Positions 1-64,000 of a stretch of 64,000 bases of DNA are shown here, one piece after another. How positions within the stretch are numbered: the first letter of the stretch is position 1; each line of letters opens with the position of its first letter. The stretch lies in NCBI GenBank assembly GCA_002779605.1, contig PEWE01000033.1, forward strand, positions 123,352-187,351. Direction: 5' to 3'. Origin of the DNA: Zetaproteobacteria bacterium CG06_land_8_20_14_3_00_59_53 (GTDB lineage: Bacteria > Pseudomonadota > Zetaproteobacteria > Mariprofundales > Mariprofundaceae). The position numbers and the translations under genes are program-made. The notes beneath the pieces were generated by a model. It was not told the origin of the DNA. It saw only the letters and a program-made list of their open reading frames with translations, and ran no database searches.

Positions 1-1644
1 GATGTTGCCGTCAGCTGCCAGCACGGTGGTCTTGATAGAACGTTTGTTGGTGATGATGTCGCTGGCATTCACGTTGGCCTGCGTGGGCGCCACGCTGGAA
101 ATCTCCTGGAAGATTTTCAGCCGGATGGTATCACCCTCGGAGATCTGCGGCGTGACGCGCAGCGTCAGGCCGACATCCTGGCGCTGCACGGTATTGAACA
201 GATTCGTGGTTGTCGCATTGTTGGCGCTGGTGCCGGTCAGAAAAGGCACGTTCTGGCCGACGATGATCTCGGCCTCTTCATTGTCCATGGTCAGGATATT
301 CGGTGTGGAGAGCACATTGGTGTCGGTCTTGGTTTCCAGCGCGCGCAGGAGAGCACCGAGATTGTAGAAGGTATTGCCACCGACCGCGATCGTGCCCTGC
401 ACCACGCCGACCGCGATGCCGTTGCCCGGCGCCAGCGGGTTGGCCGCCACGGTATTGATGTTCACTCCGCCCTGATTGGTAAACGTCGTGCCTCCGATAG
501 CCTGTCTTCCCACGCTATTCGGGTTGCCCAGACCACGGAACTCCATACCGAACTGCTGCGCGCCGCTGGCGGTGATCTCGATGATCAGAGCCTCGACCAG
601 CACCTGCAGGCGGCGGATATCCAGTTTATCGATCAAGTTGCCCAGGCCGGGACGGTCACCGGAATCGGCGGTGATCAGCAGCGCATTGGTCGCGGGATCC
701 GCGACCACCTTCACATCGCCTGAAAACAACGCCCTGCCCGGCGCGCGGCCGCCCGCCGGTGCTGCGGCCGCAGCATCGCCGGTCTGACCCGAGATCAGGC
801 TGTTGATCACCTTGGCGACATCCTCCGCATCGGCATTCTTCAGGTAGCGAACATACAGGCGGTCGTTGTCTGTCGGCGGCGAGATGTCGAGCTTCTCGAC
901 CATGCGGATGACTTCGCTGAGCAGTTGCGGCGCCGCCACCACGATCAACATATTGCCCGGCTGATAGGCCATCGCCTTCACCGTGCCCATCGCGCCCTGC
1001 GTCGGTCCGCTGTAAAGCTGGGTCAAGGCTGCCGACACCTTGTCGGCCGAAGCATGTTCAAGCATGAAAACCTTCACTCCCATGGCTTCGTTGCGATCCA
1101 GCAGGCGGACCACTTCGCGGATGCGCTGGATATTGGCCCCGGAGTCGGTCATCAGCAGCATATTGCCGTTCGGATATACAGAAAGATTGCTGTTCGGCGG
1201 CACCAGTGGACGCAGGATGGCCATCAACTGCGAGGCATCGGCGTATTTCAGCCGGATCACCTCGGTCACCATGCCGTCTCCGCCCTTCTCACCGTCTGCT
1301 GCTCTGGAAGTCACCGGCAGCGGCTTCTGCACACCCTCGGCACGTGGCACGATCTTCACCACACTGCCGCTTTCTACAGCGGCAAAACCGTTCACCTCGA
1401 GCACCGAAAGAAACACAGCATAGGCCTCGCTCTCGGAAACAGGACTCGGGGAGATGATTGTCACCTTGCCCTTCACACGGTTATCAATCAGGAAGTTGCG
1501 GCCGGAGAATCCGGCGACGAACTCGATGAAAGCGCGGATATCCGCATCCTTGAAGTTCAGGGTCACATCACGCGCCATCGCTGCGGGAACAGATACGGCA
1601 AGCAGCACCATCGCAGCAACCATTCCAAGTATAAAACGCTTCAA
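1..1644 (-). CDS. gspD: Type II secretion secretin GspD (partial, 3' end outside window)
   Basis: Outer-membrane secretin that forms the exit pore of the type II secretion system. The frame is open from a TTG at 1644 to the window edge (548 codons), which is why the ORF track lacks it. The translation starts with a signal peptide (MKRFILGMVAAMVLLAVSVP), followed by an N0-like domain (DVTLNFKDADIRAFIEFVAG), repeated N1-N3 domains (VIRLKYADASQLMAILRPL; VRYLKNADAEDVAKVINSL) and the start of the secretin core (VLVEALIIEIT, ETKTDTNVLSTPNILT, VGQNVPFLTG). These are standard GspD landmarks. It lies 41 bases after gspC in the same direction. TTG is chosen because it directly precedes the signal peptide; the nearby ATG leads to a stop after five codons. 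Confidence 0.93.
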   Translation of the reverse strand, partial: MKRFILGMVAAMVLLAVSVPAAMARDVTLNFKDADIRAFIEFVAGFSGRNFLIDNRVKGKVTIISPSPVSESEAYAVFLSVLEVNGFAAVESGSVVKIVPRAEGVQKPLPVTSRAADGEKGGDGMVTEVIRLKYADASQLMAILRPLVPPNSNLSVYPNGNMLLMTDSGANIQRIREVVRLLDRNEAMGVKVFMLEHASADKVSAALTQLYSGPTQGAMGTVKAMAYQPGNMLIVVAAPQLLSEVIRMVEKLDISPPTDNDRLYVRYLKNADAEDVAKVINSLISGQTGDAAAAAPAGGRAPGRALFSGDVKVVADPATNALLITADSGDRPGLGNLIDKLDIRRLQVLVEALIIEITASGAQQFGMEFRGLGNPNSVGRQAIGGTTFTNQGGVNINTVAANPLAPGNGIAVGVVQGTIAVGGNTFYNLGALLRALETKTDTNVLSTPNILTMDNEEAEIIVGQNVPFLTGTSANNATTTNLFNTVQRQDVGLTLRVTPQISEGDTIRLKIFQEISSVAPTQANVNASDIITNKRSIKTTVLAADGNI

Positions 1645-1685
1645 ACCAGACCCCTCATGTATCCTGCGCTGCCGCATCTGCATAC

Positions 1686-2549
1686 TCAGCGGATGTCGAA
1701 ATGTAACCGTTGCACGGCACCGGCGCGAGTGATTTCAAGATCGAGGCTATTGGCTGTCTGCAAGGCCTGAAACAGGGCGATACCCTTTTCCGGACTGGCG
1801 ACTTCCTCCCCGTTCACCCTGCGGATCACATCACCATTCTGCAGTCCGGCCTGCTCGTACAACGAACCCGGAACGATGTCCTGAATGAGAAAACCGTCCG
1901 GGTTGCCGTTGGTCTGGTGCGGCACGGCCAGTGCACCGGTCAGCAGGCCGGGCAGGTCCTGCATCTGCGACTGGATGGCATCACGCGTGAAAACCTGGGA
2001 TGCAACAGGCATAGCGGGCATAGTAGATGCAGCCGGTCCGGGTGCCGTGGCAGGAAACATGGCCCCGCTATCGCCAAGCGAACCCTTGGCCATCAGCACC
2101 TTTTCCCTGCGCCCCCGGTTATCCACGACGATGGCATCAGCTTCGACCTCGATCAGCGAGACACCCGGTTGGATATCCGTACCGATCTGCACCACCTTCT
2201 CATCGCCCGCACCCAGTTGCATCACGGCAAAGGAACGATCGCCGGCCACCACCGTGCCAAGCAACCGGATGTTCAGTCGCGTCGGCGCAGCAGCCACAGG
2301 GGCTGTTGTCTGCACAGCGGCAGGCGGAGCGACCACCTGTTTGCCGAAGAGCGGGAAGGCGGAAATAGCGGCCGCATCGGGAAACTGCTGGGCAGCATCC
2401 GCAGCACTGGTGCCCTGAACAGCATATCCGGCTGTTCCGCCAGTCAGCCAACCGGCCACCAGCCATGCCGCCAGCAGAACAAGAATCACCTCGACCGCAC
2501 GCGGCAACCAGGCAGCGAATGAACGTGATGCGGGTGCAATACTCGACAT
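1686..2549 (-). CDS. gspC: Type II secretion inner-membrane protein GspC
   Basis: Links the inner-membrane assembly platform to the secretin GspD. The 287-residue protein has one membrane segment near residues 18-35 (AVEVILVLLAAWLVAGWL). A homology region follows at about 65-150 (LNIRLLGTVVAGDRSFAVMQ), then a C-terminal PDZ-like domain (GFLIQDIVPGSLYEQAGLQN, GDVIRRVNGEEV). I moved the start from 2618 to the ATG at 2549, since the extra residues are unlike a GspC N-terminus. No strong Shine-Dalgarno is visible. It is followed by gspD, the classic gspC-gspD order; the rest of the operon would lie outside the window. Confidence 0.9.
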   Translation of the reverse strand: MSSIAPASRSFAAWLPRAVEVILVLLAAWLVAGWLTGGTAGYAVQGTSAADAAQQFPDAAAISAFPLFGKQVVAPPAAVQTTAPVAAAPTRLNIRLLGTVVAGDRSFAVMQLGAGDEKVVQIGTDIQPGVSLIEVEADAIVVDNRGRREKVLMAKGSLGDSGAMFPATAPGPAASTMPAMPVASQVFTRDAIQSQMQDLPGLLTGALAVPHQTNGNPDGFLIQDIVPGSLYEQAGLQNGDVIRRVNGEEVASPEKGIALFQALQTANSLDLEITRAGAVQRLHFDIR

Positions 2550-2612
2550 AGCAACGCAGCTTATCGGGCATTGCCAGCGAATGCATCCCTGCCGATCATC
2601 TGATGCATTATA

Positions 2613-2645
2613 AGACAAAGCCCCGGCATCGCCGGGGCTTTGTCT
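2613..2645 (-). terminator. Intrinsic terminator after the 567-residue exported protein gene
   Basis: Perfect 15-base inverted repeat (AGACAAAGCCCCGGC) around a 3-base loop, 24 bases beyond the stop of the gene at 2669. On the minus strand it is followed by a weak T-rich stretch. It also separates that gene from gspC. Confidence 0.8.
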
Positions 2646-2668
2646 GTGAACTCATCCCTTAAGTGGGC

Positions 2669-4372
2669 TCAACGGATGCTTGGTTGCTGCTGGGAAAGCA
2701 CAATCGCCCGCTTTTGCGCAGTGGTAAAAGCGGTCGTGCCGTCTGTTGTGCCTCCAACAGAGGCTATGATATTTGCAACATTGGTCTTGAATGCGATCTT
2801 TGCTGCATTGCGCTGTGCTGCCGTTTCAGTTCCCGTATAAACACCGAAACGGGTGAACTCGGCAATTTGCAGATCTTCCTGTATGCCCTGCAATGCGGCA
2901 AACGATGTAGGAACGCCGGGGAAGGTGGATCGGGCTGCTGTCCATACGCCACCGCCTCCCTGACAGGAGTTTTTATCAAAGAACGGGCCACCGGCTCCAC
3001 CGGCACAAGAACCCATCCAGATCAGATTAGCAGGAATGGGAATAGAGGATCGCGAATAACTAAGCGAACCACCCGCGGCCAGAGCACTGGCAACAAAATT
3101 CGTCGCACCCGTCTGAGGAATCGGCCAGTTCACCTGATTGCCATTAAAATCCCAATAGCTTCCGACTCCGCTGGCCGCCAATTGCCCCTGAGTCACAACA
3201 TTACCGAGTCCCGTTGCGATATTGGTCTGCATCTGGGTGATTTCGGGGTTGGTTGAAGCGATACTGGTCTGGAAGGTGCCGAAGGCCGCCTGGTAGGCAT
3301 TATCAATGGCTGTCCGGATGGCAGGTGTCATCGGCCAGTTCACCGGATCATCAAAATACTTGGCGTAGGTGGTATCGATCGCCGCCATTGCCGTACCGAG
3401 AGCCGCGACAGCTGTGTTGAAGCGGGTCACAGCCGTACCGCTGACACCAAGCGTGTTCAGCATTGACGCGTATCTGGCCTGCACCTTCTGCACGCCGATC
3501 CGGGTGCTGAAACTGTTCACCGACTGCATCATACTATTGCGCACCGAGGCGCTCATCGCCGCCATCGCTGCCGCACCTGCTCCGGTATTCACTTTATCGC
3601 CCGCCGTATCAAACGCAGCCAGGAAAACATCCAGATCGATACCTGCTGCTTCGGCCGCATCAATCACAATATCACCCAACAGACCGGCAGCCTTGGCCAT
3701 GTCGGCCTGAGCCTGAGCCGGGGTGTCCACGGCGCTCTTGAACAAGCTGGTGAAATGACTTAGATCCTTCTTGCCGGTATTTGCACATACAAGCTTCTGC
3801 TTGAATGTGGTGAGCTGGGCTGCGGTCACACCATTGGCCAGCATATCCGGCTCCATGCCATTGATCACAGCTTCCTGACCAATCGTTCCGATGCTGCTGA
3901 TATCGGTTGGTGTCAGCACATCGGTACGGGTAAACATCAAGCCGAACAGCACGGCAAGCGGGTCATCCGAACCGATCAATGCCCCCATCGTCACCATCGC
4001 CTCCCCCTGCTTGGTGGACACACCGTTGGCACCGAGCCCGTTCGTCGCGTTGGCTGGAGGTGCGGGCGCAAATGAGCGACGCACCACGGTTGCCGTATCT
4101 GCTGCCGTGGTCACCTTGATCGACAGGAAATTCGATGTCGGGCAGGTCGGCACATTACTGAAGGTAAAGGCGATCTTGCCGTTGGCATCCGAGATCACCG
4201 TTGTACTGCTGACGGCGGAAACGGTGCCGTTACTGAGAAATTTCTCCAGGGTCACAATAAAGCTGGTGTTTGCTGCCAAAGGCGCTGTCGCGGCATATGC
4301 GGAGCCTGCAAACGATGCAATGGATAACGCACCTGCAAGCAGCATAAAACGAATATCAAAATACTTGTTCAT
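2669..4372 (-). CDS. Exported protein of unknown function, 567 residues
   Basis: I do not recognise the family. The protein has a clear Sec signal peptide (MNKYFDIRFMLLAGALSIAS, likely cleaved after AYA). A short beta-rich stretch follows (SFIVTLEKFLSNGTVSAV), then a long alanine-, threonine- and serine-rich region predicted to be mostly helical. The C-terminal part has a glycine-rich segment with a cysteine pair (MGSCAGGAGGPFFDKNSCQG). It lies 32 bases downstream of a tiny lipoprotein gene and just upstream of gspC, all on the minus strand, and ends at a strong terminator. Its position next to gspCD makes it a candidate substrate or accessory of type II secretion, but that is inference from location only. 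Confidence 0.75.
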   Translation of the reverse strand: MNKYFDIRFMLLAGALSIASFAGSAYAATAPLAANTSFIVTLEKFLSNGTVSAVSSTTVISDANGKIAFTFSNVPTCPTSNFLSIKVTTAADTATVVRRSFAPAPPANATNGLGANGVSTKQGEAMVTMGALIGSDDPLAVLFGLMFTRTDVLTPTDISSIGTIGQEAVINGMEPDMLANGVTAAQLTTFKQKLVCANTGKKDLSHFTSLFKSAVDTPAQAQADMAKAAGLLGDIVIDAAEAAGIDLDVFLAAFDTAGDKVNTGAGAAAMAAMSASVRNSMMQSVNSFSTRIGVQKVQARYASMLNTLGVSGTAVTRFNTAVAALGTAMAAIDTTYAKYFDDPVNWPMTPAIRTAIDNAYQAAFGTFQTSIASTNPEITQMQTNIATGLGNVVTQGQLAASGVGSYWDFNGNQVNWPIPQTGATNFVASALAAGGSLSYSRSSIPIPANLIWMGSCAGGAGGPFFDKNSCQGGGGVWTAARSTFPGVPTSFAALQGIQEDLQIAEFTRFGVYTGTETAAQRNAAKIAFKTNVANIIASVGGTTDGTTAFTTAQKRAIVLSQQQPSIR

Positions 4373-4404
4373 GATTCCTCCTCTGAATCCGTTATGCGCG
4401 GTTA

Positions 4405-4545
4405 TCAGGCACCGCTGCCAGACACACCTGCTCCAGTTGTCGTGCCGCCACCCGAGTTACTGCCGCAAGCTGCAAGCCCGACCGCAGCAACAAACAAGGC
4501 AATGACAATCACCACATGATGTGCATGTGTTCGCATATATCTCAT
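4405..4545 (-). CDS. Very short lipoprotein, possible truncated paralogue
   Basis: 46 residues: a signal sequence ending in a lipobox (VGLAAC) followed by a short glycine/serine/threonine tail (GSNSGGGTTTGAGVSGSGA). The start at 4545 is preceded by a good ribosome site (AGGAGAG), unlike the upstream ATG used in the ORF track. The first 33 residues closely resemble those of the large lipoprotein next door (MRYMRTHAHHVVIVIALFV against MKYIRQHARHAMLLVVLFV, then LAAC). This suggests a duplicated gene reduced to its export head, or a small lipoprotein made by recombination. It sits 32 bases upstream of the exported 567-residue protein and is probably cotranscribed with it. Confidence 0.65.
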   Translation of the reverse strand: MRYMRTHAHHVVIVIALFVAAVGLAACGSNSGGGTTTGAGVSGSGA

Positions 4546-4670
4546 GGTATCTCTCCTGTTGGGGATTTTGGTCTGAAGTTCCTCTTCCCGACCAGTACAG
4601 GCTAAACAAAAAACATGGCGGAAATCAAGACGGAATACTTCCCGCTCTGCCTCTGCCGTCGGGGAACACA

Positions 4671-4700
4671 AAAAAAGAGGCGCCCCAGGGGCGCCTCTTT
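4671..4700 (-). terminator. Intrinsic terminator after the 730-residue lipoprotein gene
   Basis: A GC-rich hairpin with arms AAAGAGGCGCCCC / GGGGCGCCTCTTT is followed on the minus strand by a run of T. It lies 20 bases beyond the stop codon at 4720. Confidence 0.88.
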
Positions 4701-4719
4701 CTGCATCATCTACAGGTAG

Positions 4720-6912
4720 CTACTGCGTGATGAAGGCCTCGCCGACCTCGCTGACGGTACCGGTCGCACTGGCGCTGACCGCGTAGAGCGCCTTGGTGCC
4801 GCCGATCGGCCAGACGATGTCCACATAGTCGCCGCCGGTCATGGCACCGTTGATATGATAGACGCCGGGCTTGGTAGCCGGCACAGCATCAATCGACAGG
4901 GTCGAGGTGGAAGCCGTGCCGCCTGCCGGGGTGGCGACCAGCGTGGCCGAACCTGCGGTCGTGGCGGTGGGAGCCGTCGTGATGGTCAGCGTACCGGTGT
5001 TATAGGCGGTCGAGAATCCCGCGTAGCTGCTGGCATAGATGGTGCGAGCCAGGAAATTCAGCGTGCCGGTAAAGCTAGGCGTCGCCGTACTGGCCTGATC
5101 ATGCACGAAGCCGATGAAATTGGACGGGTAGTCCCGCATATTGCCGGGCAGACCTCCGGGAGGTGTACCACCCATGATTTCCTCACCCTGTATCGCACCG
5201 GACTCGTAGAATTCCACGACGCGCAGGTGATCGTCCGTCGCACTGGTCAGGATGTTTTCCGCGAAATTATCGTTCGCATCCTTCTTCATCACGAACATGC
5301 TTCCCTGGAACACCATCAATTCAGGCGAACCGGTCGAGGTATCCCAGAAACCGTTGCCGATCGTTCCGTTTGTCAGAGCCGCAGGAAGGGTCATCGGACC
5401 GGCTATCTGCGGGGTCAGCCCCTGAGCCAACGCAGCAGTCCGGCTCAGGCCCGGCATGCCGGGATGGATATTCGCGATGGTGATGTCCTCCACTGCGGAA
5501 AGCGCGAAGGGATTCGGTGCCACGCTGTCCACCTTGGACATGTACGATTCACCCACCTGGGTGATCTTGCCCGCCGAAGGACCGAGTCGGGGAACGATGA
5601 AATAGATGCCCCGGCGCAGACCGACTGCTGTGGCGACATACAAATCATAGGTGGCGCCATCTGTGAAGGTGAAAACCAACAGGTTCGTCGGAATGGTCGA
5701 GGAAATGACGTAGGTTCCCGTTCCGAATGTCAGGGTTGAAACAGCCCCGCTGTCCAGGCTGCCTGCATCCGTCCGCAGAGTCATGCTGCCCATGGTGACC
5801 GACCCCGTGCCCACATTGACGGCAGTCACTGCTGCCCGGCCCCAGTTCACACGCGGAACACCGGTGGTAAATATATCGCGCGCCACGATATTCATCAGGC
5901 CTGAAGTCACCCCCGGTGAATAGAAGCTGGACACAAAGGTGGCCAGACCTGCCGCGTTGATGCCCGTGGTCGGAATCAGTGTGCCGACAAAAAGACCTTT
6001 GGTCATTGTCGGACCGGCCACGACAAGGTCGGTGTAATTACCCGACATACTGCCGTTCAGACCAAGGTTGCCTACCACCCGGGTAATCGTGGTGGGAGCA
6101 GTGGTGCTGTCGACAATATTCATCACGACACTGGAACCGACAACCTTGCCGGTAATGAAATTGCCGCCGGTCGTACCTGTAATGTCACCGTTTGCCGCGA
6201 CGGCGATGGCCCCGTCAACGAAGTTCCCGTTTGCCGGATTGACCAGGGCTGCGGTATTGGCAAGCGCCGTTGCGCCGGTCACATCGGATTCGGAAACCGT
6301 GATGGCGAATATCTTGTAATTCCCGGCCGTGACCGTGCCGCCTGTGGTGCCTGCGGTCAGCTTCTTGAACGCGGCGGTTTTCAGACCCGCGTTGGCGGTG
6401 AGCGACGGATCTTCATACAGGCCGTTGGTCCCCGTGTTGCCCGCCAGTCCGAAGGCTGTCTGCGCATTGGTCTGCGCTGCCGCCAGCGTATCTCCCCTTC
6501 CCACACGCTCGAACACATCCTTGGTCAGCGGGGTGACATTGAACGAGGTCAGTGCGTTCGCACCCGTCGTGTTACCGACAAACATCATGGTGGGCGCAGG
6601 CATACCCGTATCAAGGTCGGTACCGCCCGTGGCCTTGATGTAGATAGGGTCAGGTGCCGTGGCCACCGTCAAAGTAATCGTAAATGCACCGGCGGTATCG
6701 GTTGAGCCAGTGCCGACCTGCGTAGTCATCGCCAGATCGCTGTACAGAGTCAGGGTTGCGCCACTTACGCGACCGTCAACCACGGTACCGCTCAATGAGG
6801 CATTCGGTGTTGTAGTGGCCGTTCCGCCGCCGCAGGCCGCGAGCCCTGCCAGCGACACAAAAAGCACGACAAGAAGCATCGCATGACGAGCATGCTGTCG
6901 AATGTATTTCAT
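4720..6912 (-). CDS. Large lipoprotein of unknown function, 730 residues
   Basis: The start at 6912 (MKYIRQHARHAMLLVVLFV) is preceded by GGGAG and opens a lipoprotein signal with lipobox LAGLAAC, so the protein is likely anchored in the outer membrane. Residues after the cysteine form a carboxypeptidase-regulatory-like beta domain (ASLSGTVVDGRVSGATLTLY). A very long threonine-, glycine- and alanine-rich beta-type region follows, with repeated elements such as GNYKIFAITVSES and GTYVISS. I cannot assign it to a named family. The gene is monocistronic with its own terminator and lies between gspCD and a gspN-like gene, so a surface lipoprotein exported with help from type II secretion is possible but unproven. 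Confidence 0.78.
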   Translation of the reverse strand: MKYIRQHARHAMLLVVLFVSLAGLAACGGGTATTTPNASLSGTVVDGRVSGATLTLYSDLAMTTQVGTGSTDTAGAFTITLTVATAPDPIYIKATGGTDLDTGMPAPTMMFVGNTTGANALTSFNVTPLTKDVFERVGRGDTLAAAQTNAQTAFGLAGNTGTNGLYEDPSLTANAGLKTAAFKKLTAGTTGGTVTAGNYKIFAITVSESDVTGATALANTAALVNPANGNFVDGAIAVAANGDITGTTGGNFITGKVVGSSVVMNIVDSTTAPTTITRVVGNLGLNGSMSGNYTDLVVAGPTMTKGLFVGTLIPTTGINAAGLATFVSSFYSPGVTSGLMNIVARDIFTTGVPRVNWGRAAVTAVNVGTGSVTMGSMTLRTDAGSLDSGAVSTLTFGTGTYVISSTIPTNLLVFTFTDGATYDLYVATAVGLRRGIYFIVPRLGPSAGKITQVGESYMSKVDSVAPNPFALSAVEDITIANIHPGMPGLSRTAALAQGLTPQIAGPMTLPAALTNGTIGNGFWDTSTGSPELMVFQGSMFVMKKDANDNFAENILTSATDDHLRVVEFYESGAIQGEEIMGGTPPGGLPGNMRDYPSNFIGFVHDQASTATPSFTGTLNFLARTIYASSYAGFSTAYNTGTLTITTAPTATTAGSATLVATPAGGTASTSTLSIDAVPATKPGVYHINGAMTGGDYVDIVWPIGGTKALYAVSASATGTVSEVGEAFITQ

Positions 6913-7085
6913 CTTGTTCTCCCTGAAAAAAAGAATCGCGGGTACCCCGCCCGCGTGCTCATATTGATAGACCATAACCAGAAAAAAAGCAAGGCTTAAT
7001 TGATTTGTGGGAAAACAAAACCTTGCCTGCCGACATGCCCGCGATACGGTGCGTTACCCGAAGGAAACAAGGAGTCGGTAAGCCC

Positions 7086-7853
7086 ATGGCATTCCAGATC
7101 AAGAAAACACATCTCCAGCTTGCAGCCCTGTTCCTGCTCGCGCTGCCGGTGTTTGTCTGGATACAATGGCAACCGCAGACATGGCTGAACGGACAGCTCG
7201 CAACGCAGGGTATGCAAGGCACGCTACACTATGCATCGGTGAGTAAATCCTTCCCCGGCTTGCAACTTGAAGGGGTAAATATCAGCGCTCCGGGAATGAA
7301 CCCATTGGCACTGCAAAGCCTGCTGCTTCGCCCTGCCTTTTCCACACTTCTGAGCGGCTCCCCCGGCCTTTTTACCAAAGCGGATAGCGAAGGTATCAGT
7401 GCCGAATCCGTGATAGCCATGCGAGACAAACAGCTTGAGCTTGGCGACGTGCATCTGCATGCCGATGCGGCATCCCTGTCGCACTTCGATTCCCGACTGC
7501 TGCTGCTCGGCTTGTCGGGTTCGCTGGACTTGCAGGGACGTATGCTGCTGCAAATGGAAACCGCTCTACCTCTGGATGGCAATATCGATCTGAACTGGGA
7601 TAAGCCCTCCTCGCTTCTGCTTCCACCGGGCATGGAAAAAATGCAGCTGACAGTGAATGCGGCCGATGCTGAAGGTGCGAAGATATGGAATTGGAAGATT
7701 GAGAGTACACCGGACATCGTCACTGGCGAAGGCAAGATCGTGGCCGGTGGCGCTGATATCCGTCAATGGTTGCTGCGCGGCAAATTACGTACCATGAAAG
7801 GCGGTGCAGAGATGGTGCTTTCAGGCACACTCGGCGCTCCGCATTTGCAATAA
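7086..7853 (+). CDS. Probable type II secretion protein N (GspN-like)
   Basis: 255 residues with one N-terminal membrane segment (LQLAALFLLALPVFVWIQW) and an otherwise periplasmic beta-rich body. Elements such as LPLDGNIDLNWDKPSSLLLP and the C-terminal LRTMKGGAEMVLSGTLGAP resemble the GspN family, an accessory inner-membrane protein of type II secretion. The size also fits. The start at ATG 7086 is preceded by AAGGAG about 11 bases upstream; the ORF track start at 7005 adds a non-homologous head. It overlaps the shadow of the next gene but ends 19 bases before its true start. The family call is moderate; proximity to gspC/gspD supports it. Confidence 0.55.
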   Translation: MAFQIKKTHLQLAALFLLALPVFVWIQWQPQTWLNGQLATQGMQGTLHYASVSKSFPGLQLEGVNISAPGMNPLALQSLLLRPAFSTLLSGSPGLFTKADSEGISAESVIAMRDKQLELGDVHLHADAASLSHFDSRLLLLGLSGSLDLQGRMLLQMETALPLDGNIDLNWDKPSSLLLPPGMEKMQLTVNAADAEGAKIWNWKIESTPDIVTGEGKIVAGGADIRQWLLRGKLRTMKGGAEMVLSGTLGAPHLQ

Positions 7854-7872
7854 GAGAATTGCATCTGAGCCG

Positions 7873-8799
7873 ATGATCTGGCATTTACTTTCCCGGCAAC
7901 TGGCCCCGCTCACCCTGGCTGGCGCCATCGCCGCTTATCTGCATCCGCCTCTGTTCCTGTTTCTGAAGGATTACTTTCTCTGGCTGTTCGCCGCCACCAT
8001 GTTCGCTCTGGGAGTGGTACTTCAACCCGAAGAAGCACGCGACGCCATGAAGCATCCGGCCCGCATCGGACTCGGTGTGCTCACCCAGTTTTCCGTGATG
8101 CCTCTGCTCGGCTTTGCGGCAGCCAGCCTTGCTGTGTCTCAGGGGGTATCCCCGATGCTGGCGCTCGGCTTTATTATCGTCGGTTGCGCGCCCGGGGCGA
8201 TGGCCAGCAACGTGATCACCTATCTGGCCGGTGGTGCCGTGGCATTTTCCATTGCCATGACCATGTTGGCCACCGTGCTTTCCCCGCTGCTCACCCCGCT
8301 GCTGGTGGAGATACTCGGCAAGGCCTATATGGATATCCCCTTCTGGCCGATGATGCAGACCATCCTGCTTACCGTGGCTCTGCCGCTGGGGCTCGGCATC
8401 GTGTTGCGCCGTCATCTCGGGGATTTCAAGGCAAGCGCTGAGCAAATGGCACCGGGAATCGCCGCACTGGCCATCATCCTGATCTGCAGTTACGCCGTAG
8501 CCGCCAATCAGGGACGCATCGCCGATACCCCGATGCTGGTGGTCGGGTTGGTGATCCTGCTCAATGCGCTGGGCTATCTGCTGGGCTGGCTGGCTGGACA
8601 CCTGTTCCGTTTCGATCTTTCGCACCGCATCACGCTGAGCATCGAGATCGGCATGCAGAATGCGGGGCTGGGAGTGGCTCTGGCCCTAAAACATTTCCAG
8701 CCTGAGACCGCCCTGCCGGGGGCGCTTTTCGCAGTGTGGTGCATCATCACCGCCGCCGGCATGACCCGCCTGCTCAACAGCCGGCGGGCAGTGGCCTAG
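7873..8799 (+). CDS. Bile acid:sodium symporter (BASS) family transporter
   Basis: 308 residues with about ten hydrophobic segments covering most of the chain. Family landmarks are the early MFALGVVLQPEE block, the substrate-site loop GFIIVGCAPGAMASNVITYL and the late EIGMQNAGLGVALAL motif with its conserved glutamate and asparagine. Members import organic anions or pyruvate-like acids with sodium; the substrate here cannot be read from sequence. The start at 7873 follows directly after the gspN-like stop. The TAG stop shares bases with the stop of the converging citrate synthase gene (CTAG). Confidence 0.88.
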   Translation: MIWHLLSRQLAPLTLAGAIAAYLHPPLFLFLKDYFLWLFAATMFALGVVLQPEEARDAMKHPARIGLGVLTQFSVMPLLGFAAASLAVSQGVSPMLALGFIIVGCAPGAMASNVITYLAGGAVAFSIAMTMLATVLSPLLTPLLVEILGKAYMDIPFWPMMQTILLTVALPLGLGIVLRRHLGDFKASAEQMAPGIAALAIILICSYAVAANQGRIADTPMLVVGLVILLNALGYLLGWLAGHLFRFDLSHRITLSIEIGMQNAGLGVALALKHFQPETALPGALFAVWCIITAAGMTRLLNSRRAVA

Positions 8800-9971
8800 C
8801 GCTGTTCGATGGGGGTATAGGACTGTCCGTGTTTGCCTCGATATATCTGGCTGGGGCGGTAGATGCGATTGTTGCTGAGCTGCTCCTTCCAGTGAGCCAG
8901 CCAGCCGGCCACGCGTGACACGGCGAACACCGGGGTGAACAGATCGGTCGGAATGCCCAGTTTGCGGTACACGATGCCGGAATAGAAATCGACATTCGAA
9001 CACACACCCTTGGCCCCCAGCGTACTCTTGGACAGCTCCTCAACCTGACGGGCGATCTCATAAGTCGGATCCGAACCGATCTTCTCGGTGAGCTGCACAT
9101 ACAGCTTCTGTAGCAGCGTGGCGCGAGGATCTTTGGTTTTATACACGCGATGCCCGAGACCGGCGATCTTCTCTTTCTTCGCCAGCTTGGCATTCAGATA
9201 AGGCTCGACCCTTTCCACCGTACCGATCTCATCCAGCATATACAGCACATCCTCGTTGGCTCCTCCATGCAACGGGCCGGACAGCGTGCCGATGGCAGCA
9301 CTGATCGAGGAATACGGATCGGCCTCGGTGGAAGCCGTGACCAGCGCAGAGAATGTGCTTGCATTCATGGTATGTTCGGCATGCACGATCAGGGCTACGT
9401 CCATGATGCGCTCGGTCAGGGCAAAGGGCTCCTCGCCGGTCAGCATGTAGAAGAAGTTCGCGGCGTGACTGAGATCGTCGCGCGGTGAGATCGGATCGTC
9501 GCCGTGCCGCATGCGGGCATGCGCAGCCACCAGCGTCGGCATCTTGGCGATCAGGTTGATGCACACCTGATTGATGGTGTCTTCATCCAGCCCCCCGGAT
9601 GTGTTTCTCGGATACGGGTAGAACATGCCGAGCGCAGCCACCGTGGCCTGCAGCGAATCCATCGGATGCGCCGATTCGGGAAAGCATTTCATCATATCCC
9701 TGATGCGGAACTTGATGCGGCGGTGATGCCTGAGCTCCTCATCGAAGGCTTTCAACTCATCGGCTGTCGGCAGCCGGCCGTACAGCAGCAGATAGGCGGT
9801 TTCCTCAAAGCTGCTCTTCTCTGCCAGCTCCTCGATGTCGATGCCGCGATATTCCAGATGACCCACCTTGCCATCCACGAAGGAAACACTTGATTCCGCC
9901 ACCGGAATACCGGCCAGCCCGGGGGCATAGCAGGGAATATTTTCGGTTTTGCCTGTGGTGTTTTCTGTCAT
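8796..9971 (-). CDS. gltA: Citrate synthase
   Basis: Condenses oxaloacetate with acetyl-CoA at the entry to the citric acid cycle. The 391-residue chain carries the catalytic histidine region (GPLHGGANEDVLYMLDEIG), the second histidine region (GLGHRVYKTKDPRA) and the catalytic aspartate region (CSNVDFYSGIVYRKLGIP). The N-terminal part (VSFVDGKVGHLEYRGIDIEE) is typical of the shorter citrate synthase / methylcitrate synthase group, so a methylcitrate role cannot be fully excluded. No prpB or prpD neighbours are present, favouring citrate synthase. The start at 9971 was chosen over 10034 because GGAGAG precedes it. Confidence 0.93.
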   Translation of the reverse strand: MTENTTGKTENIPCYAPGLAGIPVAESSVSFVDGKVGHLEYRGIDIEELAEKSSFEETAYLLLYGRLPTADELKAFDEELRHHRRIKFRIRDMMKCFPESAHPMDSLQATVAALGMFYPYPRNTSGGLDEDTINQVCINLIAKMPTLVAAHARMRHGDDPISPRDDLSHAANFFYMLTGEEPFALTERIMDVALIVHAEHTMNASTFSALVTASTEADPYSSISAAIGTLSGPLHGGANEDVLYMLDEIGTVERVEPYLNAKLAKKEKIAGLGHRVYKTKDPRATLLQKLYVQLTEKIGSDPTYEIARQVEELSKSTLGAKGVCSNVDFYSGIVYRKLGIPTDLFTPVFAVSRVAGWLAHWKEQLSNNRIYRPSQIYRGKHGQSYTPIEQR

Positions 9972-10071
9972 CGATGCTCTCCGTAAATCTGCTTCATGCT
10001 CACCGGCTCGGGAACGAGTTGTGCAGGGTAACAAATCAGGCTGCGATGAACAGGCCGGTTTTGCTCTCTAT

Positions 10072-10992
10072 TCAGCCGCCTCGCCCCAGCGGATGCGCTC
10101 CGTTCACCGCTTCATGCAGCCGGACACGCGAGATATGCGTATATATCTCGGTCGTACTGATATTGGCATGCCCGAGCAGCATCTGTACTGCGCGCAGATC
10201 GGCGCCGTGATTCAGCAGATGCGTGGCAAAGGCATGACGCAGGGTATGCGGCGAAGGCAGGCGCGACAGGCCTGCCTGCAACGCATGGATACGCAGTCGC
10301 TGCCAGAAGTTCTGCCTTGTCATGGCATGCCCTCCCCGCCCGGGGAAGAGAAACGGGCTGGCCGACATGGATGCCTGCGTGCGGCGCACTAGCTGCCACC
10401 GGCTCAGCCATTCACCGGCCTCCTCACCGAATGGCACCAGACGCTCCTTGTCCCCCTTGCCGATCACCCGCAGCAACATGGCCTTGTTGTCCAGCTGCGA
10501 CAGTCGCAGACCGACCAGTTCGCTGACCCGAAGGCCGGAGGCATAAAGGATCTCCAGCATGGCACGGTCGCGCAGACCGGGAAGTGTTGTGATGTCGGGA
10601 GCGGCAAGCAGGGCCTCGACCTCCGCCTCACTGAGCATCTTGGGCAAGGGCCTGCGCCGGCGCTGTGCCGGCAGGCGTTTGCACGGATTATCCTGCCGCA
10701 TGTCTTCAACCAGCAGAAAGGAAAACCATGTGTTCAGGGAACTGCGCTTGCGGCGCAATGAAGCATCGGTCAGACCACGGCGTTTCAGTGCCGACAGATA
10801 GGCCAGGATAAGCTCTTCACCGGCGGTAAAAAGATTGCTTCCCTGACGTTCGAGAAAGCCACCGGCATCCTGCAGGTCCGCCATATAGGAGGCCACGGTG
10901 CGTGGCGACCAGCCACGCAGCATAGCCAGCCGGTGTAACAACCCCTCGGCACGTTGCATCTCCTGCGAGACGGATGAATCGGCTTGTGTCAT
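10072..10992 (-). CDS. xerD: Tyrosine recombinase XerD
   Basis: Site-specific recombinase that, with XerC, resolves chromosome dimers at dif. The 306-residue protein has the SAM-like N-terminal DNA-binding domain (LRGWSPRTVASYMADLQD) and the catalytic domain with all expected residues: arginine in ASGLRVSELVGL, lysine in GKGDKERLVP, HTLRHAFATHLL, LGHANISTTEIYTH with the nucleophilic tyrosine. Length and motifs match housekeeping XerD rather than a phage integrase, and no attachment-site duplication is evident. The start at 10992 (MTQADSS) is favoured over the ORF track start. It lies 24 bases downstream of the hybrid kinase gene in the same direction. Confidence 0.92.
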   Translation of the reverse strand: MTQADSSVSQEMQRAEGLLHRLAMLRGWSPRTVASYMADLQDAGGFLERQGSNLFTAGEELILAYLSALKRRGLTDASLRRKRSSLNTWFSFLLVEDMRQDNPCKRLPAQRRRRPLPKMLSEAEVEALLAAPDITTLPGLRDRAMLEILYASGLRVSELVGLRLSQLDNKAMLLRVIGKGDKERLVPFGEEAGEWLSRWQLVRRTQASMSASPFLFPGRGGHAMTRQNFWQRLRIHALQAGLSRLPSPHTLRHAFATHLLNHGADLRAVQMLLGHANISTTEIYTHISRVRLHEAVNGAHPLGRGG

Positions 10993-11016
10993 ATCGCGAT
11001 GGTCAGGCAAAAGTTC

Positions 11017-12576
11017 TCAGTTGTCGAGTTTAAGGCGGATCGCCTGACTCAGATCCACGACGCTGTACGGTTTGATCAACACATCACTGCCGGCCGGTCT
11101 CTGCTGACCCTGCAAGATTTCGGCATGATCGTAACCGGTGGCAAACATCACCCTTGTTTCCGGACGCAACTTCAATATCTGTTCTGCCGTCTGCCAGCCA
11201 TCGAGTACCGGCATCACCACATCCATCAACACAAGATCGATCTCGTCGGCATGTGCCCGGAACAGCTCTGCCGCCATCAGCCCGTCGTCTGCCGAAAGCA
11301 CCTTGTATCCCAGCGAGCGCAGTACCTCGCAGCCGACGGTAAGCACACTGGCATCGTCATCGACATAAAGAATGCACTCACCTTTGCCTAACTTGAGTTC
11401 TGTATCCGGTACAAACGACCTGGGCTGACGCTGCGCTGAATGCCTCGGCAGAAAGATATGAAACGTGCTGCCTTTGCCCGGCTCGCTTTCAACATCCAGA
11501 ACGCCGCCATGCATCTGCACCGCACCGTAGACCATGGAAAGCCCCAGACCGCTGCCGCTACCCACCCCGCGCGTGGTGAAGAAAGGCTCGAACATATGAC
11601 ACATGGTTTCTTCATCCATGCCGCAACCGTTATCGCTCACACTGATGCGCACGAATTCGGATGCAGCCGGATTGCCGTGCTCCTGGAGGAATGAATCATC
11701 GGCAGCAAACAGGACAGTCCGCACACGGATGGATGGATCCGCTACCCCTTCCAGTGCGGCACAGGCATTGCTCACCAGATTCAACAACACCTGCTGTAAC
11801 TGACTTGTATCGCCCTCGATGTACAGTCCGGTCACCATGCCTGTTTCAAACGAAAGGTCGATATGTCGCGGGATTTCCATACGCTCACGGGCCATGAGCT
11901 CGCTGACCATCGCGAGTACGTCGATCGTCTGCATGCGCACCATATCCTTGCGGGCGAAGGCCAGCAGTTGCCGGATCATACCGGCAGCACGAAAAGACAA
12001 TTGCTCGACCCTGTCCAGCTTTGCCCCGGACTTCTCCGCATCCCCGGCGAACACCCTCGCCAGATGCACATTACCGGTGATGCCGGCCAGGATGTTGTTG
12101 AAATCATGGGCGATACCACCTACCAGCGTACCGATCGCCTCCATCTTCTGTGCCTGCCTGAGCTGCTCCTCCACCTGCCTGCGCCTTACCTCCATCTCGG
12201 TGACATCCTGCGACACCCCGAGGATCGCCGGCCTGCCATCCAGCTCGATCAGGGATGCCGCATAACTGGTGTGACGCACGGAACCGTTTTTTTGCAGGAT
12301 TCTGATCGGATAATTGGCAGGAACATCATCGCCGTGCTGCCGGGAAAGCGCTCGTAGGCGCACCTCATCCCGCTCATCCGGATGCAAAATCTCCCAGAAG
12401 TCCATGTTGCACAGCTCTTCAGCGGAGTAGCCGGTCATGGTTTCGGCTGCGGCATTGGCGTAGACGTATCTGGTTCCCTGCAGGATAAACACAGCGGCAT
12501 TGGCAGATTCCACCAGTGCCCGGTAAGGCGGTTTCAACCATGGTGCCTTGCAGTGCTTATTCGAAGCAGCACACAT
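11017..12576 (-). CDS. Hybrid sensor histidine kinase with PAS and receiver domains
   Basis: 519 residues without membrane segments, so probably cytoplasmic. The order is a PAS domain (about 25-140; ANAAAETMTGYSAEELCNM), a phosphoacceptor helix (GGIAHDFNNILAGI), a CA ATPase domain (N box LVSNACAAL, DNGCGM, GSGSGLGLSMVYGAVQMHGG) and a C-terminal receiver (YVDDDASVL, LVLMDVVMPVLDGW, VLIKPYSV). The receiver keeps its aspartate and lysine, so it should accept phosphate. The start at 12576 has a GGGGGA ribosome site. No cognate output regulator is adjacent, and the signal sensed is unknown; PAS suggests redox, oxygen or a small ligand. Confidence 0.9.
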   Translation of the reverse strand: MCAASNKHCKAPWLKPPYRALVESANAAVFILQGTRYVYANAAAETMTGYSAEELCNMDFWEILHPDERDEVRLRALSRQHGDDVPANYPIRILQKNGSVRHTSYAASLIELDGRPAILGVSQDVTEMEVRRRQVEEQLRQAQKMEAIGTLVGGIAHDFNNILAGITGNVHLARVFAGDAEKSGAKLDRVEQLSFRAAGMIRQLLAFARKDMVRMQTIDVLAMVSELMARERMEIPRHIDLSFETGMVTGLYIEGDTSQLQQVLLNLVSNACAALEGVADPSIRVRTVLFAADDSFLQEHGNPAASEFVRISVSDNGCGMDEETMCHMFEPFFTTRGVGSGSGLGLSMVYGAVQMHGGVLDVESEPGKGSTFHIFLPRHSAQRQPRSFVPDTELKLGKGECILYVDDDASVLTVGCEVLRSLGYKVLSADDGLMAAELFRAHADEIDLVLMDVVMPVLDGWQTAEQILKLRPETRVMFATGYDHAEILQGQQRPAGSDVLIKPYSVVDLSQAIRLKLDN

Positions 12577-12740
12577 ACTTCCCCCAAAAAACCTCAACGC
12601 AAAACCGTCATATTCTCAAACAACGGATGCAACAAGGTGTAATTTAGCGGATTGACCACCTGCTCCTCAGAACAGCCCCCCGATGCGTGAAGCATGCCCC
12701 AAGCCGGAAAATGTCACAAGAACCGGGCTTCCCCGCAGCA

Positions 12741-12769
12741 AAAAGGGCGGCGCAATCGCACCTCCCTTT
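12741..12769 (-). terminator. Possible terminator of the fur-ftr1 operon
   Basis: Imperfect GC-rich hairpin with outer arms AAAGGG / CCCTTT, followed on the minus strand by five T, about 36 bases beyond the ftr1 stop. The rest of the 12577-12804 gap shows nothing I recognise. Confidence 0.45.
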
Positions 12770-12804
12770 CATTTCCCCCCGTTCAGCATTCCCCTTCTAC
12801 CGGA

Positions 12805-13644
12805 TCATACCACTGCATGCACGCCCCGTGCTGGTTGCACGGAAGACGAACGCAAGCGCTGGTTCAGCACAGCCATCCCCAGCAGGGCTACCGCGAACAC
12901 AACCACCTGCATGCCGCTCGGCTGATCGCTATATCCGATCATCACATGCAGAATCTCTCCCATCACGCCGGATTGCGGCAACCAGGCCGAGCTGTTCCAG
13001 AGTGGATCGACAATCGGTGGAAGCACATCGATCATCACCAGATTTTCCACCGCCTGCGATGCCATGCCTGCAGCCACCACGATCAACAACCAACCGATGA
13101 CAGCGAACAGATGACGCAACGGGATGCGAACCAGACCGCGGTAGATCAGATAAGCGGTGATCACGCCGAGCACAATCCCCATACCGGCACCGGTCAGCAC
13201 CGAAGCCCCGTCCTGCTGCACGGTCTGCGCTGCCCCGAACAGGAAAAACACGGCCTCACCGCCTTCGCGCAGCACAGCTGCAGCAGCCACCACCGCCAGG
13301 GCCATGCGCGGAGCGTCGCCATCGGCAACCTGCTGCCCGACGCGTTTCATCTTTTCCGCCATTTCCCGGCCGTGCTTGCTCATCCACACCACCGTCCAGG
13401 CGATCAGCAGCGAAGCAATGCAGAGCACTACAGCATTGAACAGGAATTCACCGTTTCCGTTGACCGAGCTTTCGATCTCCTCCATAAAACCTGCAAACAG
13501 CAGTGCCCCAACCACACCCGCGCCCATGCCAGCGGAAATCCATCGGCGGCTTGTCTGCAAACCTTTGGTGGCTGCGAACAACACGCCCAGCACCAGTGCC
13601 ATTTCAAGCATTTCGCGGAAGACGATAATCAATGCAGAAGTCAT
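12805..13644 (-). CDS. FTR1-family high-affinity iron permease
   Basis: Inner-membrane iron transporter, 279 residues with about seven hydrophobic segments. Both iron-binding REXXE motifs of the family are present: REMLE near residue 10 and REGGE in the middle. Relatives work with a periplasmic iron-binding or ferroxidase partner (EfeO/EfeB or P19-type); no such gene is nearby, so the partner must be elsewhere or absent. It sits 12 bases behind fur and is almost certainly cotranscribed with it, so iron should control it through the Fur box at 14050. Confidence 0.92.
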   Translation of the reverse strand: MTSALIIVFREMLEMALVLGVLFAATKGLQTSRRWISAGMGAGVVGALLFAGFMEEIESSVNGNGEFLFNAVVLCIASLLIAWTVVWMSKHGREMAEKMKRVGQQVADGDAPRMALAVVAAAAVLREGGEAVFFLFGAAQTVQQDGASVLTGAGMGIVLGVITAYLIYRGLVRIPLRHLFAVIGWLLIVVAAGMASQAVENLVMIDVLPPIVDPLWNSSAWLPQSGVMGEILHVMIGYSDQPSGMQVVVFAVALLGMAVLNQRLRSSSVQPARGVHAVV

Positions 13645-13656
13645 ATAATCTCTCTT

Positions 13657-14043
13657 TTACTTTTTTACGCCTGTGCATGCGGCACAGCGTCCGAACAAGA
13701 CCAGCTGGTGGCCGGTCAACTCAAAACCCTTTTCCTGCGCAGCTGCTTCCTGCAACGCCTCGATCTTATGATGGGAGAATTCCTCGATGCTGCCGCATTC
13801 AACACAGACCATATGATCGTGATGCGATTTATCCGCCCGCTCGTAACGCTTGCGGTCGGCCAGCTGCACACTGCTGATCAGTCCGGCCTCATCGAGTGCG
13901 GTCAGGCCCCGGTAAACGGTGGCGATACCGACCGGCTGGCCGCGATCAGACAGTTCGCGGTTCACCTCTTCGGCATCCCAGTGACGGTTGCTGGTGTTGA
14001 TAAGATCCAGAATGGCCTGGCGTTGGGTGGTCAGTCGCTGCAT
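13657..14043 (-). CDS. fur: Ferric uptake regulator Fur
   Basis: Iron-responsive repressor of 128 residues. The winged-helix part contains TTQRQAILDLINTSNRHWDA and GIATVYRGLTALDEAGLI. The metal-binding part has HHDHMVCVECGS and a second CxxC (FGRCAAC), the structural zinc cysteines. The start at 14043 (MQRLTTQRQ) gives the normal Fur length; the ORF track start adds residues encoded by the operator itself. A Fur box sits only six bases upstream of this ATG and there is no Shine-Dalgarno, so translation may be leaderless or begin slightly upstream. It is in an operon with ftr1. Confidence 0.9.
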   Translation of the reverse strand: MQRLTTQRQAILDLINTSNRHWDAEEVNRELSDRGQPVGIATVYRGLTALDEAGLISSVQLADRKRYERADKSHHDHMVCVECGSIEEFSHHKIEALQEAAAQEKGFELTGHQLVLFGRCAACTGVKK

Positions 14044-14049
14044 GGGTGG

Positions 14050-14068
14050 AATGATAACCATTATCATT
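14050..14068 (-). promoter_or_regulatory. Fur box upstream of fur-ftr1
   Basis: AATGATAATGGTTATCATT (minus strand) is a perfect 8-3-8 inverted repeat that closely matches the Fur consensus (GATAATGATAATCATTATC). Its position just before the fur start implies autoregulation and iron control of ftr1. The divergent queD gene starts about 80 bases away and could also be affected. Confidence 0.88.
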
Positions 14069-14150
14069 ACCACCTGCAACCCGCATATCGCTCTTTCATT
14101 CAACATCACATTCCCTTTGTTCGCAGCGCTGGACACGCTAACCTTCGCAC

Positions 14151-14525
14151 ATGCATTCCTATGAACTGATGATCGAAACCGATTTCGCCGCGGCCCACAG
14201 CCTGCGCCATTACCCCGGCGACTGCGCCCGACTGCACGGACACAACTGGCGGGTGGAGCTTTATGTAAGTTGCGAAGCGCTGGACGACATCGGTCTTGCT
14301 GTGGACTACAAGGTACTCAAGCGCGAACTGAAGGCTGCCCTGGCCGACTGGGATCATTACAATCTGAATGATGTCCCTCCTTTCGACAGCATCAATCCAT
14401 CGAGTGAAAATGTCGCGCGTGTACTCTATGAACGCATGGCCGCCCGCCTGGATGATGGCCGCCTGCATGTATCCCGCATCGCCATCGGCGAAACCTGTAC
14501 GGCCAAGGTGATCTACCGTCCCTGA
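14151..14525 (+). CDS. queD: 6-carboxy-5,6,7,8-tetrahydropterin synthase (QueD)
   Basis: Converts dihydroneopterin triphosphate to 6-carboxytetrahydropterin in the queuosine/7-deazaguanine pathway. The 124-residue protein carries zinc histidines at H16 (DFAAAHSLRH), H29 and H31. The motif C25-ARL-HGH gives the CxxxHGH signature that marks QueD rather than eukaryotic-type pyruvoyltetrahydropterin synthase. The C-terminal IAIGETCTAKVIYRP with its glutamate is also typical. The gene is divergent from fur. No other queuosine genes are in the window. Confidence 0.9.
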   Translation: MHSYELMIETDFAAAHSLRHYPGDCARLHGHNWRVELYVSCEALDDIGLAVDYKVLKRELKAALADWDHYNLNDVPPFDSINPSSENVARVLYERMAARLDDGRLHVSRIAIGETCTAKVIYRP

Positions 14526-14549
14526 GTTTGAGCGGAGAATCGGCACGAT

Positions 14550-14879
14550 ATGAGCAACAACAAGATATATAGAATCCAGTTCATCAATCAGAACAAGGTG
14601 TACGAGGTCTATGCGAAAAGCGTCGGCCCGTCCGGCATCATGGGATTCATCGAGATCGGCGAACTGGTGTTCGGTGAAAAGTCGGCACTGCTGGTGGATC
14701 CGGGTGAAGAAAGCCTGAAAACCGAATTCGCCGGCGTCAGCCGGAGTTATGTGCCGATGCACTGCGTGATCCGCATCGACGAAGTGCAGCAGCAGGGTCG
14801 GGCAAAAATCATGCAGAGCGACGGCGAACAGAAAATCCGCCATTTCCCTGCGCCGCTCATCGTGCCCCCCCAAACCTGA
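14550..14879 (+). CDS. DUF1820 family protein
   Basis: 109-residue soluble protein with the N-terminal IYRIQFINQNKVYEVYAKSV and GIMGFIEIGELVFGE blocks that mark DUF1820. The family is widespread in proteobacteria and has no established function. It lies 25 bases after queD in the same direction and may be cotranscribed. Its basic, beta-rich N-terminus followed by a proline-ended tail shows no catalytic motif. Confidence 0.8.
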   Translation: MSNNKIYRIQFINQNKVYEVYAKSVGPSGIMGFIEIGELVFGEKSALLVDPGEESLKTEFAGVSRSYVPMHCVIRIDEVQQQGRAKIMQSDGEQKIRHFPAPLIVPPQT

Positions 14880-15001
14880 ATCATCATCTTAAGCAATGGG
14901 CATAGCATTCGACGAATACAGGGAAAATCAATATTTCGGCTTGCAATCGCCCCCTGTTTTCCGTCACACTCACGTCATGCATCAGGGAATGAGAGGTAAT
15001 C

Positions 15002-15793
15002 ATGGACTATCTTGACGATGACGAGTTTAACCCGCGCCCTGCCCCCGAGCGCCCGAGCCCGATCACCATCGTTGCAATGCTGGCAGGCGCCGGAGCGGCT
15101 GTATTGTTGCTGTGGATGAATATGGGCCTTTCCTCAAGGGTGGATAGTCTGGAGCAAAGCATCAACGACCTGACGGCATCGGTCAGCGACCAGAAACAGT
15201 CCAAGGATCTGGCCAATAAAGTGGCGGATCTCACCAATCAACTGGACAGCGTCACGCAGGCCCTGGCCAATCATCTGAAGTCGCAGTCCATGAACAACAC
15301 CGAATCCTCACGCGGTGGCTTGTCGATGAATCATAGCCTCCCGCAAGCTACGATTCCTTCGCGCGTCATCACGCCTAGCCAAACCGCCCCTCGCCTCCCT
15401 ATTCAACCGATTCCGGGCGCCAATGCCCCCGCTCAGAATTATGACAACTACAACAGCGCGCCTGCGCAGAGTTACGGTTCCTATAACAACGGCTCCCTGC
15501 CTGCGCCGATCAGCCGGGTGGATATCGCTCCGGTGCAGCAGCCCATCCAGTCGAGCGGCGGATGGGTGGTGAATATCACCTCGGTCAGCGATCAGGAATC
15601 CGCCTATCAGGAAGTGAACCGCCTGCGTTCGATGGGGATCAATGCGGAAAGCGCCCATGCCGTGTCCAACGGTCGCACTTGGTACCGCATCCGCATCCCC
15701 GGCTTCAACAGCCATGACGAAGCCGTGCGCGCACGTCCGGGGCTTGAGTCCAGGCTCGGCATTCGCGACACCTGGGTCGGTCAGCGCGATTAG
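15002..15793 (+). CDS. SPOR-domain membrane protein
   Basis: 263 residues. An acidic cytoplasmic N-terminus is followed by one membrane helix (about 23-40; ITIVAMLAGAGAAVLLLWMN), then a heptad-like coiled-coil stretch (about 45-95; SRVDSLEQSINDLTASVSDQ). Next comes a low-complexity Pro/Asn/Tyr/Gln linker, and the C-terminal SPOR domain (WVVNITSVSDQESAYQEVNR, TWYRIRIPGFNSHDEAVRA). SPOR domains bind denuded peptidoglycan at the division site, so a cell-division or cell-envelope role is likely. GAGAGG precedes the start. A strong terminator follows. Confidence 0.85.
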   Translation: MDYLDDDEFNPRPAPERPSPITIVAMLAGAGAAVLLLWMNMGLSSRVDSLEQSINDLTASVSDQKQSKDLANKVADLTNQLDSVTQALANHLKSQSMNNTESSRGGLSMNHSLPQATIPSRVITPSQTAPRLPIQPIPGANAPAQNYDNYNSAPAQSYGSYNNGSLPAPISRVDIAPVQQPIQSSGGWVVNITSVSDQESAYQEVNRLRSMGINAESAHAVSNGRTWYRIRIPGFNSHDEAVRARPGLESRLGIRDTWVGQRD

Positions 15794-15827
15794 TCGCTCA
15801 ATCATTCCGGCATTCGTTTGACAATGC

Positions 15828-15856
15828 GGGACGGTATTCCTACCGTCCCTCTTTTG
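15828..15856 (+). terminator. Intrinsic terminator after the SPOR-domain gene
   Basis: Perfect 9-base arms GGGACGGTA / TACCGTCCC around TTCC, followed by TCTTTTGTTT on the plus strand, 34 bases after the stop. Confidence 0.9.
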
Positions 15857-15897
15857 TTTGAATCACATTAACAATCAGAACAGCAAGAGAGATATCC

Positions 15898-17195
<1,298 letters not shown>

Positions 17196-17199
<4 letters not shown>

Positions 17200-17552
17200 G
17201 CCTGCTGAACGACATCACCTTCAACGAGGCAGGCCTTGTTCCGGCCATCGCGCAGGATGCCAGCTCCGGGCGCGTGCTGATGATGGCCTGGATGAACGAG
17301 GAAGCCGTGCGTCAGACCATGGACACCGGCTTTGCCCACTACTACAGCCGCTCGCGGCAGAAGCAGTGGATGAAGGGTGAATCCAGCGGCCATGTGCAGA
17401 AGGTCGTGAACATGTATCTGGATTGCGATGGCGACACGCTGCTGCTGTCCATCGAGCAGACGGGACCGGCGTGCCACACCAACCGCGAGTCCTGCTTCTA
17501 CCGGCATCGGCAGGGTGACAACTGGGTCGTGATCGAGGACCCTCTGGAGTAA
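17196..17552 (+). CDS. hisI: Phosphoribosyl-AMP cyclohydrolase
   Basis: Third step of histidine synthesis, opening the adenine ring of PR-AMP. 118 residues with [38 protein letters not shown] and the metal site [20 protein letters not shown], which has the zinc and magnesium ligands. It is a stand-alone enzyme rather than a HisIE fusion; hisE follows two bases after its stop. Confidence 0.95.
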
Positions 17553-17554
17553 TC

Positions 17555-17872
17555 ATGAACGATATCCTGAAAGAACTGACCGCCATCCTCGAGGCGCGCA
17601 AGAGCGAATCCGCCGACAAATCCTATGTTTCCTCACTGTATGCCAAGGGACTGGACAAGATTCTGGAAAAGGTCGGCGAGGAAGCCGTTGAGACCATCAT
17701 CGCCGCCAAAAACGGCGATAAGGAACATCTCGTTTACGAAACCGCCGACCTGTGGTTCCACAGCATGGTGATGCTTGCCCATCAGGGCCTGTCCGCCGAC
17801 GATGTACTCAATGAACTGGCGCGCAGATTCGGCGTTTCCGGTCACGACGAGAAGGCATCCCGGACCAAATAG
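17555..17872 (+). CDS. hisE: Phosphoribosyl-ATP pyrophosphatase
   Basis: Second step of histidine synthesis. The 105-residue all-helical MazG-like protein has the signature [20 protein letters not shown] with its metal-binding glutamates, and the downstream [18 protein letters not shown] helix. Partner of hisI immediately upstream; hisA and hisF lie about 4.3 kb downstream. Confidence 0.95.
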
Positions 17873-17893
17873 GCCGGCCTCCCCCACCGGGCT

Positions 17894-18376
17894 ATGAACA
17901 TTGATAAACAGGAAATCCTGACGCTGATCATCGATCGGCTGCGTGCCGATTTGAAGGTCTGCGAACAGGCCGTGGCCGTAGCTCGCGATACGGCCACGCA
18001 CAAGGATGCACAAGGCTCCAGCCGCTATGAAACCATGGGGCTCGAAGCCTCCTATCTGGCGCAGGGTCAGGGAGTCCGCCTGCTGGAAGTCGAGCGTGCA
18101 CTGGCCTGGTTCTCGCAACAGAAACTCACTGAACCGGGCGGCATCATACGCCTCTGCTCACTGGTATCCCTGCTGGATGAACAGGGACATGAGCAGCTTG
18201 TATGGCTCGCAGCCGATGCCGGAGGCATGAAAATCGAGTACGGAGAGCACAGCATCACCGTCATCACCTCGAAGTCGCCTTTGGGCAAGGCGCTGGTCGG
18301 CAAACATGCAGGCGACAGCTTTGAGATCAGCATTGCCGGTAAACAGCGCTGCTACGAGATCGGTGAAGCCTGGTGA
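17894..18376 (+). CDS. GreA/GreB-like transcription factor
   Basis: 160 residues. The N-terminal half is helical (ILTLIIDRLRADLKVCEQAV) and may form a coiled coil. The C-terminal half ends with ITSKSPLGKALVGKHAGDSF, the hallmark of the FKBP-like Gre domain that binds RNA polymerase. True GreA has two acidic residues at the coiled-coil tip; here the equivalent loop (THKDAQGSSRYET) has acidic residues but is diverged. This is probably a Gre paralogue of the kind found beside GreA/GreB in other proteobacteria. It overlaps the next gene by four bases. Confidence 0.75.
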   Translation: MNIDKQEILTLIIDRLRADLKVCEQAVAVARDTATHKDAQGSSRYETMGLEASYLAQGQGVRLLEVERALAWFSQQKLTEPGGIIRLCSLVSLLDEQGHEQLVWLAADAGGMKIEYGEHSITVITSKSPLGKALVGKHAGDSFEISIAGKQRCYEIGEAW

Positions 18377-18669
18377 GTGAGGAACAGCCCACCTGGTTTC
18401 TTTATATGGTCCGTTGTCGTGACGGGCGGCTGTATACCGGCATCAGCACCGATGTGGAACGACGATTCACCGAGCATACAACCGGCAGGGGCTCGAAATT
18501 CCTGCGCGGCAAGGCTCCGCTGGAGCTTGTCTTCCAGCAGCCCGCCGGCTCGCATTCCGATGCCCTGAAGGCCGAGATTGCGATCAAACGCATGAGCAAA
18601 GCAAGCAAGGAAAAACTCATTGCCTCGGGATGTTTGCCTCCACCCATAAGCAACGATGATAAACCATAG
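18373..18669 (+). CDS. GIY-YIG nuclease-like protein (UPF0213/YhbQ family)
   Basis: 98 residues with the compact GIY-YIG fold: WFLYMVRCRDGRLYTGISTD (the GIY and YIG tyrosine elements in variant form), RRFTEHTTGRGSKFLRG with the catalytic arginine, and a conserved glutamate in DALKAEIAIKRMSKASKEKL. The family is thought to act on DNA in repair but is little studied. The start is a GTG (18373) overlapping the Gre-like stop, indicating coupling. Confidence 0.88.
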   Translation: MSEEQPTWFLYMVRCRDGRLYTGISTDVERRFTEHTTGRGSKFLRGKAPLELVFQQPAGSHSDALKAEIAIKRMSKASKEKLIASGCLPPPISNDDKP

Positions 18670-18765
18670 ATAGGGCTTCACGCACCATTCAGATGCTTTG
18701 GGGCAGCCTGCAATTGCTGTACCATCAGAGACACGATTCAAGCGCCGACCCAGGGAGTCCATACC

Positions 18766-19224
18766 ATGCTAGCCTCCAATGTCATGACCACCGACCTGTT
18801 CACCCTGCACCGGGATGCCCTGATCAAGGATGCTGTTGCCCTGTTCCGCGATTCGATGGTGCATGAATTCCCGGTCGTGGACAGTGACGGCAGACTGGTC
18901 GGCGAGGTCAGCTCCAAATCCATCCTGCATCGTGCCGTTCCCGCCTATGCCTCCAGCGAGCTTCTGGCCGCCATGCGCGCAGGCCCGGACATTCAATCGG
19001 TGTACAACAATCTGAAAGCCATGCTCGACACCCCGCTCAGCGAACTGATGACAACCGATGTGCCAACCGTGCACGCAGACACCCCGACCAGCGCCGTCGC
19101 CGCCGAATTGACCCAACTGGCAGGCGATTCCAGTCATGTGTATGTGACTGATAGCGATAACAAGCTGCTCGGAGTGATTTCATCGCGCGATGTCATCCAT
19201 CGCTTTTCCGAACAGATTCAATAA
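18766..19224 (+). CDS. Tandem CBS-domain protein
   Basis: 152 residues consisting of two CBS motifs: VMTTDLFTLHRDALIKDAVA ... EFPVVDSDGRLVGEVSSKSI and LMTTDVPTVHADTPTSAVAA ... VYVTDSDNKLLGVISSRDVI. Such pairs bind adenosine nucleotides and regulate partner proteins. No effector domain is fused. Immediate neighbours are hemG downstream and a GIY-YIG gene upstream, so the regulated partner is unclear. Confidence 0.87.
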   Translation: MLASNVMTTDLFTLHRDALIKDAVALFRDSMVHEFPVVDSDGRLVGEVSSKSILHRAVPAYASSELLAAMRAGPDIQSVYNNLKAMLDTPLSELMTTDVPTVHADTPTSAVAAELTQLAGDSSHVYVTDSDNKLLGVISSRDVIHRFSEQIQ

Positions 19225-19242
19225 GGCACAGCCGATTCCGGC

Positions 19243-19794
19243 ATGAAAGATAGTCACTTTCCGTCAAAGCCTGATCACATTCTGATCCTGCATTCCAGCA
19301 CCGACGGCCACACGCTGGAGATATGCGAAAGGATTCAGTCGATTCTGCAAGATCATGGAACCCGGGTTGCGCTGCACCCCGTCCATGCCGCCCCCGCCGA
19401 TCCGGGCGGCTTCGATAAAATCATCATCGGCGCCCGCATCCGCTACGGCCATCATCACCCGGATGTGTACGCTTTCATCGAGCGCCATCAGGCCCTGCTG
19501 GCCTCAAGACCCTCCGCCTTCTTCTCGGTGAATCTCGTCGCACGCAAACCGGGCAAGAGACAACCCGACACCAATCCCTACGTGCGCAAGTTTCTGAAAC
19601 AGATCGCCTGGAAGCCCGACCTCGTCGCCGTCTTCGCCGGCAAGGTCGATTACCGTAAATACGGCTTCTTCGACCGCCAGATGATCCGCATGATCATGCT
19701 CCTCACCCACGGCCCCACCCATCCCGACATCGTCGCAGATTTCACAGATTGGGCGCAGGTTGATGAATTCGCAGAGCTCGTGAGCGGGACATAG
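19243..19794 (+). CDS. hemG: Menaquinone-dependent protoporphyrinogen oxidase (flavodoxin type)
   Basis: 183-residue flavodoxin-fold protein. ILHSSTDGHTLEICERIQ is the FMN phosphate loop. IIIGARIRYGHHHPDVYAFI, FFSVNLVARKPGKRQPDTNP and YGFFDRQMIRMIMLLTHGPT match HemG landmarks, including the long insert that distinguishes HemG from plain flavodoxins. It oxidises protoporphyrinogen IX and passes electrons to a respiratory quinone. With hemL it shows that part of heme synthesis is encoded in this stretch. Confidence 0.88.
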   Translation: MKDSHFPSKPDHILILHSSTDGHTLEICERIQSILQDHGTRVALHPVHAAPADPGGFDKIIIGARIRYGHHHPDVYAFIERHQALLASRPSAFFSVNLVARKPGKRQPDTNPYVRKFLKQIAWKPDLVAVFAGKVDYRKYGFFDRQMIRMIMLLTHGPTHPDIVADFTDWAQVDEFAELVSGT

Positions 19795-19876
19795 CAACTC
19801 GAAAGCCTTTTCCAGAGCGATCCCTTGCGGAAAGGAGCTTCAGAAGCTAACCCAATAGCAGGCACACCGGAGGCAC

Positions 19877-20269
19877 ATGATGGAAATTTCCATTCTCATC
19901 GCGCAGATCGCGGCAGTGATGTATCTGGCGGTTTCGCTGGGCGCTTTTCTCAACAGGGATTATTTCCGCAAAATCATTGAAGATTTTTACGGCAATGCCG
20001 GGCTGACCTATATCGGGGGATTTATGGCGCTTGTGACAGGCGCTCTGATTGTGCATTTCCACAACCATTGGGTGAGCGACTGGACGCTACTGGTTACGCT
20101 GCTGGGCTGGCTGGCGCTGATCAAGGGCGTGCTGATCATTATTATGCCGGAGCAAATACACCGGTCTTCCAGAGGCTTGATGACGAATTCGGGGATCAAA
20201 GTCTTTCCGTTTGTTACACTACTGCTCGGGCTGCTGTTCGCGTATTTCGGATTCATGCAGCCGCACTAA
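19877..20269 (+). CDS. Small integral membrane protein of unknown function
   Basis: 130 residues with four hydrophobic segments (SILIAQIAAVMYLAVSLGAF; YIGGFMALVTGALIVHF; WTLLVTLLGWLALIKGVLII; VFPFVTLLLGLLFAYFGFM). GGAGG lies just upstream of two adjacent ATG codons (19877 and 19880); either could be used. I recognise no named family. It is between hemG and a VOC protein on the same strand. Confidence 0.72.
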   Translation: MMEISILIAQIAAVMYLAVSLGAFLNRDYFRKIIEDFYGNAGLTYIGGFMALVTGALIVHFHNHWVSDWTLLVTLLGWLALIKGVLIIIMPEQIHRSSRGLMTNSGIKVFPFVTLLLGLLFAYFGFMQPH

Positions 20270-20291
20270 GGGCCGATCGGGGGTACCCACC

Positions 20292-20699
20292 ATGCAACCA
20301 AGAATCAGCATGATCACGCTGGGTGTCACGGACATGCAGCGCGCGGTGGATTTCTATGAAGTGGGACTTGGCTTCCCGCGCATGGATTCGCCACCCGAGG
20401 TGGCATTCTTCACCCTCAACGGCACCTGGCTGGGACTGTTCGGCAGGGAGTCACTGGCTGAAGATGCCACCGTCCCCGTCGAAGGCAGTGGATTCAACGG
20501 CTTCGCGCTGGCACATAATGTGCACTCCGAGGAAGAGGTCGAAGCGGTGCTGGCGCAAGCCGTGACCGCCGGTGCCCGACTGGTTAAGCCCGGACAGAAA
20601 ACCTTCTGGGGCGGATATGCCGGCTACTTCAGCGATCCCGACGGGCATCTCTGGGAGGTGGCGCACAACCCCTTCTTCTGGATCGGCCCCGAGGATTGA
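20292..20699 (+). CDS. VOC-superfamily protein (glyoxalase/bleomycin-resistance fold)
   Basis: 135 residues forming one VOC domain: ISMITLGVTDMQRAVDFYEV at the start, FWGGYAGYFSDPDGHLWEVA at the end. The latter holds the usual C-terminal metal glutamate. The first-strand metal position is threonine or leucine rather than histidine, so it may not be a classical glyoxalase. The start at 20292 (MQPRIS) was chosen because residues upstream in the ORF track are not VOC-like. It lies upstream of another VOC-fold protein. Confidence 0.85.
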   Translation: MQPRISMITLGVTDMQRAVDFYEVGLGFPRMDSPPEVAFFTLNGTWLGLFGRESLAEDATVPVEGSGFNGFALAHNVHSEEEVEAVLAQAVTAGARLVKPGQKTFWGGYAGYFSDPDGHLWEVAHNPFFWIGPED

Positions 20700-20807
20700 A
20701 CAGCTTCAGGCCCCCTTCCCCGGCACAATAAAACGGGGCTGGTTCCGACAGGGTCATGGTGGCAACATCGGGGCCGTTCACGATTCCGGTTCACCGAGGT
20801 GGTCGCC

Positions 20808-22055
20808 ATGACCCAGTCCCTTTCCTTCGCCAGACACGGCGACAAGCGCAACTCCGATTTCTTCAATGAATATCTGGTCAAACTACTCGAAGAGCGTGAC
20901 CGCTCGGGATTGACCGATAACATCCACGAGATCGACGCGATGATGATCACCGTCGATCCGGGGCATTCGATCCGCTATATCGCGGAGCTCGCACTGATGA
21001 CCCCCTATCACTATCTGGTGACGCTGGAGAGCGAGAGCCACTGGACGCATATCCTGCGCATCGACATGAACTCGCCGGATTTTCTGGTGCGCGAGGTAAA
21101 GGATCCGAACACCCGCGGCATCTTCCGCAGCCTCAACGAGGTGTACCCTATCGGCCAGCACAAGCCGAACAGCCGGTATATGGGCGAGATCCTGCGTGTC
21201 AGCGATCTGCATGACGTGGTGCAATGCCAGCAGGATCGCGAATTCCGCTTCTTCTCGCAGGATGAGGTGCGCAAACTGGAACTGCCGGGCAATCTCGCCA
21301 TCGGCAAGCCATCGCCTTACACGCACAATATCGTCGCCTACATGGAGCGCCCGAAAGATCAGATCCGCACCTATGCGCTGGGTATCAGCAGCATCCGCGA
21401 CGATGTGCAGGAAGCTTATCTGGCCGCCAAGGAGAAACAGGCCGAACTTGGTATCGACAAGCTGATCCTGCCCATCGACCACCTGGCCACCCGCGTGTAC
21501 AGCCAGAACCGCGAGGTCGCCATCCTCGAATACCTGTCGCTTTCCAGTTATTACTACTGGGGCTCCTACGATATCACCGACCAGAACTCCTCGACCAACG
21601 TCACCAAGAGCGTGCATCACTCGGATGAGATGCGCAGCCCGGCCAAGGTATTCACCGCCAACAACACCCCCTACTTCGTCAACCATCTGGAAAAGCTGCC
21701 CTCGCCCACCGAAACCTTCGTGCGCAACTACGGCCCGCGCCTGCATCATCTGGCCATCGCGGTCAGCGATGAAACCCTGCCGCAGGATCAGCATGGCATG
21801 GACAATATCGACTTCGTTGTCAGCCAGATCGCCTCGCAGGGCCGCAACTTTCTGCTCGATGTGATCGGCTCCAAGGAGGATGGCTTAAAGCAGATATTCT
21901 CCAGTGCCTCCGAGCATTCCTCGCTGATCATCGAATATGTGCAGCGCTTCGGCGACTTTCAGGGCTTCTTCACCAAGGACAACGTCGCCGAACTCACCCG
22001 TGCAGCCGGCGTGGAAGAAGAGTTGATCCAATTACAAGCGGCTTCCAAGGCATAA
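20808..22055 (+). CDS. 4-hydroxyphenylpyruvate dioxygenase-like VOC protein
   Basis: 415 residues. The C-terminal two thirds follow the HPPD pattern: a first metal histidine (LILPIDHLATRVYSQNREVA), a second (YGPRLHHLAIAVSDETLPQD) and a glutamate (SSLIIEYVQRFGDFQGFF). The N-terminal 180 residues (TDNIHEIDAMMITVDPGHSI, YPIGQHKPNSRYMGEILRVS) do not look like typical HPPD, and the protein is some 50 residues longer. It is therefore probably a non-heme iron enzyme with another substrate, or a divergent HPPD. The ATG at 20808 with GAGG eight bases upstream is preferred over the GTG at 20799. No tyrosine-degradation genes are adjacent. Confidence 0.6.
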   Translation: MTQSLSFARHGDKRNSDFFNEYLVKLLEERDRSGLTDNIHEIDAMMITVDPGHSIRYIAELALMTPYHYLVTLESESHWTHILRIDMNSPDFLVREVKDPNTRGIFRSLNEVYPIGQHKPNSRYMGEILRVSDLHDVVQCQQDREFRFFSQDEVRKLELPGNLAIGKPSPYTHNIVAYMERPKDQIRTYALGISSIRDDVQEAYLAAKEKQAELGIDKLILPIDHLATRVYSQNREVAILEYLSLSSYYYWGSYDITDQNSSTNVTKSVHHSDEMRSPAKVFTANNTPYFVNHLEKLPSPTETFVRNYGPRLHHLAIAVSDETLPQDQHGMDNIDFVVSQIASQGRNFLLDVIGSKEDGLKQIFSSASEHSSLIIEYVQRFGDFQGFFTKDNVAELTRAAGVEEELIQLQAASKA

Positions 22056-22159
22056 ATCCACCGGACCGGCAACTACGCCACAGGTGCATTCCGCAAGCGA
22101 TTTCTGCATGATTCGCCGCATGCGAATGCCTGCCGCGCCATCGACAACCGGAGCTACCC

Positions 22160-22885
22160 ATGTTTGAACTGATCCCCGCCATCGACCTGAAGGGTGGCCA
22201 TTGTGTGCGCCTGAAACAGGGACGCATGGAAGATGCTACGGTATACGGCGACGATCCGGCCGCCATGGCGCTGCACTGGCAGAGGCTGGGAGCCACGCGC
22301 ATGCATGTGGTGGATCTGGACGGAGCCTTTGCCGGCAAACCCGCGAACAGGGCTGCCATCGAAGGCATCTGCAAGGCGCTGGATATTCCCGTGCAGCTGG
22401 GCGGCGGCCTGCGCGACCTGTCCATGATCGAGGGCATGCTCAATCTCGGCGTGCAGCGTGTGATTCTGGGCTCCGTGGCCGTATCGAATCCGGCACTGGT
22501 GCGCCAGGCCTGCGAGGCCTTTCCCGGGCAAGTCTGTGTCGGTATCGACGCCAAGGGTGGCATGGTGGCCGTGCACGGCTGGGATGATGTGACCGATGTG
22601 GCGGCTGTCGATCTGGCCCGTAAGTTCGAGGACGACGGGGTGGCCGCCATCATCTACACCGATATCGCCCGCGACGGCATGCTTTCCGGTCCGAACATCG
22701 AGGAAACCGTGAATCTCGCTAAATCCATTTCCATCCCCGTCATCGTCTCCGGCGGCATCGCACGGCTGGAAGACGCGCAGGCCTGCGCCGCGCACCTGAG
22801 CGACGGCATCTGCGGTGCCATCACCGGTCGTGCCATCTACGAGGGCACGCTCGATTTCGCCGCCACCCTCGAAGCACTGAAGTGA
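22160..22885 (+). CDS. hisA: ProFAR isomerase
   Basis: Fourth step of histidine synthesis. 241-residue TIM barrel with the catalytic aspartate in [19 protein letters not shown] and the second in [17 protein letters not shown], phosphate loops VQLGGGLRD and [12 protein letters not shown]. Length is normal. It lies ten bases upstream of hisF. Confidence 0.96.
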
Positions 22886-22895
22886 GTCATCCGCC

Positions 22896-23666
22896 ATGCT
22901 GAGCAAACGCATCATCCCCTGCCTTGATGTCGCCCACGGGCGCGTGGTCAAGGGCGTGCAGTTCGTGGATATCATCGATGCCGGCGATCCGGTGGAAGCG
23001 GCCATCAAGTACGACGAGCAGGGTGCCGACGAGCTTTGTTTTCTGGATATCCGTGCCAGCCATGAAAGTCGCGACACGCTGTATCATATGGTCACCGAGG
23101 TCGCCGAACATGTATTCATGCCGCTGACCGTGGGCGGCGGCGTGAAGGCGCTGGGCGATATCGAAAACCTGCTGCATGCCGGGGCTGACAAGGTATCCAT
23201 CAACACCGCAGCACTGTTCACGCCGGAACTGGTGAGAGACGCGGCCGAACGCTTCGGCTCCTCCACCATCGTGGTGGCCATCGATGCCAAGCGCGTGGAC
23301 GACGAATGCGAAGGCCACTGGGAATGCTTCACGCACGGCGGACGCAAGGCCACCGGCATCAATGCCGTGGAATGGGCGCAGAAGATGTCCGACTTCGGTG
23401 CCGGCGAGATTCTTCTAACAAGTATGGATGCCGACGGCACCAAGGCGGGCTACGACATCCCGCTGACCCGCGCTGTCTCCAATGCGGTCACAGCCAATGT
23501 GATCGCCTCCGGCGGCGTGGGTACGCTCGAGCATATGGCTGAAGGACTGACCGCCGGGCGCGCCGATGCGGTGTTGGCTGCCAGCATCTTCCATTTCGGC
23601 ACCTTCACCATCCGGCAGACCAAGGAATTCCTGGCGGCACGCGGTATCCCCGTCCGCCTCACATGA
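22896..23666 (+). CDS. hisF: Imidazole glycerol phosphate synthase subunit HisF
   Basis: Cyclase subunit that joins PRFAR with ammonia from HisH. 256 residues with catalytic D11 in [20 protein letters not shown] and D130 in [20 protein letters not shown], plus the phosphate loops [12 protein letters not shown] and [12 protein letters not shown]. The partner hisH is not in the window. Cotranscribed with hisA. Confidence 0.96.
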
Positions 23667-23752
23667 TGTTCTGCGACAACTACTGAATGCGACGGACAAG
23701 CCCGCTTTTTTCTCACGGTTCTCCTCCGGCTGCCGCCCGCTAGACTGACGCG

Positions 23753-24340
23753 ATGGAATGGGCACAACACTTCGTCGAGCACTACGGCTACTGGGCCGTT
23801 TTTATCTGGACATTCATCGAAGGCGAATCGGTATTCATCGCCGCCGCCGCACTTGCAGCAGTACATATCATGGACCCGTGGAAGGTCATCATCGTGGCAG
23901 CCTGCGGCGCCTTTATGGGTCATATGGTGTTCTTCTGGCTCGGTCGCTGGAAAGGCATGCAGCTGATCCTCTCCGTTCCTGTTCTGGCCCGGCACTATCC
24001 GAAAGCCAATCTCATTCTGGATAAATACGCCCACTGGTCGATCTTCATCTTCCAGTACCTGTATGGCACGCGCATTGTCGCCGCTATCCTGTTCGGCTGT
24101 TCCAGCATCGAATTCTGGCGCTTCTTCCTGCTGCAGATCGTCAACTGTATTTCATGGGCCTTCATCATCTACGCCGTAGGGCATGCGCTGGGAACAGCAG
24201 GCATGGCCATCATGGACCGCTTCGGTCTTGTCGGCCTGTTCGTGGTCCTCGGAGCTGCCGCCCTGACCGCTCTGGTTTGTTACTGGCGGTTCGGCCATCA
24301 CCATTTCATGCACCACTTCGGTAGAGACAACAAGAACTAA
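23753..24340 (+). CDS. DedA-family membrane protein
   Basis: 195 residues with about five hydrophobic segments. Family landmarks are FIEGESVFIAAAALAA, the charged GRWKGMQLI block and FIFQYLYGTRIVAAILFG, where the arginine corresponds to the conserved FxRFxPxxR-type position. The family includes undecaprenyl-phosphate and phospholipid flippases/scramblases. The C-terminus is histidine-rich (FGHHHFMHHFG), which is unusual and could bind metal. Confidence 0.82.
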   Translation: MEWAQHFVEHYGYWAVFIWTFIEGESVFIAAAALAAVHIMDPWKVIIVAACGAFMGHMVFFWLGRWKGMQLILSVPVLARHYPKANLILDKYAHWSIFIFQYLYGTRIVAAILFGCSSIEFWRFFLLQIVNCISWAFIIYAVGHALGTAGMAIMDRFGLVGLFVVLGAAALTALVCYWRFGHHHFMHHFGRDNKN

Positions 24341-24387
24341 GCCCCGCCTTCTGCGCTATAATCGTTTCCGGAAACAAGGAGCGCGCG

Positions 24388-25191
24388 ATGCAGCCAGGAT
24401 TCAGACCCGCAGCCGTTGCCGGGATGTTCTATCCGGTCGAACCAACCGAGCTACAAAGCATGGTGGACGGCATGCTGTCAGCCGCAGCGCCATCCTCACC
24501 CGGCACGGCTAAGGCCCTGATCGTACCGCATGCCGGCTACATCTATTCCGGCCCCACAGCTGCCATCGCCTATGCGACACTGAACCGCAAGCGCATCCAC
24601 CGCGTCGTGCTGCTCGGTCCGGTGCATCGTGTCCCGGTTCGCGGTCTGGCGCTGCCAGAGGCTGATGCCTTCGCCACGCCGCTCGGGACGATTCCTCTCG
24701 ACACCGCCGGCATGCAGGCCATCGAGTATCTGCCACAGGTAAGCCGCAATGCTCCGGCCCATGCCCTCGAGCATTCACTGGAAGTGCAACTCCCCTTTCT
24801 GCAACGCTGCCTCGATGACTTCACCCTGCTGCCGCTGGCGGTCGGCGATGCCACACCCGAGGAGGTCGCCGAAGTGCTTGCTGCAACCTGGAACGGGGAG
24901 GAAACCCTGATTCTGATCAGTTCGGACCTTTCGCATTTCCACCCCTATGCCGAGGCGCAACGTATCGATGCGGGCACCGCCGATGCCATCCGGCATTTCC
25001 GGATTCCGATCCAGCACGGACAGGCCTGTGGCGCCACCCCGGTCAACGGTCTGCTGCTGATGGCAGCGCGTGAGGGCATGACCTGCAGGCAACTGGATGT
25101 GTGCAATTCAGGCGACACGGCGGGCGACAAAAACCGCGTGGTCGGTTACGGCGCATTCGCCTTTTACGAGGATGATCGTCGTGTCGCATGA
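24388..25191 (+). CDS. AmmeMemoRadiSam system protein B (MEMO1 family)
   Basis: 267 residues with the MEMO fold. Putative metal histidines are in VPHAGYIYSGPTAAIAYATL and LLGPVHRVPVRGLALP, then LEHSLEVQLPFLQRCLDDFT, ISSDLSHFHPYAEA, and the conserved cysteine in GQACGATPVNGLL. Bacterial members are distant relatives of non-heme iron dioxygenases. The family occurs with an AMMECR1 protein and a radical SAM enzyme, exactly as here; the reaction is not established. Its end overlaps the next gene. Confidence 0.92.
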   Translation: MQPGFRPAAVAGMFYPVEPTELQSMVDGMLSAAAPSSPGTAKALIVPHAGYIYSGPTAAIAYATLNRKRIHRVVLLGPVHRVPVRGLALPEADAFATPLGTIPLDTAGMQAIEYLPQVSRNAPAHALEHSLEVQLPFLQRCLDDFTLLPLAVGDATPEEVAEVLAATWNGEETLILISSDLSHFHPYAEAQRIDAGTADAIRHFRIPIQHGQACGATPVNGLLLMAAREGMTCRQLDVCNSGDTAGDKNRVVGYGAFAFYEDDRRVA

Positions 25192-25759
25192 GGCTGGCGA
25201 TACATTCAACGGAGCCGTCCTTCCGGCCATGGCACGGAGCGCCATCGCCGCACATCTTGGATTGTCTGAAAGGCAACCCGTCCCGGATGCAGCATGGTTG
25301 CATCAGAACGGAGCCTGTTTCGTCACCCTGCACAAGCATGGTGTGCTGCGCGGCTGCATCGGCAGCCTCGTTGCGTATCGCCCGCTCGGCGAGGATGTGG
25401 TTGCCAATGCCATTGCCGCAGCCTTCCACGATCCGCGCTTTCCCCCATTGTCCTCTGATGAATTCGGGGAGATAGATATCGAGATCTCGTTACTTTCCAG
25501 GCCGGAGCCTGTGCGTGTGGCAGACGAGGCAGCATTGATCACACAACTGCGCCCCGGCGTGGACGGCGTGATTCTGGAATACGGTGCGCACCGCTCCACC
25601 TTTCTGCCGCAGGTATGGGAGCAACTACCTGAGCCTGCCCTGTTTCTCGCTCATCTGAAACAAAAGGGAGGGCTGCCTGCCGATTTCTGGCATCCGGAGA
25701 TGCGCGTATCGCGCTACACGGTGCAGGCCTACCATGAGCAACCGGAGGGTACGCTCTGA
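25181..25759 (+). CDS. AmmeMemoRadiSam system protein A (AMMECR1 domain)
   Basis: AMMECR1-domain protein of 192 residues with the family signature GVLRGCIGSLVAYRPLGEDV (LRGCIG core) and ANAIAAAFHDPRFPPLSSDE, ending QVWEQLPEPALFLAHLKQKG. The GTG at 25181 is preferred because GAGGA lies eight bases upstream; the ORF track start at 25097 would overlap the MEMO gene by about 95 bases. The next gene starts on its last base. Function unknown; the LRGCIG cysteine may be catalytic. Confidence 0.9.
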   Translation: MSHEAGDTFNGAVLPAMARSAIAAHLGLSERQPVPDAAWLHQNGACFVTLHKHGVLRGCIGSLVAYRPLGEDVVANAIAAAFHDPRFPPLSSDEFGEIDIEISLLSRPEPVRVADEAALITQLRPGVDGVILEYGAHRSTFLPQVWEQLPEPALFLAHLKQKGGLPADFWHPEMRVSRYTVQAYHEQPEGTL

Positions 25760-26841
25760 TGCAGGGCGATTCTTCGCACTTCCCTGCCCGCTTCTGGCAC
25801 ATGCTCGACGACGGGCGTATCCAGTGCGATGTCTGCCCGCGCGACTGCAAGCTGCACGACGGGCAGCGAGGGCTGTGCTTCGTGCGCAAGCGAGAGGGCG
25901 ATGCCATGGTGCTGACCACATACGGACGCTCCTCCGGCTTCTGCATCGATCCGATCGAGAAGAAACCGCTGAACCACTTCTATCCGGGCTCCTCCGTGCT
26001 TTCCTTCGGCACCGCCGGCTGCAACCTGTCCTGCCACTTCTGCCAGAACTGGGATATCTCGAAATCGCGCGAATGGGACCGTTTATGCGATCAAGCCTCG
26101 CCCGACGAACTGGCCAGAGCCGCGGCCGGCCGCGGCTGCAAGTCCATCGCCTTCACCTACAACGATCCGGTGATCTTTCTGGAATACGCCGTGGATGCCG
26201 CGAAAGCCTGCCATGAGGCGGGCATCAAAACCGTGGCTGTCACCGCAGGCTACATCCATCCCGAAGCGCGAAAGGAATTCTTTTCGACGATGGATGCAGC
26301 CAATGTGGACCTGAAAGGGTTTACCGAGGAATTCTATCACAAGCTCTGCGCAGGCCACCTGCAACCGGTACTGGATACGCTTGAATATCTGGTGCATGAA
26401 ACAGGTGTGTGGACCGAGATCACCACCCTGCTGATTCCCGGACAGAATGATTCGGATGAAGAACTGAGCGCCATGTGCGATTGGATCGCCAGTCATCTTG
26501 GCCCGGATGTGCCCCTGCATTTCACGGCCTTTCACCCCGACTGGAAGATGCGCAATATCCCCGCCACCCCGCCATCCACCTTAAGCCGCGCCCGACAGAT
26601 CGCACTCAATGCCGGCCTGCACCATGTGTACACCGGCAATGTGCACGACAGCGAAGGCGGCACCACCTTCTGTCCCGCCTGCCATGCCGCCCTGATCATG
26701 CGCGACTGGTACAACATCCTCGACTACCGCCTCACCGACGATGGCCATTGCCCCGACTGCGGCAAGGCCATCGCCGGACGATTCACACATTTCAACGGAG
26801 CATTCGGCGCACGCCGTATTCCGGTTCATCTACACCCGTAG
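25759..26841 (+). CDS. AmmeMemoRadiSam system radical SAM enzyme
   Basis: 360 residues. The radical SAM cluster motif CxxxCxxC is clear in GTAGCNLSCHFCQNWDISKS. An N-terminal cysteine pair (CDVCPRDCKLHDGQRGLCFV) resembles PflA-like activases of this family. FTYNDPVIFLEYAVDAAKA and VTAGYIHPEARKEFF follow the family pattern. Near the C-terminus a zinc-ribbon-like CPACHAAL ... CPDCGKA is present. The start overlaps the AMMECR1 stop by one base (TGATG). Together the three genes form one coupled operon. Confidence 0.93.
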   Translation: MQGDSSHFPARFWHMLDDGRIQCDVCPRDCKLHDGQRGLCFVRKREGDAMVLTTYGRSSGFCIDPIEKKPLNHFYPGSSVLSFGTAGCNLSCHFCQNWDISKSREWDRLCDQASPDELARAAAGRGCKSIAFTYNDPVIFLEYAVDAAKACHEAGIKTVAVTAGYIHPEARKEFFSTMDAANVDLKGFTEEFYHKLCAGHLQPVLDTLEYLVHETGVWTEITTLLIPGQNDSDEELSAMCDWIASHLGPDVPLHFTAFHPDWKMRNIPATPPSTLSRARQIALNAGLHHVYTGNVHDSEGGTTFCPACHAALIMRDWYNILDYRLTDDGHCPDCGKAIAGRFTHFNGAFGARRIPVHLHP

Positions 26842-26848
26842 AACGACT

Positions 26849-28009
26849 TCAGGCGGCAGCCTGAGCAGGGAATCCGATCTTCGCCGAGTCCAACACCGTG
26901 CGCCCCGGCAGGAAACGGGACATATCCAGTTCCGGTGGAGTGCCGGCCATCCAGCGGCTGATGATGTGTGCGGTGATCGGGGCCAGCGCCACACCGTTGC
27001 GATAATGTCCGGATGCCACCCACAGACCGGGACATTCATGCACCGGACCGATGAACGGCAGGCCGTCGGGCGAACCGGGTCGGAAACCCATCCACTGCTG
27101 TTCGATACTGGTATCGGCCAGCCCCGGCAGCAGGCGGGTCAGTGCATTGAGCATGGCCTGCACCTCGGCCACCGTGTTGCCTGTTCTGAATCCGACCATC
27201 TCCATGCTCGCGCCGACCAGAATGCGACCGTCGGCGCGGGGAACGAAATAGGCCCGGTCATGCTTGACGATATGGGTAAGCGCGCCCGGCTCACCCTTGA
27301 GCAGCACGATCTGCCCCTTCACCGGCTTCACCGGCAACGAAATACCGATGGACTCTGCGAAACCTCCGCTCCAGCTGCCTGCGGCAAGCAGCACCGCATC
27401 GGCATGGATCGCGCGGCCATCGGCCAGTTCAACACCAGCGACCCGGCCGGCCGCATCGATCAGGCCGCTGACCTCCGCCTGCTCGATGATCTCGACCTGC
27501 TCTTTTTCCAGCACCGCATGCACCGCAGCAAGAAGTCTCGGATTGCGCACCTGTGCCACTTCCGGCCAGACCAATGCGCCAGATGTGTCACCGGCCAGCA
27601 GAGGTTCGTGGTGGCGGGCTTGGACTGCATCCAGCTCCCTCACCTGCCAGCCGAAGCGCTGCGACCAATCGAGTGCAGCCTGCCGGTGATCGACCGCATC
27701 ATCCGGGAAGAACGGGATCATCAGGCCGCTTTGCAGCCATTCCGGCGAGATACCGGTCAGCACCGATAGCTCCTGCTGCAAACCGGGGAACATGGCCAGG
27801 CTGGCATCCACCAGCCGGGTGAAATCATCCGGATACAGCCATGGCTGGATCGGGCAGAGGATGCCCGCTCCGGCCCAGGAAGATTCACGACCCAATTGCC
27901 CCCGCTCGACAATCACCGGCTGCATGCCGAGTTGTTTCAATCGCCATGCGCTAAGGCATCCGATGATGCCGCCGCCGATAATGGCGACGCGAACCGGTGT
28001 TGCTGCCAT
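26849..28009 (-). CDS. thiO: Glycine oxidase ThiO
   Basis: FAD enzyme that oxidises glycine to iminoglycine for the thiazole of thiamine. 386 residues with the FAD loop VRVAIIGGGIIGCLSAWRL, ERGQLGRESSWAGAGILCP typical of ThiO/DadA-like oxidases, and the C-terminal FAD region ASGHYRNGVALAPITAHII. A different D-amino-acid oxidase is possible, but the AGAGIL and GHYRNG elements favour ThiO. No other thiamine gene is adjacent. Converges on the radical SAM gene with a seven-base gap. Confidence 0.85.
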   Translation of the reverse strand: MAATPVRVAIIGGGIIGCLSAWRLKQLGMQPVIVERGQLGRESSWAGAGILCPIQPWLYPDDFTRLVDASLAMFPGLQQELSVLTGISPEWLQSGLMIPFFPDDAVDHRQAALDWSQRFGWQVRELDAVQARHHEPLLAGDTSGALVWPEVAQVRNPRLLAAVHAVLEKEQVEIIEQAEVSGLIDAAGRVAGVELADGRAIHADAVLLAAGSWSGGFAESIGISLPVKPVKGQIVLLKGEPGALTHIVKHDRAYFVPRADGRILVGASMEMVGFRTGNTVAEVQAMLNALTRLLPGLADTSIEQQWMGFRPGSPDGLPFIGPVHECPGLWVASGHYRNGVALAPITAHIISRWMAGTPPELDMSRFLPGRTVLDSAKIGFPAQAAA

Positions 28010-28102
28010 GATGAACGCTCCCTTGCTGATCCGTCTGTTGCCAGTTCAGGTCGGCCAAAGCCTGCGGATGCCTTTATGCCGTATAGCCGCTAACATGCCG
28101 CG

Positions 28103-29041
28103 ATGCGGAAAACCTCTGAAACGTCACCCGCCGCGCATGTGCAGAAATCCTATCAGCACTGTATGGCTCTGGCACGGAATCACTACGAAAACTTTCCCAC
28201 CGCCTCGCGCCTGATCCGCGCCGAGCTGCGGCCTGCCGTTGCCGCCATCTATACCTTCGCACGCGCGGCCGACGACATGGCCGATGAGGGTGATGAGTCA
28301 GCGGATAAACGACTGAAGCAACTCGACGCATGGGAAACCCTGCTGGAACGCTGCGCGCAGAGCGAAGTGGATCATCCGGTGTTTCTGGCACTCGGCGATG
28401 CCATCCGCAGATTCGATCTGCCGGTCTCCTGCCTGCACGACCTGCTCACCGCCTTCCGCATGGATGTCAGCATCCATGCCTATGCCAGCCTGAACGAACT
28501 GCTGTTCTACTGCCGTCACTCGGCCAATCCTGTGGGGCGATTGATGCTGGCCCTGCATGATGTGCGCACACCGGCCGCACTCACCGCTTCCGATGCCATC
28601 TGCATCGCGCTGCAACTGATCAACTTCTGGCAGGACCTGAGCCGCGATCTGCCCAATGGCCGCTGTTACCTGCCCGATGAATGGTTGCAGCAGGCAGGGT
28701 TGAGCCACATGGATCTGCTTGCCGGTGAGCCGGCCGCCGATCTTTCCGCCCGCCTGCAACCGGTCATGCAGCATGCCCTGACATTCACGGACGATCTGAT
28801 GCGTCAGGGACGTGTCCTGCCTGCCTATCTCCCCTTCCGGCTGCGCCTGCAGATCACCGCCACCATGCGCGGCGGTCTTGCCGTGTTGCACAAAACCGGC
28901 AGCGTGGATGCACTGCACATGCGCCCGAAGCTGGGCAGAGCGGACTGGCTGGGGATTGCACCCGGCGCATTGCTTGACGCGCTATGGCCGGCATCATCGG
29001 ACAGCAACAGCCGAACAAACCCGGGGAGCCCGACGCCATGA
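28103..29041 (+). CDS. hpnC: Squalene synthesis protein HpnC (hydroxysqualene synthase)
   Basis: 312 residues of the squalene/phytoene synthase fold. The first aspartate-rich motif is in IYTFARAADDMADEGDES, the second in LINFWQDLSRDLPNGRCYLP. In the three-gene route HpnD forms presqualene diphosphate, HpnC converts it to hydroxysqualene and HpnE reduces this to squalene. It is distinguished from HpnD by its shorter, diverged second half. Its stop overlaps the hpnD start (ATGA). Confidence 0.92.
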   Translation: MRKTSETSPAAHVQKSYQHCMALARNHYENFPTASRLIRAELRPAVAAIYTFARAADDMADEGDESADKRLKQLDAWETLLERCAQSEVDHPVFLALGDAIRRFDLPVSCLHDLLTAFRMDVSIHAYASLNELLFYCRHSANPVGRLMLALHDVRTPAALTASDAICIALQLINFWQDLSRDLPNGRCYLPDEWLQQAGLSHMDLLAGEPAADLSARLQPVMQHALTFTDDLMRQGRVLPAYLPFRLRLQITATMRGGLAVLHKTGSVDALHMRPKLGRADWLGIAPGALLDALWPASSDSNSRTNPGSPTP

Positions 29042-29913
29042 ATTCAGCCAAATACTGCGAAGACAAGGCACGCGGCTCCGGTTCATCCTTCTTTTATGCC
29101 TTTCTGTTCCTTCCCGAGGACCAGCGCCGCGCCATGATGGCGCTCTACGCCTACTGCCGCGAGGTGGACGACATCGCCGACGAGGTCAGCGACCAGGCTG
29201 TAGCCACGAGGAAACTTGCCTTCTGGGGCGAGGAAGTCGGCCGCGCCTTTGCCGGCAAGCCGCGCCATCCGGTCGGCATGGAGCTGAACTGGGCGCGGCA
29301 GCATTTTGATTTCAGCGAGGAGCTGTTCATCGAGATCCTCGACGGCATGTTGATGGATGTGAACCACAAACCGTTCCTCAAGGCTTCCGATCTGGCGCTT
29401 TACTGCCATCGGGTGGCCGGCGTAGTCGGCCTGCTGACCATTGAGATCTTCGGGCACACCTCGCGCAAGGCCGGCGACTTCGCAACCACACTGGGGGAAG
29501 CGCTGCAGCTGACCAATATTCTGCGCGACATCAAGGAAGATGCCGCGCGCAGCCGCATCTATATCCCGCAGGAGGATCGCATCCGATTCAAGGTCGCCGA
29601 TCAGGATTTCAAGGACGGTACGATGAGTGACGGCATGCGCGACCTGATCTCACATTATGTGGAAAAGACCGGCAGGCTTTATGACAAAGCCATCGAGCGG
29701 CTTCCTGCCGAGGATCGCGTATCCCTTCGCCCTTCCCTGCTGATGGGTGCCATCTATTTCGGACACTACCGGCGCATCCGCGATGCCGGCGATCGGCTGT
29801 TTGAGGCTGCGCCGCGCCTGCTTCCGATTGAGAAGATATGGATCGCCTGGCGCATGTGGCGCTATGAAAAGCGTGCCGCCCGCAAATCCCTGCCGGTCAC
29901 ATTCAACATCTGA
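29038..29913 (+). CDS. hpnD: Presqualene diphosphate synthase HpnD
   Basis: Joins two farnesyl diphosphates. 291 residues with ALYAYCREVDDIADEVSD (first DxxxD) and LTNILRDIKEDAARSRIYIP (second), plus the SSFFYAFLFLPEDQRRAM N-terminal block typical of HpnD. The start at 29038 (MNSAKYC) overlaps the hpnC stop by four bases and removes a non-homologous head from the ORF track entry. Confidence 0.93.
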   Translation: MNSAKYCEDKARGSGSSFFYAFLFLPEDQRRAMMALYAYCREVDDIADEVSDQAVATRKLAFWGEEVGRAFAGKPRHPVGMELNWARQHFDFSEELFIEILDGMLMDVNHKPFLKASDLALYCHRVAGVVGLLTIEIFGHTSRKAGDFATTLGEALQLTNILRDIKEDAARSRIYIPQEDRIRFKVADQDFKDGTMSDGMRDLISHYVEKTGRLYDKAIERLPAEDRVSLRPSLLMGAIYFGHYRRIRDAGDRLFEAAPRLLPIEKIWIAWRMWRYEKRAARKSLPVTFNI

Positions 29914-29927
29914 GCGGAACGGTAAAC

Positions 29928-31220
29928 ATGCGCGCAGGTGTTATCGGCGGAGGATTATGCGGCCTGAGCGCCGCCATCCGGCTGGCACAGCGCGGCATCG
30001 GGGTGGATCTGTTCGAAGCAGCACCGACGCCGGGAGGGCGCACGCGCTCCTTTTTCGAGCCACGCATCGGGCAATGGGTGGATAACGGCCCGCACCTGCT
30101 TTCCGGTGCCTACCACGACACCATGCAGTTATTGAGCGAAGCCGGGGCTGCCGGCAACATCACATGGCAGGGTTCGCTGAGTCTGCCGCTATGGGATGCC
30201 GCTCGCGGGCACTTCCAGCTCAAACCGCAGGCATCACTACCACTGGCTCTGACTCTGCCATGGTCCTGCTCGCGCCTGCCCGGCCATGGCTGGTCGGACA
30301 TCCCCTCCCTGCTACGCATTGCAGGCCTGCTCAAGCGCCATGTCGATCCGCGGGAGAACGTGCACAACTGGTTGAGGATCGCACGCGTTCCACAGGCATT
30401 AATACGCGATCTGCTAGAGCCGATGTGCCTGGGCGCCATGAACGAGCCGCTTGAACGGGCCAACGCTGCGAGTTTTAAAAGCGTATTGCATGATGCCTTT
30501 GCCGGGCACACCAGTGCGCGGCTGGGCTGGTTCAACAGGCCGCTGCGGGATGCGTTGATCGAACCGCTGATCACCATGGCGCATGGACTCGGTGTGCGCA
30601 TCCATACTTCCGAACGTATCCGCGACATCCGCCCCGAAAGCAACGGGTTCGAACTGCGCACAGCGCAGCAAAGCATACATGTCGATGCCTGTATTCTGGC
30701 CCTGCCGTTACGCGCCGCTCAGCAACTGGTGCGAGCACCTGTCACTGCCGTCACCCGGCGCATCAGCAACATCCATCTGTGGTTTACCGGCATGTCGCCC
30801 CTGTCGCACCCGTTTATCGGCGGCATCGACACGACCGGCCAGTGGTTCTTCGATATCAGCAGTCAGATGCCCGGCCTCAGATCGGCAACCGCCAAAGCCG
30901 ACAGACTTCGCCATATCTGCGTGGTGATCAGCAATGACGAAACAGGTCTGCAGGGTGATGCGCTGATCGCCCGGGTATGCAGTGAACTGGACGGCATCGG
31001 GGCGACCGACGGGTCTTGCAAACTGCACCATGCGCGAATCGTCAGTGAGCATCACGCCACCGCCAGCGTGACTGCCGGGGGTAGCGGATTACAAATCCCG
31101 CAGGGCATGATTGATGCCTGCGAAGCTCCTCAGCCGGGTGATATTCCCGCCACCATCGAATCGGCAGTCAGACGGGGGAAAACGGCTGCAAATCAATGTT
31201 ATCTGCAGTTGGCGAACTGA
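29928..31220 (+). CDS. hpnE: Hydroxysqualene dehydroxylase HpnE
   Basis: FAD-dependent amine-oxidase-like enzyme completing squalene synthesis. 430 residues with the dinucleotide loop MRAGVIGGGLCGLSAAIRLA, FEAAPTPGGRTRSFFEP, DNGPHLLSGAY, and the RVPQALIRDLLEPMCLGAMN region. It lies 14 bases after hpnD. The product normally feeds squalene-hopene cyclase, whose gene is not in the window. Confidence 0.92.
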   Translation: MRAGVIGGGLCGLSAAIRLAQRGIGVDLFEAAPTPGGRTRSFFEPRIGQWVDNGPHLLSGAYHDTMQLLSEAGAAGNITWQGSLSLPLWDAARGHFQLKPQASLPLALTLPWSCSRLPGHGWSDIPSLLRIAGLLKRHVDPRENVHNWLRIARVPQALIRDLLEPMCLGAMNEPLERANAASFKSVLHDAFAGHTSARLGWFNRPLRDALIEPLITMAHGLGVRIHTSERIRDIRPESNGFELRTAQQSIHVDACILALPLRAAQQLVRAPVTAVTRRISNIHLWFTGMSPLSHPFIGGIDTTGQWFFDISSQMPGLRSATAKADRLRHICVVISNDETGLQGDALIARVCSELDGIGATDGSCKLHHARIVSEHHATASVTAGGSGLQIPQGMIDACEAPQPGDIPATIESAVRRGKTAANQCYLQLAN

Positions 31221-31549
31221 GTTTATTCACTATTTTCGATGCGCATGCATCACTTTAACAAAGATGCACGCTCGGCTTACCAATTGTATCCATCAATCAC
31301 ACATAAATTATCGTTTTAAAAGACTTTTATAGAATGCCTATTTTTTAATCACATGACAGGGGTATGTCATGATGAAGGCATTTTAAGGGACGCAGGGGGT
31401 TTTATCCCCAAAGTTATCCACAGATTCTGTGGATGAAACCTGTAACTGCTTTACTGGCCTGCCTTTGAGCCGATTTCACCCTGTTAATAGTGATAGTGAA
31501 AATCAGTTGTCAAGCTTGCACCTGTGCCGACGACGACTATATTGCGACC
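31221..31549. other. 329-base gap: AT-rich DNA with DnaA-box-like sites
   Basis: No gene is evident. The first 125 bases are much more AT-rich than the flanking genes. A 7-base inverted repeat (CATGACA ... TGTCATG, 31352-31371) follows, then three DnaA-box-like nonamers at 31402-31436. The last 110 bases lead to coq7 without a recognisable promoter. It could hold the coq7 promoter, a DnaA-responsive site or a replication-origin-like element. Confidence 0.6.
31402..31436 (+). promoter_or_regulatory. Cluster of three DnaA-box-like nonamers
   Basis: TTATCCCCA (31402-31410), TTATCCACA (31414-31422, perfect consensus) and, inverted, TCATCCACA (complement of 31428-31436). The middle and last form an inverted pair. 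The nonamers and AT-rich flank are seen directly; DnaA binding is inference. Confidence 0.5.
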
Positions 31550-32248
31550 ATGTCGAACAGCCATTCCATGACCTCAAGCACTCGTGATACCCCCACCTTC
31601 CGCCACTACAATCTGGCAGATGCGCTGATCGGACAAATCGACCATGTGCTGAACAATATCTTCCGCGAACAACCCAGCAGCCGCCCCTACCCTGCCGGAG
31701 AACATCCGGCGGATGACACAAGCGCAACATCCCTGACCGCACAGGAAAGACAATCAGCGGCCGGTCTGATGCGCGTGAACCATGCAGGCGAGGTTTCAGC
31801 ACAGGCGCTGTATCAGGGGCAAAGCCTGACCGCGCGCGACCCATTGCTGCGCGATAAGCTGAGCAATGCCTCCATCGAGGAAAGCGATCATCTGAACTGG
31901 TGCCGGTGCCGCCTGAAGGAACTGGATGCCAAACCCTCCCGACTCGACCCCTTCTGGTACATGGGCTCGTTCGCACTCGGCATGGCCGCCGGCATTGCCG
32001 GCGACCGCTGGAATCTCGGGTTTCTTGCCGAAACCGAATATCAGGTTGTGCGCCATCTTGATGACCATCTGGGTCGCCTGCCTCCGGGCGATGCACGCAG
32101 CCGCGCCATCGTGACACAGATGAAAGAGGACGAACTGGGTCATGCTCATCTTGCCGAGGATCTCGGTGCGGCCGAACTCCCGGCGCCGGTCAAAGGACTA
32201 ATGAAACTCACATCGAAAATCATGACCACTTTCGCAGCGCGGATCTGA
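31550..32248 (+). CDS. coq7: Ubiquinone biosynthesis hydroxylase Coq7
   Basis: Di-iron carboxylate enzyme that hydroxylates demethoxyubiquinone with oxygen. 232 residues. The metal ligands lie in LMRVNHAGEVSAQALYQGQS, SIEESDHLNWCRCRL, AETEYQVVRHLDDHL and QMKEDELGHAHLAEDLG, matching the ExxH pairs of the family. It implies aerobic ubiquinone synthesis. The start is uncertain: ATG 31550 (MSNSHS) or 31568 (MTSSTR); no clear ribosome site marks either. Confidence 0.93.
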   Translation: MSNSHSMTSSTRDTPTFRHYNLADALIGQIDHVLNNIFREQPSSRPYPAGEHPADDTSATSLTAQERQSAAGLMRVNHAGEVSAQALYQGQSLTARDPLLRDKLSNASIEESDHLNWCRCRLKELDAKPSRLDPFWYMGSFALGMAAGIAGDRWNLGFLAETEYQVVRHLDDHLGRLPPGDARSRAIVTQMKEDELGHAHLAEDLGAAELPAPVKGLMKLTSKIMTTFAARI

Positions 32249-32324
32249 TCTCCGACGATGGCACAACAGCGCATGATGCCATTAAAACATCGATCTGATT
32301 AATGATTTATAGATAGACTCTAAA

Positions 32325-34550
32325 GTGAATCATTCAATAGCCGGCAAGCGCTTCATTGAATCTCTGGCACATCGGGATTTCATCATCGCCTCCCTGATCG
32401 GTGTCCTTGCCCTGTTGCTCAGTGTACTCAACCCGGCCCCGTTGCGGCATGTCGACGGCCTGATCCTTGACTGGTATTTCAATCTCCGCGGCTCCGTGCA
32501 GCCGGCGACGCAACCGGTTGCGCTGGTCATGGTGGACGATCCATCCATCGACCGGGTCGGTCGCTGGCCCTGGCCCCGGGCTCAAATCGGCAGCCTGTTC
32601 ACCAGCCTTTCAGGGCAGTATGCACCGCGCACCGTGGTCAGCGATCTGGTTTTCCCTGAAGCAGAGCGCAACCCGTTGCAGGAATCAGCCCGCTGGCTGC
32701 AAGCGCATAACAAACCTGTTCCGGCCGAATTGAACCGCTATGTGCACGCTTCGGACGGGGATCGTGAACTGGCAGCCGCCTTAAACCGCACCCCGTCGCT
32801 GGTGCAGGGATTCTACTACTACGCCATGCTGCCCGATTCGCTCGTCAGGCAGAGCAGCGAAGCCATGCTCGGCACCGTCAATAACGCCATCCTTGAACAG
32901 GTTCGTGATACAGCCGGTGCCAATAATCACATCCTGCAGGCCGAGGGCATCAACACCAATCTGCCGATGCTGGCGCAAAGCGGCGAGGCAGCCGGCTTTC
33001 TGAATTTCTCGCCGGACCATGATGGCTCGCTGCGCATCGTGCCGCTGCTGGTGCGTTTCCACGATTTCTACCTCCCCTCCCTGTCACTTGCCGCAGCCAG
33101 TCGCTACCTGACGGGCGGTCCGCCCTCGGCGAAGATCAGCGCAGAAGGCGCAATTATTCATCTGGGGGATCATGACATCGTCACCTCGCCGCAGGGTCTG
33201 GTCTGGGTCAACTATTACGGCCCGACCGGCACAGTGCCGACCTATAGTGCCGTGGATATCCTGAGCGGCACGCTGGATAAAGAGGCTCTGCGGGACAAAC
33301 TGGTGTTTATCGGCGTCACGGCAGCGGGCAGTGGTGACGTGCGGGCCACACCGCTGGATTCACTGATGCCCGGCACCGAGGTACAGGCGCAGATCGCGCT
33401 GAATCTGATCAACAACGACCTGCTGCGCCGCCCGACGGGAGTGTACATCTTCGAGACCGGCCTGGTGCTGTTCATCTGGCTTGGATACGGACTTTTCTTC
33501 CGGCAAATCATCGAGCGTTCTCATGGACTACTGAGCATCTCCCTGCCGCCGCTCTACCTTGCAGCCGCCTATGCTGTTTTCCTGCAAGGTATCTGGCTGC
33601 AGGCAGCACTCGGCGTGATGCAACTGCTGCTCACCTTCATCCTGCTGTTTTCCGTGCATTATTCGGAGGAACTGCTCAACCGCCGCCACCTTCGCCACAC
33701 CTTCGAAAGCTTCGTGGATCCGAGCGTCGTCGATGAAGTCGCCGACAGGAAGGACGATATCGGCCTGGGCGGCGAGGAACGCGACATCAGCGTGATGTTC
33801 ATCGATCTGGCCGGCTTCACCACACTATCCGAGCGCCTTGAGCCGCAACAGATCGTGCAACACATCAATGCCTTCTTCGATGCCGCCACCCCCATCGTCT
33901 TCCAGAACAAGGGGTGCATCGACCGTCTGACCGGCGACGGTCTGGTAGCCCTGTTCGGCGCCCCGATCCGCGATGCACAACATGCTGAAAACGCCTGCCG
34001 CGCCGCCCTGCAACTGGAACAGGCCCTGCTCCCGCTGCGCGACACCTTTGAAAAACTGAACCACCCCCTGCGTGTGCGCGCCGGCATCAACAGCGGCATG
34101 ATGGTGATCGGCAACATGGGATCCACCCGCCGCATGCAATACACCTTCATGGGCGATTCCGGCAATGCGGCAGCCCGACTTGAAGCACTGAACAAGGATT
34201 ACGGCAGCCTGCATATGATCGGTGAACCCACCTACCGCATGGTGGGAAAACTGTTCGTCTGCCGCGAGCTGGATACCGTGCTGTTGCGTGGCAAGCGCGA
34301 TCCGCTGCGTGTCTATGAACTGCTTGGCGAATCCGGCGAAAGAGCTGCGAAACAACCACTGCTCGATGCCTATGCTCAAGCACTGGACATATACCGCCGA
34401 GGAGATTTTACCGCCGCTGCCGATGCCTTTGCTGCATGTGCGGAACAATTCGACGATGCCGTCTCGCGCAGCATGCAGGCACGTTGCCAGCGACTGGCAT
34501 CGAACCCGCCGCCGGACTGGTGCGGGGTCTGGAACACTACCGGCGGCTGA
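32325..34550 (+). CDS. CHASE2-domain class III nucleotide cyclase
   Basis: 741 residues. An N-terminal anchor helix (FIIASLIGVLALLLSVLNPA) is followed by a periplasmic CHASE2 sensor domain to about 370, then about three membrane helices (VYIFETGLVLFIWLGYGLFF onward). The cytoplasmic end is a cyclase domain (about 485-650): ISVMFIDLAGFTTLSERLEP and LTGDGLVALFGAPIRDA hold the metal aspartates, and TFMGDSGNAAARLEALNKD the transition-state asparagine and arginine. The usual substrate lysine position appears to be arginine (IDRLTGDG), so ATP versus GTP use is uncertain. GTG start. A C-terminal 70-residue helical tail follows. Confidence 0.85.
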   Translation: MNHSIAGKRFIESLAHRDFIIASLIGVLALLLSVLNPAPLRHVDGLILDWYFNLRGSVQPATQPVALVMVDDPSIDRVGRWPWPRAQIGSLFTSLSGQYAPRTVVSDLVFPEAERNPLQESARWLQAHNKPVPAELNRYVHASDGDRELAAALNRTPSLVQGFYYYAMLPDSLVRQSSEAMLGTVNNAILEQVRDTAGANNHILQAEGINTNLPMLAQSGEAAGFLNFSPDHDGSLRIVPLLVRFHDFYLPSLSLAAASRYLTGGPPSAKISAEGAIIHLGDHDIVTSPQGLVWVNYYGPTGTVPTYSAVDILSGTLDKEALRDKLVFIGVTAAGSGDVRATPLDSLMPGTEVQAQIALNLINNDLLRRPTGVYIFETGLVLFIWLGYGLFFRQIIERSHGLLSISLPPLYLAAAYAVFLQGIWLQAALGVMQLLLTFILLFSVHYSEELLNRRHLRHTFESFVDPSVVDEVADRKDDIGLGGEERDISVMFIDLAGFTTLSERLEPQQIVQHINAFFDAATPIVFQNKGCIDRLTGDGLVALFGAPIRDAQHAENACRAALQLEQALLPLRDTFEKLNHPLRVRAGINSGMMVIGNMGSTRRMQYTFMGDSGNAAARLEALNKDYGSLHMIGEPTYRMVGKLFVCRELDTVLLRGKRDPLRVYELLGESGERAAKQPLLDAYAQALDIYRRGDFTAAADAFAACAEQFDDAVSRSMQARCQRLASNPPPDWCGVWNTTGG

Positions 34551-34620
34551 ACGCACCCAAGACTCATCGGGTGTTAAAAACGCACTAGCCTGCCGGTCCC
34601 TTTTGTGCACAATCCACCCC

Positions 34621-35811
34621 ATGAATATCAAAGGGGCAGGATGCTGCGTGCTGCTGCTATCGGGGTTACTTTCGGTTCCGCTTACCGCTTTAGCGTCAAC
34701 ATCGATGAGCAACGAACAGGCATCGGCACTGCTGGATTATCACATGGACAACAAGGTGGAGGCCGCCATGCGCGCCCGCCTGCAAGACAATCCCGAAGAC
34801 GGCAATGCCTGGCATTACCTGTCGCTGGCGCTGCGCGCGCAGGGAAAGGCAAGCCAGGCCGATGCGGCAAAGGACAATGCGGCCCGATTCGGCCTCGGGG
34901 AACGCGACTGGCACATCGATCTGCGCATGAGCGGCTTTGTGGACAGCAATGTCGTCGTCGTCCCGAACGCACTCAATCTGGCCGCCCGCGACCGCGGTGA
35001 TATCGGCGCCCGCATTCATGCAGTGATAGCCGGTACCGCCTTCGATCAGGGTTGGACACATACCGACTGGTCGCTGGCCTATGCCGATATGCTGTATCAG
35101 GATTTCAGCGCCTTCGCCCTGCGTCAGATGCAGGCCGGACTCACCCAGCATCTGGACATCGGCGATTCGGCAGGTCTGTGGATCGGGGCACACGGCGAGC
35201 AGGCTTCTCTCGGCGGCAAACGCCTGTTCGTCGGCTGGAATGCCGTCGGCGGAACTGTCTGGCAGCCGAATGACAACAACGCACTGAACCTCGATCTGTC
35301 TTTCGGTCACCGCAATTTCCTTTCCGGCTACGGCGCGTTTACCGCATGGCGGGGAAAGGCAAGCCCTTCATGGTCATGGCAGGGTGACGGACTCAAGGCC
35401 ACGCTCGGCGGCAATGCAGCCAGGGAACAAACGCACAGCGGAGAAGAGGCCTATCGCCAGATCGGCGCATCCGCCGATGCAGGCTGGCGTATCCTTGAAC
35501 ATATCGGACATGGCGACATCTGGGTGGAGAGTGGCGCCGGCTTCGACCTGCGCAATTATCAGCAGACCAACAGCCAGCCCTTTCTCATCCGTCCTCTGAA
35601 GCGGCGCGATACCCAGCTGAAATTGATCGGTTCCATCTCGTGGAAACGCAGTGTTTCGATGTGGAGCGAGAAAGCGGGCGAAACATGGAAATTCCAGGCG
35701 GGCTGGATGCGCAACCGCTCGAACATCGACAGAACAGCTGTATTTGATGTGGCACAGTCGCGCGACTGGCGCCGCTGGTGGACGGAGGCTTCGATCCAAT
35801 GGCACTACTAA
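34621..35811 (+). CDS. Outer-membrane barrel-like protein with N-terminal TPR-like region
   Basis: 396 residues. Signal peptide (CCVLLLSGLLSVPLTALASTS), then a short TPR-like helical pair (LQDNPEDGNAWHYLSLALRA), then about 300 residues of alternating, aromatic-ended strands (IDLRMSGFVDSNVVVVPNAL, WTHTDWSLAYADMLYQDFS) ending in WWTEASIQWHY. The terminal aromatic is typical of outer-membrane barrels. The ORF track version starts far upstream inside the cyclase; ATG 34621 is the real start. It lies between the cyclase and a FecR protein whose reading frame it overlaps, so it likely belongs to the same module. Confidence 0.72.
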   Translation: MNIKGAGCCVLLLSGLLSVPLTALASTSMSNEQASALLDYHMDNKVEAAMRARLQDNPEDGNAWHYLSLALRAQGKASQADAAKDNAARFGLGERDWHIDLRMSGFVDSNVVVVPNALNLAARDRGDIGARIHAVIAGTAFDQGWTHTDWSLAYADMLYQDFSAFALRQMQAGLTQHLDIGDSAGLWIGAHGEQASLGGKRLFVGWNAVGGTVWQPNDNNALNLDLSFGHRNFLSGYGAFTAWRGKASPSWSWQGDGLKATLGGNAAREQTHSGEEAYRQIGASADAGWRILEHIGHGDIWVESGAGFDLRNYQQTNSQPFLIRPLKRRDTQLKLIGSISWKRSVSMWSEKAGETWKFQAGWMRNRSNIDRTAVFDVAQSRDWRRWWTEASIQWHY

Positions 35812-36545
35812 TGAATCATTTCATTCCCGGCATGCTTATCGCGCTCAGCCTCTTGTTCAGCTCACCGGCGATAGCTGGCGAACTTGCCGGACATATCGAT
35901 GCCATCATGGGCGAGGTGCATCTGACGCGAGGCGATATCGAAATTCCGGTCGCACTGCAGGCCGGTGTCGAAGTCGGCGACCATGTCAGCACCGGTAAGA
36001 CATCCCGTGTGCGCATCGTGTTCAACGATGGTTCCTCGATGCAACTCGGCCAGCATGCCGAGGCTGTGATCGATAACTATGCGACCGGAGCATCTGATGG
36101 CGCACTCGATGCGTTGATCAGCCTGATCGAAGGTCGTGGCCGGTTTATCGTTGAAAAGCTGAAAAACAAGGATGCGAAATACCGGATCCGCACACGCGCC
36201 GTGCTGATCGGGGTACGCGGCACCGATATTCTCGCACAAGCCAACAACTACATCAGTCATGTGGCGCTGGCTGAAGGTCACATCCAGCTTTCGCGTCCGG
36301 GAGCGGCTGCAGAGGTGGCCTTGAACAAGGGACAATATCTGCTGGTGGTCGGTAAATGGCCACCGGCTCCGCAAGCGATCCCCGAGCAGTGGTTGAACGA
36401 CTTCATCAACGATGTCGGCACCAGCGATGCCGGCGCACGCAAGAAGAAGGGAGGAAGCGGCAGCGGCGACATCTCCGTTCCGACCGATGCCATCCAGCAG
36501 AAGATGCTCAACCAGATGGGCAGCCCGATGGTCGTACCGCAATAG
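35799..36545 (+). CDS. FecR-domain periplasmic protein
   Basis: 248 residues: signal peptide (GMLIALSLLFSSPAIAGELA) and a FecR domain (GEVHLTRGDIEIPVALQAGV, TSRVRIVFNDGSSMQLGQHA, YRIRTRAVLIGVRGTDILAQ). A lysine/glycine-rich linker and a short C-terminal tail follow. FecR domains of this secreted type commonly occur with CHASE2 cyclases and may bind envelope ligands. GGAGG lies ten bases before ATG 35799, so I prefer it to ATG 35811, which overlaps the previous stop (TAATG). Confidence 0.85.
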   Translation: MALLMNHFIPGMLIALSLLFSSPAIAGELAGHIDAIMGEVHLTRGDIEIPVALQAGVEVGDHVSTGKTSRVRIVFNDGSSMQLGQHAEAVIDNYATGASDGALDALISLIEGRGRFIVEKLKNKDAKYRIRTRAVLIGVRGTDILAQANNYISHVALAEGHIQLSRPGAAAEVALNKGQYLLVVGKWPPAPQAIPEQWLNDFINDVGTSDAGARKKKGGSGSGDISVPTDAIQQKMLNQMGSPMVVPQ

Positions 36546-36595
36546 TGCCCGGCCGGCTTTCCGCAACTGACTTCCGGCAGCACCACCGATCGCCA

Positions 36596-38287
36596 ATGAC
36601 AGCGATCCTCAAAGGCGTATCTGCGGGGCTGCTTTGCCTGTTGCTCGCCGCCTGCTCGCAGGCCGGGCATCCGTCAGCCACAGGCCAGGCGCTGGCCAGC
36701 GGTTCGGGTACCTCCGCTTCGGCCACAACAGGCGGCACCGGTGGCGCGACCGGAAGCATCGTGGCTCTGATCGCGGGCGGCACCAATCTGACCGTCAAGT
36801 TCCCGACCATGGCCCGCCTGCAGCTGTCCATCACCGGCGCAGCAGAGCTCACCGGAGTGCCCCAGCAGGTCAACCTGCCGCTGGGCGGTCAGAGTATCCC
36901 CCTGACCCTGCCCACCGGTGTGCCGCTCACCCTGACCTTCGATGTGTTCGACGCGGCGGGCACCTATCTCGGCACCGGCACATCGATCACCACCCTGCAG
37001 ATCAATACCCGCCCGACGGTGTCGGTGAATGTGTTGCCTGTCGCCAGCGGCACCCCTTATGTTGATCCAGTCACGGGACTCACCGGTGCCGGTCCGGTAT
37101 TCGGCCTGTCGGTCAGCGTGGTCAGCGGCGCCGGCAATCAACCGGTGGCGGGCGCCATCGTTTCACTCGGTGCCTCCGGCACGGCCACGGCCACCACCAA
37201 TGCCTCCGGTATCGCCAGCTTCACCTCCTTCCCCTCGGGCACCGATGTTCACGTGTTTTCCGGCGGCAACGCCGTGTCGGTGCTGGCCTTCACCGGCACA
37301 TCGCTGTCGGTACCGATGCCCGAAACAACGGCCGTCGCCGCCGTCGTGCAGGTTAACCCGACCGCCGGTCCGCAGGTCACCGTCAACGAGCTGGTTGATG
37401 TGTACCTGACCGACGGTATGAACCTGCAATCCATCGGCGGCCTGCTGGGCGACAAGACCGCCACCTTCAGCAGCGGCACCATCACCCCGATGCGCGGCCC
37501 GGTCGCCGTCACGGCCATGGTGGAGAATCCTTCCAGCACCGAGCCGCGCCCCGATCTCGGCATCCTTTCGGGCGTGGCATTGAACGGCCATTCCAGTGTT
37601 TCGCCAGTGAATCTCACGCTTGCCGACCCCAAGGTGCAGACCCTGCTGACCACCGTCGGGCAGAGCATCACCGTCGCTGCAACCCCGGCGGGACTAACCG
37701 GCGTGCTGGCGGTCAGCAGCGATGTGTATGCCCTGCAGACCAATGGCGCATGGCAGATCACCTCGCACAAGGGCAATGCCGCTGTTCCCGCCAATCAGGT
37801 GGCCTTCACCATGTGGCCGGCAACGGCATCTTCCTATGTGCGACATGTGAAGGTCAGCGACAGCACCGTGGCAACCGCTGCCGCCTATACCGAGGAATGG
37901 CAGCGTACCAACCCGCCGCTGGGTGCAGCCAGCTTCACAGCCCCCGCCCTTGCACCGGCACCGACGGTGAACACCGCCTCGGCCACCGCCGTCAGCTGGC
38001 TGGATAACGGCGCGCCCCCCACATGGTCAGGCTACCGTGTCGATCTGAGTCAGGCGGGTCGCCTGTGGCGTATCTTCGGCTTTGCAGCGGGGACATCCGT
38101 CACCCTGCCCGCAGTGCCCGCCGCTGCGACCGCCCCGATTCAGGCCGGTGTGAACACGCAGGCGCAGGTCGCCGAATTCGTGCTCAATGCGGCATCCGGG
38201 TTCAGTGCCACCGCACCCGATCTATGGTTCCTGCCGCGCCAGCTCGACTCCCGCGCCACCTCCACTCCGCTGACTTATGTTCCATAG
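36596..38287 (+). CDS. Large lipoprotein of unknown function, 563 residues
   Basis: The start at 36596 opens a lipoprotein signal (ILKGVSAGLLCLLLAACSQA) that the longer ORF track entry hides. After the cysteine comes a Ser/Gly/Thr-rich spacer. Beta-rich domains follow that resemble bacterial Ig-like or carboxypeptidase-regulatory-like folds (GAIVSLGASGTATATTNASG; ARLQLSITGAAELTGVPQQV). No catalytic motif is recognised. It follows the FecR gene by 50 bases and probably completes the cyclase-barrel-FecR-lipoprotein operon. A surface or periplasmic scaffold role is a guess. Confidence 0.7.
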   Translation: MTAILKGVSAGLLCLLLAACSQAGHPSATGQALASGSGTSASATTGGTGGATGSIVALIAGGTNLTVKFPTMARLQLSITGAAELTGVPQQVNLPLGGQSIPLTLPTGVPLTLTFDVFDAAGTYLGTGTSITTLQINTRPTVSVNVLPVASGTPYVDPVTGLTGAGPVFGLSVSVVSGAGNQPVAGAIVSLGASGTATATTNASGIASFTSFPSGTDVHVFSGGNAVSVLAFTGTSLSVPMPETTAVAAVVQVNPTAGPQVTVNELVDVYLTDGMNLQSIGGLLGDKTATFSSGTITPMRGPVAVTAMVENPSSTEPRPDLGILSGVALNGHSSVSPVNLTLADPKVQTLLTTVGQSITVAATPAGLTGVLAVSSDVYALQTNGAWQITSHKGNAAVPANQVAFTMWPATASSYVRHVKVSDSTVATAAAYTEEWQRTNPPLGAASFTAPALAPAPTVNTASATAVSWLDNGAPPTWSGYRVDLSQAGRLWRIFGFAAGTSVTLPAVPAAATAPIQAGVNTQAQVAEFVLNAASGFSATAPDLWFLPRQLDSRATSTPLTYVP

Positions 38288-38389
38288 ACTGACGACATAT
38301 CAGCCCATGACGCGAAAGCTTCGGGCGTGTTAACATCGGGGCTGCCTGCATCGCAGGATGAATAAAGCGTTTCAGAGGTAAAACAAGAC

Positions 38390-39145
38390 ATGGCAGGACA
38401 CAGTAAATGGGCCAACATCCAGCATCGTAAGGGTGCGCAGGATGCCAAGCGGGCCAAGGTTTTCACACGCTACATCCGGGAAATCACCATTGCCGCACGC
38501 ATGGGCGGCGCCGATATCGAATCCAATCCGCGCCTGCGCGCCGCCGTCAGTGCAGCCAAGGGTGTGAACATGCCCAAGGACAATATCGAGCGTGCCATCT
38601 CGCGCGGAGCCGGCGGCAGCGAAGCCGATAATATCGAGGAGATCCGCTACGAGGGTTACGGGCAGGCAGGCGTGGCCATCCTGGTCGACTGCATGACCGA
38701 CAACCGCAACCGCACGGTGTCCGATGTGCGCTCCGCGTTCAGCAAGGGCGGCGGCAATATGGGCGAATCCGGCTGCGTGTCGTGGATGTTCCACCAGAAA
38801 GGACTGTTCGTCTTCGACCGCAAGGACTCCGATGAGGAAGTCCTGATGGAAACCGCGCTGGAGGCCGGTGCCGAGGATGTGCAGGACAAACCTGAAGAAG
38901 GTTGCATCGAGGTGACGTGTGCACCATCCGATTTCGCCCAGGTTCAGGATGCGCTGGAAGCGGCAAAGCTCAAGCCACAGGTGGCCGAGGTGTCGTGGAT
39001 TCCGGAAAACACCATCCAGGTCGAGGGCGAGGCCGCTGAAAAGCTGCTGGCCCTGATCGAGCGGCTTGAGGAACTCGACGATGTGCAGAATGTGTACGCC
39101 AATTTCGACATCTCCGATGCCGAGATGGAACGTCTGAGCAACTGA
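38390..39145 (+). CDS. yebC: YebC/PmpR family translation or transcription factor
   Basis: 251 residues, normal for the family, beginning [20 protein letters not shown] and containing [20 protein letters not shown] and [20 protein letters not shown]. Family members include DNA-binding regulators and a factor that eases ribosome stalling at proline-rich stretches. It leads the ruvCAB genes, the usual arrangement in proteobacteria. Confidence 0.94.
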
Positions 39146-39162
39146 GGCCGGGAACAACCCTT

Positions 39163-39681
39163 ATGCGCATCCTCGGGGTGGACCCCGGCTCACGGAAGAC
39201 AGGCTACGGCATCGTGGATGTCGAAGGCAGTCGCATCACGCATGTGACGCACGGCCTGATCACCGTGGGTGACGGCGATTTCACTGCCCGCCTCGGCATG
39301 CTGTTTTCAGAGCTGTCCTCCCTGATTGCGGCATTCAACCCGGGATGCGCGGCGCTGGAGGATGTGTTCGTGTCGCGCAATGTCTCCTCTGCCCTGAAGC
39401 TGGGGCAGGCCAGAGGCGCATTGATCGCCGCCTGCACACATGCGGGGCTTGAGGTCGCCGCCTACAGCCCGACCGCCGTGAAACAGGCCGTGGTCGGTTT
39501 CGGGCGTGCCGAGAAGGGACAGGTGCAGCACATGATCAAGATGCTGCTCAAGCCGCCCTCCCCCTTGCAGGAAGATGCCGCCGATGCACTGGGCGTGGCG
39601 ATCTGCCATGCCAACCATGCCGGAAGCAGGCAGCGACTGGCGGACTCGCTGGACAAAGAAAACCTGCGGAGGCTTGCATGA
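39163..39681 (+). CDS. ruvC: Holliday junction resolvase RuvC
   Basis: 172 residues. Cuts Holliday junctions as a dimer. The catalytic acidic residues sit in RILGVDPGSRKTGYGIVDVE, CAALEDVFVSRNVSSALKLG and LQEDAADALGVAICHANHAG, all intact. It starts 17 bases after yebC and precedes ruvA and ruvB. Confidence 0.95.
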   Translation: MRILGVDPGSRKTGYGIVDVEGSRITHVTHGLITVGDGDFTARLGMLFSELSSLIAAFNPGCAALEDVFVSRNVSSALKLGQARGALIAACTHAGLEVAAYSPTAVKQAVVGFGRAEKGQVQHMIKMLLKPPSPLQEDAADALGVAICHANHAGSRQRLADSLDKENLRRLA

Positions 39682-39711
39682 CGGGTTGCTGGGCATGACG
39701 GGGCTGCGGCT

Positions 39712-40284
39712 ATGATCGGATGGCTTGGCGGTAAGGTCCGCGAACTCGATCCTGCGGGGAGCCTGCTGCTTGAGGTCAATGGTGTCGGCTACGATGTCGC
39801 GGTCAGCATGCAGACGCTGTGCACCGTCGAGCAGGGGGCGCAGGCCGAACTCTTCATCCACACCCATGTGCGCGAGGATCAGCTGCTGCTGTTCGGCTTT
39901 GCCACACAGCGCGAACGCGCCCTGTTCCGCCAGCTGACCAATGTTTCCGGCATCGGCGCCCGCATGGGTATGAACATCCTTTCCTCGATGAGCGCGGACG
40001 ACCTGCTCGCCGCCATCGATGCCGCCGACGATGCGGCGATCGCGCGCACACCGGGCATTGGCAAAAAGACCGCACAACGCCTGATACTCGAACTGAAGGG
40101 CAAGCTGAGCGTCGATGCTTCCGGGGCGAGGTCCGCCCCCGCACATTCGGTGGCCGGCGATGTGCGCTCGGCCCTTGCCAATCTGGGTTACAAACCGGCG
40201 CAGATCGATGCCGCCATGCAGCATGTGCCCGACAACAACGATCTGGAAAGCATGTTCCGCGCCGCCATGAAAGCGCTGGGATGA
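39712..40284 (+). CDS. ruvA: Holliday junction branch-migration protein RuvA
   Basis: 190 residues. The N-terminal OB-fold begins [20 protein letters not shown]. Two helix-hairpin-helix elements follow ([40 protein letters not shown]). The C-terminal domain III that contacts RuvB is present ([20 protein letters not shown]). It binds junction DNA and loads RuvB. Confidence 0.95.
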
Positions 40285-40294
40285 AGGACATCAG

Positions 40295-41350
40295 ATGACC
40301 GCGCAGGCACCGATGGACGAAAACGGGCGATTGCTGACCGCTGTGGCGCGCGGCGAGGATGGCTGGGATGCCGCCCTGCGCCCCACCAGACTGGCCGACT
40401 ACATCGGCCAGCAGAAGAACCGCGCCAACCTGTCCGTGTTCATCCAGGCGGCGAGGAACCGCGACGAATCGCTGGATCATGTGCTGCTCTACGGCCCGCC
40501 CGGGCTCGGCAAGACCACGCTGGCCAATATCATCGCTCATGAAATGGGCGTGCATATCCGTGCCACCTCGGGCCCGGTCATCGAACGCGCCGGCGATCTG
40601 GCCGCCATGCTGACCAATCTGGAAGAAGGCGATGTGCTGTTCATCGACGAAATCCACCGTTTAAGCCCGCAGGTCGAGGAAATCCTGTATCCGGCGATGG
40701 AGGATTTTCAGCTCGACATCATCATCGGTCAGGGCCCTGCCGCACGCTCGATCAAGATGGATCTGCCGCGCTTCACACTGGTGGGGGCGACCACACGCAC
40801 GGGGCTGATCACCACGCCGCTGCGCGGCCGTTTCGGCGTGGTGGCGCGTCTCGAATTCTATACACCCGAAGAGCTCGCACAGATCGTCAGCCGCTCGGCG
40901 GGACTGTTGAATATCAGGCTTGGAGACGGCGGCGCCATGGAGATCGCCCGCCGCTCGCGCGGCACACCGCGCATTGCCAACCGCCTGCTGCGCCGGGTGC
41001 GCGATTTCGCCGAGATCGAACACGATGCCGTCATCACCCGCGAGGTGGCGCATGCGGCGCTGCTCAGGCTGGATGTCGATGAGATCGGCCTCGACTACAT
41101 GGACACCAAGCTGCTCACCACGTTGATCGACAAATTCGGCGGCGGACCGGCAGGACTGGATACGCTGGCAGCCGCCATCGCCGAAGAACGCGACAGCATC
41201 GAGGATGTCATCGAGCCCTTCCTGCTGCAGCAGGGCCTGATCAACCGCACGCCGCGCGGTCGTATGGCCACAGCCCTGGCCTATGCGCATCTCAAACGCG
41301 AACTGCCGGGAGGCGGCAACGGCTCCGGCTCGCAGGGTTCGCTGCTGTGA
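40295..41350 (+). CDS. ruvB: Holliday junction branch-migration ATPase RuvB
   Basis: 351 residues. AAA+ motor with Walker A ([20 protein letters not shown]), Walker B ([19 protein letters not shown]), sensor region ([20 protein letters not shown]) and the C-terminal winged helix ([20 protein letters not shown]). Its stop overlaps the ybgC start by four bases. Confidence 0.97.
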
Positions 41351-41796
41351 GCGATGCCATGAAGCTGCCCGGACACCGTTTTGAGCTGCGTATCTATTAT
41401 GAGGATACAGACCACGGCGGGGTGGTGTATTACGCCAATTACCTGAAGTACATGGAGCGTGCACGCACCGAGTTCATGCGCTGCCTGGGTATCGATCTGG
41501 GGCTGCTACAGCATGATGACGGCGTGCTGTTTGCAGTCACCGAGGCGCATGTGCATTATCGCCGCCCGGCGCGCTTCAACGATGCGCTCTGCGTGGTTTC
41601 CTCGCTGGGCTGCGCCAAGGGTGCGCGGCTCGGCTTTCATCAGGCCGTGCTCAGGGGAAGCGAGTTGCTGGTGGATGGCGAGATCCATCTGGCCTGTATC
41701 GATACAGAAGGGCGTGCGCGCCGTATCCCGCAGGCCGTACTGACTACATTCGCGCAGGCCGTAAAACAGCCCGCGCCGCGAGGAATGAGATCATGA
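41347..41796 (+). CDS. ybgC: Tol-Pal-associated acyl-CoA thioesterase YbgC
   Basis: 149-residue hotdog-fold thioesterase with the signature [20 protein letters not shown], whose aspartate is catalytic, and [18 protein letters not shown]. Members sit at the head of tol operons and are linked to phospholipid metabolism. It starts with GTG overlapping ruvB and its end overlaps tolQ. Confidence 0.93.
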
Positions 41797-42575
41797 GTGC
41801 CGAAGTTAATGCCGTTCAATCCGCAGCAAGCAGCCTGTCCTCCACCACCGTGGCCTCGGACGCGATGAGCGTCGCCCACTCGGCCCTGGCCAGCGATCTG
41901 TCCATCATCTCGCTGATCATGAATGCCAGCGTGGTCGTACAGCTTGTGCTGCTGTTGTTGTTGATGCTGTCGCTGAGTTCCTGGGCCATCATCTTCAACA
42001 AGTGGCGCCTGTACAGCAAAACGCGCAACGAAGCCGAGGCCTTCTCCGCCGCCTTCTGGGGCGGCAAGGATATGGATACCGTGCTGGCAGGCATCCCGCA
42101 GCGTTATCCGAACAGTGCCCTGCCCAACATCTTTCAGGCGGGCTACCGCGAATTCATGCGCAGCCGTCGCGATGCCGTTGAAAAGCCCGGCGACAAGATC
42201 ACCGCCGGCGGGGGCCTGGAAGGCATCCGCCGCGCGCTCGACGCAGCCCTGTCGCGCGAGATGGAACGCATGGCCCGGCATCTGGCCTTTCTGGCCACGG
42301 TCGGCTCCACTTCCCCCTTCATCGGCCTGTTCGGCACAGTATGGGGCATCATGAACGCCTTCCAGAACATCGCGCTGACCAAGAACACCTCGCTGGCCGC
42401 CGTGGCACCCGGCATCGCCGAGGCGCTGGTCGCCACCGCCTTCGGTCTGCTGGCCGCCATCCCGGCCGTGGTGGCCTACAACAAGTTCACATCCGATCTC
42501 AAGCGCATGGCCGGAAACATGGAGCAGTTCAGCTCCGAATTCCTCAACATCATCTCCCGCCACATCAAGCATTAA
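41793..42575 (+). CDS. tolQ: Tol-Pal system protein TolQ
   Basis: Inner-membrane motor subunit homologous to ExbB/MotA, 260 residues. Three membrane segments: MNASVVVQLVLLLLLMLSLS, the middle FLATVGSTSPFIGLFGTVWG and APGIAEALVATAFGLLAAIP. With TolR it uses the proton gradient to drive outer-membrane constriction at division. Confidence 0.94.
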   Translation: MSAEVNAVQSAASSLSSTTVASDAMSVAHSALASDLSIISLIMNASVVVQLVLLLLLMLSLSSWAIIFNKWRLYSKTRNEAEAFSAAFWGGKDMDTVLAGIPQRYPNSALPNIFQAGYREFMRSRRDAVEKPGDKITAGGGLEGIRRALDAALSREMERMARHLAFLATVGSTSPFIGLFGTVWGIMNAFQNIALTKNTSLAAVAPGIAEALVATAFGLLAAIPAVVAYNKFTSDLKRMAGNMEQFSSEFLNIISRHIKH

Positions 42576-42586
42576 GGACGAACAGC

Positions 42587-43003
42587 ATGTGGACCGGTAG
42601 CAGCAAATGGGACAAGGACAACGAACCGATGGGCGAGATCAACGTCACGCCGCTGGTCGATGTGATGCTTGTGCTGCTGATCATCTTCATGGTCACCGCT
42701 CCCCTGCTCACCCAGGGCGTGGATGTGGACCTGCCCGACGCGGTCTCGCCGCCGATGCAGCAGAACGTCGAACCGCTGGTGGTGTCCATCGGCAAGAAGG
42801 GCGATATCCACCTGCAGAAAAGCCCCATCACACTTGAACAGCTGGCCCCGCGCATCAAGGCCATCCGCGAGCAGAAGAAAGACCTGCCGGTGTTCATCCG
42901 TGGCGATGCGAAGACCCCGTATGAGGATGTGGCCAGGGTGATGAGCGCACTCTCCACAGCCGGTATCGAGAAAGTCGGTCTTGTCACAGAGCCGAACCGC
43001 TAA
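42587..43003 (+). CDS. tolR: Tol-Pal system protein TolR
   Basis: 138 residues. One membrane helix (VDVMLVLLIIFMVTAPLLTQ) carries the conserved aspartate that conducts protons, after the NVTPLVD block. The periplasmic domain ends RVMSALSTAGIEKVGLVTEP. The start at 42587 (MWTGSSK) removes an overlap with tolQ present in the ORF track. Confidence 0.94.
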   Translation: MWTGSSKWDKDNEPMGEINVTPLVDVMLVLLIIFMVTAPLLTQGVDVDLPDAVSPPMQQNVEPLVVSIGKKGDIHLQKSPITLEQLAPRIKAIREQKKDLPVFIRGDAKTPYEDVARVMSALSTAGIEKVGLVTEPNR

Positions 43004-43712
43004 TCACCAGGGGGATAGTGCATCCCTGCAATCGCTGGACCTGCTGTTCGCGATCTGCCTGCATGCGCTTATACTTGCCCTGATCCTGATGTTCACCCTG
43101 TGGCACAAGCCGCAGGAGTTCCATCCGCAAAGCGTGCAGATCAGCATGATCTCGGCCAGACAACTGGACCAGATGATCAAGCGCTCCAGCCCACCGCCGG
43201 CTGCGAAGCCGCTGAAAAAACCCAAGCCGCAACCGCCTGTCGTCAAACCCAAGCCGGTCAAACCGGTCGTGAAGCCACCCCAGCCCAAGCCTGCACCGCA
43301 GCCAAAAGCTGTCGCCAAAGCGAAGCCGGCCAGGGATTTCGATCCGTTCAAACCGATGGAATCGAGCTCCGATGTCACTTCCACATCACCGAAGATCGAT
43401 CACAAGGCCGCCGAGGTATTCGCCGGTCAGCTTTCCGAGCAGGAACTCAATCGCTATATCGCACTGATCCAGGATGCCGTGCAGCGCCACTGGAAGGTAC
43501 CGACCGCCGGCAAGGTGCAGGACCCGCTGGTGGAAATGATCCTCAATCCGGATGGCAGCGTGAACAGGGTGAACATTCTGGAATCCTCCGGCAACAGCGC
43601 CTTCGATGCCTCGCTGCTGCGTGCCATCGAGGCCGCCGCACCGTTTCAGGTACCGACCCGCGAATTCGAGGTGTTCCGCAACAACCGCATCCGCTTCCGG
43701 CCGACACGTTAA
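42981..43712 (+). CDS. tolA: TolA-like energy-transducing protein
   Basis: 243 residues: a membrane anchor (LLFAICLHALILALILMFTL), a short lysine/proline-rich arm (KPLKKPKPQPPVVKPKPVKP) and a C-terminal TonB/TolA-type domain (LVEMILNPDGSVNRVNILES). The arm is proline-rich as in TonB rather than the long alanine-rich helix of E. coli TolA, but the position after tolQR makes TolA the better call. The start is a TTG inside the end of tolR; it could lie slightly further on. tolB and pal do not follow. Confidence 0.83.
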   Translation: MSQSRTANHQGDSASLQSLDLLFAICLHALILALILMFTLWHKPQEFHPQSVQISMISARQLDQMIKRSSPPPAAKPLKKPKPQPPVVKPKPVKPVVKPPQPKPAPQPKAVAKAKPARDFDPFKPMESSSDVTSTSPKIDHKAAEVFAGQLSEQELNRYIALIQDAVQRHWKVPTAGKVQDPLVEMILNPDGSVNRVNILESSGNSAFDASLLRAIEAAAPFQVPTREFEVFRNNRIRFRPTR

Positions 43713-43755
43713 GGGCCTGTGTTCTGCATGCAAAGAATGGGTTAGGCTGGGGCCG

Positions 43756-44976
43756 ATGGGGAAATTGTTGAAAACCTTTACATATATCGACACCGCAGCG
43801 GAGCTTGCAGCCGCCTGCGAGGTGTTATCCCGCGCCGCAGTGCTGTGCGTGGATACAGAATTCCATCGCGAATCGACATATTACGCCGAATTCGCGCTCA
43901 TCCAGGTCGCCTCGCGCGAGGCCTGCTACCTGATCGACCCGATCGGCCTTGAGGACCTGCAACCGCTGTGGAAGCTGATGCTGGATCCGGATATCCTGAA
44001 GGTGTTCCATGCCGCACGGCAGGATGTGGAAATCATCGTCAACAAGACCGGCAAACTCCCGCTTCCCCTGTTCGATACGCAGGTCGCCGCCGCCCTGCTC
44101 GGCTACGGCCAGCAGGTGGGTTTCGGCAATCTGGTGCAGAAGGTGGTCGGCAAGACCCTGCCGAAGGGCGAATCCTTCACCAACTGGATGAAGCGACCGC
44201 TGACCGACGATCAGCTGACCTATGCCGCCGACGATGTGATCTACCTGATGCCGGTCTATCAGCACCTGTCCGAGCGACTGCAGGCGGAAAAACGCGCCGA
44301 GTGGCTGGCTGAAGAGCAGAGCGTGCTCTGCGAACCGGACACCTATGCGAACCAGCCGGATCAGCAGTTCTGGCGGGTGAAAGGGTTCAACAAACTCAAG
44401 CCGCGCCAGCTGGCTGTACTGAGAGAGCTGGCTGCATGGCGAGAAATTCAGGCTCAGAAACGCGACATCCCGCGCCGACGCCTGCTACAGGACGAGCCCC
44501 TGCTTTCGCTGGCCCGAAAAAGCGAGCTCAGGGAAGAACAACTGGAACAGATTCGCGGCTTGAATTCAGGAATTTCCAAACGCTTCGGGGCCGAGATTAT
44601 CGCCGCCTGGCAGCGCGGCCATGACTGTGATAAGGAATACTGGCCGCGTATCCCTCCACAACCCAACCACAGTGAAGGAACGGAAATGCGGATGGAGCTG
44701 CTGATGACGCTGGTTCGCTTGCGCGCCGAAGAAGTGGAGATCGCCTCCAATATTCTGGCCAGCCGCTCGGATGTGGCCGCCCTCGCTTCGTGGGCCAACC
44801 ACGGCAGCAAGAAGGATTGGGCGAACCCGCCGGAGAACCCCTGTCTGCACGGCTGGCGTCGCAAACTGGTCGGCGAAGACCTGCTCAGTATGTTGCAGGG
44901 CAATCTTTGCCTGCGTCTCGACCCTGTGACACGCATGCCTATCGTAGACAAACCGGCTTCCGCTAGCGATCTGTGA
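43756..44976 (+). CDS. rnd: Ribonuclease D
   Basis: 406 residues. DEDDy exonuclease that trims tRNA and other RNA 3' ends. Catalytic acids are in VLCVDTEFHRESTYYAEFAL, FHAARQDVEIIVNKTGK and LTYAADDVIYLMPVYQHLSE (with the tyrosine). An HRDC domain follows (FNKLKPRQLAVLRELAAWRE). The start at 43756 (MGKLLKTFTY) was chosen; the ORF track start lies inside tolA. Confidence 0.93.
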   Translation: MGKLLKTFTYIDTAAELAAACEVLSRAAVLCVDTEFHRESTYYAEFALIQVASREACYLIDPIGLEDLQPLWKLMLDPDILKVFHAARQDVEIIVNKTGKLPLPLFDTQVAAALLGYGQQVGFGNLVQKVVGKTLPKGESFTNWMKRPLTDDQLTYAADDVIYLMPVYQHLSERLQAEKRAEWLAEEQSVLCEPDTYANQPDQQFWRVKGFNKLKPRQLAVLRELAAWREIQAQKRDIPRRRLLQDEPLLSLARKSELREEQLEQIRGLNSGISKRFGAEIIAAWQRGHDCDKEYWPRIPPQPNHSEGTEMRMELLMTLVRLRAEEVEIASNILASRSDVAALASWANHGSKKDWANPPENPCLHGWRRKLVGEDLLSMLQGNLCLRLDPVTRMPIVDKPASASDL

Positions 44977-44988
44977 GCAACTACTGAC

Positions 44989-45618
44989 ATGAAGCTGGTC
45001 TTCAGCATCGATGCACTGGATGCCGCCGGAAGCCATGCATGGCGCCTGCAAAGCGATCGGCAGCAATGGCGTGCATGCACCTATGCCGAAGTACTGCAGG
45101 GCAGCGATGCACAGCTTTCCACCCCCGAAGCCGAAAAACTGGCCGGGCATCGCATGCAGCCGGACAAGGACTGCGGCCTGATCATGCGTGGCAAACCGGG
45201 GATGTTTGATTTTCTGATGCGTGGCATCTACTCGCATGCGGTGCTGCATCGTCTCTCCTCGCCATCCCTGCCATCGCTGGACAACATGCTTGCCGTTATC
45301 GCGGAGCTGAAACCGGGAACACCATGGCTGCTTTATCTCGATGCTGCCGGCCATTTCCGCGCACTGGATACCAACAACGAACGCATCATCGGCAACCTCG
45401 ATATCGCTGTACGCGGCGAGATCGCTTCCTCTGCTGCCTATATCGGCCCTGAGGCCAAGCACAACGAGACCCTGATGGACCGCACCTGGCGTCAGTTCCT
45501 CGGCGGCTGGCTGGAGCATCTGCAAAGCAAGAGCATGGCTGTCTTCGTTCCGGATGTGGAGAAACTGAAAGCCGAGGCCGACTATCTGGCTCTGATCCAT
45601 CAACAGCACGCCGAATGA
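44989..45618 (+). CDS. Hypothetical protein, 209 residues
   Basis: I do not recognise this protein. It has no signal peptide or membrane segment. The sequence mixes helices and strands (MKLVFSIDALDAAGSHAWRL; SLDNMLAVIAELKPGTPWLL; LDIAVRGEIASSAAYIGPEA), and ends with a charged helix. It begins 12 bases after rnd in the same direction, so it is probably cotranscribed with it. Confidence 0.65.
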   Translation: MKLVFSIDALDAAGSHAWRLQSDRQQWRACTYAEVLQGSDAQLSTPEAEKLAGHRMQPDKDCGLIMRGKPGMFDFLMRGIYSHAVLHRLSSPSLPSLDNMLAVIAELKPGTPWLLYLDAAGHFRALDTNNERIIGNLDIAVRGEIASSAAYIGPEAKHNETLMDRTWRQFLGGWLEHLQSKSMAVFVPDVEKLKAEADYLALIHQQHAE

Positions 45619-45659
45619 GGCTGATCAACAAGCCGACCCTTATTAGATAATCAGAATTA

Positions 45660-45669
45660 CCCCCCCCCC
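45660..45669 (+). repeat. Run of ten C in the rnd-xthA gap
   Basis: A mononucleotide tract in the 220-base gap between the hypothetical gene and xthA. The rest of the gap shows no gene or terminator I can support. Confidence 0.9.
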
Positions 45670-45838
45670 GCCAATCCACAACGGGGTTCCGATACCCCAC
45701 CATCGGACTTCCAGGGGTTATTCAGAGCATCCCTAGATCGCTGGATCGGCGTGAGTAACATCGAGGCACAGGTCAGCGCCGCATCTACAACAACCCGTAC
45801 ATCTTTGCAGTTGTGGCAGGCGTCCGCATAATCGCGCA

Positions 45839-46627
45839 ATGAAAATTATCAACTGCAACGTCAACGGTATCCGCTCGGCTACCAATAAAGACTTCTGGCA
45901 ATGGTTTGCGGAACAGGACGCGGATGTACTGTGCATGCAGGAGATCAAGGCACAGCTGGCGCAGATCCCGCCCGAGGCCATGCCCGAGGGCTACCACCGC
46001 TACTACCATTTTGCCGAAAAGCCCGGTTACTCCGGTGTGGCCCTGTATAGCAAGCACAAGCCGGATGCCGTTCATGTCGGATTGAGTTCTGTGGATGCGC
46101 AGACCGACTGGAGCGATATGGATGCCGAGGGTCGTTTCGTGATGGCCGATTTCGGCCCCGTCTCGATCATCAGTGTGTACTTCCCCTCCGGCTCGAGCTC
46201 GACAACCCGTCAGGCCGTGAAGATGACCTTTCTGGAGCGCTTCCTGCCGCTGATGCGGCGATTGAGGGATGCGGGACGTGAACTGATCGTTTGCGGCGAT
46301 ATAAACATCGCACACCAACCGATCGATCTGAAGAACTGGCGCGGCAACCAGAAGAACTCGGGCTTCCTGCCCGAAGAGCGTGCCTGGCTGTCGAACTGGC
46401 TGGACAGCGGCTTTGTCGATGTATTCCGCATGCTGCACCCCGAGAGCGAGACCTACAGCTGGTGGTCCAATCGCGGCAGTGCGCGCGACAAGAATGTCGG
46501 CTGGCGTATCGATTATCACATCTGCACGGCCGGCATCGCCGCGCAGGCCACCCAAGCCTGCATTCTCGGCCCCGAGTTCCGCTTTTCGGACCACGCACCG
46601 CTCATCGCCGATTTCGCTAGCCTTTAG
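45839..46627 (+). CDS. xthA: Exodeoxyribonuclease III
   Basis: 262-residue apurinic endonuclease and 3' exonuclease of base excision repair. Motifs: MKIINCNVNGIRSATNKDF, LCMQEIKA (metal glutamate), ISVYFPSGSSSTTRQAVKMT, VCGDINIAHQPIDLKNWRGN and the catalytic FSDHAPLIADF. The 3' end converges on apaH with a six-base gap. Confidence 0.95.
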   Translation: MKIINCNVNGIRSATNKDFWQWFAEQDADVLCMQEIKAQLAQIPPEAMPEGYHRYYHFAEKPGYSGVALYSKHKPDAVHVGLSSVDAQTDWSDMDAEGRFVMADFGPVSIISVYFPSGSSSTTRQAVKMTFLERFLPLMRRLRDAGRELIVCGDINIAHQPIDLKNWRGNQKNSGFLPEERAWLSNWLDSGFVDVFRMLHPESETYSWWSNRGSARDKNVGWRIDYHICTAGIAAQATQACILGPEFRFSDHAPLIADFASL

Positions 46628-46633
46628 GGCTAC

Positions 46634-47506
46634 TTAAAGCTCCTGCGCGTCAAGCCCGCGTATCTGCCCGGCGTGTACCGGTTTGTGATAACCCTTGCAC
46701 ATATGCATGGCGACAACGCGGCAGTATCCACGCCGTCCAAGCTCGGCCAACGTCATTGAACCACCCCAGACGCAGCCGGAATCCAGACCCAGCACATGCA
46801 TCTGATCCAGCACCAGGCCGCGTGCCGCCCAGTGCCCAAAAACGATGCGCGCATCACGTCGCCACGCAATACGATCAAAGGCAAACCACGGGCGCTCGCG
46901 CTGACTTGTAGGACCACCCACTTTGGATTTCCAATTGAACAGACCTTCGCTGGTACAGTATCGACTGCGCGTCAGAACGGCAGCGCTGAAATACTTTCGC
47001 CCCTTTCCCTTCCCGGGTTCACGTTCCGGAGTCTCGAACTTTTGCAACTTGAGCACGAAATTTTTCCAATCAGACCCGCGCAGCATCTCTTCAATCGAAG
47101 CAGCACGCCGTTTCGCCTTTTTCAGAGTCCAGTCAGGATGCAACCCGGCATGGACCATGGCCCAGCCCAGCTGCGTATCGTGATGCAGCAACGGTCTGTG
47201 CCTGAGCCAGTCAATCAGGGCATCACAATCCGGTGCTTGAAGCACCTGTGCCAGACTGTCTGAGGGATCAACACTTCCCTTTGCTGCAAGAGCAAGAAGA
47301 TGCAAGTCGTGATTACCCAGCACACAGATACAAGCATCACCAATGGATTTCAGGAAACGAAGTGTTTCCAGAGATTCCGGGCCGCGATTGACCAGATCGC
47401 CGACACACCAGAGAACATCTGATTCAGGATCGAAATGCACCTTACGGAGAACACTTTTCAGCTCTCCGAAGCATCCCTGAATGTCTCCCACCGCATAAAC
47501 AGCCAT
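46634..47506 (-). CDS. apaH: Symmetrical diadenosine tetraphosphatase ApaH
   Basis: 290 residues. Hydrolyses Ap4A to two ADP and removes nucleotide caps from RNA. Calcineurin-type metal motifs: VGDIQGCFGELKSVL, WCVGDLVNRGPESLETLRF, CVLGNHDLHLLALAAKG, and FGHWAARGLVLDQMHVLGLD. Starts divergently with nothing obvious in the 80-base gap upstream. Confidence 0.94.
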   Translation of the reverse strand: MAVYAVGDIQGCFGELKSVLRKVHFDPESDVLWCVGDLVNRGPESLETLRFLKSIGDACICVLGNHDLHLLALAAKGSVDPSDSLAQVLQAPDCDALIDWLRHRPLLHHDTQLGWAMVHAGLHPDWTLKKAKRRAASIEEMLRGSDWKNFVLKLQKFETPEREPGKGKGRKYFSAAVLTRSRYCTSEGLFNWKSKVGGPTSQRERPWFAFDRIAWRRDARIVFGHWAARGLVLDQMHVLGLDSGCVWGGSMTLAELGRRGYCRVVAMHMCKGYHKPVHAGQIRGLDAQEL

Positions 47507-47588
47507 GCATGAAGACTAGCGATCAATGGCGGGAAAAGAACAGCTGATCAGAGCCGCTTACGAGGTTCCGGAGAAGACACAATAAGTC

Positions 47589-48662
47589 TCAACTGATCCG
47601 TTTGGGACCGAAATGACGAAAGCCGCGAAGCAGCTCCAGATAGATAACCTTCATCGAGAAAATCACAGGTACAGCAAAAATCAGCCCGATAAATCCATAA
47701 TAATAACCAGCCAGCATGACGCCGATCATCACGGTAAGCGGATGCAGACTTGCCGACCTTGCGACCACATTCGGGGTCAGGTAAATGTTGTCGATAATTT
47801 GTGCCACGAACACCACCACCAAGGCAAGTACTATGGAGATGAAATCAGGCTGATCGGAAAGCAGTACGACGACAACGGGTGGAATCTTGGCCAATGATAT
47901 ACCGAAGAACGGAATCAAATTGAGTAATCCGACCAGCAGGCCCAGGACCGGTGCGTATTCGATATCCGCAAGCCAGAAGCCTGCTGTGCAGATCAATGAC
48001 ATCGAAATCGCCTGAATGAAAATACCCCGCGCGTAGTTCTGTAACTGACCCGTCGCAACGTTGTAGACCATCCAGCCAAGTTCGAAGTAACGATTTGGAA
48101 GCGCCTGCATCATATCGCTGCGCAGCATGCGGTAATCCTTAAGCAGGAAGAATGTCACCAGAGGCACCAGCAGAAGCGAGAATGCCACCTCGCTGAAATA
48201 CGAACGCACGGCAATACTCGTTGCATCCGCCTTGGCACTCAGGCTCTGCACTGCATTCACCGCCACGACCTGAGGATCGAATCCGGTTCCCAGATGTGCC
48301 CGTGACCATGTATCAATCTGTACGCATAAGGCCAGTATCCGATTATCGAGTTGAGATGCGCGTGCCGAGAAATGTTCGAACTGCTGACTGACGGTAGGAT
48401 ATAGCAATGCTGTCAGTGCGATCATCAGCACAACCACAACCACCATGACAATAGAAACAGCCGCTCCCTTGCCGACATCCCTTCGCTCGAGATTATCGAC
48501 CGTCGGTGAAAGCGCGGCATAAAACATTGCCGATAACCCTAGTGTGAACAAAATCGGCGATGCTACAAAAACAAAAAGCCAGATCACGGCCAGAATAAGC
48601 GTAAACACTATTCCGGCCAACGATGCCGGATGCATGATCAGATCTGAGAGCAGGCTTTTCAT
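47589..48662 (-). CDS. AI-2E family permease
   Basis: 357 residues with about eight membrane segments (MHPASLAGIVFTLILAVIWL; LGLSAMFYAALSPTVDNLER; GAAVSIVMVVVVVLMIALTA; TVMIGVMLAGYYYGFIGLIF). The PVLGLLVGLLNLIPFFGISL loop is the family signature. Members include the AI-2 exporter TqsA and sodium/proton antiporters; substrate unknown. The start at 48662 (MKSLLSD) overlaps the stop of the cyclic-nucleotide-binding gene (ATGA), so the two are translationally coupled. Confidence 0.85.
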   Translation of the reverse strand: MKSLLSDLIMHPASLAGIVFTLILAVIWLFVFVASPILFTLGLSAMFYAALSPTVDNLERRDVGKGAAVSIVMVVVVVLMIALTALLYPTVSQQFEHFSARASQLDNRILALCVQIDTWSRAHLGTGFDPQVVAVNAVQSLSAKADATSIAVRSYFSEVAFSLLLVPLVTFFLLKDYRMLRSDMMQALPNRYFELGWMVYNVATGQLQNYARGIFIQAISMSLICTAGFWLADIEYAPVLGLLVGLLNLIPFFGISLAKIPPVVVVLLSDQPDFISIVLALVVVFVAQIIDNIYLTPNVVARSASLHPLTVMIGVMLAGYYYGFIGLIFAVPVIFSMKVIYLELLRGFRHFGPKRIS

Positions 48663-49150
48663 CGATCCTGCTGACGTGAGATCAGCTTGTTCTTCTCCAT
48701 CAGACGCTGTGCCAGCATCTTGGACAGGTTCTGCAATAAGCGGGCGGCTTCTTTCGGCATGATCGCAAGCCATTCCTGCAAGTCCGAACGAAGGAAAAAC
48801 ACCAGTTCACAGTCTTCTATAGCCACAATATCAGCGGTTCGGGGTAAATCAGCAGCCAACGCCACCTCGCCAAAAAGATCGCCCCGATGCATACGCTGAA
48901 TTTCAGCTCCGTTGATGCGCACTGCGACTTCACCCGACAACACCAGCACCGCTCCGGCACCTGAATTGCCCATATCGAGTATCGGCTCGCCCACACGGTA
49001 GCTACGCGGATGCATGCGCGTCACAAGCCAGCGAATAGATTTGCGGTTCACCTTATCGAATAGAGTATTCTTCTCGCAAAGAGAACATGCATCCTCGACC
49101 CACCCAACCTTAGGACGGAACAGGCGCATCCATATGGCTTCGCTAGACAT
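48659..49150 (-). CDS. Cyclic-nucleotide-binding-domain protein
   Basis: 163 residues, mostly one cNMP-binding beta roll: AVLVLSGEVAVRINGAEIQR, HRGDLFGEVALAADLPRTAD with the FGE phosphate-binding cassette, and DCELVFFLRSDLQEWLAIMP. The arginine expected at the end of the cassette (RTAD) is present, so binding is plausible. No helix-turn-helix follows, so it is not a CRP-like activator. The coupled permease downstream is the likely target. Confidence 0.82.
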   Translation of the reverse strand: MSSEAIWMRLFRPKVGWVEDACSLCEKNTLFDKVNRKSIRWLVTRMHPRSYRVGEPILDMGNSGAGAVLVLSGEVAVRINGAEIQRMHRGDLFGEVALAADLPRTADIVAIEDCELVFFLRSDLQEWLAIMPKEAARLLQNLSKMLAQRLMEKNKLISRQQDR

Positions 49151-49272
49151 CAGCTTTCCTCACAACTTTCATTAATGGGATACTATCCACTTCCCTTCGA
49201 CAAGAAAGGTTTATGGCAGTATAGAATCACCAATCTTATCCCCCAACAAAAAAATTCAAGTCTGAGCTCTCA

Positions 49273-49674
49273 ATGGCGATATGCAAAAGCATGAAAGCCG
49301 CCCAATCTACCACGACCCCTATCAGGCCATCTGCCGGGCTTATGCTTGCAGAGCAACGCAGTTACAAACGTGCCTCTACCCGGATGCACGCGGCATTCAA
49401 ACCGCAGGGCTACGAAGCACGCGGTAGTGTAATCAGCAACATCAGTCTTGGAGGGGCGTGGCTGGAAATGATGGACAATCAGCCAGCCGTTGGAAGCGAG
49501 GGGAAGCTTCATGTCATCGTTGGGGAAATGCACCTGTACCTGATTGCAAAGGTCGTTCGTCAGACGCAACATGGCATCGGCGTTACTTTCATCGACATGG
49601 GTATTGAGACCTATGAAAATCTGAGAATTATTGTAGATCAATTGTCTCAGGAAAAAGAAAACCCTTCACCCTGA
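49273..49674 (+). CDS. PilZ-domain protein
   Basis: 133 residues. The cyclic-di-GMP motif is seen as RSYKRASTR (RxxxR-type) followed by VISNISLGGAWLEM ((D/N)xSxxG). The second half is the PilZ barrel (GKLHVIVGEMHLYLIAKVVR, GIGVTFIDM). It stands alone between the cyclic-nucleotide-binding gene and a response regulator. Cyclic-di-GMP effectors often control attachment, fitting the curli cluster further on, but a direct link is unproven. Confidence 0.78.
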   Translation: MAICKSMKAAQSTTTPIRPSAGLMLAEQRSYKRASTRMHAAFKPQGYEARGSVISNISLGGAWLEMMDNQPAVGSEGKLHVIVGEMHLYLIAKVVRQTQHGIGVTFIDMGIETYENLRIIVDQLSQEKENPSP

Positions 49675-49695
49675 CGACCTGTTTTCTTTAATACA

Positions 49696-50337
49696 CTAGG
49701 ATTTAATCAGATGAAGGCGGAGCGCTTCATGCGCTGCTTCGGACCGTGAGTGCACGCCCAGCTTGCGATAAAGGTTTTTGGCATGCGTTTGCACCGTGGC
49801 CAGCCCGCAACCTAGAACGCGGGCGGTTTCCTTGTATGTGCAACCCTTGTGAAACATCTCCAGAACAGCCCTCTCACGCTGCGTCAGGTTAAAAATAGCA
49901 ATCTCACCATCTTTTCCTTCAAGATTGTAGCAACCGCCAATATGACGTCTGACTGCATGCAATAACTCTTCAGCAACGACAGGTTTGAGAAAATAATCAT
50001 CCACATGCAAGCGAATTGCCTCAACAGCCGTTTCCGCCGAATGATCGGACGTAATGATCATCACCGCGCATTCCGGTTGTTCAACCCGAACCATATCTAC
50101 AAGATCGTAACCGGAAGCATCGTCGTCGGGATACATCAAATCAATCAGCGTCAAAGAGAATTTGGATTTATGCAATGCCTTTCTTGCGGAAGAAAGGTCG
50201 GAAGCGACAACCACCTGATAGCCCCATCTCTGTAATAATAAGGAGAGATAATTTCTTGTCAGGATATCGTCATCAACCACGAGGATATGTTCACCGTTGG
50301 CTATCACGTGATTATCCGAGTGTTCGCCCTGCATCAT
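49696..50337 (-). CDS. NarL/LuxR-family response regulator
   Basis: 213 residues. Receiver domain with HILVVDDDILTRNYLSLLLQ, the phosphorylation aspartate in SLTLIDLMYPDDDASGYDLV, and the conserved FLKPVVAEELLHAVRRHIGG lysine. The C-terminal LuxR-type helix-turn-helix is TQRERAVLEMFHKGCTYKET and AKNLYRKLGVHSRSEAAHEA. No kinase gene is adjacent. It resembles the regulator at the curli locus in its output domain. Confidence 0.9.
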   Translation of the reverse strand: MMQGEHSDNHVIANGEHILVVDDDILTRNYLSLLLQRWGYQVVVASDLSSARKALHKSKFSLTLIDLMYPDDDASGYDLVDMVRVEQPECAVMIITSDHSAETAVEAIRLHVDDYFLKPVVAEELLHAVRRHIGGCYNLEGKDGEIAIFNLTQRERAVLEMFHKGCTYKETARVLGCGLATVQTHAKNLYRKLGVHSRSEAAHEALRLHLIKS

Positions 50338-50519
50338 ACCCTCCTTTTTCAGTATTCAACGCTGTTCCCGCAATCAGCAAATTTCTCGCTTCATTCCAGC
50401 GAAGAAATAAACGTAATAAGCGCAGTATGATCAGGTCAACCCTGCGAACCAACAAAAAAGCTTGTGTTTTGATAGACCAGGACGGAGAACGACACGCAGA
50501 CCGGAAAACTTCTGCAAAA

Positions 50520-51557
50520 TCAGCGGAATATCGCCTCAATCTTCTGACGATCCGGCTGATAAATAACGCCCTTCTCGGTAATCAATCCTGTTACCAACTC
50601 AGCCGGCGTAACATCAAATGACGGATTGCGCACCGACACACCGTGAGCGGCCCACTGACAATCACGGTAACCAGTCACCTCATCGGCAGAACGCTCTTCG
50701 ATGGGAATCGCCGATCCGTCCGCAATTCCCGGATCAATGGTTGATAGCGGGCATGCCACGTAGAACGGGATGTTATGGCGGTGGGCCAGCACCGCTACCA
50801 TATAGGTGCCGATCTTGTTGGCCACATCACCGTTGGCAGCCACCCGGTCTGTTCCGACCACCACGGCATCTATTTCGCCACTGGCCATCATATAACCCGC
50901 CATATTGTCGGTAATCAGTGTCACAGGTATACCTTCCTGAACCATCTCCCAGGCTGTCAGTCGCGCCCCCTGAAGGAAAGGGCGTGTTTCATCTGCAATC
51001 ACAGATATCTTCTTGCCTGCCTCGATAGCCGAGCGGAACACGCCCAGAGCAGTTCCCCAGCCTGCCGTCGCCAGCGCACCTGCATTGCAATGTGTGAGCA
51101 CCCGCGCACCGTCCGGTAGCAATCCGGCGCCGAACGCACCCATTGCGCGGTTGATGCGGATATCCTCTGCGAAAATTTCGTGAGCCTCTTGCAGTAAGCT
51201 CCGGGCCACCTGATCCTTTGCTTTCGTCTGAATTCCATCCCATACGGCATGCATGCGCCGCAAGGCCCAGAAAAGGTTTACCGCTGTAGGCCGGCTTTGT
51301 TGGAGCACCGTGAATCCAGCCGAGATGCCGCTATAGAAATCAACTTCAGAAACATCCTGCAAACGCATAGCTTCCAGTGCCACGCCATAGGCCGCCGCAA
51401 CACCTATTGCGGGTGCGCCGCGCACCACCATGCTACGAATCCCTTCTGCCACACCTGCCGCCGAATCGTAGGCAATGTATTCAAACACAGCCGGCAGAAT
51501 GCGCTGGTCAACCATTTCCAGCCTGCCATCCACCCAACGCATGGTTTCAACTTTCAC
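50520..51557 (-). CDS. mtnA: Methylthioribose-1-phosphate isomerase (MtnA)
   Basis: 345 residues. Converts 5-methylthioribose-1-phosphate (or 5-deoxyribose-1-phosphate) to the ribulose form. The catalytic cysteine is in VLTHCNAGALATAGWGTALG and the aspartate in VVVGTDRVAANGDVANKIGT. MVVRGAPAIGVAAAYGVALE is also typical. The start is a GTG at 51557 (read as MKVETMRWVDG) with GGGAG upstream; the ORF track entry runs into apt. It lies one base after the apt stop. Confidence 0.93.
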   Translation of the reverse strand: MKVETMRWVDGRLEMVDQRILPAVFEYIAYDSAAGVAEGIRSMVVRGAPAIGVAAAYGVALEAMRLQDVSEVDFYSGISAGFTVLQQSRPTAVNLFWALRRMHAVWDGIQTKAKDQVARSLLQEAHEIFAEDIRINRAMGAFGAGLLPDGARVLTHCNAGALATAGWGTALGVFRSAIEAGKKISVIADETRPFLQGARLTAWEMVQEGIPVTLITDNMAGYMMASGEIDAVVVGTDRVAANGDVANKIGTYMVAVLAHRHNIPFYVACPLSTIDPGIADGSAIPIEERSADEVTGYRDCQWAAHGVSVRNPSFDVTPAELVTGLITEKGVIYQPDRQKIEAIFR

Positions 51558-51558
51558 C

Positions 51559-52086
51559 TTAATCTCCCTCGAATTCGCAAAGGGCGAATACTTTCTGCCC
51601 GAGTTTCTCAAGACGCGCACGGCCACCGATATCCGGCAGGTCAATGGCGAAACAGCATTCAACGATCTTTCCACCCATCTTTTCAATCAATATGCATGCT
51701 GCTTCGGCCGTACCACCGGTGGCGATAAGATCGTCAACCAACAGCACCCTATCGCCCGGGGAAATCGCATCCGTGTGGATTTCAATCCGATCCGTGCCGT
51801 ATTCAAGCTCATAATCATGACCGATGGTTTCGGCAGGTAACTTGCCCTTCTTGCGTACCGGTATAAAACCTTTACCCATGGCATAGGCCAGTGGCGCACC
51901 AAGGATGAAACCACGAGCCTCGATACCCGCTATTTTATCGATTTCCACATCCTGATAACGGCGAAGCAGCTCATCAATGGTGAGGCGAAGTCCGACAGGG
52001 TCCTTGAGCAACGTGGTGATGTCGCGGAACATGATCCCCGGTTTCGGGTAGTGCGGAACGGTACGGACTCTGGATTTGATTGGCAT
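51559..52086 (-). CDS. apt: Adenine phosphoribosyltransferase
   Basis: 175 residues. Salvages free adenine to AMP. The PRPP-binding motif is [40 protein letters not shown] and [20 protein letters not shown] are family landmarks. Adenine is the base released by MtnP encoded next door, so the gene fits the pathway. Confidence 0.95.
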
Positions 52087-52108
52087 GTTGGCTCCTACGG
52101 TAGATTGG

Positions 52109-52993
52109 TTATCGGTTTAGTATGCGACCGGCTACGGCTTCCAGCTTCCGGAGCAGGTCCGGGGAACGCGCTTCCGCTGACGTGATCAACGCATGCTCCA
52201 GCGCGCTACGGCAGGAGCAGCTTGCTGCGTGTAAGTCAGAAGCAAGTTTTGGCACGACATGTCTCACCAGACTTTTAGCCTTATCCGCATTGGCGACCAG
52301 CACCTTGATAATCTGTTCCACTGTCACATTGTCATGATGCGGGTGCCAACAATCGTAATCGGTCACCATAGCAATAGTGGCATAACAAAGTTCAGCCTCG
52401 CGAGCGAGCTTAGCTTCGGGCATATTGGTCATGCCGATCACATCACACCCCCAAGCCCGGTACAACTCGGATTCCGCCAGCGTGGAAAACTGAGGACCCT
52501 CCATGACGAGATATGTACCGCCGCGCAATGCCTCGATGCCGGCCTCCTTGGCTGCAGCTTCGATGTGGTCGCCCAGGCGCGTACATACAGGGTGCGCCAT
52601 CGAAACATGCCCTACCAGGCCTGCGCCGAAGAACGATTTATTGCGCGCAAACGTGCGATCAACGAACTGGTCAACGATCACGAACATTCCCGGCCTGAGA
52701 TGCTCTCGCAGCGACCCGACCGCGCTCACAGAGACCACATCGGTAACACCGGCACGTTTCAACGCATCAATGTTGGCGTGGAAATTGATCTCGGAAGGAG
52801 GGATTTTATGCCCCCGTCCGTGGCGTGGCAGAAAAACGAGCTGCTGCCCGTCCAACTCACCGAACAGCAGTTCGTCCGAAGCGTTACCGAATGGCGAGGC
52901 GATTCTCTCCCATCGCTTGTTCTCCAAACCGTCGATATCGTAAACACCGCTGCCGCCGATAATGCCGAACACCGGCTTGCCTGTATTGCTCAT
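52109..52993 (-). CDS. mtnP: Methylthioadenosine phosphorylase (MtnP)
   Basis: 294 residues. Cleaves methylthioadenosine (often also 5'-deoxyadenosine) with phosphate to adenine and the sugar-1-phosphate. Motifs: [80 protein letters not shown] and [20 protein letters not shown]. The start at 52993 (MSNTGKPV) follows GGGAG and trims an unrelated head from the ORF track. Second gene of the cluster on the minus strand. Confidence 0.93.
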
Positions 52994-53022
52994 GAATTCT
53001 CCCTGATTTTTTCTGCTATTCT

Positions 53023-54999
53023 TTAAATCACCCGGTCGTTGCCGCCATCCACAGGCAGCCATGCACCCGTGGTCTTGGCAAACAGCGGACCGCACATTTC
53101 AGCCATCAATTCAGCCACATCGTGACTGGTCACTTCAGTTTTCAACACATTATTGGTCTTATATTCCTGCACACTCAAACCATAATGCTTGGCACGCGCG
53201 GCCAGCACGTCCTCGGTCCACAGTCCGGTATCGAACACGGCATTGGGGTGCAGTGAATTGATGCGGATATTATCCGCACCCCATTCGAGTGCGGCGACAC
53301 GCGCCAACTGATTGAGCCCTGCCTTTGACGCGGAATAGGCAGCCGCCCCAGGCCCCGGAGCCGGAACGTTCTTCGAACCGATGACGACGACACGCCCGCC
53401 ACGTGGCGCAAGTTTGAGAAACGGATGGCATTCGCGCATCAGCATAAGATTGGCATCCAGATTAATGTGCATCACCTTCTGCCATTCCCCGGTATTGAGC
53501 GCCTCGATACGGCAACCACCCGGAAAGATACCCGCGTTCAGCACCAGCATATCCAGGCCGCCGAACCTCTCGACCGACTGATCCAAAGCATTGGTAAACT
53601 GTTCTTCGGATGTCAGATCACACTGAATACCAAGGAAATTCAGTCCCTGCTTCATACTCACAACAGATGCATCCAGATCGAGCGCAATCACTGCCGCACC
53701 GCGCGCCAGCAACGACTCGACACATGCCTTGCCAATCCCTGAGGCTGCACCGGTAACCAATGCCACTTCGCCCGCAAACTGCGGCGCTTTGCCGCCCTTC
53801 CGCAGCTTTGCCTGCTCAAGGTCCCAATATTCGACATCAAAGATATCTTTTGCCGGCAGAGCCTGATATCCGCCAAGGGCCGTGGCACGCAGAATGATGT
53901 CCATGGTGTGATCGTAAATATCAGCCACGATATCCGCATCCTTGGCGGTCTTGCCTATCGCACATAATCCAAGTTCCGCATCCAGCACCACGCGGGGAGC
54001 AGGATCCAGCATGGACTTGCGTTCGCCGGCCTGTGGTTCAAGCGCATCGAAATAGGCACGGTACTGCTCTGCATAGGTATCGACATCCCTCCCCAGCATG
54101 GGAAGACGCTTGGTTCGTATCACATGATCCGGGGTGGCCGGCCCCTGCTGAGCAATCACCGCGATATCCGGGCGGCGGGCAAACGACAGTGTCCTGTCGT
54201 TTGCATGCCGGGACACAATAACCGGGAACCCGCAGACCTTCGACACATTGGCACGCAAGGCCGCCATGGCTCGGGATATGTCGTTGCCGGTAGGGACAAG
54301 TTGCTCTTCTGGGGGGAATTCCCATGCGCCATGCTGCTTGAGATACGCCTCGGCGCGCCCCACCAGCGAGATCATGCGCTCGTACGATTCCTTCGCACTC
54401 TGTCCGAACGAGAAAATGCCATGATTGAGTAACACCATACCGATGGTGTTCGATCCAGACTCGGCGGCAAAGCGCTCTGCGCACAACCTAGCCAAGTCGA
54501 ATCCGGGCATTACATAGGGAATCACCACCAGCGTATCGCCGAATATCTCCCGGATAGTCGCCTCGCCGTCGACAGTATTGGTGATGGAAACGATGGCATC
54601 CGCATGGGTATGGTCAACATACGGATAGGGAAGAATGGCATGCAATATAGCCTCAACCGAGGGCACAGGGGCAGAAGCACGTGTCTGGTGCGTCACCAAC
54701 TGATTGACCATCTCCGGATCCGACAGGGAAGGAAGCTTCGCCAGTCTCTGCAAATACTGCAACTGCACAGGCGCAAACCCTCCTGTCTCGATGGTTTCCA
54801 GATCCCAACCGCTTCCCTTGACGTAAAGAAGCTGCTCTTCCTCACCGAAGATATTCTTTTCACTGATTTTTACCGAGGTATTACCCCCTCCATGCAGCAC
54901 CAGCGTCTTGTCCCGTCCGAGCAGGCGTGAGCTATAGACGCGCCTCTCCAGTTCATCTTTACATGCTGCCGCAGCAGCATCTTCCCAATAGCTATGCAC
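53023..54999 (-). CDS. Class II aldolase fused to a short-chain dehydrogenase
   Basis: 658 residues. The N-terminal half is a class II (AraD/FucA-type) aldolase: LHGGGNTSVKISEKNIFGEE, zinc histidines in YPYVDHTHADAIVSITNTV and VLLNHGIFSFGQSAKESYER. The C-terminal half is a short-chain dehydrogenase: VTGAASGIGKACVESLLARG, LVLNAGIFPGG and AYSASKAGLNQLARVAALEW with Tyr and Lys. This layout is shared with the RhaEW-type rhamnulose-1-phosphate aldolase/lactaldehyde dehydrogenase. The neighbours mtnP, apt and mtnA point instead to 5-deoxy- or methylthio-ribulose-1-phosphate as substrate. I prefer GTG 54999 with GGAG upstream; TTG 55029 is the alternative. Confidence 0.82.
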   Translation of the reverse strand: MHSYWEDAAAAACKDELERRVYSSRLLGRDKTLVLHGGGNTSVKISEKNIFGEEEQLLYVKGSGWDLETIETGGFAPVQLQYLQRLAKLPSLSDPEMVNQLVTHQTRASAPVPSVEAILHAILPYPYVDHTHADAIVSITNTVDGEATIREIFGDTLVVIPYVMPGFDLARLCAERFAAESGSNTIGMVLLNHGIFSFGQSAKESYERMISLVGRAEAYLKQHGAWEFPPEEQLVPTGNDISRAMAALRANVSKVCGFPVIVSRHANDRTLSFARRPDIAVIAQQGPATPDHVIRTKRLPMLGRDVDTYAEQYRAYFDALEPQAGERKSMLDPAPRVVLDAELGLCAIGKTAKDADIVADIYDHTMDIILRATALGGYQALPAKDIFDVEYWDLEQAKLRKGGKAPQFAGEVALVTGAASGIGKACVESLLARGAAVIALDLDASVVSMKQGLNFLGIQCDLTSEEQFTNALDQSVERFGGLDMLVLNAGIFPGGCRIEALNTGEWQKVMHINLDANLMLMRECHPFLKLAPRGGRVVVIGSKNVPAPGPGAAAYSASKAGLNQLARVAALEWGADNIRINSLHPNAVFDTGLWTEDVLAARAKHYGLSVQEYKTNNVLKTEVTSHDVAELMAEMCGPLFAKTTGAWLPVDGGNDRVI

Positions 55000-55230
55000 G
55001 TTGAACACTCCACAACCATAAAGTCTCAAGAAAGCAATTCATACCTTGAGCCGCCACGTGAACGCTTGCTCTGCTGAACTGTTGCCATTCAATACCAAAG
55101 TTTGATAAGCATTCAGAAAAGTGGAACGTCGCCGTGCAGATAACGGCTGCAAGACTACCATGCTCGATATGGATGTTGAAGGATGGCAACCATGGTTGCA
55201 TGGCTCATGAGGCTGGCTCACAGGTGCAAC

Positions 55231-55262
55231 AGAAAAGGGCCCAGCATTTCTGCTGGACCCTT
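55231..55262 (-). terminator. Terminator after tRNA-Arg
   Basis: Arms AAGGGTCCAGCA / TGCTGGGCCCTT (one mismatch) around a 4-base loop, followed on the minus strand by TTCTGTTG. It lies about nine bases beyond the tRNA 3' end. Confidence 0.75.
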
Positions 55263-55270
55263 GACTTAAC

Positions 55271-55347
55271 TGGCGCGCCCGGAGCGATTCGAACGCCCGA
55301 CCCTCAGATTCGTAGTCTGATGCTCTATCCAGCTGAGCTACGGGCGC
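55271..55347 (-). tRNA. tRNA-Arg (anticodon ACG)
   Basis: 77 bases with encoded CCA. Acceptor arms GCGCCCG / CGGGCGC pair fully, D arm AGCTCAGCTGGATAGAGC, anticodon loop CTACGAA, T arm with GTTCGAATC. The anticodon ACG reads CGN arginine codons after deamination to inosine. Confidence 0.95.
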
Positions 55348-55895
55348 GTGCCTGTTATGCTTTCGGAAATATCGCTGTCCGTCTGAATCTCCGGCGGAGT
55401 GATCACCACTCCATGCAACGACACCTTCCAGTTTGCCATATCAGGCCCGAACAGCTCGGGGAACTCCTGATACAACCATCCGCGGTACACCTGCCGACCC
55501 TGTCGGCTGATTTCCACGAACGCGGCGGGATTATGCACATTTTTATCCTCAATGTAAGTCCCGGACTTCATGCGCAATCCCTCGGCCAGGCCGAGGAGGC
55601 GAAAGTGCATATCCTGAAACACCACTTCCTGCCCGCTTTCAAGGCCCACATTGAATAAACGGGCCTTATCCTTCTGCAACAGCACCAATTCGGCGCTGCC
55701 TGTTACCTGCTCCGCCCAATCCGGCAGCGGCTGGTCAGCCTGTGCACCATGCGGATCATCCGGTGCTGCAAGCGGTAGCTGCCAGTCGATCTGCGTGGTC
55801 TTCTCGTTATCACACCCGTTCAGAAACAAGGGCATGGCAACAACAAGCACGACGGACAACAGGTGTCTGACTCGAACAGGCCTCACTGCAAACAC
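55338..55895 (-). CDS. Lipoprotein with DUF2155-like domain, overlapping tRNA-Arg
   Basis: 185 residues. The lipoprotein signal RHLLSVVLVVAMPLFLNGCD has its lipobox cysteine. The second half (ARLFNVGLESGQEVVFQDMH; VEISRQGRQVYRGWLYQEFP) resembles DUF2155 proteins, which are small exported beta proteins. The ORF track start lies inside the upstream tRNA-Ser and is wrong; GTG 55895 or GTG 55886 are candidates, each with a purine-rich site upstream. The last three codons and stop (ending ACGGGCGCG region) lie within the 5' end of the tRNA-Arg gene, a ten-base overlap. Confidence 0.65.
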   Translation of the reverse strand: MFAVRPVRVRHLLSVVLVVAMPLFLNGCDNEKTTQIDWQLPLAAPDDPHGAQADQPLPDWAEQVTGSAELVLLQKDKARLFNVGLESGQEVVFQDMHFRLLGLAEGLRMKSGTYIEDKNVHNPAAFVEISRQGRQVYRGWLYQEFPELFGPDMANWKVSLHGVVITPPEIQTDSDISESITGTRP

Positions 55896-55926
55896 TTCCT
55901 GAAGGCCTCTGAACGAACCATTGAAC

Positions 55927-56016
55927 TGGCGGAGAGAGAGGGATTCGAACCCTCGATACGGTAACCCGTATAACACCTTAGCAGGGTGCCGCTTTCGACC
56001 ACTCAGCCATCTCTCC
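55927..56016 (-). tRNA. tRNA-Ser (anticodon GCT)
   Basis: 90 bases including encoded CCA. GGAGAGA / TCTCTCC acceptor pairs, a long variable arm (ATACGGGTTACCGTAT) typical of serine tRNA, anticodon loop CTGCTAA, T loop GTTCGAATC. Reads AGC/AGT. Confidence 0.95.
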
Positions 56017-56308
56017 ATGCGCGCGTTTCACACCTCAATCGCGGCGCGGCGCAGTGTAGCAAAATAATTCACATTTGCACCTGCCGAACCACCTGGTTCT
56101 GTAAAGCAAATCTTTGCAACAATATCCAGTCTGTCGCTCCGAACTGCGGAGACAGTGGAATCACGCGGGCTACGCACTCGCCCTGCGGGCCGCCGCAAGC
56201 GGCGTTCAAATCAGCACGCTGATTTGTCGAACCGTAGTCGCGGGTCCTCACCCACCCCTGCGATTCTCCCCTATGCTTCCACCACATCCAAGCTATTGCT
56301 TCTTCAAC

Positions 56309-56396
56309 TGGCGGAAGGGGTGGGATTCGAACCCACGAAGGGTTGCCCCTTGCCGGTTTTCAAGACCGGTGCCTTCAACCGCTCGGCCACCCTTCC
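56309..56396 (-). tRNA. tRNA-Ser (anticodon TGA)
   Basis: 88 bases with encoded CCA. Acceptor GGAAGGG / CCCTTCC, long variable arm (AAGGGGCAACCCTT), anticodon loop CTTGAAA, T loop GTTCGAATC. Reads TCA codons. The 290 bases between the two serine tRNAs hold no gene I can support. Confidence 0.95.
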
Positions 56397-56497
56397 ATTG
56401 TGATTTAAAGCAAACCGCCACATCTGTGATGCAGGGTTGCGCAAGATATCACGCGACAGGACGATGACAATGCCGCTGAAGCTGTGCGACCACAGTC

Positions 56498-57352
56498 TTA
56501 CAGATATCCCTCAAGTACCGGACTGTTGATTTCATCCGGGTTTTCCAGCTCCCACAAGCCGTTGAGGATACCGCGCGCAATCAGATGGATGATCGCCGCC
56601 TGAATCGCCTCCTGCGCCGCCATCTGACCAGGTTCGTTGTAGCTGTAACCCACATCCCCTTCGAGCAGCGCCTTGAAAGCAATAAAACGATAGACATTGC
56701 CTGCGATCTGCTCGGAAAGAATCGTCTTGCTGGTCTCAACCGTTTCCAGAATCCTTCCGTTGCGCACATCCACAGCGCGCAGCACGACCGTCACCTGATC
56801 GACCTGATAGCGATCGGAACCGCCGATCCCCAGATAGCGCGCGCCCTCGCCGCCGGTCTGTACATTGGTGTCGTAACCGACAATACCACCCTCGAAAAGC
56901 ACGCTGGCGGGAAGCAGCGTGGGCAACGGTGCCACCTTGGAGTTTTTGTCGTTCGCCGCCGTTGCGCGGTTCACCTTACGCTCGGTAAGCAGGTCCTGCA
57001 GCCCCTCGCGTTCGACAATATCGAACCACTGCGACTCCTTGAGTGAATGCATCAATATGGATGCGGCGCCCTGTGTCACCTGAGTGGAAATATTACTGGA
57101 AGGTGATGACTTATACTGCCCGGTCATGTCCCGGAAGTTGTACACAGCGGAAAGGATCTTACCCTTCGGTCGCGGTAGATTGAGCAGATCGCGATAGGTC
57201 GGGGTATTCGGCTGTTGCAGATAAGCCTGGTTCATAATGCCCACCGGGCGCTTGGCAACCGCCATGCCACAAGCACCTAGGAATCCGGGAATCAACAGTG
57301 CAAGCAGAAGTCCGCGGTAACGCCGCAGTGACGGCGTCGGAAAACATCTCAT
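56498..57352 (-). CDS. csgG: Curli secretion channel CsgG
   Basis: Outer-membrane lipoprotein forming the nonameric pore that exports curlin. 284 residues. Signal with lipobox (LLLALLIPGFLGAC), then PRPKGKILSAVYNFRDMTGQ, SILMHSLKESQWFDIVEREG, LLPASVLFEGGIVGYDTNVQ and TKRVDQVTV-like VDVRNGRILETVETSKTILS. All are CsgG family blocks. It follows csgF by eight bases in the operon. Confidence 0.93.
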   Translation of the reverse strand: MRCFPTPSLRRYRGLLLALLIPGFLGACGMAVAKRPVGIMNQAYLQQPNTPTYRDLLNLPRPKGKILSAVYNFRDMTGQYKSSPSSNISTQVTQGAASILMHSLKESQWFDIVEREGLQDLLTERKVNRATAANDKNSKVAPLPTLLPASVLFEGGIVGYDTNVQTGGEGARYLGIGGSDRYQVDQVTVVLRAVDVRNGRILETVETSKTILSEQIAGNVYRFIAFKALLEGDVGYSYNEPGQMAAQEAIQAAIIHLIARGILNGLWELENPDEINSPVLEGYL

Positions 57353-57360
57353 AGCAAGAC

Positions 57361-57780
57361 CTAGTTAACCTGAAAGAACGTGGTCTGACCGGTATTTCTA
57401 TCCGTCGTGGTCACGGTCAGCGGCCCGTTGGCCACAGGCTGGGACACTACGATCGTGAAATCCGTTGTCGTAATCGTGCCCGGAACCAGGGCGCCATTTG
57501 CACCGATGATGGTTCCCGTCACAGAAGCTGCGATACGGTTGAGCACGAACTGCTGCAGGTTCTGATTGAACTGCTGCAAGGGTGTCAGCTGGGCCAAAGC
57601 ATTCACTGCTGCAGGATCCTTGTAGTTATTCTGGGCATTGGCGCTTGCCAGGAGCCCTGGGGCATTATTCGGGTTTCCCCCGAAAACCGGATTCACCGGG
57701 GTGTAGACAATCTGCTCGGCAAAGACATTCACAGAGCCCATGATAAGCATGGCTGCACAGGTAAATAGCATCTTCTTCAT
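57361..57780 (-). CDS. csgF: Curli assembly protein CsgF
   Basis: 139 residues. Signal peptide (MLFTCAAMLIMGSVNVFA) followed by the conserved N-terminus that plugs the CsgG pore (VYTPVNPVFGGNPNNAPGLL), a QFNQNLQQFVLNRIAAS helix and a C-terminal beta region. It couples secretion to nucleation at the cell surface. GAGGCAAGA precedes the ATG. Confidence 0.92.
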   Translation of the reverse strand: MKKMLFTCAAMLIMGSVNVFAEQIVYTPVNPVFGGNPNNAPGLLASANAQNNYKDPAAVNALAQLTPLQQFNQNLQQFVLNRIAASVTGTIIGANGALVPGTITTTDFTIVVSQPVANGPLTVTTTDRNTGQTTFFQVN

Positions 57781-57823
57781 TCTTGCCTCCTCTTTACCTC
57801 AAACATTTCAGGGCTGGCAGAGC

Positions 57824-58252
57824 CTACAGCTCGTCCCCTGCTAAATCACCACCCTGTGATAGCAACCCGTCAAGCTGCGACTGACTTAGCTTCGCACTAA
57901 CCACAGCCGCTGCCTGAATGGCTTTGGCATTTATATACTGATCAGCAGCATAAACAACGGTCTGGAAAAGAATTGCTTCCCTGTATTCGATGCTTATCAG
58001 GCTTCCGGATCGTTTGGACCGGGACTCCTTGAGTGTCACTGAATCGAAATACACATTGCCAACCTTCTCTGAAAGCAGAGGAACAAAGTACCGGTAAAAT
58101 TCATGTCCGGGATATGTGGTGGTTTGATCCAGTACAATTTTTCGCAAATTACGATCATTCGCACCGGCTGCTTCCACACTGCCTGCCAGTGAAAGCCAAA
58201 AGACAGAGCACAACAGCAAGCCGAAAATTCTTGCAGCGCTCCCGGAAAACAC
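57824..58252 (-). CDS. csgE: Curli chaperone CsgE
   Basis: 142 residues. Signal peptide, then LDQTTTYPGHEFYRYFVPLL, a region diagnostic of CsgE (the T-x-x-G-x-x-F block), and ITIEYREAILFQTVVY-like ISIEYREAILFQTVVYAADQ. Caps the periplasmic side of CsgG and delivers curlin. The GTG start shares its first base with the stop of the upstream curlin gene (TAGTG). Confidence 0.88.
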   Translation of the reverse strand: MFSGSAARIFGLLLCSVFWLSLAGSVEAAGANDRNLRKIVLDQTTTYPGHEFYRYFVPLLSEKVGNVYFDSVTLKESRSKRSGSLISIEYREAILFQTVVYAADQYINAKAIQAAAVVSAKLSQSQLDGLLSQGGDLAGDEL

Positions 58253-59337
58253 TATTCCTGCCTCACCGTAACGTGTTTCGCCCTATTACCATAATTACTG
58301 CCAACATTGCCAACAGTGACATTCACATTATCAGCACTCTGCATCACTGAAATTGTGTTGCGATCCTCCGAACCGGTCAAACCACCCTGCAGAATGTTCA
58401 ATTTCGTATTATTCCCCGTTTGCAGGGCCCTCACATCATTGAACTGGCCCTCCTGATTTACTGAGAGATCGTTTTTGAAGCCTGACTGGATTGCCTGAAT
58501 GCTGTTGTTTTTTCCGCTTTGCTGAATATTCGCAGTCGCCTCGGCACCCGACTGCTCCAGAGATGCTGTCAGCTGGGAGGTTCCGGCATGGCTCTGCGTA
58601 ATATTTGCCGTGTCCTGAGCGTTGGTCTGAAACAGGGTCAATTTTGCCTGATCGGCCACCTGCCTGATCGTGGCCCCTCCACCGCTCCCGCTTTGCACAA
58701 TTGCTGCCTCATTGCCATCGCCCTGCTGCAGCATATTCAACCGATTGCCGGACGACGATTGCGCAATCTGCGCAAAGTTTCTATTGCCATATTGCTCAAC
58801 TGTCATGGTATTCTCCCGACCACCCTGTTCGACGAGAAGTACGCTATCCGTTCCTTCCTGGGTAATCGTTGCATTAGCCAACCTGTTCTGTTGAATTTGA
58901 AGAATCTGGGAAACGCCGGACTGACGGACACTCAACGTTGTTGCTTCTTCAATCTGTTCAATAGAAACAAGGTTTGAGCTACCTTCCTGATAAACGTCTG
59001 CAGTCTGAAAAGCATCGCGCTGCAACACGTCAACCACATTCAGATCACCTCGGGTTTCAACATTGGCACGGAAACTCTGATCACCTGCCTCACTTGCACT
59101 ACCCTGCTGAACCTTGGTGATATTACTGCTCCCCTGCTGATCGACTGTTACAAAAGCATCATTCGTTTGCACCTGTTCGATCGCCGCATTATTGCTGCTG
59201 CCTTCCTGATTGATCACTGCCGACGAATAATCGGCCGCTGCCACATTGGGAAGCAGTATGAATGCGAGTGTCAGGCAGAGGGCGCAATGCCGGATACCGG
59301 ATACTGCAAAGGATATGAGACTAGTTCTTTGCACCAT
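58252..59337 (-). CDS. Curlin-repeat protein in the csg operon (CsgB/CsgA-like)
   Basis: 361 residues. After a signal peptide (ALCLTLAFILLPNVAAA) the chain is built of diverged curlin repeats with the Q-x-G-x-x-N pattern (SSAVINQEGSSNNAAIEQVQ; NVTVGNVGSNYGNRAKHVTV at the end). The repeats are less regular than in the three upstream curlin genes, which suits a nucleator or minor subunit like CsgB. The ATG at 59337 is preferred to TTG 59370. It overlaps the csgH-like gene by 17 bases and csgE by one. Confidence 0.82.
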   Translation of the reverse strand: MVQRTSLISFAVSGIRHCALCLTLAFILLPNVAAADYSSAVINQEGSSNNAAIEQVQTNDAFVTVDQQGSSNITKVQQGSASEAGDQSFRANVETRGDLNVVDVLQRDAFQTADVYQEGSSNLVSIEQIEEATTLSVRQSGVSQILQIQQNRLANATITQEGTDSVLLVEQGGRENTMTVEQYGNRNFAQIAQSSSGNRLNMLQQGDGNEAAIVQSGSGGGATIRQVADQAKLTLFQTNAQDTANITQSHAGTSQLTASLEQSGAEATANIQQSGKNNSIQAIQSGFKNDLSVNQEGQFNDVRALQTGNNTKLNILQGGLTGSEDRNTISVMQSADNVNVTVGNVGSNYGNRAKHVTVRQE

Positions 59338-59761
59338 CGGCTTCCGGGTAGGAAGAGGAGAAAGTCGCAATCACATCGCCGGAATGTTTACAGCGAGAAC
59401 CCGGTATGCAAATACGCAGCTCAAGCTGCATGTTGTCGTGCTGTGCAAAGCTACCGAAACGCAATACCGGCCCCAGATCAACATCCTTGCCTTCCACTGT
59501 ATCGATGCGACCACCGTGACCCTCGGTAGATGTTCCGGCGGATCCTCGTTTGGTAATCCTGAGTTTATAATCAAATGTTGCGGTTCCATCCGAGCGTATG
59601 CTCGGGCGCAGTGTAACCGTGGCCGTATCGGCATCGTGTTTGAGATTGAAGGATGCTTCCATATCTGGTTGCCTGTGAGCATAGCTGTTCGGAATGAAGG
59701 TGCAAAACACAAAGCCCAGTGACAACAATGCACACGTTTTCACAATGCTTCCAGTCATCAT
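59321..59761 (-). CDS. Curli assembly protein of the CsgC/CsgH type
   Basis: 146 residues. A signal peptide is followed by one Ig-like beta domain (FNLKHDADTATVTLRPSIRS; FDYKLRITKRGSAGTSTEGH) and a C-terminal cysteine pair (LRICIPGSRCKHSGD). Its place at the head of the csgE-F-G operon and its size fit CsgC/CsgH, which block curlin aggregation in the periplasm. Sequence similarity across this family is low, so the call rests partly on context. Confidence 0.65.
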   Translation of the reverse strand: MMTGSIVKTCALLSLGFVFCTFIPNSYAHRQPDMEASFNLKHDADTATVTLRPSIRSDGTATFDYKLRITKRGSAGTSTEGHGGRIDTVEGKDVDLGPVLRFGSFAQHDNMQLELRICIPGSRCKHSGDVIATFSSSYPEADGAKN

Positions 59762-59826
59762 TTCATCCCCCCAGCCACTATAGTCGGCTAACTTCGGTCA
59801 ATTTGCGATGCTGTGCCCCTGAGCAG

Positions 59827-59857
59827 AAAAAAAAGGGGACGGGCAAAGCCCATCCCC
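59827..59857 (-). terminator. Terminator after the 439-residue curlin gene
   Basis: Arms GGGGATGGGC / GCCCGTCCCC around TTT, followed on the minus strand by eight T. It lies about 20 bases past the stop codon. Confidence 0.92.
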
Positions 59858-59875
59858 AAATGGCGTTTCCGTTCG

Positions 59876-61195
59876 TTAGTTCTGCACAATGCTGGCTGAG
59901 TTGCCTGCACCACCACTCTGCGAAATATTGGCAGAATTAAAGCTACCATTCTGCTCGATGAATGCGCTATTGCGCTCACTGGCGGTGCCGGCACCTGTCT
60001 GTGAAATATTTGCCGCATTACCAGTACCGGTCTGCATAATTATTGCATCAGCATAGCTTGAAACCTGATCAATACTGGCCGTATTCAGGTCGCCGCTCTG
60101 CTCGACATTGATTTCGTTGTACGAACCGGTTGTATTCACAATGGCTGTGTTCAGATTGCCTTCCTGATCAATATCGACATTGTTAAAATCACCCAGCATC
60201 GCCAGTTCAGTGATGTTGCCATCACCGAGCTGCTCGACATCAGCCACATTGCCGTTACCTGTCAGGAATGCATCGGCAGAATTGTTGTTACCATTCTGCA
60301 CCAACTCTGCTGAGTTGCCGTCACCAGCCTGCTCAACCTCGGCAAAATTGTCGTTACCCATCTGCTCGATGCTGGCGATATTGTTATTACCTACCTGATC
60401 ATTGTCAGCGTTGTTGTTCACACCGGTCTGCGCAATATCTGCACTGTTGCCATTGCCTATCTGCTCGACACTGGCGTTGTTGCCATTGCCGTCCTGCTCG
60501 ATATTGGCAATGTTTGCTATACCGTCCTGCTCTACTCGAGCGACGTTTGCCAAACCATTCTGCTCAACTTCGGCGAAGTTTGAAGAGCCATTCTGTGTCA
60601 TATCAGCCTGATTGGAGTCACCCGTCTGATCCACATCCGCGGTATTGCTATATCCGGTCTGCGTCAGATCGGCAGAATTATTGCTGCCGATCTGCTCAAC
60701 ACTGGCATCGTTCGATGTTCCGGTCTGGGCCAGTTTCGCAGTATTATTGTTGCCCTGCTGGGCAACATCGGCGCTATTTTCGTTCCCAACCTGTTTGATC
60801 TCTTCAACCTTGTTTCCGTTACCCTTCTGGGCCACGCCAGCTGTGTTGTTGTCACCGTTCTGGTCAACATCAACAAAATTATGATCACCTGTCTGATCTA
60901 CTGTGGCTGCATTGCCGTTACCGGCCTGTTCGACATCAGCCTCGTTGATGTTACCGATCTGATTAATACTGGCGGTATTTGCATCCCCGGTCTGCTCAGC
61001 CTCGGCTTTGTTCACACTGCCGGCCTGATTTATGTCAGCTGTGCCGAAATTTACATCCACCTGCTCGACTACGGCTTCGTTGGAACTACCGACGGACTGG
61101 CTGATATCTGCGGAAGAGTTGCTTGTGGCAGCGTTGGCATAGGTCGAAACCGACATCATGACCAAGGCTGCTGCAATCGAGATATATTTTTTCAT
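59876..61195 (-). CDS. Long curlin-repeat (CsgA-like) protein, 439 residues
   Basis: Candidate major amyloid fibre subunit. A signal peptide (KKYISIAAALVMMSVSTYAN) is followed by about 38 tandem units of some 11 residues of the pattern NxAxVxQxGxx (for example ADVDQTGDSNQADMTQNGSS). E. coli CsgA has five 22-residue repeats, so this chain is roughly three to four times longer. It is strongly acidic, rich in Asn, Gln and Ala. ATG 61195 lies four bases after GGAGG. The promoter carries the two palindromes at 61247-61279. Confidence 0.9.
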   Translation of the reverse strand: MKKYISIAAALVMMSVSTYANAATSNSSADISQSVGSSNEAVVEQVDVNFGTADINQAGSVNKAEAEQTGDANTASINQIGNINEADVEQAGNGNAATVDQTGDHNFVDVDQNGDNNTAGVAQKGNGNKVEEIKQVGNENSADVAQQGNNNTAKLAQTGTSNDASVEQIGSNNSADLTQTGYSNTADVDQTGDSNQADMTQNGSSNFAEVEQNGLANVARVEQDGIANIANIEQDGNGNNASVEQIGNGNSADIAQTGVNNNADNDQVGNNNIASIEQMGNDNFAEVEQAGDGNSAELVQNGNNNSADAFLTGNGNVADVEQLGDGNITELAMLGDFNNVDIDQEGNLNTAIVNTTGSYNEINVEQSGDLNTASIDQVSSYADAIIMQTGTGNAANISQTGAGTASERNSAFIEQNGSFNSANISQSGGAGNSASIVQN

Positions 61196-61246
61196 CAAAC
61201 CTCCGGGTAGGGGGAAACTTTTCCACTTGTGCGTACCTTATGAAAC

Positions 61247-61262
61247 CGTGATCTGGATCACA
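61247..61262 (-). promoter_or_regulatory. CRP-like palindrome upstream of the 439-residue curlin gene
   Basis: CGTGATCTGGATCACA (plus strand) matches the CRP/FNR-family pattern TGTGA-N6-TCACA with one end mismatch. It is 52 bases upstream of the start codon, the same offset as the site at 63192. Confidence 0.7.
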
Positions 61263-61263
61263 A

Positions 61264-61279
61264 TCACCTTAATAGGTGA
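61264..61279 (-). promoter_or_regulatory. TCACCT-N4-AGGTGA palindrome upstream of the 439-residue curlin gene
   Basis: Perfect six-base arms around TAAT (TCACCTTAATAGGTGA), one base beyond the CRP-like site. Repeated with identical spacing at 63209. The protein that binds it is unknown. Confidence 0.7.
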
Positions 61280-61334
61280 CAAAAATTAATTGGCTTTAAT
61301 AAAAGTGGAAATAATCAGCAGGTTGGAAGAATTC

Positions 61335-61838
61335 CTATTCTTGCCTGATGTCAGCCAGGTTTCCGCTACCGCTTTGCTCAACGTTTACAGTATTGGAACG
61401 ACCTTTCTGGCCTACCTGAGCCACATTCTCATTTCCCAACTGTTCCACATCCACGCTATTGGAACTTCCGGATTGCTCAACGCTTGCAAGGTTCTGATCT
61501 CCCCGCTGATCAAGATCGACCATATTGTTCGAACCCGACTGTTCAACTCCGGCCGTGTTTCGATCCCCATCCTGCTCTATTTCAGCAAGATTTCCTGAGC
61601 CGGACTGCTGCAGATCGACTGTGTTTGCGTGTCCGGTTTGTTCGATTTTCGCCTGATTGTTTTTGCCGGACTGTGTGATGGCGGCTGTAGTAAAGTCGGC
61701 ATCCCGCTGCTCCACGGATAACCTGTTATGTGAACCGGCCTGACTCACTTCAGCATTTGATCGACTGCTTTCGGCCTGAGCGTTGATCGCCAGAGACAAC
61801 GTGAGCAAGACTGCAATGACTACGATATATCCTTTCAT
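61335..61838 (-). CDS. Short curlin-repeat protein, 167 residues
   Basis: Signal peptide (KGYIVVIAVLLTLSLAINAQ) and about 12 units of the curlin pattern (LQQSGSGNLAEIEQDGDRNT; VEQSGSSNSVDVEQLGNENV). The length is close to E. coli CsgA/CsgB, so it could be a second fibre subunit or nucleator. It lacks the paired palindromes found before the other two curlin genes, and its ribosome site is weak. Confidence 0.86.
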   Translation of the reverse strand: MKGYIVVIAVLLTLSLAINAQAESSRSNAEVSQAGSHNRLSVEQRDADFTTAAITQSGKNNQAKIEQTGHANTVDLQQSGSGNLAEIEQDGDRNTAGVEQSGSNNMVDLDQRGDQNLASVEQSGSSNSVDVEQLGNENVAQVGQKGRSNTVNVEQSGSGNLADIRQE

Positions 61839-61927
61839 CGTAAGACCCCGATAATTTCATATTTGGTACTCATATAGAGCCTGAAACTTGATCCCAGAAG
61901 TTGATAACAAACGCCTTAAACGCAGAA

Positions 61928-61947
61928 GGGCGGACCGAAGTCCGCCC
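61928..61947 (-). terminator. Terminator after the 389-residue curlin gene
   Basis: Perfect 8-base arms GGGCGGAC / GTCCGCCC around a CGAA/TTCG tetraloop. The T tract on the minus strand is short (CTTCTG), so termination may be partial. Confidence 0.7.
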
Positions 61948-61971
61948 CCTTTAGCATTGCGATCTTTGAAC

Positions 61972-63141
61972 TTACTTCTGCTCGACGTTGGCCACGTTGC
62001 TGTTGCCGCCGCTCTGAGAAACAGAAGCAGTGTTAAAGTTGCCGGACTGCTCGACGTTGGCAACGTTGTAGCTGGAAGCCTGCATCACGTTGGCGACGTT
62101 GCTGTTGCCGGACTGCTCGATTTCAGCTTCGTTGCCATTGCCGATCTGTGCTACGCCAGCGACGTTAAGGCTGCCACTCTGGTCAACATCAACACTGTTG
62201 TCGTTACCCGTCTGGGCAACATCGGCGCTGTTGCCATTGCCGAACTGCTCGACTTCAGCTTCGTTGCCGTTGCCCTTCTGGTCAACATCGGCTGCATTGT
62301 TGGCACCCTGCTGGGCGATCTCGACACTGTTGTTGTTGCCGGCCTGGTCTGCATCAGCGATGTTGCCGTTACCGGTCTGGGACAGGTCAGCACGGTTGCC
62401 GTTGCCAAACTGCTCGACTTCAGCATCGTTGGCAAAACCAATCTGGTCGATGTTGGCGGTATTAGCGTCGCCCGACTGCTCAACAGCTGCAGTGTTGGAA
62501 GTGCCGGTCTGGTCAACATCAGCAACATTGGCGTTTCCGATCTGCTCGACAGAAGCAACGTTGTTGTCGCCGATCTGCTCGACTTCAGCGTTGTTGCCGT
62601 TGCCGGACTGGGTAACAGAAGCATCATTGCCGTTACCCTGCTGGGCAACTTCTGCCTCGTTGGCGTTGCCGCCCTGCGCAACATTGGCATCGTTGTTATT
62701 GCCGGTCTGAGCAACCGAAGCTTCGTTGCCGTTACCCTTCTGGTTCACGTCGGCATTGTTGCCGGCACCCTTCTGGGACACGGTAGCGGTGTTGTTGTCG
62801 CCGTACTGGTCGACATCAGCGGTGTTGCTGTCGCCGGTCTGGCTGACACGGCCAACGTTGCCGTTGCCGGCCTGCTCGACGTCTGCATTGTTCAGGCTGC
62901 CGACCTGCGAAACGCCGGCGCTGTTGCCGTTACCAGTCTGCTCGATCTCGGCGGTGTTCACGGAACCAGCCTGATCAATGGTGGCATCAGTAAAGCTGGC
63001 GTTATCCTGCTCAACGGTCGCATTGTTGGCGCTGCCGATGGTCTGGTTAACAGTGGCTGTGGAATTGTTCGTGGCTGCCTGCGCGTAGGATGCGAAGGAC
63101 ATAATCATAACGGATGCTGCAATTGCGATGGAACGTTTCAT
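61972..63141 (-). CDS. Long curlin-repeat (CsgA-like) protein, 389 residues
   Basis: Candidate major fibre subunit. Signal peptide (KRSIAIAASVMIMSFASYAQ), then about 33 tandem units of 11 residues (VEQFGNGNSADVAQTGNDNS; VAQQGNGNDASVTQSGNGNN), the most regular repeats in the locus. It ends with a Gln-rich unit (SGGNSNVANVEQK). The start at 63141 replaces the ORF track start at 63183, which runs through the promoter. GGGGAG lies 11 bases upstream. The paired palindromes are at 63192-63224. Confidence 0.9.
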   Translation of the reverse strand: MKRSIAIAASVMIMSFASYAQAATNNSTATVNQTIGSANNATVEQDNASFTDATIDQAGSVNTAEIEQTGNGNSAGVSQVGSLNNADVEQAGNGNVGRVSQTGDSNTADVDQYGDNNTATVSQKGAGNNADVNQKGNGNEASVAQTGNNNDANVAQGGNANEAEVAQQGNGNDASVTQSGNGNNAEVEQIGDNNVASVEQIGNANVADVDQTGTSNTAAVEQSGDANTANIDQIGFANDAEVEQFGNGNRADLSQTGNGNIADADQAGNNNSVEIAQQGANNAADVDQKGNGNEAEVEQFGNGNSADVAQTGNDNSVDVDQSGSLNVAGVAQIGNGNEAEIEQSGNSNVANVMQASSYNVANVEQSGNFNTASVSQSGGNSNVANVEQK

Positions 63142-63191
63142 AAATAAGGTAACTCCCCTTTTGTTTGAAATATGGCCGAACATTATGAATC

Positions 63192-63207
63192 TGTGATCCA
63201 GGCCACA
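63192..63207 (-). promoter_or_regulatory. CRP-like palindrome upstream of the 389-residue curlin gene
   Basis: TGTGATCCAGGCCACA (plus strand) fits TGTGA-N6-(T/C)CACA. It lies 51 bases upstream of the start codon. A CATAAT-like minus-ten element follows on the minus strand, so a factor here would touch the core promoter. Confidence 0.68.
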
Positions 63208-63208
63208 A

Positions 63209-63224
63209 TCACCTCAATAGGTGA
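63209..63224 (-). promoter_or_regulatory. TCACCT-N4-AGGTGA palindrome upstream of the 389-residue curlin gene
   Basis: TCACCTCAATAGGTGA, perfect six-base arms around CAAT, one base from the CRP-like site, exactly as at 61264. Confidence 0.7.
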
Positions 63225-63304
63225 CAAGCTGGCGAAGACAGGACTCGATTCAATTTGTGTATGTGAACGTGTATTTTACAAACCCCGATTGCTCCGTTGA
63301 ATGG

Positions 63305-63832
63305 TTAGTGACCATCAAGTGAAATAAGGCCCAGACGGGTAGCTTCGTAAATCGCTTCGCTGCGCGAAGAAACATCAAGCTTTGTATAGATCCGCTTCAC
63401 ATGGGTACCGATCGTATTCGTGCTAACATTCAGGATTGCCGCCAGCTCCTTGCGTGAGAAACCCTTGAACATCAACTCCAGAACTTCCTTTTCCTTGGTG
63501 CCCAGCTGGGGGGGGGCATCGTCGGCAATCGGCTTATGGAATCTTCGCAAGATCATTCTGGCTATATCAGGACACAAAGGAGCACCACCCTCCCAAAGCT
63601 CCATCATGGCCTCGACAATCGCAACCGGACCAGCCGACTTCAACTTATACCCGGTTGCTCCCGCCTCTAGAGCCTTGAATACGTATGTATCCTCTTCATG
63701 GCTGGTCACCACCAGGCACTCAAGCAGAGGGTTCTCCTTCCGGGCAGCCCGGATCAACTCATACCCGTCACCGTCCTTAAGATCGATGTCGACGACGATA
63801 ACATCAGGATTGACTCGTCGAATCAGCGCCAT
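63305..63832 (-). CDS. LuxR/NarL-type regulator beside the curlin genes, receiver domain incomplete
   Basis: 175 residues. It keeps the receiver aspartate (PDVIVVDIDLKDGDGYELIR) and the lysine-side helix (GATGYKLKSAGPVAIVEAMM). The C-terminal DNA-binding domain is intact (GTKEKEVLELMFKGFSRKEL; STNTIGTHVKRIYTKLDVSS). The first part of a normal receiver, including the paired acidic residues, is missing before ATG 63832. Reading upstream continues in frame with receiver-like residues until a TGA. A run of nine C lies in the linker (DDAPPQLG). By position it is a candidate curli regulator, analogous to CsgD, but not clearly orthologous. Confidence 0.78.
   Translation of the reverse strand: MALIRRVNPDVIVVDIDLKDGDGYELIRAARKENPLLECLVVTSHEEDTYVFKALEAGATGYKLKSAGPVAIVEAMMELWEGGAPLCPDIARMILRRFHKPIADDAPPQLGTKEKEVLELMFKGFSRKELAAILNVSTNTIGTHVKRIYTKLDVSSRSEAIYEATRLGLISLDGH
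63508..63516 (-). repeat. Nine-C tract inside the regulator coding sequence
   Basis: GCC CCC CCC CAG in frame on the minus strand, in the linker between receiver and DNA-binding domains. A gain or loss of one base would remove the helix-turn-helix. Confidence 0.9.
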
Positions 63833-64000
63833 CCCCTCTTCACAGCCACTGGCTGTTCCACGAAGCTCAATTCGGGCGTACTTATCAATTGCCAGCTCAA
63901 GCCCCTTCCTGAATCAGTGAGTTTACATTGGTAATTTTCTGTTTCTTCTTTTGTAATTAGCTGATTTTATTTATGTTTTATGTTACATTAGAACCGCATC

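Follow-up and report, generated by a model that had tools for sequence, protein, structure and literature searches.

The window, a stretch of 64,000 nucleotides, lies at the end of contig C3 in the present genome (G000, 2.37 Mb). It carries two large curlin genes (cur1 and cur2), a small curlin gene (61335-61838), and a csg operon. The csg operon contains csgE, csgF, and csgG, and also encodes a CsgH-like protein (59321-59761) that scored 33.5 bits against a cut-off of 35. csgH has been described from Alphaproteobacteria, half of them without csgE and csgF (PMC3521004). Upstream of cur2 there is the remnant of a LuxR/NarL-type response regulator, whose 5' end is cut in the assembly by a repeat that occupies the final ~95 bases of the window, at a contig break. 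Both large curlin genes are preceded by the palindrome TCACCT-N4-AGGTGA, followed by a CRP-like box and by predicted promoter hexamers (Table 1).

Table 1. Features of the two curlin promoters and their surroundings in the window
Feature	Position	Strand	Basis and remarks
Palindrome TCACCT-ATTA-AGGTGA, upstream of cur1	61264..61279	-	Exact match and register test; proposed activator operator centred near -43
CRP-like box TGTGATCCAGATCACG, cur1	61247..61262	-	One mismatch to TGTGA-N6-TCACA; overlaps -35 and spacer, centre near -26; 14/16 to E. coli CRP consensus
Predicted -35 hexamer TTGTGA, cur1	61258..61263	-	Abuts palindrome; prediction only
Predicted -10 hexamer TAAGGT, cur1	61235..61240	-	17-base spacer; prediction only
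Curlin gene 1 (cur1), served by first element	59876..61195	-	~439 aa; PF07012, 15 stretches
Palindrome TCACCT-ATTG-AGGTGA, upstream of cur2	63209..63224	-	Exact match and register test
Predicted -35 hexamer TTGTGG, cur2	63203..63208	-	Prediction only
CRP-like box TGTGGCCTGGATCACA, cur2	63192..63207	-	One mismatch to TGTGA-N6-TCACA; centre near -26
Predicted -10 hexamer TAATGT, cur2	63180..63185	-	17-base spacer; prediction only
Curlin gene 2 (cur2)	61972..63141	-	Signal peptide start MKRSIAIAASVM...; PF07012, 17 stretches
Remnant LuxR/NarL-type response regulator, upstream of cur2	63305..63905	-	GerE and partial receiver; start codon and first receiver residues missing
Repeat, probable insertion sequence end interrupting the regulator	63906..64000	.	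Identical at six other places in the genome

Read in the sense direction, the cur1 promoter is TTGTCACCTATTAAGGTGATTGTGATCCAGATCACGGTTTCATAAGGT (from 61282 down) and the cur2 promoter is TTGTCACCTATTGAGGTGATTGTGGCCTGGATCACAGATTCATAATGT (from 63227 down). Exact TCACCT-N4-AGGTGA occurs in the window only at these two promoters, and other matches with up to two mismatches lie elsewhere. As the initial annotation had reported, the same palindrome and CRP-like box stand before both genes, and their spacing is identical, 17 bases from start to start. The distances to the start codon had been given as 51 and 52 bases. They are indeed nearly equal, but with a slightly different way of counting they are 50 bases (ATG at 61195) and 49 bases (ATG at 63141) from the CRP-like box. 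The palindrome was absent from the small curlin gene and the csg operon in a scan of the window, as had also been stated.

The 48-base element is identical at 40 of 48 positions between the two promoters (22 of the first 23). The 80 bases upstream of it (z -1.3) and the remaining 5'UTR (z 0.2) align only at the level of shuffled sequences, while the first 210 coding bases of cur1 and cur2 are clearly paralogous. Thus, the bases of the element were kept while the surroundings were lost, which agrees with the earlier view that the element is selected. Since the two genes are paralogous, their promoters are not independent and count as one event. The relationship of the 5' ends would suit a recent duplication of the promoter between the paralogues, in which the palindrome has no special function. 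This explanation is very improbable, because the UTR and the upstream flanks have diverged fully and the element has not, and because the palindrome-promoter unit is also found before nonhomologous genes and, with an unchanged register, in other genomes.

Genome-wide statements on G000 come from pattern searches. The exact palindrome has three copies in this genome, all of them upstream of exported fibre-type genes, and a reversed-pattern control gave none. Among 61 genomes, G000 alone has more than one exact palindrome. The third copy precedes an exported collagen-like gene (PF01391; GPQGPxG; L095:1583-1956) by 64 bases; this gene is at the end of contig C10 and runs off it. A dispersed repeat, the alternative raised in the initial annotation, and likewise a mobile element were rejected: there are three exact copies in 2.37 Mb and their flanks are unrelated.

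With the extended pattern TGTCACCT-N4-AGGTGATTGT and up to three mismatches, additional copies were found in G000 before the gene of an exported coil/repeat protein beside pilin-like genes, and before an exported gene belonging to a pair, the first product of which has a PEP-CTERM-like signal at its end. One more match (L105) falls within a coding frame, next to transposase genes. When the palindrome and the -10 were combined into one query, four places in G000 had no more than one mismatch; each is upstream of a site gene already known, as expected by construction. The next best match, with two mismatches, is intergenic between malQ and wzz at the edge of a surface-polysaccharide locus, before the wzz chain-length determinant gene (L191:12166-13343, contig C10). 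As we estimate that about 0.35 such matches would occur by chance, the wzz site is a lead only. Other surface-matrix genes, and genes of two relatives, are also preceded by the unit of palindrome and promoter, so that the palindrome is probably the control element of a small matrix regulon and not a switch for curlin alone. It had been described as dedicated to fibre subunits, and this part has to be given up because the palindrome is also found before the collagen-like, coil, and PEP-CTERM-like genes and before csgH of a relative (G002).

Sigma-70 hexamers were scored downstream of seven palindrome sites and compared with 3000 shuffles. In six of the seven, a -10-like hexamer (TAAGGT, TAATGT, GAGAAT, TACATT, TATGGT, and TACATT) starts 31 bases after the palindrome centre. 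A TTG-type -35 is directly 3' of the palindrome, with a spacer of 17 bases (16 in the relative G019). The mean score at this common register was far above those at all other registers, and none of the 3000 shuffles reached it. Because the search pattern included the TTG and not the -10, the way in which the sites were found had no influence on the -10 register. The site of the collagen-like gene is the sole exception and has no promoter in the common register. When the first base of the -10 is taken as -12, the palindrome centre is at about -43.5 relative to starts that are predicted, not mapped.

Class II sigma-70 promoters include those activated by CRP in the class II position and by LuxR at the lux box near -42.5. 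In such activator-dependent promoters, the operator is centred close to -41.5/-43 and abuts or overlaps the -35, and at six of the seven sites the palindrome is likewise centred near -43 and abuts the -35. The -35 and -10 hexamers of cur1 and cur2 are also weak and gave no match in a consensus promoter scan; for cur2, CATAAT, two bases upstream of TAATGT, is an alternative -10 with a 15-base spacer. Given the fixed register and the abutting -35, a bound activator would sit near -43 and touch RNA polymerase as in class II. Unlike in the known cases, the operator sequence and, presumably, its reader are different, and activation is proposed here from sequence.

Two other functions of the palindrome have to be weighed at this point. 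A dimeric repressor could cover the edge of the -35 and silence the matrix genes for as long as no signal arrives. Polymerase could be blocked at a perfect 6+6 palindrome next to the -35, and the regulator is broken in both curlin genomes in which it was seen, a loss the cell could tolerate if it did no more than derepress the genes. We nevertheless consider a repressor operator unlikely, since weak -35 and -10 hexamers are expected of activator-dependent promoters and class II activators classically bind at sites centred near -43. The palindrome might also form an RNA hairpin, either an attenuator or one that terminates the upstream gene; it is 53-78 bases downstream of the upstream genes, and a stem of six pairs is possible. 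This is hardly credible: the region has neither a T-run nor a terminator-like site, and the conserved bases run on into the -35/-10 register. Moreover, the palindrome is upstream of the predicted -35 and would thus be outside the curlin mRNA.

Curlin genes were found in only 3 of 74 genomes of the family, and thus the comparative base is thin. The palindrome is conserved in two relatives, as matches of the extended element with at most three mismatches. In G002, which belongs to the same genus, the element precedes csgH (csgH operon) as TGTCACCTATTTGGGTGATTGT. In G019, from another genus, it is flanked by a LuxR-type regulator and a curlin gene, so that the order regulator, palindrome, curlin gene is common to G000 and G019. 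In a search of 399 genomes from the phylum that allowed no more than one mismatch, the extended element was found only in G000 and G002, apart from four single matches in coding sequence or at its edge, a number equal to that predicted by chance. The element therefore looks like a lineage-specific operator. A class-wide search with three mismatches (78 genomes, one order) gave mostly scattered matches and was not used.

The motif TGTGA-N6-TCACA with at most one mismatch has 44 matches in G000 against 15 for the reversed control, and 57 against 44 in G019. Four CRP-family HTH proteins (PF13545, above cut-off) are encoded in G000. One of them (C3:97798-98535) carries RETVTR and scored 57.8 bits against a cut-off of 266 for the CRP model; the corresponding helix sequence in CRP is RETVGR. 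Between the gene of this protein and a response-regulator gene there is a composite palindrome match with three mismatches (L188:1501-1546, G000:C3:98562-98607), which is at chance level. A perfect TGTGA-N6-TCACA (L119:1501-1516, contig C17) separates a phosphate-transporter-like gene from that of an exported protein.

CRP-like boxes with at most one mismatch are near three of the five strongest G000 promoters, where 0.009 would be expected; P is about 0.001 when the paralogous pair is counted once and a fivefold intergenic excess is allowed. The promoter of the coil gene has a perfect box near +2. The PEP-CTERM promoter and that of csgH in G002 have none, and the collagen-like promoter has matches only at two mismatches. 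Neither the presence nor the position of the box is conserved in the relatives, as it is absent in G002 and near -54 in G019.

These data bear on the two-factor switch that the initial annotation had proposed. An activator-type operator is very likely, and the enriched CRP-like motif and the encoded CRP-family proteins are in keeping with a second factor, but the two boxes are not one fixed element. A true unit of palindrome and CRP-like box at the curlin genes would explain the identical spacing at both promoters, and boxes are found near three of the five strongest G000 promoters and also in G019. We judge it somewhat unlikely, because the fixed spacing was seen in the two paralogous curlin promoters only, because elsewhere the box is absent or displaced, and because one arm of the box is the -35 hexamer itself; the CATAAG/CATAAT flank likewise overlaps the -10 region. 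The overlap of the box with the core promoter suggests steric repression, in which the box would act more like a repressor or roadblock site. With respect to CRP/Vfr-type operators, the cur1 box is close to the E. coli consensus, but unlike them the curlin box overlaps the -35 and the spacer, where it would be expected to repress, and its position is not fixed beyond the curlin pair.

The regulator upstream of cur2 has a complete GerE domain, and its receiver domain is matched from position 36 only. With its GerE domain and partial receiver it resembles the NarL/FixJ response regulators NarL, MadR, and MctR, which are its best NCBIfam matches. Unlike them, it is far below the equivalog cut-offs and 5'-truncated in the assembly. 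It also failed the CsgD equivalog model (38.5 bits, cut-off 250). The homologue in the same place in G019 (L090:154-818, contig C7) consists of two overlapping frames, of which one ends at 393 and the other restarts at 390; this split may be a sequencing error. The curlin-adjacent regulator is thus disrupted in both genomes, broken in G000 and frame-disrupted in G019. The closest intact homologue (58% identical) is in G003, a genome without an exact palindrome, and close homologues in other genera are not near palindromes. At the positions that we assume, from NarL, to contact DNA, the predicted residues are GTK in G000 and the similar ATK in G019, compared with SVR in G003. This is weak evidence since similar triplets are present in other homologues too. 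A LuxR/NarL-type regulator of this kind is the likeliest candidate reader of the palindrome.

In Enterobacteriaceae, CsgD of the FixJ/LuxR family is the master activator of matrix genes, those for curlin included (PMC3521004, PMC3535384), and CRP-cAMP activates csgDEFG directly (PMC5745457). Similar to CsgD control of csgBAC, the locus described here has a LuxR-type regulator remnant beside curlin and a putative CRP-type input, as read from the sequence. There are three differences: the neighbouring regulator is not CsgD, the CRP-like box is on the curlin promoter itself and not on a csgD promoter, and the operator is a perfect TCACCT palindrome.

The original observation stands and is stronger than first claimed. 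Our preferred reading, favoured with moderate confidence, is that the element is the operator of an activator of a small extracellular-matrix regulon with CRP-family input at some members, including CRP/FNR-family input at the curlin promoters, rather than a two-box switch reserved for curlin subunits. An activator would bind TCACCT-N4-AGGTGA and switch on a small set of extracellular-matrix genes, contacting RNA polymerase as a class II activator from its place near -43, just upstream of the weak -35 (TTGTNN). In G000, the regulon would include the two large curlin genes, the exported coil/repeat gene, and the PEP-CTERM-like exported pair; the collagen-like gene is a probable member, and wzz is perhaps another. 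The reader would most likely be a response regulator of the LuxR/NarL type, similar to the one whose gene lies directly upstream of cur2. At the curlin promoters, a CRP/FNR-family protein may bind the second palindrome over the -35 and the spacer, most likely excluding polymerase.

No csgD has been found in Delta-, Beta-, and Alphaproteobacteria (PMC3521004), and many curli systems are without an identified regulator. In the titles and abstracts of the papers searched, we recognised no paper on curli of Zetaproteobacteria or on a TCACCT-N4-AGGTGA operator. We tentatively propose that this could be an undescribed matrix regulon outside the classical curli groups, in which a single activator of the LuxR/NarL type recognises TGTCACCT-N4-AGGTGATTG directly 5' of the -35 of amyloid, collagen-like, PEP-CTERM, and polysaccharide genes, while at a subset of these genes a CRP-family protein competes for the core promoter. 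With an operator that is compact and has a fixed register at amyloid, collagen-like, and other matrix genes, matrix control in this lineage becomes directly testable, and the palindrome-promoter unit is a search pattern for further members of the regulon.
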